From the NCBI GenBank assembly GCA_010909725.1, contig JAACMV010000019.1, positions 744,001 through 808,000 of the forward strand: a DNA stretch of 64,000 nt, read 5' to 3'. Source of the stretch: Picochlorum sp. 'celeri'. Its lineage: Eukaryota; Chlorophyta; Trebouxiophyceae. Position numbers and translations under genes: made by a program. Positions 1 to 64,000 of the stretch are shown here, piece by piece; positions within the stretch are counted from its first letter, which is position 1, and the number at the start of each line of letters is the position of its first letter. The notes under the pieces are model-generated. The model was not told the DNA's origin, made no database searches, and worked only from the letters and a program-made list of their open reading frames with translations.

Positions 1-755
1 CACCAGTATCCAAAGTTGTTGGCCGATTGAGTGCGCACATGAGACACCCACTATTCCTGCATTTCTCGCTTTCCACATCTTTCCAATGCTTTTTAGTAGC
101 CACGTTCCATTTTTGGCACTCTGGAAATGTGCATTGAGGATCCTGGCAACCTCGGATGTGATGCCCCAAGGCATTGAGCCTGTCACACTCTTGCAAGCCT
201 AGTGGGCAATACTTTCCTCGACAAGGATCCGAGGCGCACATTGATACACGATGAAGAAGATGAAGCGTTTCTATGGTTTCAGTGCACTCTTTTATCTTGG
301 CCCTCGGAGCATTACAGCTGGGCTGGAAACGTCCCTGCGATGGTACCTGGGCAAACACACGCTCATAATGGTTGGCAATCCCCTCATACTGTCGATTGAG
401 CATCATCGACAGTGGAGCGTGGCTAAAGCAGATTTCTTAATCACTTGATGCTAATAACATTGACTTATCCTCCTGGATGTGTGGGCATTAGGCGTTGAAA
501 AGTCATAGGCAATGGGTGAGTTTCTCGTTCGTATCAGCAACACATTTGAGCCATTAGACCTCATTTGCTTCTATTTATTAAGAATGTATGGGGTTTGCAT
601 CGATATCAGTGCGTCTTGCCCACACACAGTGTCCCGAAGACATTCGCACGAACTTTCAAACCCAAGAGCGAGTTGAACTTCCAGATCAGTCAATATCTAT
701 TGCAAATCAACAGCTAATATTTGGTGATCCTACCAAAACACAGTGAATTGGTACT
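1..755. other. Gene-poor left edge
   Basis: Only very short overlapping open frames occur here (longest 65 codons), with no recognisable protein motif, tRNA arm or repeat. It may be intergenic or the tail of an element that begins outside the window. Confidence 0.4.
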
Positions 756-1331
756 ATGGCTAATACCAGGAGTAATCAAAGCAATTTGTCGAACCCGCGT
801 CGCCGGGAAGTGACAGGAGGTCGTACGGCACCTCCAGGGGCAGAGGAAAACCGTGGCCAGCCGCCGCCGGTCTCGCCGCCGCAAGCCAATGGAGAGGTCC
901 AAGGTAATTCGGGGCATGTTCAAAATGTCTCGGTGCCTCCGATCCGCTCGTGCAGTCCCATTGAGAGGTCCAAGCTGGGAAAAGGGCTCCCAGATCTGCC
1001 TCCAGATCCCAAAATGGATCCTTTGGGCGTTGCTTTGTGGACTCGTCGGAGCATTCGATGGTCTCAGGCTCTTCCTGTGAGTTGTGAAGACTTTGTTCAC
1101 ATGTTGCAACAAGCAAAAGCGTTCGTGCATGCGGACCGCGTCTTGACTTGGTTCAAAGACGCCCAGGAGGCCAACTCAGGCAACGAAGGTTGGGATGCCT
1201 GGGGCGAGACAGCCCGCAAGCTGATGGAATTCTTGAATGGGCATGGTTATCAAGGACGTCTTATGGTCAAGATGGCTGATATGAAGCAGGCGGATGACGA
1301 GGACATGGTGCTCTTCCTGGCTGGTTACTAG
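756..1331 (+). CDS. Hypothetical 191-residue protein
   Basis: An ATG-initiated open frame of 191 codons. The first half is low-complexity, rich in Pro, Arg, Gly and Asn. The second half (about residues 85-190) looks folded, with Trp- and charge-rich helices. I do not recognise the family. The N-terminus (MANTRSN) resembles the start of many Ty3/gypsy gag proteins, but no zinc knuckle, protease or polymerase follows, so a retroelement origin is only a suggestion. It lies in the gene-poor left part, 170 bp from the permuted tRNA gene. It could also be a real single-exon gene or the first exon of one. Confidence 0.35.
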   Translation: MANTRSNQSNLSNPRRREVTGGRTAPPGAEENRGQPPPVSPPQANGEVQGNSGHVQNVSVPPIRSCSPIERSKLGKGLPDLPPDPKMDPLGVALWTRRSIRWSQALPVSCEDFVHMLQQAKAFVHADRVLTWFKDAQEANSGNEGWDAWGETARKLMEFLNGHGYQGRLMVKMADMKQADDEDMVLFLAGY

Positions 1332-1406
1332 AGTTGGCGGTGGTACAGTAATACCATGGAAGGCATGTCTGTATCGACTTGTGAAAGTAACATACAAAGC
1401 TGGAAG

Positions 1407-1452
1407 CAATAAGTGGTGTACTTCCTTCTGGAAGGAAGTACGCTACTTATTG
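1407..1452. repeat. 46-bp near-perfect palindrome
   Basis: Arms 1407-1428 and 1431-1452 are inverted copies with about two mismatches, separated by a 2-bp centre. The core arm is GTACTTCCTTC / GAAGGAAGTAC. As RNA it would form a long hairpin. It lies about 50 bp beyond the 3' side of the permuted tRNA transcription unit (minus strand). Confidence 0.8.
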
Positions 1453-1474
1453 GTGGAAGCCAACAGAGTCTTGC

Positions 1475-1479
1475 AAAAA
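1475..1479 (-). terminator. RNA polymerase III T-run for the tRNA unit
   Basis: On the minus strand a run of five T follows the 5'-half of the permuted tRNA by about 25 nt. A shorter T4 run lies at 1497-1500. T-runs of four or more are the usual pol III stop signal, so the primary transcript probably ends here. Confidence 0.5.
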
Positions 1480-1503
1480 GCTTCTCTTTCCTTAATAAAA
1501 TTC

Positions 1504-1640
1504 CCTGAACCATACGCCTTAACCTCTCGGCCACACGATCGCTTTGATGGGAAGCTTCTGTCGATTTCGAAACTCCGATTCTTTTTAGTATTTCATTATG
1601 ATCGTGACAGGGTTCGAACCTGCGCTCTTTCGAATATGGA
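1504..1640 (-). tRNA. Circularly permuted tRNA-Leu (anticodon CAG)
   Basis: The two tRNA halves are in reversed order. On the minus strand the 3' half comes first (1640 to 1599: T38, anticodon-stem strand CCATA, variable arm, T arm with GGTTCGAACC, acceptor strand CACGATC, discriminator A73). A 58-nt spacer follows (1598-1541), then the 5' half (1540 to 1504: acceptor strand GATCGTG, D arm, anticodon-stem strand TATGG, anticodon CAG at 1507-1505). Joined, they give a 79-nt type II tRNA. It has a perfect 7-bp acceptor, a 5-bp anticodon stem, G18-G19, A14, A21, a 3-bp variable stem and A73, all typical of tRNA-Leu. The A box (from about 1533) lies downstream of the B box (1620-1610), the reverse of normal tRNA genes. 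Leader TTCCC (1651-1647) can pair with GGGAA (1505-1501), and a 3-nt bulge (1642-1640) marks the 3' cut, so the ends could be processed by tRNA splicing endonuclease. The mature RNA would lack encoded CCA. Confidence 0.92.
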
Positions 1641-2292
1641 TATTCTGGGAAATAGTACAAAAGCGGAATTCTTCCATTGTCAATAAGCCTCTGATCCTTA
1701 GCCAGGACCTCATAAGTGAGGTCTTATACGGAATTTCCTCCCTCCACAGTGCATTATATTCACTACAATAAATATATTATTAATTTGTGTTGCATTCTAC
1801 GTCTTCTGATATGATATTTAGCGAATATTGTGTAGTATACGCGGAGAACGAAGCCAATGTTTCTAGGCCCAAGTCATACGGTCGTTTCCATCCATTGATG
1901 TTGTTACGTCTTAAATCATCTAAATTAGAACAACCACTTACTCATGATGGTTGCCAAGGTATATAAGCATTGCGACGACAATAATAGTCAACGAAGATAT
2001 ATAAGCAAGTAACTATTGTAACTTGTACTAACATCTAAAGTGATAGAACGCACACACGTGTTCTGAACCTATATCATTGAGTTCCTGCCCAAGCAGTCTG
2101 AGCTCAAGCTTGAGTACTCTTCGTGATTTCAGGATTTTCCCTCCTTTTCTTGTCCTGCAAAGTTTTCGAGTGCCAAAATTGGATTTCTGGCCGATCTGAG
2201 GTGGAAACAGCTGTTTCCCTGCAGGGTGCAATAGATTACAATAGATGTAAATAAATCCCTTAGATGCGGTAGACGTCCAAAGATAGACGTGG
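1641..2292. other. AT-rich intergenic stretch
   Basis: The first bases hold the leader of the permuted tRNA. The rest (1690-2040) is AT-rich with no coding or RNA signal I can support. Open frames around 2028-2549 are in a different frame from the transposase-like fragment and look like shadows. Confidence 0.4.
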
Positions 2293-2896
2293 TTATGATC
2301 GATTGCTTGATCTTGTTCCAGACCTCCTTCCCCTGGGATGATTGGATGGGTCATAGGGATGGTCTCCTTCTGATGGCTCTTCATTCTGGCTCTCGTCGTC
2401 TGTATCATGTATAGAATACTCGATTTCATCCTCGCTTGTTGTAGCTTTGTCCTCAAACACTTGGAGTGGTGGATCACAAGGCACAGCATCCGGGAACACA
2501 TTGACTCTGTTTGTCTCTGGGTCCATCGGGAAAAGAAGGCCATTCTCAAACAATCTCAGGGCTTCTTCTTGAACTTCAATATCCCAAGCATCTAATATAG
2601 TGCAATCGAGCCAAGCTTTCTGGACTAGACTTGTCTCGATTTGCTGCCATGCTTTATAGGTGCAGTCAATGGCTACCCTCCCCATGTTTCCTGATCAATG
2701 CCTGTATTTGAGGTATCAACGTAGTCGAATTCACTGTTTCAGACAAAACATGAGTGCTTAAGCCTGTTGAATCATGCTCCTCTGGCAGCAAATCTTTAAT
2801 ATGCTGAACAATAGCCTCCCTTGTCTCATGTTTGAGGACACACTGTCTCCCAGGCCTTCTCCTTTGCTTTAATCCAAGAGCGTACATTTGCTTCAT
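2293..2896 (-). pseudogene. Degenerate transposase remnant (pogo/CENP-B-like, tentative)
   Basis: Two minus-strand frames abut with a frameshift: 2896-2666 (76 codons, basic, KQRRRPGRQCVLKHETRE) and 2685-2293 (130 codons). The second contains a Lys-Ala-Trp ... Trp-Leu-Asp-Cys-Thr-Ile segment followed by a short acidic Ser/Glu-rich tail. That arrangement resembles the C-terminal end of DDE_1 (pogo/Tigger/CENP-B) transposases. The central DDE catalytic region, normally 150-200 residues, is missing, so the copy looks internally deleted and inactive. No terminal inverted repeats were identified. The family assignment is inferred from pattern only; an orphan gene with one intron is the alternative. 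Confidence 0.35.
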
Positions 2897-3576
2897 TTAA
2901 GTTTCTATAGTATTTAGGAAATTGATAGGCTGTACCAGCAAAGAAAAAGGGCTGGCACTTCTTGTTGTGACTTTCTCATTCTTATATAGTGGACTCGTCC
3001 ACGCGATGACGCTCCGCGATGCACGAAAATCACGAGGCCAAACGCTCTCCCGCCCGCCCAGTGCGGATTTGAATTTAAGCGCGCTTTATTCAATGAATTT
3101 GCAGCAAACAACAGAATTATGAGTACATCTTGTTACCCCCTCCAATTTAAATACATAATTATCTCTCCAAATACCGACTATCTATTCTTCTCACCTAGAG
3201 TAGAGGATATCGAGAGCAGTAAAGTAGCCAAAGGCGACGGAAGTCAACTTCAGACCGAAGCTCGTGTACGTGCAATCGTATGTCATTAGTATCACATATA
3301 TATGTATATATTTGGCTGGAATCTATTTTTTCAAGCTGATCACCGCTCGAAACGGTTCCAAGTGCTGCGAGCTCGCTGCCGGAAACATCTACTACTAGAT
3401 GAAGCCGATCAGCGCTCGAATCAACAAATACTTTGTCGCGGCTTGTTCTATCTGATTCACAACCATTCATAGACATGATGTTGCTATTTTCGATATGCAG
3501 AGGGAACGGTGATATAGCATAGAGTGCTTTTCGGGTTTTTCTTGCTTTCTTTTTTCGCCAAGCGAACAAACAAACC
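2897..3576. other. Intergenic, no supported feature
   Basis: A TATATAAG-like box on the minus strand near 2985-2995 could be a promoter for the fragment at 2293-2896. The rest shows no motif; open frames are short and overlapping. Confidence 0.3.
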
Positions 3577-4146
3577 ATGGCCACCACCAATGGCATCTGC
3601 AGCGAGACATTCCACAAGATACTATCTGAGAATGGAATCAAAGAAACGTGCACCATCCTTGGTGGATCTGATTCGTATACCAGAGACATGTTTTGTCTTC
3701 CAAATGATGATGTACCACTGCCACTTCGTCATTATAAAATCGTCTTCCCCACCGAGGTAAACGTGAAAGCAGTCATTTCAAGTTTCAAGACAGTACTTGG
3801 TGAGGATATAGGGTTTTTTGTGTTTGTGTCTAGCAATCTCAAATCTTCGCTGGAGGAATCATACCAGACAGATGAGCAGGCGAAACAACATCTTTCTATT
3901 GTGCATGAGGCATCACAGCCGATAACAAATATCAGTAGCGACATGAAACCTTCCCAGCGACTGTGTGCACTTGTCTTGCTGTATTCTTTCATCGTGCTCA
4001 AAGCCAATGCCCGGGCACTGAGAGTTCGCGGTACCTGCGCCGGGCCATTTAACGACATAGACAACGCTCTCAAGAGGGACTGCAAGCGTTACAAAAGTCA
4101 GATTGTAAGAGAAGCACAGAGATCTCTTATATACAGTAATAATTGA
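3577..4146 (+). CDS. Hypothetical 189-residue protein
   Basis: ATG-initiated single open frame preceded by the context AACC. The protein is soluble with mixed alpha/beta character, a hydrophobic stretch at about residues 130-145 (LCALVLLYSFIVLKA) and a basic Lys/Arg-rich C-terminus. I do not recognise a family. It stops 10 bp before the stop codon of the converging ABC transporter gene, the same tight tail-to-tail spacing as surrounding real genes, which modestly supports it being genuine. Confidence 0.5.
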   Translation: MATTNGICSETFHKILSENGIKETCTILGGSDSYTRDMFCLPNDDVPLPLRHYKIVFPTEVNVKAVISSFKTVLGEDIGFFVFVSSNLKSSLEESYQTDEQAKQHLSIVHEASQPITNISSDMKPSQRLCALVLLYSFIVLKANARALRVRGTCAGPFNDIDNALKRDCKRYKSQIVREAQRSLIYSNN

Positions 4147-4156
4147 TATGCATCAC

Positions 4157-6196
4157 TCAAAACACGACCACAGCAGCAGGATTCTCCTCATTGGCATGTT
4201 CCTCATCAAGGAATGTGCTATTTCCTTGGACAAGTCTGGCATAGATGCCATCAGTATTCGATACAAGTTCGTCATGCGTTCCCGTCTCTACAATTTTTCC
4301 ATGAGCGACAACAATGATATTGTCTGCATCCCGAACTGTGTTCAATCTATGGGCAATCACCAGGGTTGTTGGGCAGTCATCCTGAGAAGCATCAAATATG
4401 TTGATAGCAGACTCTGTATTCACGTCCAGCGCCGAGGTTGCTTCATCCAAAATCAGCAATCGAGGCTTTCGCAGTAATGCTCTAGCAAGGGCAAGCCGCT
4501 GGGCTTGTCCTCCGCTGATTCCAATGCCATCACCACCAACAAGGCTGTCCAATCCTTGGGGTAAATTATTGACAAAATTCAGTGCTTGTGTTTGCTCCAA
4601 GACCTTTACAATGTCCTCACGCGTGGCATCCTCATTTCCATACGAGACAACATCAGATACCTTGCCGACCAAAAGCCCAGGCTTTTGCTCCACCATGCCA
4701 ATCTGCTCCTTCCACCACGATGGATCAATCTCTGACAACGGGACGCCATCCACATAAATTTCCCCAGACGTTGGCTTGTAAAATCCTAGCAGCAAGGAAG
4801 CAATTGTAGACTTTCCTCCCCCACTGGGCCCGACGAGTGCCGTGGTTGTATGTGCTGGCATGGTAAAGTTCAAATTCTCCATGGACCAGGAATCCCCCTC
4901 CTCACTACTACTACTACTATTGTGCGTAAACGAGACATTCCTAAACTCGACAGTAATACCATCCAGTCCCGATCTGATCAAATTATTATAACTGGATGTC
5001 TGTTTCCTGGAAGAGGAGATGTCCGACATAAAGTGAGACATGACTTGCTTCATCGTCCCCACCACTTTGAACACTTCCCCAATGCTCTGCGCCACATTAC
5101 TGAGCGCAAACGCAAAACCAAACCCATAAATAAAAAACGAATAACACGTTCCTATCGACACTTGATTCATCAGAGCCAAGTGAGCTCCTAATCCTACCGT
5201 TAATAACACGCAAAATACATTCCTCAGCCTCCCAGACACATCCAAGAGCGACTGGTACACAATCAGCTGCGTATTCACCCTGCTCTGTTCATCAACGAGA
5301 CCTCTAAACCTATCAATCTGAGCATCTTCAGCCTGATTCACTCTAATTATTTTTTGATTTTCTATGATTTCACTTGCCGCAGACGATGTCTGTGCCGTCG
5401 ACGCTTGCACATTCTCAGACAAGCTGTTAATCTTGGCGGCAGCAGACAACACAAGGGGTGTCAGCACAGGAGCAGATATCAACAGCATGAGCGCCAACAC
5501 CCAGTTCAACCACATCAGAACGCATATAATGCCTATTGTTTCCAACCCTGAACGAATACCTCGCGCGCCGAGAAGCTTGGTAATGGTTGTCTGTAATACT
5601 TGTACATCGTTAGACAGCCACGACATCATGGTCCCAGAGTCTGCTTCCTCAGAGTGATCGGTCCACATCATTGTGCCGAATAATTTCGAGCGAACTCTGC
5701 TCGCCACCCTCTCACCAACACACGATGCCAACCGAACCTGAGCAGCCAAGGTTGAATTGGATACAATGTACGCCAAGGTCAAGGCACCCACAGCCTTGGC
5801 CAATGCTCCATACGATGATGAATTCGAAATCACATCAATCACTCGCCCCAAACACGGTGCTACCAACACATACGATATCACACTCAACACATTGATACCC
5901 AAGCATGCTGCCACCATGAGCTTGTCCTGCCTAGGAAAAAAGTCCCAAGCAACCTCTGACCAATTCTCAGCAACGGATGATGATGATGATGATGATGATG
6001 ATGCCTTGGTCGTCCTCGTATATCCATGTGATGATTGTATTGTTCTCCTACTACTATTAACAACACAATGTGCCGCCTTTTGACCTGATGATGGGAATGA
6101 TGATGGGTGTTGCCGAGCGCCCTTGCCCCCAACACGAGCACCACACACTGTGAGACGAAGAGTGGGGCTTTTCCAGAGCCCAGCCAGACGCACCAT
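4157..6196 (-). CDS. ABC half-transporter, ABCB/TAP-like, organelle-targeted
   Basis: A 679-residue intronless half-transporter: one type-I exporter membrane domain (about residues 90-390, six helices) and one nucleotide-binding domain (about 415-650). The NBD has Walker A GPSGGGKST, signature ISGGQ, Walker B LLILDEATSALD and the His switch AHRL. A basic, Ser/Arg-rich N-terminus of about 85 residues without acidic residues looks like a mitochondrial or plastid targeting peptide. The family (ABCB, with ABCB10/ABCB26-type members) exports peptides or small molecules as homodimers; the substrate cannot be read from sequence. The polyserine run near residues 66-74 is encoded by the trinucleotide repeat at 5976-6003. 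Confidence 0.9.
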   Translation of the reverse strand: MVRLAGLWKSPTLRLTVCGARVGGKGARQHPSSFPSSGQKAAHCVVNSSRRTIQSSHGYTRTTKASSSSSSSSSVAENWSEVAWDFFPRQDKLMVAACLGINVLSVISYVLVAPCLGRVIDVISNSSSYGALAKAVGALTLAYIVSNSTLAAQVRLASCVGERVASRVRSKLFGTMMWTDHSEEADSGTMMSWLSNDVQVLQTTITKLLGARGIRSGLETIGIICVLMWLNWVLALMLLISAPVLTPLVLSAAAKINSLSENVQASTAQTSSAASEIIENQKIIRVNQAEDAQIDRFRGLVDEQSRVNTQLIVYQSLLDVSGRLRNVFCVLLTVGLGAHLALMNQVSIGTCYSFFIYGFGFAFALSNVAQSIGEVFKVVGTMKQVMSHFMSDISSSRKQTSSYNNLIRSGLDGITVEFRNVSFTHNSSSSSEEGDSWSMENLNFTMPAHTTTALVGPSGGGKSTIASLLLGFYKPTSGEIYVDGVPLSEIDPSWWKEQIGMVEQKPGLLVGKVSDVVSYGNEDATREDIVKVLEQTQALNFVNNLPQGLDSLVGGDGIGISGGQAQRLALARALLRKPRLLILDEATSALDVNTESAINIFDASQDDCPTTLVIAHRLNTVRDADNIIVVAHGKIVETGTHDELVSNTDGIYARLVQGNSTFLDEEHANEENPAAVVVF
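5976..6003. repeat. (GAT)n trinucleotide repeat in coding sequence
   Basis: About nine GAT units in a row; on the coding minus strand they encode the serine run (TCA codons) in the N-terminal region of the ABC transporter. Length is likely to vary between strains. Confidence 0.9.
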
Positions 6197-6423
6197 CTAG
6201 AATGACACTATATTATTTTCAAAATGTGTCTAGAAGGACACGACATCCATCCATCAATGTGATGGGCTTTGGCGGTACGAAACACAAAAGAAATCTCCTT
6301 TGTCTTTTTTTTATTATGGAAGATCGCCACTGCTACTGCTACTGTACTTACGTTTGTCTCTCAATCATTACATCGCAATGCGACTTTTTCTAAGGAATAT
6401 AATATAAAGTAAAAAAAATTAGG

Positions 6424-6447
6424 TACTACTACTACTACTACTACTAC
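6424..6447. repeat. (TAC)n microsatellite
   Basis: Eight TAC/ACT units in the 5' flank of the gene starting at 6503. Confidence 0.9.
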
Positions 6448-6474
6448 AACTAAGAAGAAGAAAAAGAAGACACA

Positions 6475-6499
6475 TTAATTAATTAATTAAATTAATTAA
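6475..6499. repeat. TAAT-rich tandem repeat just before a start codon
   Basis: Repeated TTAA/TAAT units that are almost self-complementary end 3 bp before the ATG at 6503, so they lie in the 5' untranslated leader or core promoter. Confidence 0.8.
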
Positions 6500-6502
6500 C
6501 CC

Positions 6503-8479
6503 ATGGCTCCTTTGAGCTTCAACAACAACAACAGCAACAACAAGAAGAAGAAGAAGGGTGGAATAATACTACGGAACAAAGGAGGAGGTGTGCACTCAGG
6601 GAGTGGTGGACAGAGAGGGTCATTGATCAAGCATGCTGTAATTTTTGGGTCACTCTTCTGTGGGCTATGTCTTCTCATCGTTGGGGTGAATAGATTTCAT
6701 GGGGAGCCTGAGGGGAATTTTTCAAGGAGCTTTGCGACTGGATGGTCGGATCAGCCAGGAAGCAACACACAACACGTAGACTCTTCTGAAGGAAGAAGGA
6801 AACTTCTCAATGACAGGCTGTTGATTGTGAGTCATGGGAGAGTCATGTGGTACAACATCCAGCAGGATACAGTGGATGTGCTTCATGAGAATAGAGGAAT
6901 CTATTATGGTGGTTTTCCAGGAGAGAATACAGATAGTGTATGGGTTGTGTCGAGGCCTCATAATTGGAGGCCTGATAGCACTGCAGAATACTTGCTGGAG
7001 ATTGATGCCGTCACTGGGGAAGAGCTGAGCGAGGTTCAGATCCAGTCAAAGTTTACACATGATGTGGTTCGAAAAGGAAATCGTGTGTATGTTTCTGACA
7101 CAGGGCATGGGGATATAATCGTACTTGATTTTCCTAGTATGAAGGAGCGGTCGCGATTAAAGCTGTTTACACTGAAACAGCATGTGAATACGCTCTCTCC
7201 AACTGATGATGGGCATGTGTGGGCCATGCTCCACAATCTTGGCAAGTCTGCCATGGTAAAGGTGGATGTGCGGAATGGAAAGGTTGTTCAACGTATTAAA
7301 AATGTTGGGCTTCGTGCGCATGGGGTTGTTCGATGGAAGGATGATTACATGATCTATTTGGATTCTGATCATGGGTCTCTTGCAAGAGTACAGATTGTGA
7401 GCACCGAAGAGGAACATGTTGCCAGTCCAGAAATCCTGTGGAGTGTTGATATGTCTGAACAAAAGTATTACTTGAAAGGGCTGTGTATTGTGGATGATAT
7501 TGCGTACTTTGGTATTGCCATTTCCCAGGAGAGAAAGAGTCGCGCAGATGAGTCATTGAATTGTGAGCTTGCGGCATTTGATTTGAACACAAAGTCGCTG
7601 TTGTGGAGACGAGTGTTGCCGACGAAAGGATTGTTGAATGTCGTCTCTGCACCCCATTTGGATATTGAAAGTACTGCGAAAGCAGTGATGACAAGGGTAG
7701 AGAAGAATCAAGGACTGGAACTGCCACCTGGTGACCCGTTGCTGGCATATCCTCCTCAAATCGGAGGATATTGGGACAGTGGGCATCCGCGACTGGATAA
7801 TAGTCTGAAAAATAGAAAGACAGGGTTTGCAGGTGGTGTTCAAATGCTCCTGTACAAGGAGGATGTGAGCAAACTGAAGCAGGCATTGCTTCAGATGCCA
7901 GAGGATGTGTGGAGCCCAGAGGTGCAGAAGAAGGAAAATGCATTCTTGGCAGGGCGGGAAGGAAATTTGAATCAATTCAAGCCAGGAACGTCAGCCATTC
8001 ATTTGATTTTTTCAGATCGTCAAGGTGAAGATGTATTTGAATTCCCATGGTATTCAGAAAAGTTTTCGACCCTTGTGGAACCAATCCTCCATAGGTTGCT
8101 CGGCAATGATGTCCAAAATATCATCAGGGTTCAATTCGCGAAAATGCCGGCGCATTCTGAGATCAAGCCGCATGTCGATTCTGGAGGATACTCGGAAAAG
8201 GGGCATCGGATTCACGTGGTCATTGCGTCAAATCCAGATGTCACCTTCAAGGTGTGCGAGCAATCATCATGCCTGAAACTTCACACAGAAGAAGGGCTTG
8301 TCTTTGAGTTGAATAATCGACTCAAGCACTTTGTCAAGAATGATGGCGATGAGATGAGAATTCACATGGTTGTTGATGTATCCGAGCATCCACAAGAACG
8401 AACCAAACTCTCCAAAGGCCAAGTGTGCCACTATAATCATGGAAAGATTGTCTGTCCTCCACAGACAGTAGTAGCATGA
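6503..8479 (+). CDS. Type II membrane protein: beta-propeller fused to AspH-type hydroxylase
   Basis: A 658-residue single-exon protein. A short cytosolic tail rich in Asn and Lys precedes one signal-anchor helix (about residues 43-63, FGSLFCGLCLLIVGV), so the bulk faces the ER/Golgi lumen or outside. Residues about 100-385 form repeated beta-strand units (LLIVSHGRVMWYN; HVNTLSPTDDGHVWA) like a beta-propeller. The C-terminal part (about 530-635) matches the aspartyl/asparaginyl beta-hydroxylase fold: an HVD metal motif in EIKPHVDSGGY, a distal His in RLKHFVKND and Arg in RIHMVV, the usual 2-oxoglutarate/Fe(II) ligands. It is predicted to hydroxylate a secretory-pathway protein; the propeller may bind the substrate. 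A TGTAA motif lies about 100 bp after the stop. Confidence 0.8.
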   Translation: MAPLSFNNNNSNNKKKKKGGIILRNKGGGVHSGSGGQRGSLIKHAVIFGSLFCGLCLLIVGVNRFHGEPEGNFSRSFATGWSDQPGSNTQHVDSSEGRRKLLNDRLLIVSHGRVMWYNIQQDTVDVLHENRGIYYGGFPGENTDSVWVVSRPHNWRPDSTAEYLLEIDAVTGEELSEVQIQSKFTHDVVRKGNRVYVSDTGHGDIIVLDFPSMKERSRLKLFTLKQHVNTLSPTDDGHVWAMLHNLGKSAMVKVDVRNGKVVQRIKNVGLRAHGVVRWKDDYMIYLDSDHGSLARVQIVSTEEEHVASPEILWSVDMSEQKYYLKGLCIVDDIAYFGIAISQERKSRADESLNCELAAFDLNTKSLLWRRVLPTKGLLNVVSAPHLDIESTAKAVMTRVEKNQGLELPPGDPLLAYPPQIGGYWDSGHPRLDNSLKNRKTGFAGGVQMLLYKEDVSKLKQALLQMPEDVWSPEVQKKENAFLAGREGNLNQFKPGTSAIHLIFSDRQGEDVFEFPWYSEKFSTLVEPILHRLLGNDVQNIIRVQFAKMPAHSEIKPHVDSGGYSEKGHRIHVVIASNPDVTFKVCEQSSCLKLHTEEGLVFELNNRLKHFVKNDGDEMRIHMVVDVSEHPQERTKLSKGQVCHYNHGKIVCPPQTVVA

Positions 8480-8577
8480 ATGTTCATATTCTTGTCCCTG
8501 GTGCGGACATAGGGTACCTATATTGATATACTTACATACATATTACATACATTGTACGTTTTATTATTACTATTACC

Positions 8578-8582
8578 TGTAA
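8578..8582 (+). terminator. TGTAA polyadenylation motif
   Basis: UGUAA, the common green-algal poly(A) signal, about 100 bp after the stop at 8479. Confidence 0.35.
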
Positions 8583-8720
8583 TGAGTGCATAGATGGCAC
8601 ACTGCTCACATGTGATGTGTGCTACATACATAATAAGCAATAATGAGCCTTGCTGTCAAATAAAAGAAAATATTCTTTCCATCCCAAAAAAAAGAAGAAT
8701 CTCGCATCATCCCCACACAC

Positions 8721-10157
8721 ATGTCAATGTCAATGGCACTCACATGTGGCTCACTCAGCTTTCTTTCTCATTCTCAGTCCAATGTTGCTCATAATGTGGG
8801 GCAGTTGCATCGCATTACTAATTTTATAATGAAAAAATCACACGAGAAGGAGCACGGGATCTGCATGGCTGGAAAGTTTCAGGGTGGACCAGAGCAGCAG
8901 GTAAAAAAAGTTGTGGGGATGGGGAGCGCTGGCATGGACTATCTGGCAGAAGTTGCTTCGTTCCCAAAGCCAGATGACAAGATGAGAACTGAGAATCTAG
9001 AGTTGCAAGGTGGAGGGAATTGTGGAAATGCCCTCACAGCGGCTGCAAGGCTGGGGATGCTCCCAACAATTGTCTCCAAAATAGGAGCAGATTCTGTGGG
9101 AGATGCTATTTTGGCTGAATTTGAGGCAGATGGTGTAAACACAGACTACATGCTGCGATCCAAAAGCGGAAAATCTCCATTCACGTATATCATTGTTGAT
9201 CGAGAGACAAATACAAGGACATGTATCCATACACCTGGAGAAGCATTTTCTGTCGATGAAATGACATCAGAGCTCATCAATGTTATTCTACAGGATGCAT
9301 CTGCAGTGTATTTTGATGGAAGGCTCGCAGAGGCTGCGTTACTGCTGGCAAAGGAGGCCAAGGCGCGTGATATTCCAATTTTGGTGGAAGCAGAGCGATT
9401 ACGGCCAGGGTTGGATGAGCTTCTGGAACAGGCAGATTACATTGTCACGTCAGCAAAGTTCCCCAGGGAATGGACAGGGAAAGATGATATAGATGATGCC
9501 ATGGTCTCCATCATGGATCGACTCCCTCGCGTCTCCTGGATTGCAACAACGCTGGGCTCCAAGGGGGCCTTGTTGCTGGAACAACTGGATGCTTCCGAGT
9601 GCCATGGAGAAGCAGCGTGTGTCGACGCTTTGGATGGATCTTTCGCAGAGTCCTTGTTCAAAGAAGCGTCGAAACTGAGGGAAATTTCAGGTAACACGAC
9701 GACCAAGTCATTTGTCACCATTGACAGTGAGTGCCAAGTACAGAGTAGATCCATTGCCTCATCTGGACCTTTCATGTTCTCTGGAACTGAGAATGATCAG
9801 AATAAGAAGCAAGAAGAGATTAGAAAAGCGAAAGAATCGGCAAAATTGGCTGCAATCATGAATGCAGACTCTGCCAATCCGGAAAAGTACGAATCATCAC
9901 CATTGGAAAGTGATGGTGCAACGTCACAGCGTTTCCTGTGTTTGACTGCCATTGAGTCGGCTGAGATTCCTCCCGAGAGAATTGTAGATACTACGGGAGC
10001 TGGGGATGCTTTTATTGGATCAATGATATTCTCCATTGCTGCCGGTATGCCTCCAGTCAAAGGGGCTGAATTGGGTTGTCTTGTGGCTGCTGTGAAATGC
10101 TGCAAGCTGGGTGCTCGCCCTGGTTTGCCGTACATGGATGATATTACCTTGCAGTAA
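8721..10157 (+). CDS. pfkB-family sugar kinase (ketohexokinase/ribokinase-like), probably organellar
   Basis: A 478-residue carbohydrate kinase of the PfkB/ribokinase fold. The N-terminal signature (about residues 96-120, GGGNCGNALTAAARLG) binds sugar, and the C-terminal DTTGAGDAF motif supplies the catalytic Asp and anion hole. The first roughly 60 residues are Ser/His-rich and precede the conserved start (VVGMGSAGMDYL), consistent with a plastid or mitochondrial transit peptide. An insertion of about 120 residues (Ser/Glu/Lys-rich) separates the middle strands from the GAGDAF motif, making it longer than the usual 300-350 residues. Substrate not determined. An alternative start is a downstream ATG. 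Confidence 0.85.
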   Translation: MSMSMALTCGSLSFLSHSQSNVAHNVGQLHRITNFIMKKSHEKEHGICMAGKFQGGPEQQVKKVVGMGSAGMDYLAEVASFPKPDDKMRTENLELQGGGNCGNALTAAARLGMLPTIVSKIGADSVGDAILAEFEADGVNTDYMLRSKSGKSPFTYIIVDRETNTRTCIHTPGEAFSVDEMTSELINVILQDASAVYFDGRLAEAALLLAKEAKARDIPILVEAERLRPGLDELLEQADYIVTSAKFPREWTGKDDIDDAMVSIMDRLPRVSWIATTLGSKGALLLEQLDASECHGEAACVDALDGSFAESLFKEASKLREISGNTTTKSFVTIDSECQVQSRSIASSGPFMFSGTENDQNKKQEEIRKAKESAKLAAIMNADSANPEKYESSPLESDGATSQRFLCLTAIESAEIPPERIVDTTGAGDAFIGSMIFSIAAGMPPVKGAELGCLVAAVKCCKLGARPGLPYMDDITLQ

Positions 10158-10169
10158 ATGGATAATAAT

Positions 10170-10174
10170 TTACA
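10170..10174 (-). terminator. TGTAA polyadenylation motif
   Basis: TTACA on the plus strand (UGUAA in the minus-strand RNA) 52 bp past the stop of the BSU1-like phosphatase gene. Confidence 0.35.
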
Positions 10175-10225
10175 GAAATCGTATGGATGTACGTCAATAA
10201 ATTATTGGAAATATGTATGGTTGTA

Positions 10226-13030
10226 CTAGATGAAAACAGATGGGCCTCCTGGACGTCCTCTTGGTGGAGTTGGTGGCCGCTCTTCATTGACAGATGCCAT
10301 CCATGTGTCTGAAGCGCCAGCATACGGAGTTGGAGGTTCTTCCTCAAGCTTCAAATCAGAATTGATTGGGCTTCCACGAGGAGTCGATGGTGGTAGAGGG
10401 TGGATTAATTTTGGTACCATGACATTATCTCTGCCCAGAACTAAAATTGCACCGGCATTGTTCGCTGTTCCACAATAGTTTGTAGCCGAAAACAGAGTGA
10501 TCAAATGACCTTGCGCAAACCTTTCAAAGCCATCCATCACACATTCGTGTGCTCGAACAATCATTTGCAGCCCATTGTTCTCACAGAATTCCATCACCCT
10601 GTCTGGTCCATATGTCACCAGCCCAGGACCTCTAGGAGAAGGCTGCACCCCTTCCACAGCATCGTTGACGGTAGGATCAGACCATAGGAGATCCATCAAG
10701 ACCATGCCACCGTCTTCCATTGTCAGCGGTCTCTGTAATTCTCGTATTTGGTCAATGGTTGTGATTGATCGGCCAATGCCGCCATGCATGCATATGACCC
10801 TGTCTTCAATGACGGCAGCCAATGGAAGCCAGTTGAACAAATCATTTAGCCGCTGCCATGCTTTAATGCCATTAATCTCGCCCAACCTTTCAAGACATTC
10901 AAGTCGGAATCCAAACAGTGCATTAATGTCTGCAGCTTCATGGTTACCTCTGATCAGATGAACATGATCGGGATGTTCAACTTTCAAAGCTAGAAGGAGA
11001 CAAATTGTCTCTAGCGAATGAGCTCCTCGGTCCACATAATCACCCAGGAACAAGTAGTCAATATATGTAATGTCTCCAGCAGTTGAGGGAGTGCCATACT
11101 CATCAAACAAGCGCATCAAATCTCCAAATTGCCCATGTAAATCACCAAATATCTTCACAGGTGCTTGAAGCGTTAGAACCGTCTCCTCCGATTTGAACAA
11201 GATCTCTGCGGCATCGCATAACAATGCAATTTGTTCGTAGGTGTAGGGAAAGTCTCTGGTATCTTCAGACTCTCTCCATTCTCTGGGATTCAGTAGTTGC
11301 AAAAATGACTTCTGAACTCCCACTTCCGAGTATGCTCTATCTAAAACCGGGGAAACCTTTTGCTCACCCGGTGTATCGTTACCGCTATCAAGGAGACTGA
11401 CACGCCGTCCTTCGTTTTTGAACTGCTCAATTGACAACTGCCGAACGAGTCCTCTCAACTGACCATCTGGCTCCTGCGCGACAACAACTGCCCTATGATA
11501 CAATCGGATATCTGGAGTCGGCATATCTCTACCTGCTGGGAATTCTCCTCGCCTTTGGGCGAGACTCACAGAGCCAGGAGGCTCTGATCCTCTTGCACCA
11601 GGCATGCTTGCATCCATTTGCTTCAAATCCCCAGAGTTATCGACTCTTTTTATATTCAAAGCCGCCGCAGCTTCAGCTTCCTCGGCAGCAGCAGAAGCTA
11701 AATGCTGCGCAGCAGCTGCCCCGTGTGCTGCAGCAATCCATTCCTGCCAGGGAGGAGCCCTCGGGTCACACACGGAAAGCTCCCCTGCTCCAGTTGCATC
11801 TTCAGCCAAAAGAAAATCTTCAAGCAGTGTGCTACCCTTCAGACCACCATGAATAAATATATATGGTCCTATAGAAGCAACTGCATGTCTGCAACGTCTC
11901 ATGAGATCTCCTTCAGCTCCAGGATCAGCCTGTCCGACCCACATGCCTGGAGATGTGTCCAGCGTGACTACTGCCGGTGCCTTTTCCACCATTCTCCCGC
12001 CACCAATCGCGCCACCCATCACATGCAAACGCCCATTGATAAAAACAGATCCATGCTGATATCTCGGAGATGGCATAGACCCTGGGGCCGCTGCCCATTC
12101 CCACCGACCATCTCTATGGCGAGCCAAACCAAATGCATCTGCCAAGGGACTTCCATTTGCACCTCTGCCTCCACACAACAAGAGCAAACCATCAGAACGT
12201 GATGCAGCTGCAGCATACATTCTTGGGGAAGGCTCGTTTCCATTTTCAGGTACTATTTTTCGCCACTGATACGGCTTCTCTGAGGTATCCAAAGCCCACG
12301 AATCACCCAATGTTTGCTTCCCATCATTACCCCCACTCACAACCAAGAAGCGATTCCCCACGAGCGCCAGCGAATGCGCATACCGTGCAGTTGGACCCCC
12401 ACCTTGTACAATTACTCTATGCCATTTTGGTTTGTTGAAATCTGTAAAATCCAAGACGTGTAAATCCTCAGGAGACAGCCCTGATGGCCCTATCCCACCC
12501 TGAATCACAACCATATTTCCAACAGCTGCCGCAGCGTGCGCTGCCCTAGCAGATGGGGGATCCCCTTGAGGAACAACTTTCTTCCATTCACCCGAACGAA
12601 CATCAAATATGTGGACATCATTGGTTGCCCCTGCCAAGCGAATGCCAGAAGCATTTGGAGAAGGCGTGGGTGGACCATTCGGGCTCCCTTTCCCTGACCA
12701 TTCCAGAGCGGTGGCCCCTCCAAAAAGTACCAACTTTGCTGAACTGGGATCCCCATTAGGTCCCAGAATCGTCGTCAACGTATGTCCGCACCTGCGTTTG
12801 AAGTCAAAAAAATGAAAAAAAGAAACAATCACGTGAGACAGACTCCACGCCCCTTCCTCAAACAAACCCCCACTGGGCGTTTCACTCAGTACAATATTTA
12901 TTTTAATTTGATCGACATACCTTGGACCTGGATCATCGCCAACCAGAGGAAACTGCCTTACAGCTGGGGCAGGCAGGACTACGTCGTCAAAACTCGACGT
13001 TGTCGTTGTCGGCGTTTGACTCTCTTCCAT
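10226..13030 (-). CDS. BSL: BSU1-like Ser/Thr phosphatase (Kelch repeats plus PP1-type catalytic domain)
   Basis: Coding exons are 13030-12921 and 12791-10226; intron 12920-12792 (129 bp, GTATGT...CAG) is a multiple of three with no stop, so an unspliced reading carries 43 spurious residues. Spliced length is 891 residues, close to plant BSL proteins. About residues 35-370 hold Kelch repeats (GPRCGHTLT, LVLFGGATALEW, ARYAHSLALVG, RYQHGSVFINGRLHVMGG). The C-terminal third is a PPP phosphatase with GDLHGQ, GDYVDRG, RGNHE and MHGGIG, the metal and phosphate ligands. In plants this family acts in brassinosteroid signalling; in algae its substrates are unknown. The last 60 residues are Pro-rich. 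Confidence 0.95.
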   Translation of the reverse strand: MEESQTPTTTTSSFDDVVLPAPAVRQFPLVGDDPGPRYVDQIKINIVLSETPSGGLFEEGAWSLSHVIVSFFHFFDFKRRCGHTLTTILGPNGDPSSAKLVLFGGATALEWSGKGSPNGPPTPSPNASGIRLAGATNDVHIFDVRSGEWKKVVPQGDPPSARAAHAAAAVGNMVVIQGGIGPSGLSPEDLHVLDFTDFNKPKWHRVIVQGGGPTARYAHSLALVGNRFLVVSGGNDGKQTLGDSWALDTSEKPYQWRKIVPENGNEPSPRMYAAAASRSDGLLLLCGGRGANGSPLADAFGLARHRDGRWEWAAAPGSMPSPRYQHGSVFINGRLHVMGGAIGGGRMVEKAPAVVTLDTSPGMWVGQADPGAEGDLMRRCRHAVASIGPYIFIHGGLKGSTLLEDFLLAEDATGAGELSVCDPRAPPWQEWIAAAHGAAAAQHLASAAAEEAEAAAALNIKRVDNSGDLKQMDASMPGARGSEPPGSVSLAQRRGEFPAGRDMPTPDIRLYHRAVVVAQEPDGQLRGLVRQLSIEQFKNEGRRVSLLDSGNDTPGEQKVSPVLDRAYSEVGVQKSFLQLLNPREWRESEDTRDFPYTYEQIALLCDAAEILFKSEETVLTLQAPVKIFGDLHGQFGDLMRLFDEYGTPSTAGDITYIDYLFLGDYVDRGAHSLETICLLLALKVEHPDHVHLIRGNHEAADINALFGFRLECLERLGEINGIKAWQRLNDLFNWLPLAAVIEDRVICMHGGIGRSITTIDQIRELQRPLTMEDGGMVLMDLLWSDPTVNDAVEGVQPSPRGPGLVTYGPDRVMEFCENNGLQMIVRAHECVMDGFERFAQGHLITLFSATNYCGTANNAGAILVLGRDNVMVPKLIHPLPPSTPRGSPINSDLKLEEEPPTPYAGASDTWMASVNEERPPTPPRGRPGGPSVFI

Positions 13031-13499
13031 AACTTTTTATAAATATTTATCAATCTAGTCGGTGTGCGCTATTGCATTTTCTTGCCTCTACCATGCAAAT
13101 CTATCCTTGCAACCTCGAATTTGTCTCTTCAATCGTCGCTGCTGCTCAGCTTCCCCACTGGGATGATGAGCACAGAAGCAGGACTATTTTTTAATTTTTA
13201 TTGTATCACATAATGCCCAAACGGGTGTGATAGTGGTCTCAATTGGATAAACCGCCTCTTGTGTTTTTAAATTTTAACAACGGAACTCCTCGGCACATGC
13301 TGCGGCAATGTGCATCAAAAGGGATTGTTTCCCCTTCCCCTGCGGTATTCTCAAAACTCTTGGTGAACGTGGGCACCAGTGAGGAGGAAACCAGACGTAG
13401 TATGAATTGACGAGCGTCTTGTCAGACCTGGATCATTCACTGTTGCTGGGAAGCCTTCAATTTTTTTACACACCAAGTCCTATCGGAGCACACAAAAGG
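13031..13499. other. Intergenic between two head-to-head genes
   Basis: A candidate shared promoter region for the phosphatase (-) and the kinase (+). The open frame that extends upstream of 13500 starts only with TTG and is not counted as coding. No other feature seen. Confidence 0.4.
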
Positions 13500-14618
13500 A
13501 TGGACCAGAATCCACCATCGTCATCGAATCGATGCGATATCGTGACGGTGCAGCCAGTCAGCATAATAGATCACATTATCAAAGTACCTGATATGCTCAG
13601 CATGAAAGAGTTGATCCATTCATCCGATGATGTAGGAGGATCTCGACCGGTATCAGCCGAGGAACTCAAAACTCTGCTCTCAAAAGCTGCCTCGTATGAA
13701 TCTAGGCCGGGTGGGTCGGCGTCGAATGTGCTGAGGACTCTGGCAAGTTTTGTTGGACATGGGGGTGCTCGAGTCAAGGGGAAGATTGTAGGTGCAATGG
13801 GTGCAGACGAGTGGGGAGCTTTGTTTGAACAGAGTATGAAAGACAAAGGGGTCGATACTTCATGTCTGTACGAAAAGCAAGGCAACACAGGGTGCTGTTG
13901 TGTCGTTACCTGCAATGAAATGAGAACCATGAGGACCATGTTTGAGAATGCAGCAAAGTTGACACCTGAGAACTTGACGATAGAGCACATCCGAGGTGCA
14001 CGATACGTGTTCGTTTCTTTATACTGCTTCTATCAACAGGGATTGGTGGAGAAAATCGTTGAATTAGGGCAGGCAGCAGGATGCCACATTGTATGTGATC
14101 TTGCATCCTGGGACATTGTTGAGAAATTTGGGGACAGATTATTGAACATTCTAGAAAAGTCCCCCGTGGAAATTTGCTTTTGCAACGAAGATGAAGCAAA
14201 AAAAGTTGCCATGATTGGACAAGAGTGTGTCAATCCGACAATTGAAAAAGGTGCACAATGCTTGCTGGACCATGGTGCCAGCAAGGTAATTGTCACCCAG
14301 GGCAAAGATGGGTCATCTTTATTCTACAAAGACGGCGATGATGAGGTGATTCGATTTCATCAGGAAGCATACAAAGTTGAATCAATTGAAGATGTCACAG
14401 GAGCAGGCGATGCCTTTTCCGCTGGCGTGCTGTGGGGTTTACTGCAAGGCTTTGAACTCACAACAGCACTGCGGCTGGGTTCTCTCTCTGGATCTGCCGT
14501 CATCCAATGCATGGGTGCTGATATTTCTCCAGAGAAATGGGCATGGTTTTATGACACGTTGCAACTCGATGCATCTGTCGTCCCTCGGAATACCTCTGGT
14601 CAAAGAATAAATAAATGA
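13500..14618 (+). CDS. pfkB-family kinase (adenosine-kinase-like)
   Basis: 372 residues from the first ATG; the longer frame begins with TTG at 13407. It carries the PfkB N-terminal signature (RPGGSASNVLRTLASF) and the C-terminal DVTGAGDAFSAGVLWG with catalytic Asp. The middle follows the adenosine-kinase-like branch (VGAMGADEWGALFEQSMKDKGV; ICFCNEDEAKKV). This branch includes plant plastid and cytosolic pfkB proteins of unproven substrate. It is not closely similar to the pfkB gene at 8721, so the two are not a recent tandem duplication. The stop is 10 bp from the stop of the converging RCC1-repeat gene, and a TGTAA motif lies 20 bp beyond the stop. Confidence 0.88.
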   Translation: MDQNPPSSSNRCDIVTVQPVSIIDHIIKVPDMLSMKELIHSSDDVGGSRPVSAEELKTLLSKAASYESRPGGSASNVLRTLASFVGHGGARVKGKIVGAMGADEWGALFEQSMKDKGVDTSCLYEKQGNTGCCCVVTCNEMRTMRTMFENAAKLTPENLTIEHIRGARYVFVSLYCFYQQGLVEKIVELGQAAGCHIVCDLASWDIVEKFGDRLLNILEKSPVEICFCNEDEAKKVAMIGQECVNPTIEKGAQCLLDHGASKVIVTQGKDGSSLFYKDGDDEVIRFHQEAYKVESIEDVTGAGDAFSAGVLWGLLQGFELTTALRLGSLSGSAVIQCMGADISPEKWAWFYDTLQLDASVVPRNTSGQRINK

Positions 14619-14628
14619 ATCAATCTTT

Positions 14629-15645
14629 TTATGCCTCTGTAACAAATACAGAGTGCCACCATCCAGCTGCTATGTCATGACACGTCTTCTGTAGACCGAC
14701 CTGTATCGGCGTATGCGTCTTTGTAACATGCTTTCCGACACCCAGCTGACCAAATCGATTGCTTCCAAACCCATAGACCACCCCATTGGCAGTCAGAGCA
14801 AGAGCATGGCTGGATCCCGCAGCCAGTTTGACAACGTCCCTACCATCCACACCAAAAAAATCAACCAACATGGGCTCGTACGCCGACGACACGCCTTCAG
14901 AAGATTGGCCCAATGCTCCCTCGGCATTCGTCCCCCAACTATACACATCACCTGTATCTGAACATGACAGGGTAAATGAAGACCCAGCAGCAATATGCCG
15001 CATCTTCACAGGACCAAAGTCCACCACTCCAGGAGCACTCTCTCGTATCCCTCGTCCACACTGCCCCCTCAGACTATCTCCCCATGTCCACACCTGCCCA
15101 TCCGTGGACAAGGCCACGGTATGATGGGATCCACAACACACATGAACCACTGTACACCCAATATCCACCTCCTCCCCAGGACTCTCTTCCCCATACTGAA
15201 ACACCCTTCCATCATTCGTAACCATTGCACAATGAGACTCCCCAGCAGCAATACTTTTGATCCTCGGCAGGGTCCTCACATGTGACTGTGGAGATGTTGT
15301 CCTGACATGTGGAGCACAGAGGCTCTCAGGGCTCGTCACAGTCACCCTATATATCTCACATTCCATGTCATTTATTGATTTTAAATAATAGATCTGGTCA
15401 AACCCGATCGCCACCCCAGCAACAGGCTCCGCAGAGCCAATTCCTGGTAATGGAGATTGAAATCCATGTCCAACATGCACAACAAGTCCATTGTTCGAAC
15501 GAATCACAGAAAACCCAAATCCACCATTACATATTTCAATTGAACTGGCTGATTCGCCTGGATATTCCGGATACCAAGTCACCTGCGACGATCCAACATG
15601 TCCATGCAGCTGCAACAACCATCCACAAACAGCCCACGATCGCAT
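14629..15645 (-). CDS. RCC1-repeat protein
   Basis: 338 residues from the first ATG (frame opens earlier at 15672 with GTG). At least four RCC1/RLD blades are seen: IAAGESHCAMVTNDGRVFQYG, VCCGSHHTVALSTDGQVWTWG, IAAGSSFTLSCSDTGDVYSWG and LAAGSSHALALTANGVVYGFG, plus a C-terminal IAAGWWHSVFV strand that closes the propeller. The size fits an RCCD1/RLD-only protein rather than a Ran exchange factor, whose Ran-binding loops are not evident. A TATATAAA box lies on the minus strand at about 15686-15695, some 40 bp before the ATG. It is 83 bp downstream of RPN8 on the same strand. Confidence 0.85.
   Translation of the reverse strand: MRSWAVCGWLLQLHGHVGSSQVTWYPEYPGESASSIEICNGGFGFSVIRSNNGLVVHVGHGFQSPLPGIGSAEPVAGVAIGFDQIYYLKSINDMECEIYRVTVTSPESLCAPHVRTTSPQSHVRTLPRIKSIAAGESHCAMVTNDGRVFQYGEESPGEEVDIGCTVVHVCCGSHHTVALSTDGQVWTWGDSLRGQCGRGIRESAPGVVDFGPVKMRHIAAGSSFTLSCSDTGDVYSWGTNAEGALGQSSEGVSSAYEPMLVDFFGVDGRDVVKLAAGSSHALALTANGVVYGFGSNRFGQLGVGKHVTKTHTPIQVGLQKTCHDIAAGWWHSVFVTEA
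14638..14642 (+). terminator. TGTAA polyadenylation motif
   Basis: UGUAA 20 bp after the stop of the pfkB kinase; it lies inside the 3' end of the converging RCC1 gene. Confidence 0.35.
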
Positions 15646-15728
15646 GTGTTTTTGATCATTACATAGATACACACAGTTGTTGCATTTATATAAAATGGCG
15701 ATATGAATACATCTCAGCCATGTCAGAT

Positions 15729-16709
15729 CTATGTTGATGACACCATCCTATTCACCTCCTTATTTTCAATCAGTGAATGCAGCGACACAACAGACCTCAC
15801 CAAGGAAGCCACATACACGGATATCATCATATCATTCGTCTCCATTGCAAACGACGATACCACATGCTCCATATTCAAATTGGGCAACAAACTAAATATA
15901 TCCTGCAGATTCTTTATAATGTCATTATTCACTGGCATTTTGCCTGCCACAACAGCATCCAAATACCCTTTAATCTCCATCAACCGAATCCGAAGCCCTT
16001 TCAAACCAGTCACCATCTCCCCCACTTCCGACGACAGACTGCTCACAGTAGCATCCTTCACATCCCGCAGAAGATGCTCCACCCCAATCTCTTCTGCTTC
16101 TGTGGCACCCACTTCCGTCGGTAAATTCAAAAACACGGGCTTACTTTGCGTCATATGCGCAGACGTCGCACCCTTGGTATCAGACACGTCCTCAACAGCC
16201 TTGTATGCATGCACAGGCAACCCCACATCCTTTGGTTTGACCTCACATATCACCAAGACTGCCTGATTCCCCAACGATTCACAATACTCGGACACCAATG
16301 TATGAATATCCATATCACTTTCTCGCAATCTAGGACCCGTATGATACCAGCCAATAATCTTCTCCCTCGCATTCACCTTTTTAAACATTCGATACATATT
16401 CTCCAAGTAACTATGGTCCAGGAACCAAATCGAAGGATTCTTCTCATCCTCCTCAAACGGCACAGCAAAACTATTAGTAGCTTCAATCACTCCTCCTTTC
16501 CTCCGTTCCCCCAACAATATCCCGACAGACCTCTTTTTCGTGTCCTTGGCCACTCTATTGTAATGATCCACGACAGACAAGAGCACCAACGGATGCACAT
16601 ACACCTTTTCTATCGCAACAGACTTGACAATATGGGCAGTGGATTCGTATCCAGTATCCTCCTGCATCACTGTGTCTCCGTCCTTGTTCTTCTCCTGATC
16701 GCCAGTCAT
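15729..16709 (-). CDS. RPN8: 26S proteasome non-ATPase regulatory subunit RPN8 (PSMD7)
   Basis: 326 residues, the usual length. The N-terminal MPN domain (about residues 30-165) starts at VYVHPLVLLSVVDHYNR and contains GIGWYHTGP-type sequence (IIGWYHTGPRLRESDMDIH). It lacks the full zinc-binding JAMM motif, as expected of the inactive partner of RPN11. The C-terminal helices (about 230-315, VVAGKMPVNNDIIKNLQDIF) join the lid helical bundle. Single exon. It diverges from the ATP synthase FAd gene with about 350 bp between starts. Confidence 0.96.
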   Translation of the reverse strand: MTGDQEKNKDGDTVMQEDTGYESTAHIVKSVAIEKVYVHPLVLLSVVDHYNRVAKDTKKRSVGILLGERRKGGVIEATNSFAVPFEEDEKNPSIWFLDHSYLENMYRMFKKVNAREKIIGWYHTGPRLRESDMDIHTLVSEYCESLGNQAVLVICEVKPKDVGLPVHAYKAVEDVSDTKGATSAHMTQSKPVFLNLPTEVGATEAEEIGVEHLLRDVKDATVSSLSSEVGEMVTGLKGLRIRLMEIKGYLDAVVAGKMPVNNDIIKNLQDIFSLLPNLNMEHVVSSFAMETNDMMISVYVASLVRSVVSLHSLIENKEVNRMVSST

Positions 16710-17062
16710 CTTTCGTTGTGTTAATTCCTACCGTCTTGTTGACGCTGTTTTGCTTGCTTTGCCTACTACGACTCCACCACTAAAAACAATACAGTATCTA
16801 GTAGTAAATATTCATGTCCCACGTGACAGGAGGAGGTATCTATTCTTCCAACCAAAGAAGGAGACTTGAAGAATAATTTTTAATTCCTTCTTGGAGTATT
16901 TTAGAAGAAGAAGAACATCCGTTGCAGTATTGTCCCATCAACGCCATCCTTGCAACGAGCATCATGGTTGATCCCCAGACGTCGGATTCGCATCCAGCGC
17001 TGATCGACGCTTATTGCCAGACAGAATTCAAGGAATACAAGTACTTTTAGACTGAATTCATA
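16710..17062. other. Divergent promoter region RPN8 / ATP synthase FAd
   Basis: Holds both 5' flanks. A short open stretch with an ATG at about 16963 precedes the real start but has no supported product. No other feature seen. Confidence 0.4.
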
Positions 17063-17881
17063 ATGATGAGACGTGCGCTGCAGCAGGTTGTGCGTCGACA
17101 GGGTCTTGGAGCCCCAGCAGCATCACGTTGCTCGGCAGAGACTGTTGAGTCGAATGTACGTGTTTGGGATCGGAGTATTCACGATTAGAATTATTCATAT
17201 GGATTCCTGGTTGGGAGGGTTTGCTTGATGATGGAGTCGAATCTTTTGTTGCAGGTCACGGTGGGATATCACAGCAGTGCGGTGTCTCGGGCGGAGAAGA
17301 CGGATGATGTGGTCATGTCTGCGTTCAAGAAGCAGCAATCTCGGTATACAGAGCTCATGAAGGGGCTATCGAAGATTGAAGTGCCTCTGGAAGGGGATGA
17401 GAAGGCAGTCAAGGCGTATGCTACTGAGGTGGAAAAGCTCAAGAAAAAGGTTGGCATGCCAGACTATGAATCCCTTGTGAAAGCCGAGATGGCATATGCC
17501 ATGTCTGTTGCTGGTAATGATGTGAAGAAATTTGTCAGCTCTGTGCTTGGGGATATGGATGTGTCCAAGACGGCATATGAGGGCATTGGCCAAGATGTCA
17601 TGGATGCTATTCAGGAGGCAGAAAAGGCGTCCGGGAAAGAATTGGATGCATCGAATGAAAAGGGATGGAAAGCGTTGAGTAGTAAGATTGCAGCAATTGA
17701 GAAGAAATATGGGCTGCAGGATACTGCCAAGGTGAAGGATGATGCTGTTCTGGACATGTACATGAAGCACGTGACTGGTCTCAGAGAGACTGTGGAAGAT
17801 CAGATTGGCAAGGTGGTCAAGGCGGAGGATATTCAGGTAGGAAAGGTGGATCTCAAGGGATTAAAGCCAGAAGTGGCGTGA
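17063..17881 (+). CDS. Mitochondrial ATP synthase FAd (24 kDa) subunit, plant type
   Basis: Exons 17063-17155 and 17255-17881; intron 17156-17254 (GTACGT...GCAG, 99 bp). The product has 239 residues. The first 30 residues (MMRRALQQVVRRQG...) are Arg-rich without acids, a classic mitochondrial presequence, interrupted by the intron. The rest is helical and highly charged (VPLEGDEKAVKAYATEVEKLK; ALSSKIAAIEKKYGLQ) and follows the pattern of the plant 24-kDa/FAd subunit, a peripheral-stalk-associated component found in the green lineage. An upstream ATG at about 16963 is out of frame. Assignment is by pattern, not alignment. Confidence 0.75.
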
Positions 17882-17931
17882 GTAGATGTATGCATTAGAT
17901 TATGTTGCTCTTTTTTCTGTATTCTACATTC

Positions 17932-18550
17932 TCAATCCTCATTATCTGAATCATCTCGTCGGAATCTCTTTTCTGTATTCACAGGAGGAAGACTACCATC
18001 ACCATCGCCCTGCGATGTCATGTGCTGTCCCAGGATGCCTCCAAACCCTCCTCTACCAGGATCATAGTCCATTCTATATTCATCACGAACCTGCCCTCCA
18101 CTCTTGCCGCGACCAAACTGCCGTCCCTCGACAAATCCCCAATCGAAATCCACACGGATAGGTCGATCGTCAAGCATGGTACCATTTAAATATTTGACGC
18201 AGTCTTCTGTATCCTTGCGTGTGTAGTACACCACAAAACAAAACCCACAGGGAGTCATTTTATTCTTATCCAGGCCCATGATGATTCGCTTTATATCACC
18301 TGTTTTACTAAATACCTCGTATATCTGATCTTCAGTCGTGTAAAAAGACACATTACCAACATAGACGGTTGTGGATTGTTTCAATGCTTCTTCAAATTCT
18401 TCCTGAGTCCCAGCAAACCGACGATCCCTGCATCCATACATAGTATGGTGATTGTTATTAGTATTTGAATAGTATGCTTTGAAAAGGCGAGATATAGACG
18501 TACTTGTAGACGGAAATTGTCGGATTAATGTCTCTCAGGATTTCTGACAT
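17932..18550 (-). CDS. NCBP2: Nuclear cap-binding protein subunit 2 (CBP20)
   Basis: Exons 18550-18504 and 18427-17932; intron 18503-18428 (76 bp, GTACGT...GCAG). The spliced protein has 180 residues and begins [20 protein letters not shown], matching the CBP20 N-terminal extension that folds over the cap. The RRM (about residues 33-110) has RNP2 [11 protein letters not shown] and RNP1 [10 protein letters not shown]. The downstream [20 protein letters not shown] and [10 protein letters not shown] stretches are the conserved cap-stacking and tail elements. With CBP80 it binds the m7G cap of nuclear pol II transcripts. It converges on ATP synthase FAd with 50 bp between stops. Confidence 0.97.
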
Positions 18551-18634
18551 TGTTTGTTCGATATTTTCTACGCTACTAATGATAACGACAAATCAGATAC
18601 TGCTATTACTTTATATTTGATTAAAAAATTATTA

Positions 18635-19498
18635 TCAGTCGGCAGATTCTGAGAAAAGGGCATCGTATTGAGCCAATTTCTTTCGATGAAGAGACAATTC
18701 CTCTTGCATCTTGGCCACCGTCTTTTTCACATCATCCAAGTCTTGTTTCATCCTGTCCACCTCTGTGTTGTTCTTTGTATCTTCATCTTCTTCTTCTATA
18801 GAATCTTGATCATGATCACCGGCTGATGCATTGTCAGGAGGAGGAGGAGGAGGAATGACTCGTAAATCTCCACTGCCAAAGAAATACCTGTCAACAGCAT
18901 CCAAGCGGAAGGAAAAGGTGTCCTTGACGATTGACGAGGCATCATCATCATTGTCACCGCGATGCATTCTACCAATATGATTCGAACATGTATCACACAC
19001 GATAATGATGCTTTGCTGTTCCGCCAAAGAATCATCATCATCTCTGTCAGTGCTCATCCTTCTCTTCTTGTTTGTCTTTGTCTTCTTCTTCTTTTGCATT
19101 GCTTTTGTGGTGCTGCTCGGCATCTCTTGGCTTTCAAGCCTCACATTTGATGCACCTACATACCATTAAGTTTGATAATAATAATTGTAGTATAGATCTC
19201 TGAACACGGCTTTGCTGCTCTTTTGATGATAAAAACACATGTCACAGAGCATGTACTGGGAGAGAAGAAGGAATCGTGCACACAACAGTATTATAGTATA
19301 TATACACGTACATGCAATGGAGATGTACTGTACCTCCTCATCATCCCCATCACTACTCCCATGATCATCAGTTCCCAGAGTATACACACACACAAGTTCA
19401 TTGCTATCCCCGACAATAGTCCTACAGGTTTGACACTGCAGCACCATTTTGTGCTCTTTCAGCTCATCGCCTGTAGACAATACCCTGAACGTCTCCAT
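18635..19498 (-). CDS. Mis18-domain (yippee/Mis18 fold) protein
   Basis: Exons 19498-19312 and 19155-18635; intron 19311-19156 (156 bp, GTACGT...TAG). The 235-residue product has the Mis18 zinc motif split by a long insert: CQTCRTIVGDSNELVCV near residue 22-38 and IIIVCDTCSNHIGRM near 120-134. These are followed by the conserved DTFSFRLDAVDRYFFGSGDL strand-helix. The last 45 residues form a coiled coil (MKQDLDDVKKTVAKMQEELSLHRKKL), as in Mis18alpha/beta. The family primes centromeres for CENP-A loading in animals and fission yeast. The Lys-rich insert between the Cys pairs is unusual. It lies 85 bp upstream of CBP20, same strand. Confidence 0.82.
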
Positions 19499-19768
19499 CG
19501 TATGAATTTTATAGTATACCTATTACTATTACTATTACTATCAGATACGAATAATAATACCAGGCAATCACGAGTCGTGATTGTCGTTCAAGATTTCAAA
19601 ATTATGGTCGAGTACTCTGAAATTAAACATTTAAAAATCCATGCCAGAGGCACGTCTGTGTGATGGTGGAATCTCTAAAAATAAATCCCATGATCGACGA
19701 CGAGGAAGCATTTGTATTTCATTCAAAATATTACATATCTTCATTCATATATAGGAACAACAGTGAGA

Positions 19769-21343
19769 ATGGTGATCAGTGCTGCTGTTCAGTCGGCTGA
19801 TTCTGTGCTGCTTCAACTGCCCCTCCCAACTCTGGTGGCGCTGGTCGCTGTGACGACGGTTGTGGTTGCTGTTGCTGTTCGAGTCTTATCAAATACATTC
19901 CATGGAAATAAACCACCCGTGGAGGAGGGTATTCCGTTCATCGGTGGACTGCTGAAGTTTAGCAAGGTGAGTGGGAGTACAGCAGGCTGCTGATTTGAGG
20001 GACACGTGGACGGTTTTTGGATCATGTCACGTTGACTGTGTGTGCAGGGACCATGGGAGCTGATGAATGAGATTTACAAAAAGCATGGTGAAGTTGTGAC
20101 TGTGCCTTTATTGCACAAGAAGATGACATTTTTGTTTGGTCCTTCTGTGTCACCTCACTTTTTCAATGCGAATGATGATAAAATGTCTCAGACCGAGGTG
20201 TATGACTTCAATGTCCCGACCTTTGGGAAGGGTGTTGTGTATGACGTTGATGTGAAGATTAGAGCTGAACAGTTTAGGATTGTTGGAGAAGCATTGCGGT
20301 CTGCCAAGCTGAAGGAATATGTTCCACAGTTTGTGGAGGAGACCAAGGCATACTTTGACAAATGGGGGGAGACTGGAGTTGTGAATTTACCAGATGTTTT
20401 CGGAGAATTGATTATTTTGACGGCATCCAGGACATTGCTTGGGCGAGAGGTGAGAGAACACATGTTCAAAGAAGTTGCTGATTTGTATCATGATTTGGAC
20501 GATGGGATGAGGCCAATCTCCGTCTTCTTCCCATATCTTCCAACACCATATCATAGGAAGCGTGATTTGGCGAGGGCTAGGATGGCTGAGATTTTTGGAA
20601 AGATTGTTGCTGCTCGCAGAGCAGCAAAGTCAGCAGAGCCAGATATGTTGCAAGTGTTGATTGATGCCAAGTACCAGAAAGTGAATGGAGGAAGGCATTT
20701 GAATGATCAGGAGATTACTGGTCTGTTGATTGCAATTCTCTTTGCTGGACAGCATACATCCACGATTACATCCTCGTGGACTGGACTTCAGATGATTTCT
20801 CATCCAGAGGTGTGGAAAGCAGCAGAGGAGGAGCAGAAAAAGGTCATCTCCGAGCAAGGGCCGGAGATTACGTTCGATATGTTGACATCATCGTTGGATG
20901 TTCTTCATAGAAGTATTCATGAAGCATTGAGATTGGGTCCGCCATTGATTATGGTGATGAGATATGCCAAGGAGGACTTTGTTGTTACAACATCCAAGGG
21001 CACACAGTATGTGATTCCAAAGGGCCACATTGTCGCAGCATCACCGACCTTTTCTCACCGTCTTCCTGAAGTTTTCAAGGATGCAAATGAATTCCAGCCA
21101 GATAGGTTTGCTCCACCACGATCAGAGGACAAGGCAAAGCCTTTCTCGTATCTTGGATTTGGTGGAGGGCGCCATGCATGCATGGGACAGCAGTTTGCCA
21201 TGCTCCAGATCAAAACAATTTGGAGTGTGCTCATCCGAGAATTTGAGTTTGAAATGCTTGATCCTTTCCCAGAACCAGATTTCACGTCAATGGTGATTGG
21301 GCCAAAACCTTGCAGAATCAGATATAGACGTAGAACATTATGA
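19769..21343 (+). CDS. CYP51: Sterol 14-alpha-demethylase, cytochrome P450 CYP51
   Basis: Exons 19769-19966 and 20048-21343; intron 19967-20047 (81 bp, GTGAGT...GCAG). 497 residues. An N-terminal membrane anchor (about residues 15-40, LVALVAVTTVVVAVAVRVL) is followed by a Pro-rich hinge (PPVEEGIPFIGGLLKF). CYP51 hallmarks are the I-helix GLLIAILFAGQHTST (His before Thr, typical of CYP51), the ExxR motif EALR, and the haem loop FGGGRHACMGQQFAMLQIKTIW with the Cys ligand. It removes the 14-alpha methyl group of obtusifoliol or related sterols at the ER. Confidence 0.97.
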
Positions 21344-21651
21344 GCGGCAGTTTTTTCATTGCGGTAACAATAATAAACACGCAGGTCACCAGCGTGAGCG
21401 GGTGTGCTGATATTTGACATGTATGGAATCATTCATGGATTCATCGCAGTAGATGTGTACCCCTGAATGGCAGTGCTGTGCCATCCACCCAGCCTCCCAA
21501 GGCGCCCTTGCATTGACCGTGACAATGGATAAATCCTGATTTTATCCTGTCCTGTTGGAGGACCCAGATTCAACCCATACTTCCCTCTCTCGCCCATTCT
21601 TCCCCAAATTAGATTTCATTTTTGATTTATTGTTTTTGATACACTATAACG

Positions 21652-22798
21652 ATGCAGAGATCGGTTGTTTCCAAGACACAGGCAACACAGGCACGTACAG
21701 AGCGATCTGTGGTTCAATGTCGTGCTACTGCCAGGCCTGATCGCAAAGGGTGCGTGCCTTTTTTAAACTTCATAGCAATTTGTTTGGGAATCATGTGGAG
21801 ATGATGGGATTCTGCATGGGTCTCTGCCTCAATATTCGGTGCTTTTGAAAGAGACACAAATACACACAACGGGGATTTTGCCATGCAGGCCAGTCGAGGA
21901 GTTGAAGAGAATGGCATTAGCAGCTGGAGCTGCTGCATTGCTGATGGCGGAGCCATCCATTGCTGTTGCAAAGACGGCACCAGCCCCAACACAGGGTCAG
22001 TTTTTTGACGAGATTCTTGAGCAGCAGAAGAAGGGAGAGATCAAATCCAAGATTATTCAAGGAAAGTCTGCACCAAGTCAAAAGGCTGTGTATGGACAGC
22101 AGAATAAGAGTGCTGTGAAAAAGCCTGCTGCGACGACAAAAGCGCCAGCGAAAAAGGCAGCAGCACCTAGTGCTTCAAAGCCAGCGGCAAAGCCATCCAG
22201 CAGTAGCAAGCCATTGAAATTCTCTGAAAAGGCATCAATCGGTACACAAGGGTCTGCACCAGCTGGAGTGGAATTGCCAGTGCCAAAGGGAGCAGTGACA
22301 AAGGCAAAGGTGACCAAGGCTGCTGCTCCAAAGCCAAAGCCAGCTGCGCCAGCTGCTCCAAAGCCAAAGCCAGTTGCGCCAGCTGCTCCAAAGCCAGCAG
22401 CTGCTGAGAATCCTCTTGCTCGTAAAAAGAAGGCTGCGGCTCCAACACCAGCACCAGCGCCTGTAGAGGCGCCAAAGCCAGTATCTGCTGCTCCAAAGCC
22501 AGCAGCTGCTGAGAATCCTCTTGCTCGCAAAAAGAAGGCTGCTTTGGCTGGAGCCGGAGCTGGAACTGCAGCTGTCGTTGTGGAAAAGGCTGTGGAGAAA
22601 GCAGCACCAGCAGTCAAAGCACCAGTGGAGAAGGTAACTCCTCTTGCCCCATCATCAACATCATCATCATCATCAGCTGGCCTTGGTGATGCAACTGTTC
22701 AGGCAGGAGGTGTTGCCGTCGCTGAACTTGCAGGACTTGCCATAGCATCTTCCATTGTAGGCGGTCTTTTGAAATCACAAAAGCCTCAGAGAGGGTAG
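21652..22798 (+). CDS. Ala/Pro/Lys-rich protein, probable plastid (thylakoid) protein
   Basis: Exons 21652-21749 and 21889-22798; intron 21750-21888 (139 bp, GTGCGT...GCAG). 335 residues. The N-terminus is a Ser/Thr/Arg-rich transit-like region, followed by a hydrophobic stretch ending in an AxA-like site (LAAGAAALLMAEPSIAVA). This looks like a bipartite plastid/thylakoid signal. After a short conserved-looking segment (GQFFDEILEQQKKGEIKSKI) the protein is disordered, built of Ala, Pro and Lys with a duplicated unit, and ends with a single hydrophobic segment (VAVAELAGLAIASSIVGGLL). Family not recognised. A TGTAA motif lies 40 bp after the stop. Confidence 0.75.
22382..22542 (+). repeat. Direct repeat of 56 bp inside the Ala/Pro/Lys-rich gene
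   Basis: Copies at 22382-22437 and 22487-22542 differ at about one base and encode APKPAAAENPLARKKKAA. The 105-bp offset keeps the reading frame, indicating a recent in-frame duplication. Confidence 0.85.
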
Positions 22799-23405
22799 AC
22801 GTGTTTATTTGCTTGTTGATGAAATGTGATATGATGCTGTAATTGTACCTTTACCTCGAGGAGGTCCCCTAAAGAGGCAGATTTGCATCCTCCTCATGCG
22901 TATGGTCCTGCAATGGAAGGTAATAATCGATACATCGTTAAGATCTATCCATACAACGAGAGTGTCCGTCGCCAATGAGTTGACAGCATTTTCTCAGCAT
23001 GCAGAGATCCCGTCTCCTCGCAAATCTATCAACAGACACATGCTTGTGGCTTATGCGTTGCAAAGCGTCTGGCTTTTCCCCGCATGGGACAGACCATGGT
23101 ATCTATCTTGTATCGGAGCGATACATGCTTTAATAAGAACTATAACACGGTGTCATCCTTCACATTCTGTCTCCAAGACAGCGACAGCAGATGCGCAAAT
23201 CACAGGCCTTTGTTCATTCATTAGCCAATCTGAATCCCTTCATGATTGTCCAGCGGCAGGCATTCCAAGGCGTAATTTCGGTGGAAGAGCGTCCAATACC
23301 ACTTGCATCATCATGGCGGCAAAGATCAATGGACCATTGGAAGCAAAGAAAAAGAAAAGTAAAAACACTCTTATTACACAGGGATGGAGGAAAGAAAAAA
23401 GATCA
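22799..23405. other. Intergenic with an unexplained open frame
   Basis: A plus-strand frame runs 22896-23522 (208 codons), the last 40 codons antisense to the next gene. It has no recognisable motif and ordinary composition, so I do not call it a gene. TGTAA at 22838 belongs to the upstream gene. Confidence 0.3.
22838..22842 (+). terminator. TGTAA polyadenylation motif
   Basis: UGUAA 40 bp after the stop at 22798. Confidence 0.4.
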
Positions 23406-24815
23406 TCACATACGCCAGTCATCAATCCTATAGTGGGTGAAAGCACATCCATATTGATCTCCATAGAAAGATTTGTTGGGGTCCAAGCAGTCTCTCTCAA
23501 GTTTGAATTGGGATCGCTCTGAAGCCTTGGTTTCCCAGGATACCTTGACGCAGTCCTTATCAACTGTAAGGAATTCATTCTGTCCACCAGACTTTCTCAT
23601 CAACTGGACTAAGGTGCAAAATGATCCAATTGGTTGAATTTTGAATGAGGTGTCTTTTCCCGAGGAATTTCTTGACAAGGAAATCTTGCCAGACTTTGAA
23701 TTGACTTGTGTGGTCAACGTATTGTTCTGGCAGCTCCGCACTGATTCCAGCGTGGCAGATGACGAATCTCCAGATATTGTCCACTTCGGAACAAAATTTT
23801 CGAATACGTTGGTGAAATATTCTCCATTTGTCAGGGTTGCAGAATTCAGCTTGCAATTGCGATGGGTGACAAGTTGGAACCGTGGGCAAGATACTGGCGA
23901 CAGATTGTACTTGTTGGCGAATTTGCACGTGCCTGATGAAGTCGTGGGAGGGGCTTCAGCCCATGTCCACCTTTTTGAAGGAACGAGAGACACTGGGTTT
24001 TTATTACTGGGGTCCCCGTCTACTCTCAGTGCTCCATTTGATGAAATGAATTTCTCCACATTTCCATTGGTTTTCGTCCTGCATGTGGAGGAGAAGACCA
24101 CGGAGAAGGATTTTATTCCAAAAGGAAAATTAGCCAAGCCACCATAGCACCAGTTTTCTAGTGTATATGAAGGCTCATCCACGCAATCGATTCCCTTCCA
24201 TGCGTTTGCAGCAACATCAAGTGCCCTGTTATAAACTCGACAAGCCATTGTTTTATCAAGATCCGATTGAACATATTGGATGGCATGTTCACAGTCCATG
24301 CATTTGCCATCTTTGATCCATGCGTGGTAATATCTAGTGTAGCCATTACCATAATATCCCATCCTATTTACACATGCATTGCTTCTCCATCTCACTTGCT
24401 CTGCATTTGGTGCAGTTTTGACTTTGTGTGGTTTGCATTCCAAGGCTCTCTCCTGGCACTTGGGCCCGGAGCAGAATCCACACGATCCTTTGCAGCGCTT
24501 ACATGTAGAAATGTATGTGCATGTGCCCTCAGATCCTTCACCATACTCCACTGAACACGGTCTCTTCTTTTCAACAGGGTAGTAGCCAGCCTTACATCTG
24601 GAGCAGTCGTCCTTTGCAGAACTGCAAGAACTGCAGCCCTCCATTTCACACGGAGCACAATCCCCAGCTCTTGCTGGTGGATAGTTGATCTTAATGCAAC
24701 GCTTGCTGCCAACTTTGCAGGTTTCCCCGTTGCCAAAACCACACAAAGGCGACGGGATAGCTTGGGCTGTCGAAACAGCAATGATCAACACACATACAAC
24801 TCTCAGACTAGTCAT
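23406..24815 (-). CDS. Secreted Cys-rich protein
   Basis: 469 residues from the ATG at 24815 (the frame is open further upstream). A clear signal peptide MTSLRVVCVLIIAVSTAQA starts the protein. Residues about 25-135 hold closely spaced Cys pairs (CAPCEMEGCSSCSSAKDDCSRCKAGYY; CKRCKGSCGFCSGPKC) like furin-type or growth-factor-receptor Cys-rich repeats. The middle has more Cys plus aromatic residues, and the C-terminal 150 residues look like beta strands (GKISLSRNSSGKDTSFKIQPIG), possibly a beta-trefoil. Predicted cell-wall or extracellular protein. No family recognised beyond the Cys-rich repeat type. Single exon. Confidence 0.8.
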   Translation of the reverse strand: MTSLRVVCVLIIAVSTAQAIPSPLCGFGNGETCKVGSKRCIKINYPPARAGDCAPCEMEGCSSCSSAKDDCSRCKAGYYPVEKKRPCSVEYGEGSEGTCTYISTCKRCKGSCGFCSGPKCQERALECKPHKVKTAPNAEQVRWRSNACVNRMGYYGNGYTRYYHAWIKDGKCMDCEHAIQYVQSDLDKTMACRVYNRALDVAANAWKGIDCVDEPSYTLENWCYGGLANFPFGIKSFSVVFSSTCRTKTNGNVEKFISSNGALRVDGDPSNKNPVSLVPSKRWTWAEAPPTTSSGTCKFANKYNLSPVSCPRFQLVTHRNCKLNSATLTNGEYFTNVFENFVPKWTISGDSSSATLESVRSCQNNTLTTQVNSKSGKISLSRNSSGKDTSFKIQPIGSFCTLVQLMRKSGGQNEFLTVDKDCVKVSWETKASERSQFKLERDCLDPNKSFYGDQYGCAFTHYRIDDWRM

Positions 24816-25687
24816 ATTCGATACAATTATACCCAAGTATCTGTAAATACCATGCCTCGCCTTTAGTAACATCCTACGAGTGACAGGGATGGAAAATTCC
24901 TGTTGGTGTCGTACCTGGACAGTCGCGCCACAACACGGAACAAAATTGTGTTTAAACTCCGCAAAGGCAAATATTGCCGTAGAATAAGTGTTAAATTCGT
25001 CAAAGATTGAATATTTTGTACTATTGAAGGATTGAATAATTGAATGAATTAGCGCGGGTCACAGCACACTTTTATCAGATCATCCTCCGTACTCAAGGGC
25101 TCGCTGCTGCATTCCTGGTGGTGGAACTCCGACTGCTCCATGCGAGGACTTTTATTTTATAAGCAACGTGATGCAATATCATTTCAAATCTGGAGCAGCA
25201 TGCATGGAAGGATACAATCGTCAAGCCCATCCTCTTGGCACCTTGAGCCTCAGAAGGTTTGGGTGTCTGAGAAGGAGTTTGTCCAGTTTGATTCTGGCCA
25301 ATCTGTTGGAAAAGTATGAGCGAAGATGTCATGTCGGTATGAGAAATTTCTGTTTTGATGGAGCGACGAAAGCGTTTTTGTATAGCGACAAGTGACTTTC
25401 TTCTGAGGAGTTGGTGGCAACAGTATGCTGTGTTTCAGGAGCTTTTCGTGGCAGTCTGCTGGGATACATGTCTACAACTAACGATGAGACGCAAGGATCG
25501 GGTGTAATAGTTGTAGCGCTGCTGCCAACCAGGGGAGTATGGTGCCCTACAAGCTTACAAGCTTGCATGTTGTCCTTCATAAAGAAGGACAGATCCCACA
25601 CAATTTTAGAGATCCCAGATCCATTCAAACCCAGAGAAACACGCGCGATCATCCATTTTTATATTTCATAGACTTGTAGATAATTCA
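24816..25687. other. Intergenic, weak ORFs only
   Basis: Minus-strand frame 25652-25329 (107 codons, beginning MIARVSLGLNGSG) and minus 25332-25093 (79 codons) have no recognisable motif and cannot be joined convincingly by splicing. Possibly a small orphan gene; otherwise upstream sequence for the two divergent neighbours. Confidence 0.3.
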
Positions 25688-26467
25688 ATGGTGGTTACAG
25701 TGTCCTTGAGGCTGCCATTTCAATCTGGGTTGCGTCAAATACAACGTCCAAGGCATTCCACAGCAATCCGAAGGGTTTGCAATAGAACACCACGCAAATA
25801 CGCGATCATTATGGCATCAGCATCGAAAAATCCATCTGTGCTGATACCTATTGCCAATGGGAGTGAGGAGATGGAGGCAATTATCATTGCCGATGTTCTG
25901 AGGAGAGCTGAGGCACAGGTAACACTTGCTTCTGTGGAAGAGACGACGCAGGTTACATGCTCACGGGGCGTCAACATTGTGGCAGACAAGGTGTGTAGGG
26001 GTTTTGGATACAGGCACAGAGAGATTTATCTCATTCATTGTGTTCGTTTGCAGTTGATTGGTGAGTGTGCTGAGGAGGAGTTTGAACTGATTGCTCTGCC
26101 TGGCGGGATGCCAGGTGCTCAGAACCTTGCGGATTCGGAAATGTTGTCATCTATTCTCAAAAAGCATCAGGCATCTGATAAACCTTTGGCTGCTATATGC
26201 GCAGCACCGCAGGTAGTTCTGAATACACAAGGGTACCTGGAAGGCAGACACGCGACAGCCCATCCAGCATTCTCGGATAAGCTGGCAAATCAGGAGCGTG
26301 TTTCTGATAGAGTTGTTATTGATGGGAATATCATCACGTCGAGAGGCCCGGGGACAGCGATGGAGTTTGCTTTGACTATTGTAGGGAGGTTGTTTGGGCC
26401 AGAAAAGATGAAGCAGGTTGCTGGGCCCATGGTGATGCACAGTGATTGGGATACATTTGTTGCATAA
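25688..26467 (+). CDS. DJ1: DJ-1/PARK7-like protein (DJ-1/PfpI superfamily)
   Basis: Exons 25688-25990 and 26054-26467; the 63-bp intron 25991-26053 (GTGTGT...GCAG) keeps frame without stops, so an unspliced reading looks like a continuous gene. Spliced length is 238 residues. A roughly 41-residue Arg-rich N-terminal extension without acids suggests organelle import. The DJ-1 core shows VLIPIANGSEEMEA with the conserved Glu, the nucleophilic Cys in AAICAAP, and the SRGPGTAMEFALTIV segment. The family covers redox chaperone and glyoxalase/deglycase-type activities. Its stop is 10 bp from that of the converging ABC gene. Confidence 0.95.
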   Translation: MVVTVSLRLPFQSGLRQIQRPRHSTAIRRVCNRTPRKYAIIMASASKNPSVLIPIANGSEEMEAIIIADVLRRAEAQVTLASVEETTQVTCSRGVNIVADKVCRGFGYRHREIYLIHCVRLQLIGECAEEEFELIALPGGMPGAQNLADSEMLSSILKKHQASDKPLAAICAAPQVVLNTQGYLEGRHATAHPAFSDKLANQERVSDRVVIDGNIITSRGPGTAMEFALTIVGRLFGPEKMKQVAGPMVMHSDWDTFVA

Positions 26468-26477
26468 ATACATACGT

Positions 26478-28671
26478 TTATGAAATAGCAACCATGGACC
26501 TATAATCGCCATTTTCGAGCTTCATGAGTTCGTCATGCGTGCCCATTTCGACCACTTTCCCATGGTCCATCACGACGATGCAATCCGCTCTTCGAACTGT
26601 CGACAAGCGGTGTGCGATGATGAGCTTCGTGCTTGTATCCAGCTCTGATAACGCCATGTCTATATATTTCTCAGAATTTATGTCTAATGCAGCTGTCGGT
26701 TCATCAAGAACAAGCAGCTGTGGATCTCTTACCAGAGCTCTTGCAAGGGCAACCCGTTGCTGTTGACCACCGCTCAAATTTGATCCTCCTTCTCCCACGT
26801 CAGATTCGATCCCATTGCTCAGATCGCTCAAAAACTCTTTACAATGTGCCATGCTTGTAGCCCGGCGTATCTCTTCGAGTGAAGCATCCGCCTTTCCCAG
26901 CCGTATTTGATCTTCAATGGTCCCAGACATGAGTCCCGGTTGCTGGAACATGGTGCCAATGCCTCGTCGAATTCTGTCCATGGAGTCTTCCGTCAAGAGT
27001 TCCCCTCCAATATAAATACGTCCTTTTTGAGGCGTGTACAACCCCAATAAGAGAGCAGCAATGGTTGATTTCCCACTGCCTGAAGGACCAACCAGTGCCA
27101 AGGAAGACCCAGGGGCAGCACGGAAACTCACTCCTTTCAGGGTCCATTCATCCGATTTGGGATATTTGAACCACACATCTTCAAACTCTATACTAAATGG
27201 ATCATGTGAACTGTGATGAGCACCATGTTCAGTAGGCGTTGCACGTGTACTACTGTATGAATCATTCAAGACAGTCTCCAACCGCTGGAGAGATCCAGAA
27301 ACCTTTCCTAAATCACCCACGGACGCAGAGAGCGACGACAATCCAATCGACAAGAAGAAATTATACACTTGAAACGCAAGCAATGTCCCCACTTGCATTT
27401 TGCCACTCAGCACAAGAACTCCCCCGACAGTCAGCAGCGACAAGGCTCCCATATTGACGGCAAATCTTCCAGCACCTTCCACCAATCCTTGAAACGTCGC
27501 ACACTGCGACGCCATATCATACTCTTTCTCTGTTAATTTCCGGTATTCTTCACTCTCCGAATCCTCCTTTCCAAACAATTGCACCGTGCGAATATTTGAA
27601 ATCCTCTCTGAGGCAAACTTCATGGACGCCGAAGCAGCATTCTGTCTCTCCACAGTCAATGCTGCTGACTTTTTTATAATACCCCTCATGGCGAGCGTGA
27701 TACACGGAGTTACGATGATTGAAACAAACGCAGACAATGGATTCTTTATCGTACTGCACAGCACCAATCAGATGACAATTTTATGAAAACGTCAATACAT
27801 GAATGAAGAAGACAACAACAACATACATAACCATGAGACTGAATGCAATCTCAATAACAGATCTCAATCCTCGCTGACCTAAGAAATCAACCAATGTAGT
27901 TTGCACAGCTGCACAATCCGTATTCAGTCTCGACATCAGCTCTCCTTTTGTATGACTATCAAAAAACTCTTGATTCTTTGACATTAGCGCTGCCATCGTC
28001 CTCTTTCTCAGCCTATTACCAAATCGTTCGCCCAACATTGAAGACAAATACATTGAAGACGCATTTCCAATAGAAGAAAGCACAAGACATCCACACAACC
28101 GTGCAAGAACGGGATAGAACCCAGGCGGTGCTGAATTCCACGCCCTCTTCACCAAATCTACATATGTTCCAAACGCTGTATTCCACACAGGCAGTGTTTC
28201 CGGAACAGCCGACCCTCCATCAGCAATATACTGCCGAATAATATCGAACAGCTCACCTAGCGCGAGGGGAAAGCCGAGCGTCACAGTCACGCTCAGTGTC
28301 AAGGCAACCACTGTCAAACCAAGGAGAGCCCCATCAGGCACCAACATTGACCAAGCCATGCGTGCCGCCCTCTTCCCAGCCGACTCTTCTGGTTGATGAT
28401 GGTCCACCGTCACGGCAGCCGCCCGACAAACCCCAGCTAGGATCTGCGTACTACCTGTGGACCTCTGCAGTCGCACCACTGCGTGCTCATCCACCACAAG
28501 GCCATTCCTCCTGAATGTGTGCGAGCCTCCTACCAATCTACTCCTCTCAAGTCGATATTTGGTAGTTTTAGAGACATATGAGGCACAATGAGAGCCATTC
28601 ATTGAACATCGCCCGAGGCGACATGACATGTGGGTCGTGCCCCCACATGTCAATCCAGCATTCCACACCAT
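26478..28671 (-). CDS. ABC half-transporter, ABCB10-like
   Basis: Exons 28671-27827 and 27753-26478; intron 27826-27754 (73 bp, GTATGT...GCAG) joins ...SLMV and ITIKNPLSAF. About 706 residues if the first ATG is used; a later ATG is possible. The membrane domain (about residues 105-420) contains GELMSRLNTDCAAVQTTLVDFLGQRGLR, a type-I exporter hallmark. The NBD has Walker A GPSGSGKST, signature LSGGQ, Walker B LLVLDEPTAALD and AHRLST. The N-terminus is Cys/His/Arg-rich and may be a targeting sequence. It resembles mitochondrial ABCB10 and plant ABCB-type half-transporters; the substrate is unknown. Confidence 0.92.
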
Positions 28672-29087
28672 CACAGCACAGAATCAACAACAATGTCCTA
28701 GAATAGCACAATGTTTGTGTATCCAGACTGAGAATTGGATTCATCATGAGCAGAGTATGATTTCCATTGGTAGTTCGATAGCAATGGTCTCTCTCAAGGT
28801 GGCGCCCAAAACGCATCGTGACGACAACAGAGACGAGACCCAATCGCCCGAGTCGATACCAACCAGAATGGAATTTCTCTGGATTTTTTTGACACAAGGT
28901 ACGACTATTTGATATTATATCCATGAAAGCATACGTATTATTGGCTATTCATGATATCCATGTCACCTATGGGTGAAACGGTTGGTTGCTCCGTTGTGCC
29001 ATGAGATCTGTTACCTCGTCCAACCCTGATGACCGCTGTCTGTTGTGATGCATTCAGATATTTACAATAAATATTAAAAAATTAATC
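28672..29087. other. Divergent intergenic region
   Basis: Lies between the ABC gene (-) and coiled-coil gene (+) and probably holds both promoters. An additional 5' exon of the ABC gene cannot be excluded. No other feature seen. Confidence 0.35.
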
Positions 29088-30536
29088 ATGGGGTCTATTC
29101 AAGAGAAAGAGCATGATGATGGGAGTCGTCGGTTGGTCGCTCTGGAGCAGCAGGCAGAGGAGGTGGCGAGCAAGATGGAACAGTTGTCCGCTCGAGCTGC
29201 TGCGTTGCAGGGTGATAAAGAGATGTGTCAGAAGGATCTTGGTCGTTTACGTGATGAGTTGGCCAAGGCAAAGCGTGATTGTCAGGAGATGTCTGAGCAT
29301 GTGAGCAAGGTTCAGGGAGAGTTGGCTTCAGTGTGTCAGGAGCTTCGAGGGTGTCATGCGCGTGAAAAGCATTATCTCGGAGAAAACCGGGATATGAGAC
29401 GGAAGAATAAAGAATTGGAGGATGAGGTTGCGAGGTTGGATGGGGTGGCTCTGGGTTTGGAGCATGAGCTTTCTGCAGCAGAGCTTCGCCTGGAAGCCTA
29501 TGAGGACACGGAGCCTGTCGGTGCTGTAAAAGAGCAGTTGAATGCGGCTTTGTCCGATTTGCAATCAAAAGAGTGGAGGATTGAGGATTTGGTGGAGCAG
29601 GTGGCGTGTTTGAAGGAGTATGCGGCAGAGTATCATGGGAGGGCCTTGGATGCTGAAAAGGAGAATGCATCATTGGTGCATAGGTTGGAGGAGGCTGAGT
29701 CTCGATATCACAGTGCTATCAATTCTAGTGTTGCATCATTGCAACATATGGATACACGGCTATCGGCGCTGAAGAATGTGGTGTCAAAGGAGGGTAGTAA
29801 CAATACTGTATCGCCACAATGGTCTATTGGGCAATCTGTTGTGGAGCATGGTGAGCATAAACTTAGAATTGAAGCTCAGCGGCAAGCTATGGAGGATCTT
29901 GAGATGCGTTTGCATGATATGGAGGAAGATTATCTGGCTGCCAAGATGATGTGTGAGGACCTGAGAGCAGAGAATGCTACACTCAGGGAACACCAGAGTG
30001 GCATGTCGGACAGATTTGTGGAACAACGGCTGAATAGAATTAAGGAAGAGTCTCAAAGAGAATTGCAAATGGCATTGGAGCGGGTGGAGGACGAGTATAC
30101 AGAAAAGTTGGGCAAAGCAGTGGCATCTGCATTGCATGCTCAAAAGGAAGAGCATGAGAGGGAGGTGCAAGGCATCTCCACTGAACGAAACATGTTACAA
30201 GAGACATTGGAAAATATCAAGATCACAGCTGAAGAATCAAATCGTAAAGAGCAACAGGCCCTGAAGGCTTTGAAGGCGGCAGAGGCTCGGTTGGAGAGCA
30301 GTAGGGTGGAGAATAGACAGCTGCAGAATGAAAAGGAAGCTCTTTGCAATGTCATTGAAGAGCTCAAGTATGCACTTTCTGCAGCTGAAGGACGAATTAT
30401 GAATAAGAAAACGAATACGGCTCTGAACAAGGAGAATGCTGGTGTGCCATTCTCAAGGGCAACTGAAAAGTTTTCTCCAAGTCTTCGAGGTGAGAGCAAG
30501 ACACCCCTCAGAAGTCTGGTGAATATCGCTGATTAA
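29088..30536 (+). CDS. Coiled-coil protein with KEN motif
   Basis: 482 residues, single exon. Almost the whole protein (about residues 8-435) is heptad-rich coiled coil with many Glu, Lys, Leu and Ala. A less regular, Ser-rich segment near 210-240 (HMDTRLSALKNVVSKEGSNN) probably makes a hinge. The C-terminus is a disordered tail with ALNKENAG, a candidate APC/C KEN degron, and basic Ser/Pro sites (SPSLRGESKTPLRS) that could be CDK targets. That pattern suggests a cell-cycle, centrosomal or spindle structural role, but no family is identified. A TGTAA motif lies 23 bp after the stop. Confidence 0.75.
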   Translation: MGSIQEKEHDDGSRRLVALEQQAEEVASKMEQLSARAAALQGDKEMCQKDLGRLRDELAKAKRDCQEMSEHVSKVQGELASVCQELRGCHAREKHYLGENRDMRRKNKELEDEVARLDGVALGLEHELSAAELRLEAYEDTEPVGAVKEQLNAALSDLQSKEWRIEDLVEQVACLKEYAAEYHGRALDAEKENASLVHRLEEAESRYHSAINSSVASLQHMDTRLSALKNVVSKEGSNNTVSPQWSIGQSVVEHGEHKLRIEAQRQAMEDLEMRLHDMEEDYLAAKMMCEDLRAENATLREHQSGMSDRFVEQRLNRIKEESQRELQMALERVEDEYTEKLGKAVASALHAQKEEHEREVQGISTERNMLQETLENIKITAEESNRKEQQALKALKAAEARLESSRVENRQLQNEKEALCNVIEELKYALSAAEGRIMNKKTNTALNKENAGVPFSRATEKFSPSLRGESKTPLRSLVNIAD

Positions 30537-30558
30537 TTCATCCGTATTGCTCGTGATA

Positions 30559-30563
30559 TGTAA
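30559..30563 (+). terminator. TGTAA polyadenylation motif
   Basis: UGUAA 23 bp after the stop at 30536. Confidence 0.4.
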
Positions 30564-30640
30564 TCATCATGTATTTTCTTATCATAGTAGTCTCTTTCTT
30601 TTTTACACACACGCGAAATACTGATCAAATGATTCAATAG

Positions 30641-32155
30641 TTAATTCTCTGGGAGAGCAGATCCACGTTCTAAATTTGCCTTTGTCTCCTTGGTGTATGC
30701 ACCGAAAGCTCTTTCAATCTTTTTATTGAAATGTGCATTTCTATCATTGATATAATCAATATCATCATCCTCACGATGTTTTCGTCTCCTTGAGAATTGT
30801 GATGCTTTCTTCTTTCTGTCCTCCAACTCTGCAACCATTCTATCAACTGCTTCTTTTGGTGCACCGCCAGCCCCGCCGTACAGCATACTGTCAGATGTTC
30901 TATAGAACTCGGGATCTTTCGCTTTTGCTGCTTCGTACTCTTTGATATCAGGTTTGATACCTTCTGTCCTACGCTCATATGCCTCGTATAGTGCAGCTTG
31001 ATTGAAGGATTCCCATCCACGTGGATTCCTCTTTTTATTCTTCTTCTTATCCACTGCCTCGGCTGTTTCTGCCGTTTGAATCAGATATGCTTTATCTTCC
31101 GTTAAACCTAGTCGTTTGAGCTCCTCTTGTCGCTTCTTTACCTTTTCTTGGTGCCACTTTTTCCTCCCATCACCATCGTCTTGGATGCCCATATCACGCT
31201 GCATCATGGCTTTTAGTTTTGATGATTTGGCTTCGTTCACTACGGCAGATTCATTCGACTTTTGAGCTTGTTTCATTTTCGCCCTCAATTGCTGTAATCG
31301 TGCCATCCTATCCGACACTGGCTCTTTGCCGCCCTCCTTGTCTGCTTCTTCGTGTTCTTCGTGTTCTTCTTCCTCCTCCTGTGACTCTTCTTCTTCATGC
31401 TGAACCTCAGCTGCTTTAGTCTTCTTCTCCTGCTCTTCAATTTTTTTCAATTCCTCCTGGGCAGTCAGAAACGCCTTTCTGCCACTGCGGCCACTTTTTA
31501 AGGCTTCCAGTCTCTTCCTTGCTTCAGCTTCCAAGTCCACAAGAGTAGGATCTTGTCTCAATTTGATTTCCTCAGCCTTCTCAGCCTCAATCTTTGATAA
31601 AATTTGCCGACGGCTCGCCAGCTCACCACAATCTTTAATCACTACACGACTGGTTGGCTTTCCACTCCGAGACCCACAATTCTCAATTCTCCGAACCACT
31701 GCCATCCCTTCCACCACCTTTCCAAACACAACATGCTTCCCATCCAACCATGGCGTACTCTCTGTTGTCAGGAAAAACTGAGACCCATTCGTACCCGGAC
31801 CTGCATTCGCCATGCTCAACAATCCAGCCTCTGTGTGTTTTTCAATAAAATTCTCATCTTCAAATACCTTGCCGTAGATTGACTCCCCTCCAGTACCATC
31901 ACCATTCGTGAAATCTCCGCCCTGGCACATAAACCCAGGGATGATGCGGTGAAACGCACAGCCTTTGTACCACAGCCTATGCCCATGAGGACTTACTCCT
32001 TTTTCCCCAGTGCACAACGCTCGAAAGTTTTCCACCGTTTTCGGGACGACATTCGCAAACAGCACAAATACAATCCTTCCTAATTCTTCATTATTAATTT
32101 CTATATCAAAAAACACCCGGGGATTGTCCAGGTCTGACGCCGTTGTCTTTGACAT
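30641..32155 (-). CDS. Cyclophilin fused to SYF2-type splicing factor
   Basis: 504 residues from the first ATG (the frame also opens with TTG at 32161). Residues about 12-178 are a complete cyclophilin: [10 protein letters not shown], the catalytic Arg in [24 protein letters not shown], the Trp in [13 protein letters not shown] charged linker rich in Glu and Lys (about 190-290) leads to a C-terminal region of about 200 residues with the SYF2 pattern: [57 protein letters not shown]2 is a component of the Prp19-associated spliceosome. The fusion would place a prolyl isomerase directly in the activated spliceosome. Single exon. Confidence 0.9.
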
Positions 32156-32769
32156 TGCCAAAAAAATAGAGTCTTGTATGCTACTTGGATGCGGTACCGC
32201 TCTCTTGCTTCTCTTCTACTCTCAGCATACTATATATTGATTTATTATTTATTACACCAATTGGAATATCAATAATTGGAAGAGAAACGGTTTCTCATGT
32301 TTAGAATTTGGAGAACATGGCATTCGTGTTCCTTCCTTCCCAAGATCTTGAAGGAGAATTCTTCTTCTGAATCATGATTCACCAAGCAGTATTGCTGATC
32401 AGCTGCATCCCCTCCCGTTGAGCAGGATTGCTTCGAGCTGCATGTATACAGGGACATTAGAAGACTAAAAGACATTGGCACTGCAATTTGTTTTGTTGCT
32501 GAGAAGAACGTCTCTTGCGTACCTTGTGGATATAACATGCTAGACTGGTCTGTGGAGGTTTACATCAATCGCAGTTCCCTGTGCCACACACACACACACA
32601 CATATGGACGAGTAGTAGATTATTTATTGACTCCTTGGGATACACCACCACATAACAACAACAACAAATAAGAGAAACCACGTCACGACAGCAGGCCACC
32701 TCCTGTGCATGATACACACGCATCATTGCTGTATATATTGAAAGGTCACCCAACACAGAGATTACACCG
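32156..32769. other. Intergenic with (CA)n tract and possible extra exon
   Basis: Contains a (CA)n microsatellite at 32585-32602 and two minus-strand frames (32783-32565 and 32538-32269). One of these might be a 3' exon of the gene at 32770-33741, whose last codons overlap a GTGGGT donor-like site. Neither frame has a recognisable motif. Confidence 0.35.
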
Positions 32770-33741
32770 TCAATCAAACCCACCTGATATCATATCAGAT
32801 CCTCTTTGGAACCCTAAAATTAACTGAGGATCACTTCCCATTGCATGCTGTATATCCAGCGACGGTATGATTTGTTTCGCTTCTGCTATAGCATTCTTAA
32901 TCCCTTGTATATCCAGCATGCTTGGATTCTCCTCCACCAATCGATCCACATCCAAATTTGGAAACATCTCATGCAGCTCATCTGCTATTCTCTGCAGCTT
33001 GCTCTCTTCTACATGCAAGAGCACCTGTGGGTTTCGAATACCAAGCAGGCATGCATTTGCATTTGGAAATACATTCTTCAGCACCATGAGACGATGTGGA
33101 ATATCATCTATATGCTTCACCAAATCCGCCAGAGTCCCCACAGACATGTTTTTCATTTTATCAGAGGCATCTGGCATGAGAAACCGCAACTGCGTCAAAT
33201 ACATGTCTAAAGTCTCCTCAGACATGCCTAATTCTTCCGATGCCACTTTACTATACAGACGAGACTGCAACTCCTCGTTCCAATACACATTCCGTTCATT
33301 CACATGATACCCAAATTCCCATGGCGCATCTCGTAACTTCTGCATAACCCCAGCATTATGTTTTTCTAATACATATGGTTCAAAGGTTGCCTTGACAAGA
33401 CCAGTAGGTGTACCAGCTCTCATATCTGGCGAAGACGTGACTGTTGTGGGGAATGACTCTTCTTCATCCTTGTATTCCTGCACCCTATCAGTTCCATGCT
33501 CTTGCGTTGAGGAATGCTGGGCATCACCATGCTCATCATTGCGTGTCCCTGAAGAGCAACGCCACCATGTCACGCTATTGATACCACTGTGGTCGTGATG
33601 CTGACCAGGACTGTGGCGAGCGAACAGGATGCTCCTTGAATCTTCTCTTCTTGTCTTGTTCTTCTGCAGACAACACTCTCCTCTACCACTCGTCGTCGTC
33701 ACCCTCGTCCTTCCAGGCAAGGACTCTATACAAAAATTCAT
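32770..33741 (-). CDS. Helical-repeat protein, probable organellar (mTERF-like, tentative)
   Basis: 323 residues from the ATG at 33741. The first roughly 60 residues are Arg/Ser/Thr-rich (FCIESLPGRTRVTTTSGRG) and look like a transit peptide. The C-terminal 180 residues hold repeated helical units with a Leu-rich spacing and NP motifs: LKNVFPNANACLLGIRNPQVLL, LHEMFPNLDVDRLVEENPSML, AKQIIPSLDIQHAMGSDPQLIL. This resembles mTERF-type or similar alpha-helical nucleic-acid-binding repeats of plastids and mitochondria. The call rests on repeat pattern alone. The C-terminus is uncertain because ATATCAG/GTGGGT at the end could be a splice donor leading to a short further exon. Confidence 0.6.
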   Translation of the reverse strand: MNFCIESLPGRTRVTTTSGRGECCLQKNKTRREDSRSILFARHSPGQHHDHSGINSVTWWRCSSGTRNDEHGDAQHSSTQEHGTDRVQEYKDEEESFPTTVTSSPDMRAGTPTGLVKATFEPYVLEKHNAGVMQKLRDAPWEFGYHVNERNVYWNEELQSRLYSKVASEELGMSEETLDMYLTQLRFLMPDASDKMKNMSVGTLADLVKHIDDIPHRLMVLKNVFPNANACLLGIRNPQVLLHVEESKLQRIADELHEMFPNLDVDRLVEENPSMLDIQGIKNAIAEAKQIIPSLDIQHAMGSDPQLILGFQRGSDMISGGFD

Positions 33742-34108
33742 GGGTATCCTTTGATTTGTAAAAAGAATCAATTCAAATAGAGCTATTTCGTGAGACACAA
33801 GTAGTAGTGATGTGCCTTGCAGAGGGGCCGAGGAAAACTCTGTAAATGATACATTAAAAACTCAAAACCAAAGCGTTCTCATCCACCTCATCAGTCCGCA
33901 CGTATCAACCATTAAAACAAAAAAAATCATTTGCATGTACCATCGCAATATCGAGAATCCTTTTTTGCAGAAGGCACCCACGCAGAGGAAGAAGAATCAA
34001 TTTCAAGAAAAGATACAGGAATCATTTCACTTCCTGATCCATTCCATCGACATATATGAATGCTAGAGTAGTCATATTATAGAAATAAAGATTGAACGAT
34101 CATAGAAG
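33742..34108. other. Divergent intergenic region
   Basis: Between the helical-repeat gene (-) and LSM2 (+). An 84-codon plus frame at 33812-34066 has no motif. No other feature seen. Confidence 0.35.
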
Positions 34109-34390
34109 ATGCTGTTTTATAGCTATTTCAAGACAGTGGTGGGAAAGGAGGTGACTGTGGAACTGAAGAATGATTTGTGCATTACCGGTACTGTGCACTC
34201 TATAGATCAGTATCTCAATATTAAATTGAACAAGATCCAGGTGAAGGATCCAGAGCTGTATCCTCACATGTTGTCAGTGAGGAATTGTTTTATTCGTGGC
34301 AGTGTTGTGAGGTATATTCAGTTGCCAGTGGGTAGTGTTGATACAGAGCTGTTGCATGATGCTACTAGACGGGAGGCTCGGGGTGGATAA
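34109..34390 (+). CDS. LSM2: U6 snRNA-associated Sm-like protein LSM2
   Basis: 93 residues, the usual LSM2 size. The start MLFYSYFKTVVGKEVTVELK and the Sm1 motif (ELKNDLCITGTVHSIDQYLNIKL) are diagnostic. Sm2 is CFIRGSVVRYIQLP, with the RG pair that contacts RNA. LSM2 is a subunit of both the nuclear LSM2-8 ring on U6 snRNA and the cytoplasmic LSM1-7 decapping ring. Single exon. The AT-rich, microsatellite-bearing 3' flank runs to the J-domain gene. Confidence 0.98.
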   Translation: MLFYSYFKTVVGKEVTVELKNDLCITGTVHSIDQYLNIKLNKIQVKDPELYPHMLSVRNCFIRGSVVRYIQLPVGSVDTELLHDATRREARGG

Positions 34391-34614
34391 TTACAATGTT
34401 TTATTGTGGTATAGTCCATATCATCTCAAGATGACGTACATGAATATACAGACATACATCCACATACAGAGATATATACAATAATGATGATGATGATGGA
34501 TGTATATATGTCACTATGAAACAAATTACAATGCAATACTACTGTAGTATATATGTAGATATATAAATACACCCATCAAACAAACAATCCCCCAATCATC
34601 AATGTTGGTATCAA

Positions 34615-35267
34615 TCAAAAAGATGATGCAGTTGTGTTGGTGGTGGTCCGAGATGCAGCTGGATGCATCGAGGTTGCTGTGAGAAAGAACTGAGAATCAC
34701 TTCCAATCTTCTCGGTGCCATATGATCCACTTTGATCCGCACTCTTGGAAAAATGAATGGGCAATTGCAACCCGGACGAGGTGAGTATGAGGTCTGCACA
34801 TCGATAAAGATATTCCTCTGCATAGAATCGATGCAACAAGGCTTTGTCATACTCATTCCTTTTATTCTTATCTTTCAACACATTGTATGCGTGTTGAATA
34901 GCTTGGAACTGAATAGTAGAATTCGGATCCCCTGCATGCCTATCTGGGTGATGTTCAAATGCCTTCTTCTTCCATGATCGCCGCAGCTCTTCATCAGACG
35001 CCTACACCACAATTGCATGCATTCTTCAGATGAGTACTTATAACAGGACATGTATATGTTTCATATCGCAGCATGTATACACGTAAAGGACAGATAGAAA
35101 CGCACCATGACCCCCACACCCAGCAAACTGTACAAGTCCACGGTTGCACTCCCCTCGTCGCCTAGCCCATGAAGCTCCTCAGCGTCATACGAAGACGTAC
35201 TATACTGTTGTTGTTGTTCTTCTGACTCTCTGTTGGACGAATAGAAATTCCTCCACCACGCAACCAT
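34615..35267 (-). CDS. Small J-domain (DnaJ) protein
   Basis: Exons 35267-35106 and 35001-34615; intron 35105-35002 (104 bp, GTGCGT...TAG). 182 residues. The J domain (about residues 43-105) is split by the intron: VDLYSLLGVGVM joins ASDEELRRSWKKKAFEHHPDRH, which contains the essential HPD tripeptide, then AIQHAYNVLKDKNKRNEYD. After the J domain comes a short helix and a Ser/Thr-rich tail with no Gly/Phe or zinc-finger region, so it is a type III J protein. The N-terminal 40 residues are Gln/Ser-rich (EEQQQQYSTSSYD). It should recruit and stimulate an Hsp70; the client is unknown. Confidence 0.93.
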
Positions 35268-35663
35268 GGTCGTATCCAGTATTCAATGAATTACCCACAC
35301 TACCAACACCACCACACGCAACAACCAACAACGTAATCTCTTCCTTCTGCTCTCTCTCGCTTCTTCTTAAACAATCTCTCTTTGGTATGTCTCTCCTGCT
35401 CTACCCCTCTCTCAGTCGAATTCGAGCGAGAGAGCTGGCTTCAGGATGAACGAAATGTAACCCCACTCAGCCACTCATTCGTACAGAGTAGAAATACTCG
35501 TGATTTTTGTTGCATCAAAAATAATTCATAATGCATATGCCACCGCCTGGTCGACAGCCATGCGTGGATGATATCGTCGATGCGGGTGTCGGGAAACTCC
35601 GTAATTCGGATACATAAGAAAAGAGATTACTTTTCTTTCATGAGCATCATGGAATAGTTTGGA
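35268..35663. other. Divergent intergenic region
   Basis: CT-rich tracts (35337-35425) upstream of the J-domain gene and AT-rich sequence before the Gly-rich gene. A TCTCTC-rich leader-like stretch is seen; no gene. Confidence 0.35.
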
Positions 35664-36311
35664 ATGGCATGTACATTTGCATTATTTCATTTATTCTATC
35701 TGTTCACGGTGCTTCTGTCTGGAAATATGAAGACTGTCGTGGTGCAGAATGGCATGTGGGGCCCGTCCACATGTGGCAGTCGAGGCATTGGGCCACGACA
35801 CGGCCTCGTACGAGGAGGGCGTGGTATTTATACATATGTTAGAGATAATAAAGTATGCCGTCGTGCATTGGTCGTGGAGGCGAATGTGGAGCGAAGTAAT
35901 ACGACGACGAAAAAGAGGCTGTCTGGGCCTCCAGGGTTGCCACCTATTAATACGAATGATGGTGGAGGTGGTGGTGGAGGATGGGATGGAGGGAAGATTG
36001 CTCGAAATTTAGCTCTGAATGCATTGTTTTTAGGAATATACTTCTTGGTAGATAGCGGTGGTGGTGGCATCTTTGGAGGAGGAGGAGGAAGTGGAGGTGG
36101 TGGTGGAGGTGGAGGAGGAGGAGGCGGTGGTGGTGGTGGTAATAACTTTGGACCACAAAGTGGAGAGCCACAGTTGACGATGAGGGAGTTGGGGGATTAC
36201 GAGGATGATGACGAAGAGCGACGACGACGAAGGAAGAATTCAAGCAGCAGCTCGAAGAAAAAGTCTGGAAAGAAGAGTGGGAAAAAGAAGAGGACGGCGG
36301 TTGCCGTGTAA
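35664..36311 (+). CDS. Gly-rich single-pass membrane protein, possibly plastid
   Basis: 215 residues from the first ATG; an alternative ATG at 35727 would remove a hydrophobic start (ALFHLFYLFTVLLSG). The N-terminal third is basic with Gly and Arg. A Gly-rich run (about residues 100-107) precedes a hydrophobic helix (ALNALFLGIYFLVD). Then comes a long Gly/Ser tract of more than 30 residues, an acidic patch and a strongly basic tail of Arg, Ser and Lys. The GGT/GGA repeats coding for the tract are at about 36056-36140. No family recognised. Position and ending in GTG-TAA just before TGTAA support a real gene. Confidence 0.65.
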   Translation: MACTFALFHLFYLFTVLLSGNMKTVVVQNGMWGPSTCGSRGIGPRHGLVRGGRGIYTYVRDNKVCRRALVVEANVERSNTTTKKRLSGPPGLPPINTNDGGGGGGGWDGGKIARNLALNALFLGIYFLVDSGGGGIFGGGGGSGGGGGGGGGGGGGGGGNNFGPQSGEPQLTMRELGDYEDDDEERRRRRKNSSSSSKKKSGKKSGKKKRTAVAV

Positions 36312-36323
36312 GAAGAATGATTC

Positions 36324-36328
36324 TGTAA
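36324..36328 (+). terminator. TGTAA polyadenylation motif
   Basis: UGUAA 13 bp after the stop of the Gly-rich protein gene. Confidence 0.4.
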
Positions 36329-36361
36329 ACTATTAATATATTTCATTCGAGTTGTAATAAT

Positions 36362-37292
36362 TTAAAAGTCATCGTCACTGCTGCTGCTGCTGCCTTCGTC
36401 ACTATCCACACCAAATTCAATGTCAGCATCCAGATCTGGATTGAGTGCAAACGCAAATCCTGACGCAGGTTTCTTCTTTGTTTGCTCCTTTGCTTCTGTC
36501 GACTTTATTATATCAATAGGTTTCTTCTCTAAAGCCAGCTCGGCAGCAGCCTTTGTTGTTGTCATCTTTTCCTTGGCAGCAGTATCCAGCCCAGGAATTG
36601 GGTCCCCAACAGACCATTCCTTTGGCATCGGAGGCAATTTTTTCAGCAATTCTGGATCAATATCACCTATATATTTGGGTCGTTCTTGTTCAATACGGCC
36701 ACCATCCTCCTCCTCCTTCTTCTTCTTCTCAGGCACAGCTGGTGCATACAGAGCATCTTCTTGCTCCTGTGATCGCAGTGTATACAGAATAGAATTCTGA
36801 AACTGAGCCGTCTGAGGAGCTGGTGGTTTGTTCATATACAGCATACTCTTCCCTGGGATGTACCCAGGGGGCGCAAAGCTCGTGTAACTAAGACGATGCG
36901 AGTATGCCAAGATGTCATGGGCAGGCACACCCGTATTACCATGAATACGCATTCCTACTGACGCATGCGCATCATCTATTGCCTGATACAGATTCTCAAT
37001 AGAATGCTACATACAGCATTGCAGGAACGTGCGATATAAGAATGATTGTATCAATCTTTAATTCAAATACTAGTCATAGGTTTGCTGCACTCACCTGAAG
37101 TTCCCGTGCTTTTTCTCGCAAAACATCCTTTGGATACATTTTTAGATCATCTATTCCTAAAGTAGTATTATTATTAAATGCATCTTTGACCAGTGCATCC
37201 AAATCAGCCCTTGAAAGGCGAAGAGTCTCGTCTTTCATTGCATTTTGAGAGATCTTTTCCTCGGCACCTATTCGCCTCTTCTTCTCCTTCAT
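36362..37292 (-). CDS. MED4: Mediator complex subunit 4 (MED4)
   Basis: Exons 37292-37095 and 37006-36362; intron 37094-37007 (88 bp, GTGAGT...TAG). 280 residues. The N-terminal helices (about residues 20-85, LRLSRADLDALVKDAFNNN; REKARELQHSIENLYQAI) and the motif AHDILAYSHRLSYTSFAPPGYIPGK are typical of MED4, a subunit of the Mediator middle module that bridges activators and RNA polymerase II. The C-terminal half is disordered, Lys/Glu-rich, and ends in an acidic Ser/Asp tail (DSDEGSSSSSDDDF). Assignment is by the central motif. Confidence 0.85.
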
Positions 37293-37698
37293 AGCTAGTT
37301 GTAAATGAAATATAATCTATAATTTATCATTTGGCATACAATAGATTAATTAATCGATTCCAAATGGCCATCAGTATTCATGGCAAAAACACTTGGCTTG
37401 AACACATGATGACCTTTCAAGGTCCATGGAGCTTGCTTGCTCAAGCAAGCGCCAATTGGAGGAATGTATATGCATGGTCACGATATCCAACTCACACGTT
37501 GATGTGATGTATTGACATTCCTATATACGGCCTTTTGCATCTTACATAGGATCTATCAGCATGGATTGAAAGATGACCCCATCACATGGTAAGGAAATCC
37601 AGGGCAACAACAGGGACATATTTCCTCAACCACCACTGTACAAGTTGTAGGCAGTCTCTCTTTTCTTGTTCTTCCTTACTTCTTGAGCTTCTGTTATT
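37293..37698. other. Intergenic, no supported feature
   Basis: Contains the 5' flank of MED4 and a short inverted motif near 37433-37451 (GCTTGCTTGCTCAAGCAAGC). No gene or RNA detected. Confidence 0.4.
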
Positions 37699-38115
37699 TT
37701 AGATTCTCTGATGCTCTCGAGTATTGTTGAGACTCTCTAGCTCATGATACCCTGGTGGGGTATCCTTGCCCTTCAGGGCATTCTCTTGTTGTGGTGCCTC
37801 CTCGGGAGCTGTACTGCAGTCACATTCATTTCCATCAAATGCATCAGACCCTCCATCCAACTTCTTAGAATCTCTGCATGTCTCTGTCTGTTGGTACAAC
37901 TATTGCTCCAATGCCGCAATTGTAGGGATTCTTGGAAATTCAGAGAAGGCCTTCTCCAACAGCCCGTCAATATCCAATATTGGCCTCCATTTTCTTTTAA
38001 TCCTCGCCTTCTCTTTCTCAACCTCTCTTTGCAATAAAAACAGATCATAGAGTTCGTTTGCGAGCTCTTCCTTCTGGTCTGGGACACTGTTTGAGGACGT
38101 TGTTGAGGTCGACAT
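37699..38115 (-). CDS. Small acidic/helical protein with in-frame TAG and continued open frame
   Basis: The ATG at 38115 opens 71 codons to a TAG at 37902-37900 (protein MSTSTTSSNSVPDQKEELAN...). The product is a Ser/Thr-rich start followed by an amphipathic, Lys/Arg/Glu-rich helix (LYDLFLLQREVEKEKARIKRKW). Directly after the TAG the same frame stays open for a further 66 codons, with Cys, Asp and Gln-rich sequence, to a TAA at 37701-37699. This could be stop-codon readthrough, a recently truncated gene, or chance. No family recognised. A longer competing frame (38120-37773) in another phase looks like a shadow. Confidence 0.4.
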
Positions 38116-38585
38116 GACAAGCTCCTCTTTTAAATGGACCCGAGTATGAGAAAACGATACCTACTTATGAGCCAAAAAATAAAAAATTATACTGCTTTAT
38201 TTGGTTAGGTCCTATATAAATTATACTGTAGTAGTAAGTACGTCTAGGAGTACTGTCAACAGATCCACATCTGATGACACCAGTATCCAAACAAGCACAT
38301 GTTCCATTGACAACGGATTGATTCCCTAGAGTACGGCCCAGTACTTGAGTACTACTATATAGCAATGGAACTGATGATGATGAGGATGATTGGCGTGCGG
38401 TGTGGAGGTTCACAAACATGGCCCCATCTGCTCCTTGTCATGTGCCTGTCCAATTTGAAATTTTGAAAATTTTGAAAATTTTGAAAATTAAAAAGATGCC
38501 AACTTCTCGTCTATGGAAGGTTTCGAGCAGCCATATCAGTAGTTTAAAATTAAATAAAAGGAAAAATGGGGGATAGGGACTGAGC
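38116..38585. other. Intergenic between divergent genes
   Basis: AT-rich; includes the 9-bp tandem repeat at 38453-38489. No gene detected. Confidence 0.4.
38453..38489. repeat. TTTTGAAAA tandem repeat
   Basis: Three full 9-bp units plus a partial one. Each unit is nearly palindromic, so the array can form small hairpins. It lies about 100 bp before the ankyrin gene. Confidence 0.85.
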
Positions 38586-39227
38586 ATGGAAGAATTCAGG
38601 GAGTCGGGTGCCCAAACACGGCATGATGTAGCTGCCTTGTTTTCTGCTCTTGGAAACGATACTGTTGAGAGACTGTATGCCTTGATCGAAGAGGGGGCAG
38701 ATGTGAATGCTCGTCATGATGATGATAATAAAAGGACTGTGTTGATGCATGCTTCTGGAGCTGGAGATGTTGAGAAAGTCTGTGCCTTGATTGAAAAAGG
38801 CGCGGATGTGAATGCGTGTGACAATGATGGATGGACTGCATTGATGTTTGCTTCTGGTGATGGTGGCGATCTTGCGAGAGTTCGCGCTTTGATTGACGCA
38901 GGAGCTGATGTGAATGCTGAAAATCAGCATGGGTGGACTGCATTGATGATTGCTTCTGGAGGTGGTGGCGATGTTGAGAGGGTCAATGCTTTGATTGATG
39001 CAGGAGCTGATGTGAATGTTTCTGACAAAGATGGGGAGACTGCTTTGATGGCTGCCTCTGGTGATGGTGGTGATGTAGAACGAGTTTTTGCCTTGATTAA
39101 AGCAGGTGCTGATGTGAATGCTTGCGACAAACATGGGTGGACTGCGTTGATGGAGGCGTCTCGATATGGTGATGTTGAGAGGGTTCATGCATTGATAGAA
39201 GCAGGGGCCAATGCTCACGATAAATAA
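38586..39227 (+). CDS. Ankyrin-repeat protein
   Basis: 213 residues, single exon. Six ankyrin repeats of 33-34 residues fill almost the whole protein, each with the core pattern GADVNA..D..GWTALM.AS. Repeats three to five carry an extra Gly-Asp/Gly insertion (ASGDGGDVERV) and are very alike also at the nucleotide level, pointing to recent tandem duplication. There is no other domain, signal or membrane segment. Such proteins are protein-binding scaffolds; the target cannot be inferred. The repeat type (GADVN with His-Gly-Trp) is common in algae and bacteria alike. Confidence 0.85.
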   Translation: MEEFRESGAQTRHDVAALFSALGNDTVERLYALIEEGADVNARHDDDNKRTVLMHASGAGDVEKVCALIEKGADVNACDNDGWTALMFASGDGGDLARVRALIDAGADVNAENQHGWTALMIASGGGGDVERVNALIDAGADVNVSDKDGETALMAASGDGGDVERVFALIKAGADVNACDKHGWTALMEASRYGDVERVHALIEAGANAHDK

Positions 39228-39740
39228 TCCATCGATACTAGAAGATTACGGGTCCATGCACTAGAACATGTGCTAGTTACTCGAGTGTCATAATACAATG
39301 AATGAATTCAATGCAGCTGTCAAGAAGAGCACTTTCTTGATGTGGCAGTCTGGAGAAACAGTCACCAACTGGCGGTGAATGCAGAGGAATAAAGCTTGCA
39401 ACACATTGATGATTGTGTCAAGCAGTATCTCATCCACCATGGTGAGAGAATCATTTTCTAGTACATGCACCAGGGAATACAGCTTGATGAATGGCACTAT
39501 GTGTGTCTGCATAGAGAGATTCATACGCATCGGTCAGATGATTGGTTGACCGGCACCGATGACAGAGATGTTCATCCATTCCAAGGAAGAGAATTCCTGC
39601 CAGAGAAAAGCCGTGGCATTTCGTTCCTCCTGTATTCAAAAAGTATTCCTACTATCTGAGACTAGTGTCAACATTATTATTTATTATTGATAGTAGTAAT
39701 CTGTCAATTATTTGATTGGAATTAGCTGTAGCATGTTTTG
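39228..39740. other. Intergenic, no supported feature
   Basis: Several short overlapping frames (for example minus 39530-39288 and plus 39465-39659) without motif. No RNA gene signal seen. Confidence 0.4.
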
Positions 39741-41066
39741 ATGGAAGGGAGTTTTCTGTCGTCCTTTTTCTGGTCCACGTCTTTGGATACTGTCAAAAGA
39801 GTTGGGGATTGTGGTCAACGCGCTCGAGCAAGAACAGTCGTCCGCCCATCTGCAGGAAAGAAGGACATGAGTGTCTCACATCGAATCGAAACGACGCAGG
39901 ACCCTGTGGTCACAAGGATGAGGGCACTGGTGGCCTCAACAGAGGGGACACTGAGTTTGGCCCAAGGTATTGTGTTCTGGGAACCTCCACCCCAAGCTCT
40001 CTCTCGAGTGCAGACAATTGTCAAAAATATGGATACAGAACACTCGATAATTCACGGATACGGACCTGATGAAGGTATGTCGGAGTTGAGGGAAGAACTT
40101 GTACGCAAGTTGGCAAATGAGAATTCATTGTCCCGAGACTACATTGCTCATGTAACACATGGAGCACAGCAAGCATTTGCGAATATTGTCCTTGCACTTG
40201 CCGATGAAGGAGATTCTGCTGTTCTATTCGCACCGTATTATTTCAACCATCACATGATGATCTCCATGACTTTGGGAACAGAGGCTATGCAGATTGGGCC
40301 TTGCACTCGAGACACATTTCATCCAGATTTGGCATGGTTGGAGGAACATTTGTCACAACACCCGCGCACAAAAATGGTTGTGTTAGTAAATCCTAACAAC
40401 CCGACAGGGGTTGTAATGACCAAAGACGAGCTGGATCGTGCTGCAGCACTCTGTAAAGCTCACAATGTGTGGCTGGTGATTGATAATACCTATGAGCATT
40501 TTACATACGAAAGGCACGAGCATTACTGCCCCAGTGACCCCCATGTGATTCATATATTCTCATTTAGCAAAGCGTTTGGCATGATGGGGTGGAGGCAGGG
40601 ATATATTGCCTTCCATAAAGATGCACCAGGAAATTTGGCTGCCCAGTTGCTCAAAGTTCAAGATACTGTTCCTATTTGTGCGACACAATTGAGTCAGTAC
40701 ATGTCTCTAGGGGCATTAGAGGCGGGCCGATCGTGGGTGAACGAGCGAGTGAAGATGTTGGAGGACACAAACAGAGCATATGTGCTAGATGCAGTATCCT
40801 GTTTGGGAGAAGATGCTCTTGTCCCATCAGAGGGGGCCATTTATGTGTTTTGCAAGTTACCAGAAGGATATGAAGACGATGAAAAAGTGGTTGAATGGTT
40901 GGTTAAAAAGCATAAAATATGTGTTATACCAGGAAGCTCCTGTGGGTGCAAGGGATACATTCGAATAGCTTTTGGGAATTTGCCAGCAGATGCTTGTCGT
41001 GATGCAGCAGCCAGGCTGAAATCTGGCCTGCTGGAACTTGTCGAGAAGACGGCGAAAATACACTAG
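39741..41066 (+). CDS. Aromatic aminotransferase, VAS1/ISS1-like (PLP class I)
   Basis: 441 residues from ATG. Fold-type I aminotransferase: LAQGIVFWEPP (substrate side), GAQQAFANIVLALADEGDSAV, VNPNNPTG, DNTYEHFTYE and the PLP lysine in FSFSKAFGMMGWRQGY, then the C-terminal RIAFGNLP arginine. The order and the FWEPP, HYGPDEG-type and SFSKAFGMMGWR segments follow plant VAS1/ISS1, a cytosolic enzyme that uses aromatic amino acids with Met and 2-oxo acids. The first 45 residues (Ser/Phe/Arg-rich) could be a targeting peptide. Its stop is 5 bp from the PrimPol stop on the other strand. Confidence 0.9.
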   Translation: MEGSFLSSFFWSTSLDTVKRVGDCGQRARARTVVRPSAGKKDMSVSHRIETTQDPVVTRMRALVASTEGTLSLAQGIVFWEPPPQALSRVQTIVKNMDTEHSIIHGYGPDEGMSELREELVRKLANENSLSRDYIAHVTHGAQQAFANIVLALADEGDSAVLFAPYYFNHHMMISMTLGTEAMQIGPCTRDTFHPDLAWLEEHLSQHPRTKMVVLVNPNNPTGVVMTKDELDRAAALCKAHNVWLVIDNTYEHFTYERHEHYCPSDPHVIHIFSFSKAFGMMGWRQGYIAFHKDAPGNLAAQLLKVQDTVPICATQLSQYMSLGALEAGRSWVNERVKMLEDTNRAYVLDAVSCLGEDALVPSEGAIYVFCKLPEGYEDDEKVVEWLVKKHKICVIPGSSCGCKGYIRIAFGNLPADACRDAAARLKSGLLELVEKTAKIH

Positions 41067-41071
41067 TTTGT

Positions 41072-43270
41072 TTACTCTGGATTCCATGCAAATTTCGTTG
41101 GAATATCAAACACTGCCGATTTGTACTTTCTGCAATCCGGGTCATAGCATTTTTGAACCAATCCAAGCGTTGAAAAGTTTGCCACATAGTAGATAAAATT
41201 ACTCTGGTGATCTCTGCCAATGTTTCCACAGTAATGCGCACCGTCTCCTGCATTTCAAAACCAAATATATGTTGTACATATTGTTTGATCAACGGTGCTG
41301 CAGCTTTGAAAACACGTACCAAGCATGCTGTATGCGACACGGCCATTCCCACCACAAATTTGTACAGTCCTAACAGTGGTTGGTCTCCCTGCCCTCTTTG
41401 CTCCAAACTGTTCAATGAAAGGGATGGCTGCATTTGCAATTGATTGCAGTTCTGTACATGAACATAGAACATAGTCAACACGCCATGTAAGATGATTACT
41501 TGAATAAATACAGTACAAAAACGTACTCTTCATAGCAGCAGCGTCTGGAAGCATGTCTTTGGCATCCTTCTTCACCATCCCACGATCTATTCGGATATTT
41601 GAGGTACCCACACCAGCTTTCTGTACCTTGGATGAAGAAAATTGATGGAGGGGTCTCACGGATAGGAGCGTCGCAGAAGGATCGACGCCCGTCACCATTG
41701 TCTCCTTGAATATCTGAGCGGGCGTTGGCAAGGGCTGCCTTGCCATGGCAAACCGATGCGTCGGCATCAACGAAGCTTTCCGCCCCCCTTTACACGAATA
41801 CACAAGCCTAAAATGTCTATTCTTTGTATATACTGCCGTATCAACAAAATACGTGTCCTTTTTGTTCTTATCCTTCACGAACAATGATGTTCCAGACTCT
41901 GCAAGAACTTGTGCAACAAAGTCACCCACCGCAATATTATTATAAAATGCGTAATTCTCAATCCTCACGATCAAATGCCGAGAAAACTTTGCTTCCGAAG
42001 ACGAATCTAATTCATATACATTTGTATCAGGAAACTCTAAAGAAAATCCCTCCCTGCAAAAAACACAACAAGTCACGACACAGCACGGGCTGATGTGGCA
42101 ATGCAGAACAAAACCATACCGTAATCTTTTCCTCACATACGCAAGTAACACATCGACATACGCATCTCCATCTATGTCTTTATTCAATCCTTCAGCATCC
42201 CGAGGAAACTCGAGATCAAAGTACAAGTGACATGGAAAATTCTCCCGAATCACCTCGTACCAATGCAGCTTGGCAGGATCATTCTCCAGATGAACTTTCC
42301 ATGCCGCTGCCACAGAGCAGGCATTGAATTTTCTATAATACATCCCTTTTGATGAATTCAAAAATTCTCTACAGAAAATACGAATAACATTCGGATACCG
42401 TGGCCGCGACAGAATGGCTTCGTCATCCTCCAGTTCCCTCTTCTTCTTCTCCTCTTCCGTTTCCTCTTTTTCTTCATCACCCGCCCCAGCAGCAGCACTC
42501 TTTTCTCCAATACCTGTATTCAATTCTGAAAGTATATCCATATATTTCTGCCGCAACTCCGCATCAACCCGCTCTCCAACATCCTCCTCCTCCCCATCAT
42601 CACTGTAAATATCTGGACATTCCGCATCCTCCTGCGAAAAGTCAAACACATGATGCGCAGGAATCTTCTCCTCCTCCTCGTCACCATCTCCTTTCACCTC
42701 CTCCTCCTCCTCCTCTGATGCCTTTTCACCATCCTGTCGCTGATGATGATCACCCACATACAACCCATTCTCCTGCTTGGGAATATTTGAATCCTTTGAC
42801 ACAACCAACGTGGGCCGAGGCAACTTTCCCAACCCTTTATTACACTGATCCGCCAGCTCAATCGCATCAGCCTGCTTCACAAACAATGTGTCAATATGCC
42901 GCACACTATCAGGACAATCTGCCAACAGAGCAGTCGTGTCGCTCATGCATCTCGAGGAAAAAGTTGGTTCCCCCATCACCCTGCCTTTTCTTGTCCCTTT
43001 CCCAGAAACAACTGCTTCCTCAGCTATTTTAAATAAATCGTCCAACTGATCAGCTGCCACAACACTCGCCTGACCTCCACCGGTGTCAATTCCGTTGGAA
43101 CGAGATTTCTTCTTCGTGCTCTTCCTTTCCTGTCTCCTTCTTCTTCCCACAGATAATGTTGACAGAGATGTCACTAATGAATGAATATTCGACGTTGAAA
43201 CAGCAGTATGTCGCTCGTGTTCACTTTGGTTTTCAAAAGAAGACGAAGAAGAAGAAGAAGCACAGGGCAT
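41072..43270 (-). CDS. PRIMPOL: PrimPol primase-polymerase (CCDC111)
   Basis: Four exons: 43270-42120, 42053-41527, 41451-41320, 41247-41072; introns of 66, 75 and 72 bp. The first two introns are multiples of three without stops. 661 residues. The archaeo-eukaryotic primase core starts near residue 345: YFDLEFPRDAEG (catalytic Asp-x-Glu), SRHLIVRI, VDTAVYTKNRHFRLV (third carboxylate). The last exon supplies the zinc knuckle region: AHYCGNIGRDHQSNFIYY and QKCYDPDC. PrimPol reprimes stalled forks in nucleus and mitochondria. The first roughly 310 residues are mostly low-complexity and acidic (Glu-rich runs), much longer than in animals. Confidence 0.95.
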
Positions 43271-43605
43271 TCTTCAGCAAACAACTAGACAAGCGAAGAA
43301 TTCAATTCTGTATCAAGCAATCATTCGGTACTATTACATTCGTAGCAACAGAATAAATTGCATTTTAACACAGACGCCCGAATACTTGTATCATAAAATG
43401 CTTGGCCCGAGATTGCTCTTTCAACCAGAGCAGCAGATTTATTTTTGGGTTTTGCCATCTGATCAGATGACATGACATCCCATCCCACGCAAAAAAACTG
43501 CACACACACATACATACATGTGTGTACAAGAGGAAAAAGAAAACCAAGAGCAACAGCCATCGCTGTCTCGTATATAGTATACTGGTGGCTCTTGACCACC
43601 ATGTA
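43271..43605. other. Intergenic
   Basis: 5' flank of PrimPol and 3' flank of the ankyrin gene at 43606; GA-rich and CA-rich short tracts only. Confidence 0.4.
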
Positions 43606-44145
43606 TCAACAGGTCAGGCAACACCTACAAAACAAGCCCCAAAACCCTGTCGGCCGAAGATTCCGACGAGAACATTTCTTCATATGATCCCTGGTATAAT
43701 CTGTAATCTCTGCCATCGTAACATGAGATGGATCCTTCAACACCCGAGCCACCAATCCATATCCATTCTCCTCGGCCAGGTCGGCCGCAGTCTTGCCATC
43801 AGCATTGGTCAGTTTGAGCGACGCTCCTCCCTCCATCAAAGACACAATCACCCGCAAATGCCCCATTCTCGCCGCCTCCATGATTGCAGTATTCCCATCA
43901 TCTAAAGGCAGATCCAAATCAGCACCATATTCGATCAGGAAATCGACCGAGTACAAGATGCCATGTCTCGCCGCGAGGCACAGCGCCGTGCAGTCTTCCA
44001 ACTCGTGCGTGTCGGCTTTGACAAACATTGCCGTCCCATTGACATCCACAATTCCCTTATCTAATATTCTCCTCATTTTGAAGACATCGCCTCGATACGA
44101 TGCTTCTAAAAATTTGCCTGTTGGATTGTTTGAGTGCAACGGCAT
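43606..44145 (-). CDS. Ankyrin-repeat protein with Cys-rich tail
   Basis: 179 residues from ATG (frame also opens with TTG at 44154). Three to four ankyrin repeats: GKFLEASYRGDVFKMRRIL, TALCLAARHGILYSVDFLIEYGADLD, NTAIMEAARMGHLRVIVSLMEGGAS, KTAADLAEENGYGLVARVL. The C-terminus is basic and ends FCRCCLTC, a Cys cluster that could be palmitoylated and hold the protein at a membrane. It is not closely related to the ankyrin gene at 38586: repeats are more divergent. Single exon, protein-binding role likely, partner unknown. Confidence 0.8.
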   Translation of the reverse strand: MPLHSNNPTGKFLEASYRGDVFKMRRILDKGIVDVNGTAMFVKADTHELEDCTALCLAARHGILYSVDFLIEYGADLDLPLDDGNTAIMEAARMGHLRVIVSLMEGGASLKLTNADGKTAADLAEENGYGLVARVLKDPSHVTMAEITDYTRDHMKKCSRRNLRPTGFWGLFCRCCLTC

Positions 44146-44536
44146 GCTGCTCAATTGCCGTCGTCGTTCTCTTCGTACTCAAATCAGATCGGCAATGCTT
44201 TCACTTCATGTAACAGTTTTTAAAAAATGTTTTACAGAGCGGGCGTTCATTCCGGTCTTTGAGAATACAGCAGTGTTATCATTATCATTACGGCCAAATG
44301 ACACACACTGAGATTTTGGATATTTGGCGATGTTTTGAATTACCCTATTTGCCCTAGATTCGATTACTTTTTTCTTGAATTGAATGTCCCCGACGGACCT
44401 ATCTTCTTCTTCTTCTATCCAAAATATTAAATTGAAATTATTACTCACTTTGAATATAGTAAGAATACTGAGAGACAGACAGAGAAAAGAAGTCGTCGCG
44501 ATTGTAGGGCGACAGACAAGAGAAAAAGGTTTTGAA
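44146..44536. other. Divergent intergenic region
   Basis: Promoter space for the ankyrin gene (-) and the 651-residue gene (+). No other feature seen. Confidence 0.35.
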
Positions 44537-46586
44537 ATGAGTACGTCGAACGGCTGTGCTGCTCCTTGCGCTGTTTCAGAAACCCATACGCTTTTCAATT
44601 ATGTAACGAATACTGTCCATGTGTCGGATTGCAGGGTCTGGGTCTGGGACACCGACGACAAACACGAGGCTGTCTGCAGTGATATTGGCATTTGCTCATG
44701 GACAGCTTTCGTCGACGGATGCTTCCATCAGTTCAGAACCTCGTCGATATATTACATTTGATGAGGATCATGGCGGAGTGCTGCGCATCCATGTGCAGCA
44801 CGGGCAGACGAGTAGTGGTCAACGACGGGGCGCGAGTCCTGCTTCGGACGAGGATGATGCAGGCGTGGGGCCATATGTGAGAATACGTGTGAGGTCGGAT
44901 GCTTCTACGGATGAGCAAGGTCATGTGCAGATTCATACCATGCAGATTATCAGGGAGCTTCCGCTGCATATACTGTCTTCCTTGTTTGTGTGGCAGCAAG
45001 GGTACCATCCTCTTCCAGCTCTGATCCGGGATATTGAGAGGATGGATGCATTGACGTCGGGGGAATATGTGTGTAGCGCAGTCAAGTTGTTGTTGGCTTT
45101 GTCACCAGCGTGTGCTGCCATGCCATCGTCTCTTGTGAGGCTGGATGCAGCGTTTATGCGTGAGATGATTGATAGTATGACAATGATGCTTTTGACAATC
45201 TCGTCGATTGCGAAACGGAATTTTATACAGTCAGTGTCACAGACTACTATCACAGCAAAGAGTCGAGAAGCTGCTGCGCTGCTGGATGCGGTGGCTGATT
45301 GTATTGAAGTGGTCATGGGTCTTGCGACGGAGAGGGCGAGTGGTGGTGAGGATATAAACATAGAGGCGGTGATTGATGCGCTTCAATTGCATCCGCGGGG
45401 TCATCTTTTTGTGGAGGCAGCATTGGAGGCGACACGGACAATTATTCAAATGCTGAGTACACGATTGGAGTGCGGGCATGGGTGTAGCGTGTTTGATCCC
45501 AAGATTATAGCTCAAAATGCCGAGTGTAGCTTGAAGTTTATAGAAAGGCTATTCACGGATGAGAGCTTGTATTGTTGGTATTTGAAGCATGATGTGAATG
45601 GGTCTTCCATTTTGAGACTTGTTTGCAGTGCGTTTGAATTGGTGACGAACGAGTCTAGTATGCCACCGTATCTTCGAATGTTTGATGAGAAGGAGGGGAA
45701 ACACTTTTACAATGCAGTCAGGCGGCGCAAGGCTGAATTTTATCCAACGGATCCAGCTGGAGGTATTGCTGAGAATATTGTGTCACGAGTGTGTACATTA
45801 TTGCTTTCTGTATGCGAGCATTCCCCCTGGTTTTATGATGTGGCATGTACAGTTGATCAGGAAGGAGCGCTGTTGGCCAAGGTCATGCTGCAGGGGTTTA
45901 CTGATATTCTTGTCCAGATATTGATGAGACCGTTGACAGACTCGCATCCACCTTCGCCTGGTGAATCGCAGCTTACAATCAATTGCTTGCGGGTGTCTGA
46001 ATCACTCACGGATGATTCTAATTTTAAAGGGGAGATTCGGAAGATTTTGAAAGCAAATTTGGCAAATACATTTGCATGTATGGACCCCAATAATTTCAAA
46101 GCCTTCTGGGGACCAGGCGCACACGCCATTGCGCTCATGGGACATGATGAGATGGAGATTCATAGTTCAAATGCAGCGTATGATGCTCAAGATAAGGAGT
46201 ATTGGCAAGCTGCGCGTGCTTGGCAACGGGTGGAACCTCCCCCAGAGAGCAAGGGAGTGCTGCAGAAAATGAGTAAGAGGGCCAGGGAGCGAGGCCTTCG
46301 GTTTGCGCTTGAACGTACTATTCTTTTGGCAAAAATGTTGGGGAATTTGCAGATGCAGGATGAGGGGCATGAGGAGGATTTTGTGGCGACCATGGCCCAG
46401 TTTGCAAAGAGCTCGAGTCCTGCACAGTGTTCAGGGAATAATTTCGCAAGGAATGTCAAGTATTTGTTTTCTATTGCATCCCAATTTGGAATGCGAAATG
46501 CTTCCAAATATCCAGAATTGATGTCGGATATAGAACTTGATCTTGCTGAGCAAGTCCTGAAAGGACTGAAACATAGGAGCCATTAG
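44537..46586 (+). CDS. Unrecognised 651-residue helical protein
   Basis: Proposed model: a minimal first exon 44537-44540 (ATG A), intron 44541-44634 (94 bp, GTACGT...GCAG), second exon 44635-46586. The donor and acceptor fit the local consensus and the join is in frame. Without splicing, the ATG at 44537 leads to a 75-codon frame instead; an in-frame ATG at 44619 would lie within the intron. The protein is mostly alpha-helical with many Leu/Ala/Ile helices (LTSGEYVCSAVKLLLALSPACAA; ALLDAVADCIEVVMGLA), like an ARM/HEAT-type solenoid, with an acidic Ser-rich stretch early on (ASPASDEDDAG). I do not recognise the family. Confidence 0.6.
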
Positions 46587-46602
46587 AACACATGTGCTCT
46601 AA

Positions 46603-47121
46603 TCACATTGTATTTTTACATGGAGCGTCTAGTTTTAGATAGCAATGTTCAAGTATTGGATTTTTCTTTGTTCGGCGGATATAGTTCCATTGAGATTGAG
46701 GTAGATTTGCTCCAGAGCAGTACTGATTCCATGTAGTTGGTTGTTCAGGAGTACGAACCTGGCATCTGGCTCGAGGCATCCTGGGTTTGGATACTCTCGC
46801 TTTTGGTACACGAAACGGATGCACTATATTCTCCTTACTTAAACACTGTGAAACATCTGACTCGACAGTGGTTTGCTGAGGGGTTGATCTTCCTTGGCAT
46901 ACTGAGGAGACTTGATGAGGCAAGGATTGTTCCAAGGCTCGGGAACTCTCGGTGACAACCGGTTGGCTTTCGGGTTTGCCAATGGCCCGCGGTGGCCTCA
47001 ACCCCACACACTCAAACTCCCCTTGTACTTCTATAGTAACAATCTGCTCCCCTGAATCCTCGGCAGTAGCATGGTGCTCACCATGACAGTCAACCGCTAT
47101 GTCAATATCAATGGAGGCCAT
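46603..47121 (-). CDS. Small disordered protein with KEN motif
   Basis: 172 residues from the ATG at 47121 (frame opens further upstream). Acidic N-terminus (ASIDIDIAVDCHGEHHATAEDSGE), then a Pro/Arg-rich disordered region (VPKARVSKPRMPRARCQVRTPEQP) containing the KEN-box candidate CLSKENIV. It ends in a compact Trp/Tyr/Lys stretch (QSQWNYIRRTKKNPILEHCYL). The mix of KEN, basic Ser/Thr-Pro sites and disorder is typical of APC/C-regulated cell-cycle proteins, but no family is identified. Its stop is 16 bp from the stop of the converging gene at 46586. Confidence 0.6.
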   Translation of the reverse strand: MASIDIDIAVDCHGEHHATAEDSGEQIVTIEVQGEFECVGLRPPRAIGKPESQPVVTESSRALEQSLPHQVSSVCQGRSTPQQTTVESDVSQCLSKENIVHPFRVPKARVSKPRMPRARCQVRTPEQPTTWNQYCSGANLPQSQWNYIRRTKKNPILEHCYLKLDAPCKNTM

Positions 47122-47199
47122 GGTACATTTACAATCCCCTGTTTTGAGGGAGAACTGACTTGATAATAATAAGCATGATATAGTATACAATAAAACAAA

Positions 47200-48156
47200 T
47201 TATACAATTGACATCTCAGATGAGTGGAGGGGATCTTCTGTGGTGTCCTTGTACAGAATATATCTGGCTGGCTCATTCCCCAAGGCAGCAAACCACTGGG
47301 GAACATATGGTGCCATCCAAATTGCATCGCCCTTCTTCACAGGCATCCAATCATCCCCCAATCTATAAATACCCTTTCCATGTACCAGAAGCAACCCATG
47401 CTGATTGTAATGCACTTCTCTGACATTCAAATGCTCTCCTGGCATGAAATCCATCACATGGATATTAAAGTCGTAGTCATAAACATCAGGCAGCAGTTTT
47501 CTTAGGGTGAAGACTTCTCCAGCTGCTGGTACTATAGGCATGGCATCAATAGAGCCATGGTGAAATTTTGGAACAACCCCCTTGACTTTATACTTGCGCT
47601 CAAAAACAAGCAGGACAGCATTCTTGTCCTGCCATGTTGCAATGCTGTGGGAGATGTTGCACGGTAAATACATGAAATCCCCACCGTTGAGTACAACACC
47701 TTTTTCATCCACACCTGTATCCGCAGTAACGGAAACAGTACCATTCAACACCACAATAAACCTCTCAATACCATCATTGAGGGGATTTCTGCCCCTGCCA
47801 TCTACATTCATCTTGGCCATATACATTGCAAAATTAGACCCTACAGCTGGACTGATAATATGAGCTGTCATGGCATTGTCCCACAGTGGATTACGTGCCC
47901 ACACATGACTCTCTGGTGTCACCAAGGCATAATTCCTTTTGGACACTGAACGTGTAAACCCAGGCAAATCATCAAACTCGATCGACTTGTACTGGCCAGG
48001 TGCCACCACTGCGTCATATTTCCAGTCAAAATTATTCTTGGTCACAGTACCAGCATCTGATGAGGCGCATTGTTGATGTCCAGCCCCAGTGCCCTTGCTA
48101 TGACGAAGAAAGCCCAACAAGACTGACAGAAGAAGGACCAACGACCCTCCTTTCAT
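47200..48156 (-). CDS. UGLYAH: (S)-ureidoglycine aminohydrolase (allantoin degradation)
   Basis: 318 residues from the ATG at 48156; the longer frame begins with TTG. A signal peptide (KGGSLVLLLSVLLGF) targets the ER, as in plants. Two cupin barrels follow. The second has the Mn-binding pattern EHLNVREVHYNQHGLLLVHG, with the Glu/His/His ligands and a downstream Gln in APYVPQWFAALG. The motifs YALVTPESHVWARNPLW and GEHLNVREVHYNQHG are strongly conserved in plant UGLYAH. The enzyme releases ammonia from (S)-ureidoglycine to give ureidoglycolate during purine catabolism, a nitrogen-recycling step. Single exon. Confidence 0.96.
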   Translation of the reverse strand: MKGGSLVLLLSVLLGFLRHSKGTGAGHQQCASSDAGTVTKNNFDWKYDAVVAPGQYKSIEFDDLPGFTRSVSKRNYALVTPESHVWARNPLWDNAMTAHIISPAVGSNFAMYMAKMNVDGRGRNPLNDGIERFIVVLNGTVSVTADTGVDEKGVVLNGGDFMYLPCNISHSIATWQDKNAVLLVFERKYKVKGVVPKFHHGSIDAMPIVPAAGEVFTLRKLLPDVYDYDFNIHVMDFMPGEHLNVREVHYNQHGLLLVHGKGIYRLGDDWMPVKKGDAIWMAPYVPQWFAALGNEPARYILYKDTTEDPLHSSEMSIV

Positions 48157-48446
48157 CTTTTGTTGGTTCGATTGCAAAATCAGGTAGGATGATTCCAACA
48201 GTTACATAAAAATGGACTGATTCGTGCCGATGCCCTGCACCACGGAAGGATCCATTGGTGGAAAAGTTTTGAATAGGTCATCTTGTCCTTTTTCTTTTCA
48301 AGGACTTTTGACGGATCACCACCATCTACATGGTTCATCCGCCCACATTGATCTAAAATCATACCAGTATACTACTACTGATACATCCAGATGGGGTGGT
48401 AGAGATGGACGGAAACAAGAGGGTCTCGTCCAGCATTTGAGAAGAC

Positions 48447-49458
48447 ATGGGCCTGGAGGCAACTTCTCGGATTCCTCCTGCGATCGGTCTCGGAACATTT
48501 CGATGTACAGGAGAATCATGTAAAATATCTGTTAGAACTGCGATTGAGTGTGGAATACGGCACATTGATACAGCAAGCGTGTACAAGGTGTGTGTTTTGA
48601 CATGTGCAAGTCTGTCTGGCATTCGAGGCGACGCGTGTATCGCTTTAAACCAATGGTACTGATGCCGCTGATCTTTTGAACTCCTTGCAGAATGAAGAGG
48701 AGATTGGAGAGGCTGTTCGTTCAGCGATAGGGGATGGTATAATTGAGAGGAGTGATATTTTCATCACAAGTAAAGTCTCTCCGTATGAACAGGGCACTAC
48801 AAAGGCTCGGCGGGCGTGTGAACAAATACTAGAGCGATTAGATATTGGTTATGTTGACTTGATGCTTATTCATTGGCCAGGAGTGGCTAGACAAAAGATA
48901 TCTAGTGATGAGAATGCTGGCAAGCGATATGAAACATGGAGAGTTATGGAGGAGTTCTGTGACAAGGGCCTCATCAAAAGTCTCGGTGTGAGTAACTATG
49001 AGATACAGCATATTGAAGAGTTGCTATCGTATGCTAAAATAAAGCCGATTGTCAATCAGGTGGAATGCCACCCATTGTATCCACAAACAGAACTGAAAAG
49101 GTTCTGTTTGGAAAATGATATCAAGATGGTTGCGTACTCTTGTTTTGGTGTGGGAGCTTTGTTCAACGAAGCAAAATATCCAGAAGTATACCAAGTGGCG
49201 CGAGAGACGGGGAAATCACCTGCTCAGGTGTTGCTTGCCTGGGGGTTGGAGAATGATTGCTGTGTGCTTGCAAAGTCTGAGCAACCAGAAAGAATTCGAG
49301 AGTTCTCTCCAGAAGCTCCTGGGATGCAGCCAATACGGCTAGATGAAGCCACTAAACAAGTCCATTATCTCAGCGATGATCACAAAAGGATATTGTCAAG
49401 AATAGCAGAAAGACACGGAGTTGAAAAGTTCTGTTGGGATCCATCTGGTGTTCAATAA
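48447..49458 (+). CDS. Aldo-keto reductase
   Basis: Exons 48447-48587 and 48691-49458; intron 48588-48690 (103 bp, GTGTGT...GCAG). 302 residues. AKR (beta/alpha)8 barrel with the catalytic tetrad visible: Asp in HIDTASVYKNEEEIG, Tyr in the same motif, Lys in IFITSKVSP, His in LMLIHWPG. The signatures IKSLGVSNYEIQHIEELL and KPIVNQVECHPLYPQTELKRFC are also present. NADPH-dependent reduction of aldehydes or sugars is expected; substrate not inferred. It lacks a targeting peptide. The stop codon is followed 7 bp later by TGTAA and lies 14 bp from the PDCD5 stop. Confidence 0.95.
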
Positions 49459-49464
49459 TAATAA

Positions 49465-49469
49465 TGTAA
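49465..49469 (+). terminator. TGTAA polyadenylation motif
   Basis: UGUAA 7 bp after the stop at 49458, in the 14-bp gap between converging genes. Confidence 0.4.
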
Positions 49470-49472
49470 TCA

Positions 49473-50012
49473 TTACAAGTCATCATCGTCATCATCGGAA
49501 TCGAATGCCATCCTACGACGCTGTATAGTTACTGTGGTTTTACGCTGGCCAGACTGCTCGTTCACTTGCTCCAATAATTCAATGAGCCGCGATTCACTAA
49601 CCTTTTCAGACAGGGCTCCTCGCCGTGCAGCACCTATAATCATGTCCTCTATAGCACGAGCTTTCTCTGGCTTCACCAATCCTATTCTAGACACTGCATA
49701 ATAACATGTTTTTTTCTCACATACAGATCAATCAGGACACGTGACTCTTGTGTATCAACAACGCACATCTCTCCCTGGCTTCTGGAAGCAGAATGGCAGC
49801 CAACATTGCCCTCCTTTCTTCTTCTTCTCTTGCCCTTCGAGACTCGGCGGCCTTCTGATCTTCTTCTGATCCACCGCCTTGCTGCTGCTGCTGCATCAGC
49901 TCGGCCATACGCCGCTGTCTAATTGCTTCCAACTCAGCATCTCCCTGCAAACGACCAAGAAGAAAAATGTTTGAATTCAAATCCTCGGAAGCCCGTACAC
50001 TCTTGTCGCCAT
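49473..50012 (-). CDS. PDCD5: PDCD5 (TFAR19) DNA-binding family protein
   Basis: Three exons: 50012-50001 (only 12 bp, MATR), 49944-49767, 49693-49473; introns of 56 and 73 bp. 136 residues. ELEAIRQRRMAEL starts the core, a Gln/Gly linker follows, then ILLPEARERLSRIGLVKPEKARAIEDMIIGAARRGALSEKVSESRLIELL, the three-helix PDCD5 fold, is rebuilt across the second intron. It ends RRRMAFDSDDDDDDL, the usual acidic tail. The family works in chaperonin (CCT) regulation and apoptosis-related pathways in animals; the plant/algal role is unclear. The 12-bp first exon would be missed by automatic callers. Confidence 0.94.
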
Positions 50013-50389
50013 CTTGAAGATATCAAAAAGAATCCATAACATGCATATCATCCGTGTATCGCGAAAGGACGAGGAAAGACGCCCACTGTTCTCACAAGCA
50101 GTCAAAAACAGACGATTCACTATTTTCGCTGCGGTCTTTTTCGCCCCGCCATTCTTATTGGCCCAGAGATAATGAGAAGAGAATACTCTATGCTTTTGGA
50201 GTATTGGTAGAACGCACCATTATATCTGACTCAAATTACGATTTAAAATGAGGCCTGGAGAGTTCATGACTTGGTTAAGACAACACAATATTCACACATC
50301 AAATCCTAATAATGAGACGGGCGATCGCTTGATGTACCCATTAAGTAGTTTTATTGCAGGATACATAATCCATTTATTCCAGATATAGT
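50013..50389. other. Divergent intergenic region PDCD5 / PNPase
   Basis: Promoter space for both genes. A TATATCTGACT-like box at about 50220 and AT-rich stretch; no other feature seen. Confidence 0.4.
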
Positions 50390-52897
50390 ATGCGACGAGC
50401 AGCCATTGCGAGAGGGTTGTCGGTTTTCAAACGACATCAGCATGCCGCTGGTTTTCCTTTCGCCGCTGCAACATCTGGTGATGGTTTTATGACTGATACT
50501 ACGTCATTAGATCGCCTGGTAATATCGAGGAATGGTGTGGGGCCTTTTGGAACCTTGATCAGAACGGTTTCGACGAAGGAAGGGGAACAAGACGAGGAGG
50601 TTGTTTCTCACCCTGGACAAACAAATGCAGCGTCTTCGGTGGGCACATCTTCCAGTCGTGATGGGGAGAGTCGGCAACGTTTTCGATTGAAAGAGACGAG
50701 TTTCCATGCAGTAGACTCGGAGTGGAGAATTGAGCCCGTGCCCACCACATTTGCAGATGGGTCATGTATGATTTCATGTGGAGAAACAGTCGTCCTTGCG
50801 ACAGTTATGGTGGGAGCGACGCGAACTGGAAGTAGGCAGTTTCGATGGAATGAAAGGTATTCTAGCAAAGTGTCGGTGGACTATAGAGAAAAGTATTATG
50901 CTGCTGGGAGGATTCCTCCACCATTTCACAAGAGGGAAGTAGCAATGAGAGAGAATGAAATGCGGATATCCAGCAGGATTCAAAGCATTTTGCAGAATGC
51001 TGTTATTTCTTCTAATGATATAGAAATAAAAATCTCAGTCCTGAGTGCGGATAGAGCATATGACCCGGAGGTTGTTGCAGTGAATGCTGCTTCTGTAGCT
51101 CTTGCAACAGCACCACATATACCATGGTATGGTCCGATAGGAGCTATTCGAGTAGTTTTTCAAGGCAATGAATGTATACCATCGATGAAAATGGGATTAC
51201 ATGACGAAAGTATGCTTGTCGTGTGTTCAAAAGATGGATTTGTTCATGCATCAGGGCAATCGGGGCAAGGGATGAGTCCAAAGCAAATTTTAAAAGGACT
51301 GGAGATTGCTCGAGGAGTGATTGACAAGAGTCTCTTAAAGTATCAGATGAAGTATTCAAGTATGACTAGGGCAGAGCAGGGTCAGCATATCTGCGCTGCA
51401 GGAGCAGACCCAGCTGCAGCCAGAAGAATGTACAGTGATGTCATGACGCGTGTTCAGGAGTTTTTCAATGACTCTCCGGTACACATATATGATCTTTCAA
51501 AATACGCTGAGGAGTATATCAAGCCTAGTGTGAAAGAGAAATGTTCCCACGAAGGGCGATGGAGGTCCGAACAGGCCAGGATACCAGGATCTGGGTGTGC
51601 TACTGCGCTTGACATCGAGTTTTTGTTGGGTGCGGCTGTGGAGGAGATGGTGAAGTCTATGCTTTCAACAAAGCGATGTGACGGCAGAAAGTCCAAAGAT
51701 ATATTAAAAGGCTCCTTTCAATTGGGATCACTACCTCTCTCCCATGGTTCTTCGAGCTACAAGGCTGGTCACACAATGGTGATGAATGCAGTGACGTGTG
51801 CATCCTTACAAGAGCAGACACATTTGGAACACACAATTCATGGATCACATTCAAGTAGGCTATCAAACCTATATTCGTCGAATCACCATTCACGAATAGA
51901 TGGAAGGCACAGTGGACCACTCTTGTTGCGGGAAGATATGGTGCATGCAGCATTCATAGAGTCTGCTGTGACACCTGCCTTGCCATCAGAGGAAGATGTT
52001 CCCTTTTCATTTAGAACGAATGTTGACGTAATAAACATAGATGGTTCCGTGGTTTCAACCTCTCTGAATGGTGTGTCTAGCGCTCTGCAGAACATTGGCC
52101 TATCCCTGCAGTTTCCAGTGGTGTCTTCAACTGTCGGTCTATCTTGCTCATACAGCCATTCGCCAGCAAGAGGCGAAACCCACGTGATTGGTGTCGATAA
52201 TGATACCGGTGCATGTATCCTTAGTGATCCAGAAAAGCACATGTGCGTGACAGACCCTACTGGCCTGGAGAGTCTGTTCTTGGATGCAGAGCTTGTTGTT
52301 GGTGGAAGTGAAAAAAGAGCATCTGCATGGCGCTTTCAGACATTGAGACCATGCAAGATCTCCATCGAGATGCTGAAAAGTATGTTCGATCAGTCTTTTG
52401 AAGCGCAAAAGGATCATAAGAGAAATATGGCGAAGATTTTAAGATCCCAAAAACAAAAGACAAGAGCCAAGTTTGGTGAAACATCCATTCCTCCATCCAC
52501 TCTACCAAAACTTTTATCAGACAACACATTGCAGCAAATTGAGGAGACGATAAGTGGTAAAATCTATGTGAGGGATGATGGAGTAATCAAATTGTTCGCT
52601 CCTTCGATAGAACAGTACACAGCCTTGGAGGATGCCATCACATCTGCAGCAGGATCACATCTTATTCCTGGACGTATGTACACCGCACAAGTTGCCACAA
52701 TTAAAGACTTTGGAGCATTCGTCACGCTCCCAGGATCTGATATTCAAGCCTTGCTTCATATAAGCGAAATTTCCCCCGAGCGCATTGCTTCTGTGGAGGA
52801 CGAACTATCACCTGGGGAGGAAATACAGGTGAAATACTTGGGACGTGACCATCTTGGCAATCTTAGAGTAAGCAAGAAACAGGCCTACCATGATTGA
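50390..52897 (+). CDS. PNP: Divergent organellar polyribonucleotide nucleotidyltransferase (PNPase)
   Basis: 835 residues, single exon, close to plant organellar PNPases. A Ser/Arg-rich N-terminus of about 100 residues is a probable transit peptide. Core 1 (about 105-310) is recognisable: WRIEPVPTTFADGSCMISCGETVVLATV and DYREKYYAAGRIPPPFHKRE. A helical linker follows. Core 2 (about 420-660, beginning RCDGRKSKDILKGS) lacks the phosphate-binding GRREIGHG-type motif and Ser cluster. The catalytic Asp/Asp/Lys region reads DPTGLESLFLDAELVVGG, in which two of the three expected residues are replaced. The KH domain lacks its GxxG loop (KLLSDNTLQQIEE). The S1 domain (about 760-830, IKDFGAFVTLPGSDIQALLHIS) is intact. 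It is probably an inactive or repurposed RNA-binding paralogue. Confidence 0.9.
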   Translation: MRRAAIARGLSVFKRHQHAAGFPFAAATSGDGFMTDTTSLDRLVISRNGVGPFGTLIRTVSTKEGEQDEEVVSHPGQTNAASSVGTSSSRDGESRQRFRLKETSFHAVDSEWRIEPVPTTFADGSCMISCGETVVLATVMVGATRTGSRQFRWNERYSSKVSVDYREKYYAAGRIPPPFHKREVAMRENEMRISSRIQSILQNAVISSNDIEIKISVLSADRAYDPEVVAVNAASVALATAPHIPWYGPIGAIRVVFQGNECIPSMKMGLHDESMLVVCSKDGFVHASGQSGQGMSPKQILKGLEIARGVIDKSLLKYQMKYSSMTRAEQGQHICAAGADPAAARRMYSDVMTRVQEFFNDSPVHIYDLSKYAEEYIKPSVKEKCSHEGRWRSEQARIPGSGCATALDIEFLLGAAVEEMVKSMLSTKRCDGRKSKDILKGSFQLGSLPLSHGSSSYKAGHTMVMNAVTCASLQEQTHLEHTIHGSHSSRLSNLYSSNHHSRIDGRHSGPLLLREDMVHAAFIESAVTPALPSEEDVPFSFRTNVDVINIDGSVVSTSLNGVSSALQNIGLSLQFPVVSSTVGLSCSYSHSPARGETHVIGVDNDTGACILSDPEKHMCVTDPTGLESLFLDAELVVGGSEKRASAWRFQTLRPCKISIEMLKSMFDQSFEAQKDHKRNMAKILRSQKQKTRAKFGETSIPPSTLPKLLSDNTLQQIEETISGKIYVRDDGVIKLFAPSIEQYTALEDAITSAAGSHLIPGRMYTAQVATIKDFGAFVTLPGSDIQALLHISEISPERIASVEDELSPGEEIQVKYLGRDHLGNLRVSKKQAYHD

Positions 52898-52921
52898 TAC
52901 AGCATTTTCGTTTACAACACA

Positions 52922-54901
52922 TCAATCAATTTTGACAGACGCATAAATTCTATGTATAAACATGTAGCATGCATAGAATCCCACAGTCCCTGTTAATGCA
53001 AAGAATGCCAAAGACACAATAAACATGTACCCAAAGTACATCAAGGCGGGAACTATTTTTGTGATATCTAATCGAGTCGAGAAATAAAACATGGAGTAGA
53101 AGAAAATGTAAAAAGCGGATGATCCGGACGTCACAAACGCTTTCCACCACCATTTATAATTCTCTCCACAAAGCTGGAAATATGCCAAGACAATGGTGAT
53201 TTCTGCACACGTCAGCAGCAGTATGACCAGAACAATGCTCAATATTCCAAACAAATAATACACTTGCTGCTGCCATACAGACCCCAAGATGAAGAATAGT
53301 TCCATAAAAACTGCACCAAATGGCAAAATGCCTCCAATCACCACTGATGCAAGCGTCCCCATATACCATGGCTGCTCTGGAACCTGTCTTGGAATTTTAT
53401 TTGTTCGAACCGGCTCTTCAATCGCTTCCTTCCTATATCCAAAATATGCTCCAACGAATGTCAGAGGTACAGAAACACCAAACCACAGGAAAATCAGGGC
53501 AATCATTGTTCCAAACGGCACAGCTCCAGAACTCTTCTGTCCCCACACCATGAGGTTCAGAAACAGGAAAATACAGGATACGATTCCAGGGAATGCCAAT
53601 GCAGATCGTATCGTCGTAATCCTCTTCTGTTCTTTCCTGAAAGACTTGTACAGCCGAGCGGATGCATACCCATTGAAGACACCAGAAAAGAAGAACATGA
53701 ACAATGCAGCAGTTGTCAATCCACCTCTATTTGCCGGCGACAAGAACCCTAAAGCAGCAAATAGTATAGTCACGATGGTCATGGACAGCAACTGCGTGCC
53801 AGTTCCAACGGCCACAGCCAACCAGGATGCATACGCTGGTGGCCTAAACACATCACCATGGACAAGCTTCCACCCAGTCTCCTCTGCAGCCTCCTCAGCC
53901 GTTTCTAAATCATTATATCGCGAGATATCTTTCCGGAGAATCCGTATCATAATCAGTGCCACCATACCAGTCAAAAACAACACAATCATGAGAGAATTGA
54001 TGACTGAAAACCAATGCACCTCCTTGTCCGTCTGTATCAGATACGTATCCCACCTCGAAGCCCACGTAATATCAGACGGCTCATAGACGATATCATACGA
54101 AAATACAACCTGCTCATCATCATCAACCTCTTGCTTCTTCATCCCCGGATCAATACCGACCTTGTCATCACACCCCTTCAACTTGCCCTTGTCATCCACT
54201 GAATGCCGCACACTGTGAGGCTCCACTTCAAATCCAACAATCCTCGACAACCCAGTTGCTTCATTCTCATGATACAACACCTTGAACACCAAATGATTAT
54301 ACAAATAATGCTCGCCCTTCTCCTTCTTCCCTACTGGAAACCCTCTCTCATACGTCTTCACAGAGACTGACCCCTTCTTTGTCGTCTTCACCCGCACCAT
54401 ACCCACAGGAAGATTATCCAATATCATATTCACTTTGTACTCATCATCAATCCTAGACTCCATCATATGCGCCTCCTTCTTCGTCAGCACATGCTTCCCA
54501 CATGCCACCTGGCACCGACTATTCTGCCTAAAAGCCCCAGTATACACAGAGTTCTCAATCCGATCCCCCCTCAGCACCTCCCCTAAATTCTCCACAAACT
54601 TGTGTATACCATCCTTGGGTTTACAAAATCCATACAGAGAGTAGAAATCGTACGGAAGGTTCTTCGAAGAGCTCAATTTGTTCACCTTGATGGCAATCTC
54701 ATCTCCCTACAGCAACAAGGATATTCCTTTCGTACAAAACCATGGTACATTTTGCATGGTATAAAATTATCATGAACCCACCACTGCAAAGTCCTGAGGG
54801 GCAACACCTGGTAAATAGAACGCCTCGGCAATCTCAAACCGTTGAACTCCCACCAGAATGAGCAACAAGGCAAGCCCACTCCAACGCACTGCGTCCATCA
54901 T
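52922..54901 (-). CDS. TM9SF: Transmembrane 9 superfamily protein (TM9SF/EMP70)
   Basis: Exons 54901-54782 and 54706-52922; intron 54781-54707 (75 bp, GTGGGT...TAG). 634 residues. The signal peptide (SGLALLLILVGVQRFEIAEA) is cleaved before FYLPGVAPQDFAV, joined by splicing to GDEIAIKVNKLSS, the family hallmark. A lumenal domain of about 230 residues precedes nine membrane helices. The C-terminus IYASVKID carries the KxD/E-type Golgi-retention signal known for the family. Members sort membrane proteins with Gly-rich transmembrane segments in the Golgi. Its stop is 24 bp from the PNPase stop. Confidence 0.97.
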
Positions 54902-55224
54902 GAACAACAAATACTACTGTCGTAATTTAATAATGATTTCTGTATTGCACGTATGTCGCTGAATACAGATCTGAAATGCTGGAAAATTTGTTCTAAATAG
55001 GGAGTCCCAAAAAAGAAGAAAAAACCGACGCTGTGACACCACGGTGCTCTAGTTTTTGTTTTCTTCTTCTTCTTGTTGTTGTTGTTCCATGGACGCCACG
55101 CAGACGCCGTCTTGAAAACAAAAACTACATTGACTACATTTTGATTTACTTGATTCCAGCCATAGCGACAAACCATGGCTCTGCGAAAGTACTAGTGGTC
55201 CTCTTGGAAATACATAAACAGCAC

Positions 55225-55743
55225 ATGGCTCAGATGCAAGCTCAAGGCCCCATTCAAGTGCTTCAACTTGTGATCGTAGGAAAGGATGATGTTCCAATCT
55301 TTGATGCAGACCTCACGACCAGGTTTACACAATCAGTGTCTGCAACCAGCACTGCAGGTGTGACTGCAGAGCATGATCAGCCTGCTCCTGGTGACGCTGC
55401 TCAAGAACCCCAGCGCCCGCAGTATTTATATCATTTTGTACTCCATGCGGCGTTGGACGCTATGGATGATGCCGAGTGGGCAACAAAGGATGCATTTTTA
55501 GGGATTGTTGATAGATTTAACAATTTACAAGTGTCTGGGTACATCACCCCAGGGAACAGATTGAGACTGATGCTGCTCCATGATGGGAGATCTGAGGAAA
55601 ATATCAAGACATTTTTTAGAGGGGTGCATCAGCTGTTGGTGCCATTGGTGCTCAACCCATTCTTTTTGCCAAAGAAACGAATACACTCTGTAGATTTTTA
55701 TTCCAGAGTTAGAAGGCTATCCAAGAGCGTCTTTGGGGTCTAG
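55225..55743 (+). CDS. TRAPPC2: TRAPP complex subunit 2 (TRAPPC2/sedlin)
   Basis: 172 residues from ATG at 55225. The longer open frame from 55033 has a non-conserved, hydrophobic start and is treated as 5' leader, though it could hold an extra exon. Longin fold: VLQLVIVGKDDVPIFDADL, FVLHAALDAMDDAEW, LGIVDRFNNLQVSGYITPGNRLRLMLLHD and ENIKTFFRGVHQLLVPLVLNPFF. The length is about 30 residues more than typical because of an Ala/Glu/Pro-rich insert (SVSATSTAGVTAEHDQPAPGD) after the second strand. TRAPP is the Rab1/Rab11 exchange complex at the Golgi. Confidence 0.92.
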   Translation: MAQMQAQGPIQVLQLVIVGKDDVPIFDADLTTRFTQSVSATSTAGVTAEHDQPAPGDAAQEPQRPQYLYHFVLHAALDAMDDAEWATKDAFLGIVDRFNNLQVSGYITPGNRLRLMLLHDGRSEENIKTFFRGVHQLLVPLVLNPFFLPKKRIHSVDFYSRVRRLSKSVFGV

Positions 55744-56270
55744 GCTCCTTTGGATTGATTAAGAACATGTCGAAACACTGTAGTAGTAAAGAGATGACGA
55801 TGCCATCATGACTGATGACCGTGCGAGTACCACTGCTGTACGTGGTTACTAGAGCAGCAAGAGGTTTACAATTTGTGTATGCCCAGTACACATGGCCTTT
55901 GACCGGTCGATCGATGAGGCATGGCCATGTCGATCCCATGCCATGTATCCTTCGTTACCACTCCATCTTTTACACCATGTGCAGAATCTATATGTAATTT
56001 TTACATCAACGACCCTCTTCTGCAGTCGAATTGGGACAGTAGTATACGAGATTCCGCCTATAGCTGGCATCCGCTCTTTACCGTGTTCGCCTCCCCGTGA
56101 TACGTGGTAGATACACATCTCAACTTGATTATATTTATTTAGCTGTCGAAAATCGGGGCAGCAATACATCGTGGGAGTGTCTGGCAGGAGACTGATTTCG
56201 AAACTCGAGATTGGCACATTATCCCATAAGAGCATTCTTGCATCTGCAGTAGTATATTTATATTCATACC
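55744..56270. other. Intergenic
   Basis: 5' flank of the ataxin-2-like gene and 3' flank of TRAPPC2. Several overlapping short frames without motif; no RNA gene seen. Confidence 0.4.
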
Positions 56271-57712
56271 ATGGTTGGAGAACAGAATATTTCTGGGCAG
56301 GAAGCGAAGAGAAGGGGTTTTGTGTATTCTGTGTTGATTGGGCAGGATGTGATTGTGACGGTGCGTGTTCTCACTGAATTCAATTCTGAAATGACCTCTC
56401 CCCAATAATAATAATAATATTTATGGCTATGCAGATGATGGATGGGTCAAAGTACAGGGGTGTGCTGAGTACGATTGACTCGAAAGAACTTTGCCTCAAG
56501 GTTGCAAGTTTGATATTTGATGGCCGTCAGGAGGTCAAGTTTGCCAAGCCTGAAAAGATCAAGAGTGTGTCGTCGTCTGTATGGAAGATGATTGAGGCTG
56601 TTGATGTGAAGATTGGTGGGGCGGATTTGGGACCTGTTGGTGCCATGGATGATGCTGGTGGATTTGGAACGGATGCTGCGATTTCACGAGGTAGAGGTGG
56701 GAAAGAGGGTAGAAAGCTGGAGCGATGGGCTCCAGAGCCTGATGATCAGATTGTTGGTGCTCTTGATGATATGAATGCGCATGAGGGGCAGGGATGGGAT
56801 CAGTTTGCATTGAATGAGGCGCGGTTTGGGGTCAAGTCTGATTACAAGGAAGAGTTGTATACAACAGAGTTGGACTATTCAAAGTCAAAGATTAGTGCGG
56901 AAGAAGCCAATCGGATTGCAAGAGAAATTGAAAAGGGAAGTTCGTCGACAACAAATATACACGTGTTGGAAGAGCGTGGTGTTGCTGTTGATGATGTAGA
57001 TGAAGAGGCGCGATATGGTGCCGTGCTGAGCGACTCACAGCGAGTGGCAGCGACAAAGTCCATTCCGATCGATGCTCGAAAGGAGGCGAACAAAGTCAGG
57101 GCACATATCACTGGGAGTATGACGAATTCTCCAAAGTTGGACTCGCCTCTTGTTGGTGATGTGAAAAATCTCGAGGCTCTCAACCTGGATCCCGGGGTTC
57201 CAAAGGTGGACGATGAAACGAGGCGTCAATTCGAAGAATTCAAGCTGAAGAATAGTCAAAAGATAGATAGCAGCGGAGGGGAAGACAAGAAGAAGAAGTC
57301 CACTCTGAATCCAAATGCCAAGTCATTCACCTTTAATGTGAATGCCAAGGAGTTCAACCCATCATCATTCGCACCAGCAGGAAATGAGGAGCGAAGATCA
57401 ACGACCAAGAAATATCAAATAGAAAGTGCGCCGCCACCACCCCCACCTCCAGAGGGGATGCCATCAGCCCGTCCAAACTTCATGGCACCGCACATGATGA
57501 TGGTGCCTCAAGGCATGGCAAGTCCTCAGGGCATGGCAAGCCCTGGATATTACCACTTCATGCCTCGGCCCCCAAATATGTACATGCCCAGCCCTGCCTA
57601 TGCTGGCGCACCAATGATGATGCCCATGGTTGGAGGACCCCATGCACCTGTTCCTGACACGGATGCAAACCCACCAAGCCGTAATCGAGATAGCCACAAG
57701 GAGGATCACTAA
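56271..57712 (+). CDS. Ataxin-2-like protein (Lsm, LsmAD, PAM2)
   Basis: Exons 56271-56360 and 56435-57712; intron 56361-56434 (74 bp, GTGCGT...GCAG). 455 residues. The Lsm domain (about 15-75) is built across the splice: FVYSVLIGQDVIVT then MMDGSKYRGVLSTIDSKELCLKVA. The LsmAD region (about 130-200) includes WDQFALNEARFGVKSDYKEELYTTELD. A PAM2 motif (STLNPNAKSFTFNVNAKEF) binds poly(A)-binding protein. The C-terminus is Pro/Met-rich. Ataxin-2 proteins regulate mRNA stability and stress granules; the plant homologues CID3/CID4 have the same layout. A TGTAA motif lies 28 bp after the stop. Confidence 0.95.
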
Positions 57713-58082
57713 TTAGTTAGCAATAACACATTATAATCGTGTAACTACCTGATGGTATACGTCCTTCATGCCACTATATATCGACAAGTAGTGGTAGATT
57801 GAGATTTGGAAGGTGCCTGAAAAACACCATGGTCCTTGGATCCATCGATGCCAAACATGTCCATCCATTGAAAAGTCGATGGGACCGGGTGCCATGTTAA
57901 CACGTTACAAGCAACCACGAATCTTCCGCTGGCAACTTGATCAGCAACCCAACGTGCATCACCATGCTGTGCAAAAAGTTCTGATTTTATATTTTTGTGC
58001 ACAGATTGTGCTTCAGTGTTGATTATTCCACTCTGACAGGAACTTTCCTTGGACAGTTCTGCAGTGTAGTCGTTGACAAGAC
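57713..58082. other. Intergenic with minus-strand shadow frame
   Basis: A minus-strand frame 58221-57766 (151 codons) overlaps the first KCS exons in antisense and lacks motifs, so it is not called. No other feature seen. Confidence 0.35.
57740..57744 (+). terminator. TGTAA polyadenylation motif
   Basis: UGUAA 28 bp after the ataxin-2-like stop. Confidence 0.4.
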
Positions 58083-59827
58083 ATGAACGGCAACGGCAGA
58101 GTTCACCATAGAACTGGTGATGATATACCAGGTACTTAATGACTACTGTTATACGAATATTCATATTCCAGTATCTGACCATGGATTGCGTTCGGTGCAG
58201 ATTATCGCCATGGAGCCCCAATTGCGTTGAAATATGTCAAACGAGGTATGAGCGATCTATACAGTGTTACGATGGGATATATGTGTCTTTTTTGACGTAT
58301 GGTTTTCAATTCTATCGCGCAGGGTATCATTTGTTGGTACGCCATGCTCTCGTGCTGACGTTGGCGCCTTTTGCTGCCATGGGATTTGTACGTTTTCATT
58401 CTCTTTGATGTACCCTGATCAGGGGATTGACGGGTTTATATCGATCTTTGTAGTTGGAATTGACTTCTATGTATCACAATGGTGATCTGGAGAGGCTTTG
58501 GTTTACTGCACGGGAGACTGAAGTGACTGTCAGTTTGCTGGTTTTCATCTTGAGTTGTCTGTTGCTTGTGAGTATCATAGCGACGTACTTTGCCAAGCGA
58601 TCGCCTCCTGTGTATCTTTTGGGGTATCATTGCTATAAGGGGCAGCCCCATTTGAAGCTATCAAAGGAATTGTTCATGGAAATGACCAAGAAGAAGGAGC
58701 AGCAGGGTGTGTTTACAGAAGAGTCTGTAACGTTCCAAGAGAAGGTGCTTCATCGAGGAGGTTTGGGGGATGAAACGTATATACCAGAGGGAATCATGTC
58801 TGATCCGGTGGATGCGTCCATGGAAGCTGCACGAGACGAGGCGCGGGAAGTGTTGTTTACATGTGTTGAAGAGGCTCTTGCAAAGACTGGCATCAAGCCT
58901 CAAAAGGTGGATATTTTGATTGTGAATTGCTCGTTGTTCAACCCCACGCCTTCTCTGTCTGCGATGATTGTGAATAAATTCAAGATGAGGTCGAATGTGA
59001 TCACATACAATCTTGCTGGAATGGGTTGTTCTGCTGGAGTGATTTCAATTGGTTTGGCAGAGCAACTGTTGCAGGTGTACCCTAATTCGACAGCACTCGT
59101 GGTGTCGACGGAGAATATCACTCAAAATTGGTACTTTGGTAATGAGAAATCAATGCTGATACCGAATTGTCTTTTTAGGGTTGGTGGTGCTGCCATTGTG
59201 CTTTCCAATAGACGGAGGCACAAGAAGAGGGCCAAGTATCAGCTGATGCATGTTGTCAGGACGCATATGGGGCAAGATGATGCACATTATGAGTGTGTGT
59301 ATCAAAAGCAGGATTCAAATAAAGAGACGGGTGTGTTTTTGTCGAAAGATTTGATGAAAATCGCGGGACATGCGTTGAAGGCAAATATTACCACGCTTGG
59401 TCCTCTGACACTTCCATTGTCAGAGCAGCTCTTATTCTTCGTCAATTTAGTCGCACGTAAAGTGTTGTCAATGAAAGTCAAGCCCTATATTCCTGACTTT
59501 AAACTTGCATTCGAGCACTTTTGCATTCACACTGGTGGGCGTGGAGTTATTGATGCGATAGAAAAGCAGTTGGAATTGACACATGATATGGTCGCTCCAT
59601 CGAGAGAAACATTATATAGATATGGAAACATCTCGTCCTCGTCTATTTGGTACGTGCTGTCGAATATAGAGACGAAAAAAGGTGTTAAGAAGGGAGAAAG
59701 GGTGTGGCAGATTGCTTTTGGGTCTGGATTCAAGTGCAACAGTGCTGTGTGGAAGGCAGTGAATAATGTGGATGAGAGACACGTAGCCTGGTTAGAAGCA
59801 ACAGACGTTGATAAAAAGGTCAAATAA
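58083..59827 (+). CDS. KCS: 3-ketoacyl-CoA synthase (FAE1-type KCS)
   Basis: Four exons: 58083-58131, 58201-58245, 58323-58387, 58454-59827; introns of 69, 77 and 66 bp. 510 residues. The small exons rebuild the conserved N-terminus ...PIALKYVKRGYHLLVRHA with the first membrane helix; the second helix is VSLLVFILSCLLLVSII. Catalytic residues are Cys in GMGCSAGVISI, His in FEHFCIHTGGRGV and Asn in RYGNISSSSIWYVL. KCS condenses malonyl-CoA with long-chain acyl-CoA in the ER to make very-long-chain fatty acids for lipids and waxes. The three micro-exons make this gene exceptional beside its mostly intron-poor neighbours; without them the start is missed. Confidence 0.93.
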
Positions 59828-59962
59828 TGTGATGTATTACAGTGTCGTCTTTAGAAAAAAAGAGTGAATTCAGGGACAAAGAGAATGTAAATACGAGTCC
59901 AGAACAATTTTGTCGCGCTGTAGCCAAGGTAATGGTGAACAACGGTACTACCTTGAACAGTT

Positions 59963-61931
59963 TTATTCAATTATGCTATATTCCTTCAGGTTGTAAATTT
60001 CAAATCTTCCATAGTACACGTTGGTGATTGTGTACCCATTGCCTCTCTTCTCTGTGGTGATGTATATAGGCCCTGCAGAGCAAAAACATGTATCAGACAC
60101 ATGGACTATGGTGAATTTAAAGCAGCTGGTCAGTGACACGCACCATCAAGGTTATAGTTCCCAACGTCCAAGAGAGCTTTGTAGAATTCAATTCGTCTGG
60201 TGTAAATATCACCGTTGCCTTTGATCGTCGTGTCTCTTATTTCTAAAAACTTGGCGAGCCATTGCATTTCGTCAACTCCATCCAATGGGTATCCACCCAT
60301 TTGTTGTGCTGTCTTCTCCACTATGTGGTCGATGGAGAATGGATCTTGTCTTCCCTGACCATGGTTGATCATAGCATCGTATATTTGTCCCTTGGTAAGC
60401 CCATAACGAGCCCCAATCCTCTGACCCCAGACCCTTGAGGGTTCATAATACCGTCTTTGCTGTATTATATCTTGGGCCTTTCTGAATGCTTCATCATTTC
60501 CAAGAGCTTCAACAGCTTCACAGAATCCAACAAGTCGACTTGTGCCATCGTTACCAGGTGATGGTTGCCTCATAATCTCCAAGTAATTTGCCATAATGAC
60601 ATCGTCTGGCCGCATCTTCAAGTACTCTTGGAGCACCTGTCGTCCATCAGCATGCTTTGTGACAAAACCACAGAATCCAAACGTGAATCCCCGACCATCA
60701 TTGATATTTTTGCAAAAACCATACTGAAGTTCTAGCTTGGCATTCTCAAAGATAGATGTCAGCATCAGTGCCCTTCTATACTGGTCTGGAGTCATATCCT
60801 GCCATTGGTATGGCCCTGTTGGTGTTGGAACAGATGGGACATCAGAAATGGGTTGTGGTATTGGTTCTGCAGGGACTGGAGATGGCGATGGAATAATCAT
60901 TGGAGGTGGCGGAGAAGGTGGTGGAGGAGAAGGAGGTGGTGGTGGTGGGATTTTCTTCACCTGTTGCACCTCATAGTTCTTTCCCAAAATGTACATCATT
61001 TCTCCAGGCTCAGAGCTCTTGGGTATAGTTTGTTTATTCAGATACTTTCCACTAAGCATCAAGTAGACGCTGCGAGTCTTGTCAGCACTGAAAAGGATAC
61101 CACTCTCCAGAGCAAGCACCTTGTCATTCACAGATATTTCCACCTCTCCATTACTGGATCTCCCTGTATTCACTCGAACAACGATTGATACACGATTCCA
61201 CGCAGATTTTTGGAATTTAAGAGTACTAATTTTTGAAATATCTGACTTTGCCTGAGGAATACGGCTGACAATGTCTGCTTCGCCCCGTTCATTCCAGCCA
61301 AGCTGTATTCTCCAGCACTGAGAACTCCTGTGATTTGGAGTGCACCACCACCTGCCACCGAGGATCCCAGGAAGGATACCACCAGAGCCCCATTCAAAAT
61401 TGGAAGAAAATTTGAAACGATAATTCAAGCGGATCGACCCGGTCCATCGTTCCAGCAGATGCAACCGTGTGTTGACTCCATTCTTTACCTTCCGGCTGGA
61501 GTTTTCAAAAACCATCCATGCACCAGGTTCTGGATTGATTTTAATACCCTTCCGTACTCTATATTTGGACTCTACAGCTGATAATCGGGTATCGCCCATT
61601 CTCGAAGGCGCCTGTATACAAAAAGAACACACACGGTATCAACACACGCATTGAGGGAGGGGGGGGGGGGGGGGGAAGAAGCATTCCTTGGTGTCCCCAA
61701 CTAGAACGATTGTAGGAATTCACGCACCTGCAGCTCTTCTGACGAAAACTCCTCGAGATAATCAAGGTTATAGTCCTCCCCTTCGTACGCCCACACATGG
61801 CGGCACCACAGAAATCCCAACAAGAGCCCCACAAGAAGCTGCCTTGGCAGTCGCTGCAGAAACGAGTCCCCGATCAATACAACAAACCTCTGATAAACAA
61901 TGCACGTTGATCTAAAGTACCATAGTATCAT
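59963..61931 (-). CDS. Secreted PL14-like / GH46 chitosanase fusion protein
   Basis: Three exons: 61931-61728, 61611-60144, 60072-59963; introns of 116 and 71 bp. 593 residues. Signal peptide: LPRQLLVGLLLGFLWCRHVWA. The N-terminal domain (about 100-290) resembles polysaccharide lyase 14 jelly-rolls (FKFSSNFEWGSGGILPGILGG, then RIQLGWNE). A Pro/Ser-rich linker follows (PPPPPPSPPPP, about 295-325). The C-terminal part (about 345-590) is a GH46 chitosanase: catalytic Glu in LTSIFENAKLELQYGF and Asp in NINDGRGFTFG, plus VKTAQQMGG-type and GVDEMQWLAKFLEIRD. The last exon completes the GH46 end NYNLDGPIYI. The enzymes are known mainly from bacteria and chloroviruses, so lateral acquisition is likely; the introns show it is now a native nuclear gene. 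Confidence 0.85.
61654..61675. repeat. Poly-G tract in an intron
   Basis: A run of 17 G (61659-61675) preceded by GGGAGG, inside intron 1 of the PL14-like/GH46 gene. The intron is transcribed from the minus strand, so the pre-mRNA carries poly-C here, while the plus strand could form a G-quadruplex. Confidence 0.9.
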
Positions 61932-62551
61932 TCAAAATCTCTTGAACTAGTCTCCATAAACATACCATGGTCATTTGGGAAGCTTTCGAGTCTCGGGAGC
62001 TGATCACACCGCTGGTGTCGAATTCTTCAATGCCCAAGCGACCTTTGAATCTTCTCGGTCTTTTCACTGTCGAACCCCAAAATATCAGTACTTATAAAGA
62101 TAAAATGGACGTGATCGTGGAATAGCATCATATATTCCCGTCAATCTACCACACTCGAGCAGGCAGATCACTATTCCCCCCTTTGCTCGCATGGCAAGGC
62201 ATAAGCCAGCATATGGCTGAAAGGCAATGCCACAGACTGTGTTAAAAAACAAAGTCGCTGGAGATGAATAGAATTCGACACCTTGATGGACAGTTTTTAC
62301 AAACTGGATTGTTATAAATACCATTTGAATAGAATACTAAAACGGATGATTATCCCTCATGAGAAGGATCTTTTCTGGAGCCTTGGCTCCAGAATGTTCT
62401 CCATACATACACAAACTACTACCATGCACCCTATATTTTATTTTACGCTAGCATGGCATCACTCTTGTATACACACAAGAAATTGCCAATCAATCAAGGT
62501 CGAGATGTATGTATCTCACATCAACACCCGGTACATTTAGTACCACAACCA
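61932..62551. other. Intergenic
   Basis: 5' flank of the fusion gene and 3' flank of RPB7; short frames only, one 85-codon plus frame (62283-62540) without motif. Confidence 0.4.
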
Positions 62552-63163
62552 TCATGTTGATATGCTCATCAACCCCAAAAAGTCATCACTCATAGTTGCA
62601 ACGGCAAAAATCTCATTTGCATCCACACGAGTACCCACAATGCGAACCCGTACTTCACTCCCAGGAATAATTTTATCCCCTTCACTCGTCACATACGCAG
62701 GTTCATGTGACGTATCAAATTCAAATTCCTCTGGAATAAGATGGTTGCTGACAAACAACTGCAAAGGACCAGCCTCTGCGAAAAATCCCATCTGCAGAGA
62801 TACATCATTAAAATAACCAATTGTGACCATGGATCAATCCCAGCGCATTCTTTCAACACAAAAATGAAAAACAACACACACCTTGTTCACAGACTTTACA
62901 GTTGCATCCAGCACTTCCCCTTTATGGGGCATGAACGTGATGCATCGGTACTGAACATTAAATCTAGCATATCCTACTCCTTCTCTGATCAACCCCTGTC
63001 CAATCGAGAACAAACTCGTCACTGCCAAGACGAAACCGTGCTTGCCAGTGCAGTACCCCTCTACTTCTTGCCGCAGCCTATCATAAATTTCATCCTTGAG
63101 CTTTGGTCCTAGAAATCGAGGATGAATCTCTAATTCTTTTGATAAATCAAGCGTATAAAACAT
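62552..63163 (-). CDS. RPB7: RNA polymerase II subunit RPB7
   Basis: Exons 63163-62882 and 62791-62552; intron 62881-62792 (90 bp, GTGTGT...GCAG). 173 residues, the usual size. The N-terminal tip-associated domain (about 1-80: FYTLDLSKELEIHPRFLGPKL; RFNVQYRCITFMPHKGEVLDATVKSVNK) joins across the intron to the OB/S1-like domain (MGFFAEAGPLQLFVSNHLIPEEFEFD; GSEVRVRIVGTRVDANEIFAVATM). RPB7 forms the stalk with RPB4 and binds nascent RNA. It reads away from the right-edge gene. Confidence 0.97.
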
Positions 63164-63569
63164 CGTAATCGATAACGATATCTGTTCTCAGTGCGTCGTC
63201 ATTGAAACATGAATTGGAAAAAACATACACGTGGCCTCCTCACGTATCTATACGATCGCTGCGTCCACAATGGTATTTTCATACATATATTTTGCATTAA
63301 TAACACAAATCGATTGGCCTGCGACGAGCATACGAGTCGAAAGAGCATCTTGCTTTTATATTTACATAATGTTCTATTTATGGACTCATTTGCATTCCCA
63401 GAATAAAACAAAACAATGCCTCGGTGTTTTGACAACTATTGGCCTTGATGCGGTGCATCTGTGCTGTTTAAGAAATATAAAGCGGCGATGGATGTCCAAT
63501 GAAAACCCAAGAGTATCCTGAAGGGGCTCCCAAGTGGCATGCCATGGTTCATGTACAAGGAGTCAGAGA
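63164..63569. other. Divergent intergenic region
   Basis: Promoter space for RPB7 (-) and the right-edge gene (+). A short frame ATGCCATGGTTC... at about 63540 reaches a stop after 28 codons and is in a different frame; it might be a 5' exon. No other feature seen. Confidence 0.35.
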
Positions 63570-64000
63570 ATGATGCGGAGGAGCCTGTGTATCTATCGTG
63601 TGATTCTGAAGGATGGTTTGAATGATCCACGAGTGGCTGCAATCAGAAGCATCTACGAGGGTGTCGTGAGAAACACCACCATCAGTATTCCTGAGCAAGA
63701 CAGGAGTCTAGAGTCAAAAAGCAAGGAAGTGGGTACTCGCGTTTCTGGTGGGATTCCTCACGAAGATGATGATTTTATCAGTGGTTTACGTCAATCTGCT
63801 GGCACAGGTATGTGGATTGAGAGCTCTGTAGCAGTCATAGTAATAATAATACTGTTTTTTTGTTCGTGTGTGTGAGGAGTTGCATATAGTGAATCACCAT
63901 GCTGTATTGCTGTGCAGGGGATATTGAAACGATGTGGATTCTTCGGGGACTCTACGAAGGATTTTCGTCCAAAGAAAAAGCTGCGACACGCATGTCCGAG
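63570..64000 (+). CDS. Unrecognised protein, partial at right edge
   Basis: Exons 63570-63807 and 63917 to beyond 64000; intron 63808-63916 (109 bp, GTATGT...GCAG). The join is in frame and gives SAGTGDIETMWILRGLYEGF. The N-terminal part (MMRRSLCIYRVILKDGLNDPRV...) has a basic start, then an acidic, Ser-rich stretch. Too little is inside the window to name a family. An upstream ATG in another frame (about 63540) is an alternative start if an extra intron exists. Confidence 0.5.

Follow-up and report, generated by a model that had tools for sequence, protein, structure and literature searches.

A circularly permuted tRNA-Leu(CAG) gene in Picochlorum celeri, very probably functional and one of at least 15 tRNA kinds so encoded

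The window analyzed here is a stretch of 64 kb of the Picochlorum celeri genome (C19:744001-808000), which was searched as 27,412,692 bases in 30 contigs. A tRNA-Leu(CAG) gene lies near one end of the window with its two halves in permuted order. Read along the minus strand, the order is leader, 3' half (1640-1599), linker (1598-1541), 5' half (1540-1504), and T stretch (1500-1497). The preliminary description placed the 3' half ahead of the 5' half with a gap of 58 nt. Its coordinates are exact, and the order it gives applies to the minus strand rather than to plus-strand coordinates. The features of the locus are as follows.

1666..1675, minus strand: GGAAGAATTC, chosen by eye as a candidate upstream promoter element; it is a degenerate RRAAWTTC
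1641..1652, minus strand: intron-like 5' leader; the positions of the pairing nucleotides were derived by hand
1599..1640, minus strand: 3' half of tRNA-Leu(CAG), with nt 38, the 3' strand of the anticodon stem, the variable region, the T arm (B box), the 3' strand of the acceptor stem, and A73
1541..1598, minus strand: linker (intervening sequence) of 58 nt, around which the acceptor stem closes in the predicted precursor
1504..1540, minus strand: 5' half of tRNA-Leu(CAG), with the 5' strand of the acceptor stem, the D arm (A box), the 5' strand of the anticodon stem, and loop nt 32-37 including CAG
1497..1503, minus strand: 3' trailer, with a Pol III-type TTTT at 1497-1500 that begins 4 nt past the 5' half

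A further run of five Ts is present on the minus strand at 1475-1479, beyond the trailer. An inverted repeat (ACTTCCTTC TGGAAGGAAGT) occupies window positions 1407-1452, in the stretch that separates the upstream reading frame from the tRNA; an Rfam mir-1 match at the same positions is far under its gathering score.

When the two halves are joined, the acceptor stem has 7 out of 7 pairs, the anticodon stem 5 out of 5, and the T stem 5 out of 5. The joined sequence contains the anticodon CAG, the discriminator A73, a variable region of 11 nt, and the conserved canonical nucleotides (U8, R15:Y48, G18G19, U33, U54U55C56). CCA is not encoded, as in eukaryotes. ARAGORN identifies the joined halves as tRNA-Leu(CAG). 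The earlier assignment to a type II tRNA-Leu(CAG) with perfect acceptor and anticodon stems and A73 is confirmed on these counts.

Over the 64-kb window, zero tRNAs were reported by ARAGORN and zero by Rfam at the gathering threshold, as expected because the gene order is permuted. A covariance model (R1) was constructed from class I tRNAs of this genome, six real permuted genes and nine permuted in silico, with no Leu among them. The covariance search for a permuted tRNA that had been proposed as a check was carried out with this model up to E 10, and the sole match in the window is at the tRNA-Leu(CAG) locus (1504-1634, minus strand), with 39.8 bits and E 8.9e-12. The match stops at 1634 and not at 1640 because a class I model puts the 3' strand of the anticodon stem on the variable region. 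Its order, joined structure, junction, T stretch, and lack of CCA support the reading of 1504-1640 as a permuted tRNA-Leu(CAG) gene of type II, with the junction at 37/38.

The junction can be described by its pairing potential. In the anticodon-intron (A-I) pair, nt 32 pairs with intron position -3. Leader A1643 (-3) of Leu(CAG) can form this pair with U32 (1509). The leader GAA (1643-1645) can pair with UUC (nt 32-34), and TTCCC (1647-1651) with GGGAA (1501-1505), giving a BHB/hBH-like motif at the 37/38 junction, as judged from pairing potential and the predicted fold. In its minimum-energy structure, folded without constraints, the pre-tRNA has the leader-trailer helix, a 3-nt bulge, the anticodon stem, the T arm, the acceptor stem closed around the linker, and the D arm. 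The TTCCC/GGGAA helix with its 3-nt bulge, as first described, is present in that fold. As a whole, the fold is no more stable than those of shuffled sequences (z -0.91). The linker, which is without TTTT, is predicted to form an 8-bp hairpin, likewise predicted in both alleles of the Leu(AAG) paralogue described below.

The Leu(CAG) gene is also present on the homologous contig C11, where it is identical across 166 nt, and the two haplotypes are identical through the 3.1 kb surrounding it. A paralogue pair on contigs C22 and C2 is 86-87% identical to the Leu(CAG) gene and reads as a permuted Leu(AAG). The 3' halves of the two genes are identical at 42 of 42 nt, while the linker and flanks have diverged. 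The preliminary description set a genome search for a conventional tRNA-Leu(CAG) as a refuting test. Used as the genome query, the joined mature Leu(CAG), which reaches close copies only, was matched solely as two halves at four permuted loci, namely the two Leu(CAG) alleles and the two Leu(AAG) alleles; no conventional gene was found among close copies. The B-box inventory described next, which would miss a diverged copy with an unusual B box, likewise contains no conventional Leu(CAG) among the sites taken in. As expected, exact-word searches of prokaryote genomes and viral contigs gave zero matches to a 25-nt stretch from the 3' half.

The inventory covers twelve large contigs (C1-C8, C10, C11, C14, and C15; 13.66 Mb), or approximately half of the diploid total. 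There are 187 strict B-box sites, compared to 157 in the reversed control. One hundred of the 187 were listed: 30 as loci and 63 that were fetched, while a palindromic duplicate and six C16 sites were dropped. Two of the dropped C16 sites were later fetched as alleles. The B-box variant AGTTCRANTCT has 123 sites, of which 100 were listed and 27 fetched, with two more already in the set. Thirteen of the 63 sites of the variant GGATCGANACC were fetched, and all 11 sites of the variant GGCTCGAATCC were fetched and contain zero tRNAs. Sites identical over about 70 nt were merged in the script scan of the B-box loci. Three weak permuted rows (L011, L039, and L066) and two weak conventional rows (L118 and L127) were set aside by eye as chance. 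RF00005 scored just 63 of the 866 candidates. For several intron-bearing genes, among them Leu(CAA), Arg(CCG), and Pro(TGG), the name given by ARAGORN was replaced after inspection of the anticodon loop by eye.

At least 15 permuted tRNA kinds were identified in one haplotype by the B-box listing, the script scan, and the covariance model. These are Leu (CAG, AAG, and TAA), Ser (AGA and GCT), Ala (AGC, TGC, and CGC), Thr (AGT and CGT), Arg (TCT and TCG), Gly (GCC), Cys (GCA), and Met (CAT). The permuted Met(CAT) is called elongator-type by elimination, with initiator and elongator Met assigned by the author from the anticodon stem. At least 23 conventional kinds were located in one haplotype, and 13 of the 23 are intron-bearing. 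All three Ala genes located are permuted, as are the sole Cys and the sole elongator-type Met genes located; among the B-box sites taken in, no conventional gene was located for Ala, Cys, or elongator Met. Tyr, Val(AAC), Val(CAC), Gln(TTG), Thr(TGT), Leu(TAG), Arg(CCT), Gly(CCC), and Sec are expected in a set and are not among the kinds located from the sites taken in. A DNA search with the genome's own Val(TAC) matched just Val(TAC) itself, and a search with a plant Tyr tRNA gave zero matches.

The 15 permuted genes share a common architecture. In every gene, seven acceptor pairs and five anticodon-stem pairs (G-U counted) form across the halves, and the junction is at 37/38. The halves are on the same strand in all 15 and are separated by 11-128 nt. 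ARAGORN returns the expected anticodon for 15 of 15 tRNAs when the halves are joined; in genomic order it gets none of the 15 right and makes one false call. The R15-Y48 pair, which bridges the halves, is present in 14 of the 15 genes (G15-C48 in 12 and A15-T48 in two), and the Gly gene has A15-C48. The alanine identity pair is G3:U70. It is found in all three permuted Ala genes and in none of the 12 others. By these two patterns, the separately encoded halves fit each other. Nucleotide 73 is U in Cys, G in Ser and Arg, and A in Leu, Ala, Gly, Met, and Thr. None of the 15 genes encodes CCA. R1 scores of the permuted genes range from 28.1 to 67.9 bits, and six of the 15 are training members of the model. 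The halves of conventional tRNAs reach 26.2 bits with R1, just below the weakest permuted gene, Ser(AGA), at 28.1 bits, so R1 alone is not decisive near that border.

The A-I pair seen in Leu(CAG) recurs throughout the set. Nucleotide 32 and leader position -3 are pairable in 14 of the 15 permuted genes, compared to 6.7 expected (simulated P 3.5e-5). At the other leader offsets between -1 and -20, pairing of nt 32 is possible in 11 genes at -4 and in two to nine elsewhere. The exception at -3 is Ser(GCT), where the pair fails. The introns of conventional genes have the A-I pair at the same offset in 12 of 13, and the other offsets from -1 to -12 give two to nine. At six more positions in the A-I register, 57 out of 90 are paired in the permuted genes, compared to 43.6 with swapped leaders (P 0.0007). 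This register test was relied on in place of two others, in which own and swapped leaders of the 15 genes were compared by leader-trailer duplex energy (P 0.059) and by longest leader-trailer helix (P 0.14), neither of which told the two apart at the 5% level. Among unconstrained folds of the 15 precursors, 13 contain a complete acceptor stem, five a complete anticodon stem, and four the A-I pair. The A-I pairing common to the permuted genes and the conventional introns is a feature of the genes pointing to the tRNA-splicing endonuclease as the probable processing enzyme.

Sen34-like and Sen2-like catalytic domains are encoded in the genome. In the diploid assembly, the Sen2-like domain occurs at seven places (C10:613187, C16:614070, C21:81237, C9/C12/C26:1564, and C25:30222), four of them on C9, C12, C25, and C26. 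The Sen34-like domain occurs at two places (C7 and C24).

The distribution of T runs follows the permuted order. A TTTT is present within 40 nt past the 5' half in 15 of 15 permuted genes, compared to 2.5 expected. None of the 15 linkers contains TTTT, compared to 2.0 expected, a difference that is weak alone (P 0.10). The permuted Leu(TAA) has a TTTT within its 5' half.

Upstream of the permuted genes the motif RRAAWTTC was spotted by eye, and the conventional genes then served as its test. Of the 23 conventional tRNA genes, 11 have the motif in the 100 nt upstream, against a background of about 3% (P about 1.5e-11); three of these 23 upstream windows are short (56, 52, and 42 nt). Ten of the 11 matches are 21-59 nt from the gene and one is at 99 nt. 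Nine of the 15 permuted genes have the motif within 100 nt, against the same background of about 3%, and eight of the nine matches are at 34-45 nt. The ninth is that of Leu(CAG), at 98 nt. Nearer to the Leu(CAG) gene there is only the degenerate form GGAAGAATTC, and a TTTT at 1659-1662 sits between it and the 3' half, so transcription from this element would have to start downstream of that run. An upstream element seems to be common to conventional and permuted genes, judging from motif counts, and such an element could bypass the problem of inverted A and B boxes.

Two TFIIIC-related domains are also encoded in the genome. A Tau95/TFC1-like domain scores 65 bits, and 0 of 14 prokaryote controls match it. 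A B-block/TFC3-like domain scores 30.8 bits (cut-off 22) in a frame of 1597 aa; this family also matches four of the 14 prokaryote controls.

Alleles were compared for the seven of 15 permuted genes for which both were available, with gap columns omitted. Differences occur at 6 of 527 sites in the halves and at 50 of 898 sites in the near flanks, taken as 60 nt of leader, the linker, and 40 nt of trailer (Fisher P 1.3e-5). Five of the six differences within halves fall in Ala(CGC), and without this gene the counts are 1 of 456 and 29 of 771. In the far flanks of the seven pairs, 59 of 6592 sites differ (0.9%), about as few as in the halves (1.1%). The far-flank value is so low because two long Leu loci dominate it (5814 of 6592 sites), and the contrast of the halves is therefore against the near flanks. 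The halves seem to be under selection, having changed less between alleles than the near flanks; this says nothing on the Leu(CAG) copy itself, which is without allelic difference in 3.1 kb and so adds nothing to the test. In the two Ala(CGC) alleles (L099 and L181, aligned by eye), three D-stem pairs change and stay paired, and a fourth (13-22) is mismatched in the second allele. Near flanks are about 10-20% diverged between the alleles of Ala(CGC) and of Met(CAT), and not in the other five pairs.

Three other explanations of the Leu(CAG) locus were weighed. The first is a rearranged tRNA pseudogene, that is, a dead relic of a tandem duplication from which the outer halves were lost. Tandem duplication with loss of outer segments is discussed as an origin in Soma 2014, and the linker hairpin shared with the Leu(AAG) paralogue could be plain ancestry. 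However, all stems checked are intact, and the A-I pair and T stretch are in place. The 42-nt 3' half has stayed identical in the paralogue though linker and flanks diverged, and halves in the allele comparison differ less than their near flanks do. A dead relic also fits poorly with the only located Ala (three), Cys, and elongator-type Met genes being permuted, since all of them could be dead only if conventional copies were missed. We consider a pseudogene improbable.

The second is a split tRNA, with halves transcribed separately and joined in trans. The halves are indeed separate and a leader-trailer helix can form. Against it, none of the 15 linkers contains TTTT where 2.0 are expected (P 0.10), the halves of all 15 genes are 11-128 nt apart on the same strand, and in the predicted folds of 13 of 15 precursors the seven acceptor pairs close around the linker; a split tRNA is accordingly given very little weight. 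An accidental pair of T-arm-like and D-arm-like sequences, or a mis-assembly, may be dismissed almost entirely: B-box-like sequences are common (187 sites, 157 in the reversed control), but the window match has an E of 8.9e-12, the same arrangement occurs on two homologous contigs and in a diverged paralogue pair, and 14 more tRNA kinds are in permuted order.

The reading preferred here, on the evidence of sequence, is that this is very probably a working nuclear gene of Picochlorum for tRNA-Leu(CAG) in circularly permuted order, and that at least 15 tRNA kinds, this one included, are so encoded. Its expression would begin with Pol III starting upstream of the 3' half, at the upstream element. 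A single transcript would run through the 3' half, the linker, and the 5' half to the T stretch, in keeping with the pattern of T runs. The two ends of the precursor would then come together in the anticodon stem, the A-I pair, and the leader-trailer helix, as their pairing potential and its controls suggest. The eukaryotic tRNA-splicing endonuclease reads the mature domain and the A-I pair (Soma 2014). By analogy with the work on C. merolae and prasinophytes (Soma 2014), it would cut at 37/38, and a ligase would circularize the RNA by joining its ends. The linker would be taken out by RNase P and tRNase Z, followed by CCA addition. The predicted end product is an ordinary tRNA-Leu reading CUG.

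The gene matches the type known from C. merolae and the prasinophytes, with the same order, 37/38 junction, helix-bulge motif, T stretch, absence of CCA, and ordinary joined tRNA (Soma 2014). The table in Soma 2014 gives 11 permuted genes for C. merolae and three to six per prasinophyte, at most 11 in any organism, compared to at least 15 permuted kinds in Picochlorum. Linkers in the same table are 1-74 nt in length; the 58 nt of Leu(CAG) are within this range, and the 128 nt of the Picochlorum Arg(TCG) exceed it. The permuted tRNAs of the archaeon Thermofilum pendens are alike in order, but their junction is in the T loop at 59/60 and CCA is encoded (Soma 2014), unlike in Leu(CAG). The 13 conventional intron genes of Picochlorum have the same 37/38 junction and, in 12 of 13, the same A-I place; in these the halves are in normal order with the intron between them. 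TFC1-like and TFC3-like domains were detected in Picochlorum, whereas homologues of TFC1 and TFC3 are given as not identified in C. merolae (Soma 2014).

Soma 2014 records permuted tRNA genes in a few algae and a single archaeon. Two are reported from the Amorphochlora nucleomorph (PMC4494063). The trebouxiophyte Auxenochlorella UTEX 250-A also has permuted tRNA genes, which a first tRNAscan-SE search missed (PMC12636532, Plant Cell 2025); it belongs to the same algal class and carries the same kind of gene, though it is a different genus, and the Picochlorum genome is smaller, with 46% GC. The list of lineages in the preliminary description is incomplete, lacking Thermofilum pendens (Soma 2014) and Auxenochlorella (PMC12636532). 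The gene is not a prasinophyte marker, with Picochlorum being a trebouxiophyte and Auxenochlorella another trebouxiophyte case. RPN8, a protein encoded in the window, shares 96% identity with one from Picochlorum renovo, which ranks first among 120 of 5098 matches listed, and a prasinophyte origin of the DNA was rejected on this basis.

A literature search that covered chiefly openly available papers turned up no description of such genes in Picochlorum. Permuted genes of a trebouxiophyte are already in print for Auxenochlorella UTEX 250-A (PMC12636532). The genus and the scale appear to be new, as do the absence of conventional Ala, Cys, and elongator Met genes among those located and the occurrence of a common upstream element together with TFIIIC-like genes. 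The tRNAs of Picochlorum SENEW3 were annotated by tRNAscan-SE (PMC11092101), which suggests that annotation of this kind may miss genes.

With at least 15 permuted of the 38 located kinds, some of them without a located conventional counterpart, the permuted genes would be load-bearing for translation in this fast-growing trebouxiophyte. Rare as it is, the permuted arrangement looks like part of the normal protein-making machinery of the alga. A broader reading is offered tentatively and falls a little short of being favored: Picochlorum may rely on permuted tRNA genes beyond the scale of the table in Soma 2014, may make its Ala, Cys, and elongator Met tRNAs only via circular precursors, and may start its tRNA genes from a shared GGAAATTC-like element without ordered A and B boxes, with TFIIIC kept. 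If this is true, loss of TFIIIC is not a precondition for permutation. A phased diploid assembly of Picochlorum celeri (27.43 Mb, two sets of 15 scaffolds, 46% GC) has been public since 2020 (PMC7225527), and paper titles indicate Cas9 editing in this species. The essentiality of the circles, transcription with inverted A and B boxes, and the need for TFIIIC loss are therefore directly testable.

Several smaller observations come from the inventory. The permuted Arg(TCG), with its 128-nt linker, is present twice on C8, at L087:330-600 (C8:59353) and L090 (C8:537665), in inverted orientation and identical at 806 of 811 nt. By eye, it lies antisense between splice-like GTATGT and TTGCAG sites, perhaps within an intron of a protein gene. 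A T-arm-like sequence, GAGGTCCCGGGTTCAAA, is found directly 5' of a conventional tRNA-Asn and a tRNA-Phe (L009:1480-1500 and L025) and ends at the first base of the tRNA; it is possibly an additional B box or what is left of a tandem duplication of tRNA genes. An odd tRNA-like sequence, L110 (C14:382346), is read by the script scan as an intron-bearing form with CTA at the anticodon position, and Rfam scores a shorter tRNA there at 40 bits. A B-box-bearing repeat, CGGGGTTCGAGCCCCTA, occurs at L061, L106, L119, and L127 (C4:1105093, C14:4638, C15:4130, and C15:944812). Three of these four places are less than 10 kb from a contig end, and the repeat is perhaps subtelomeric.
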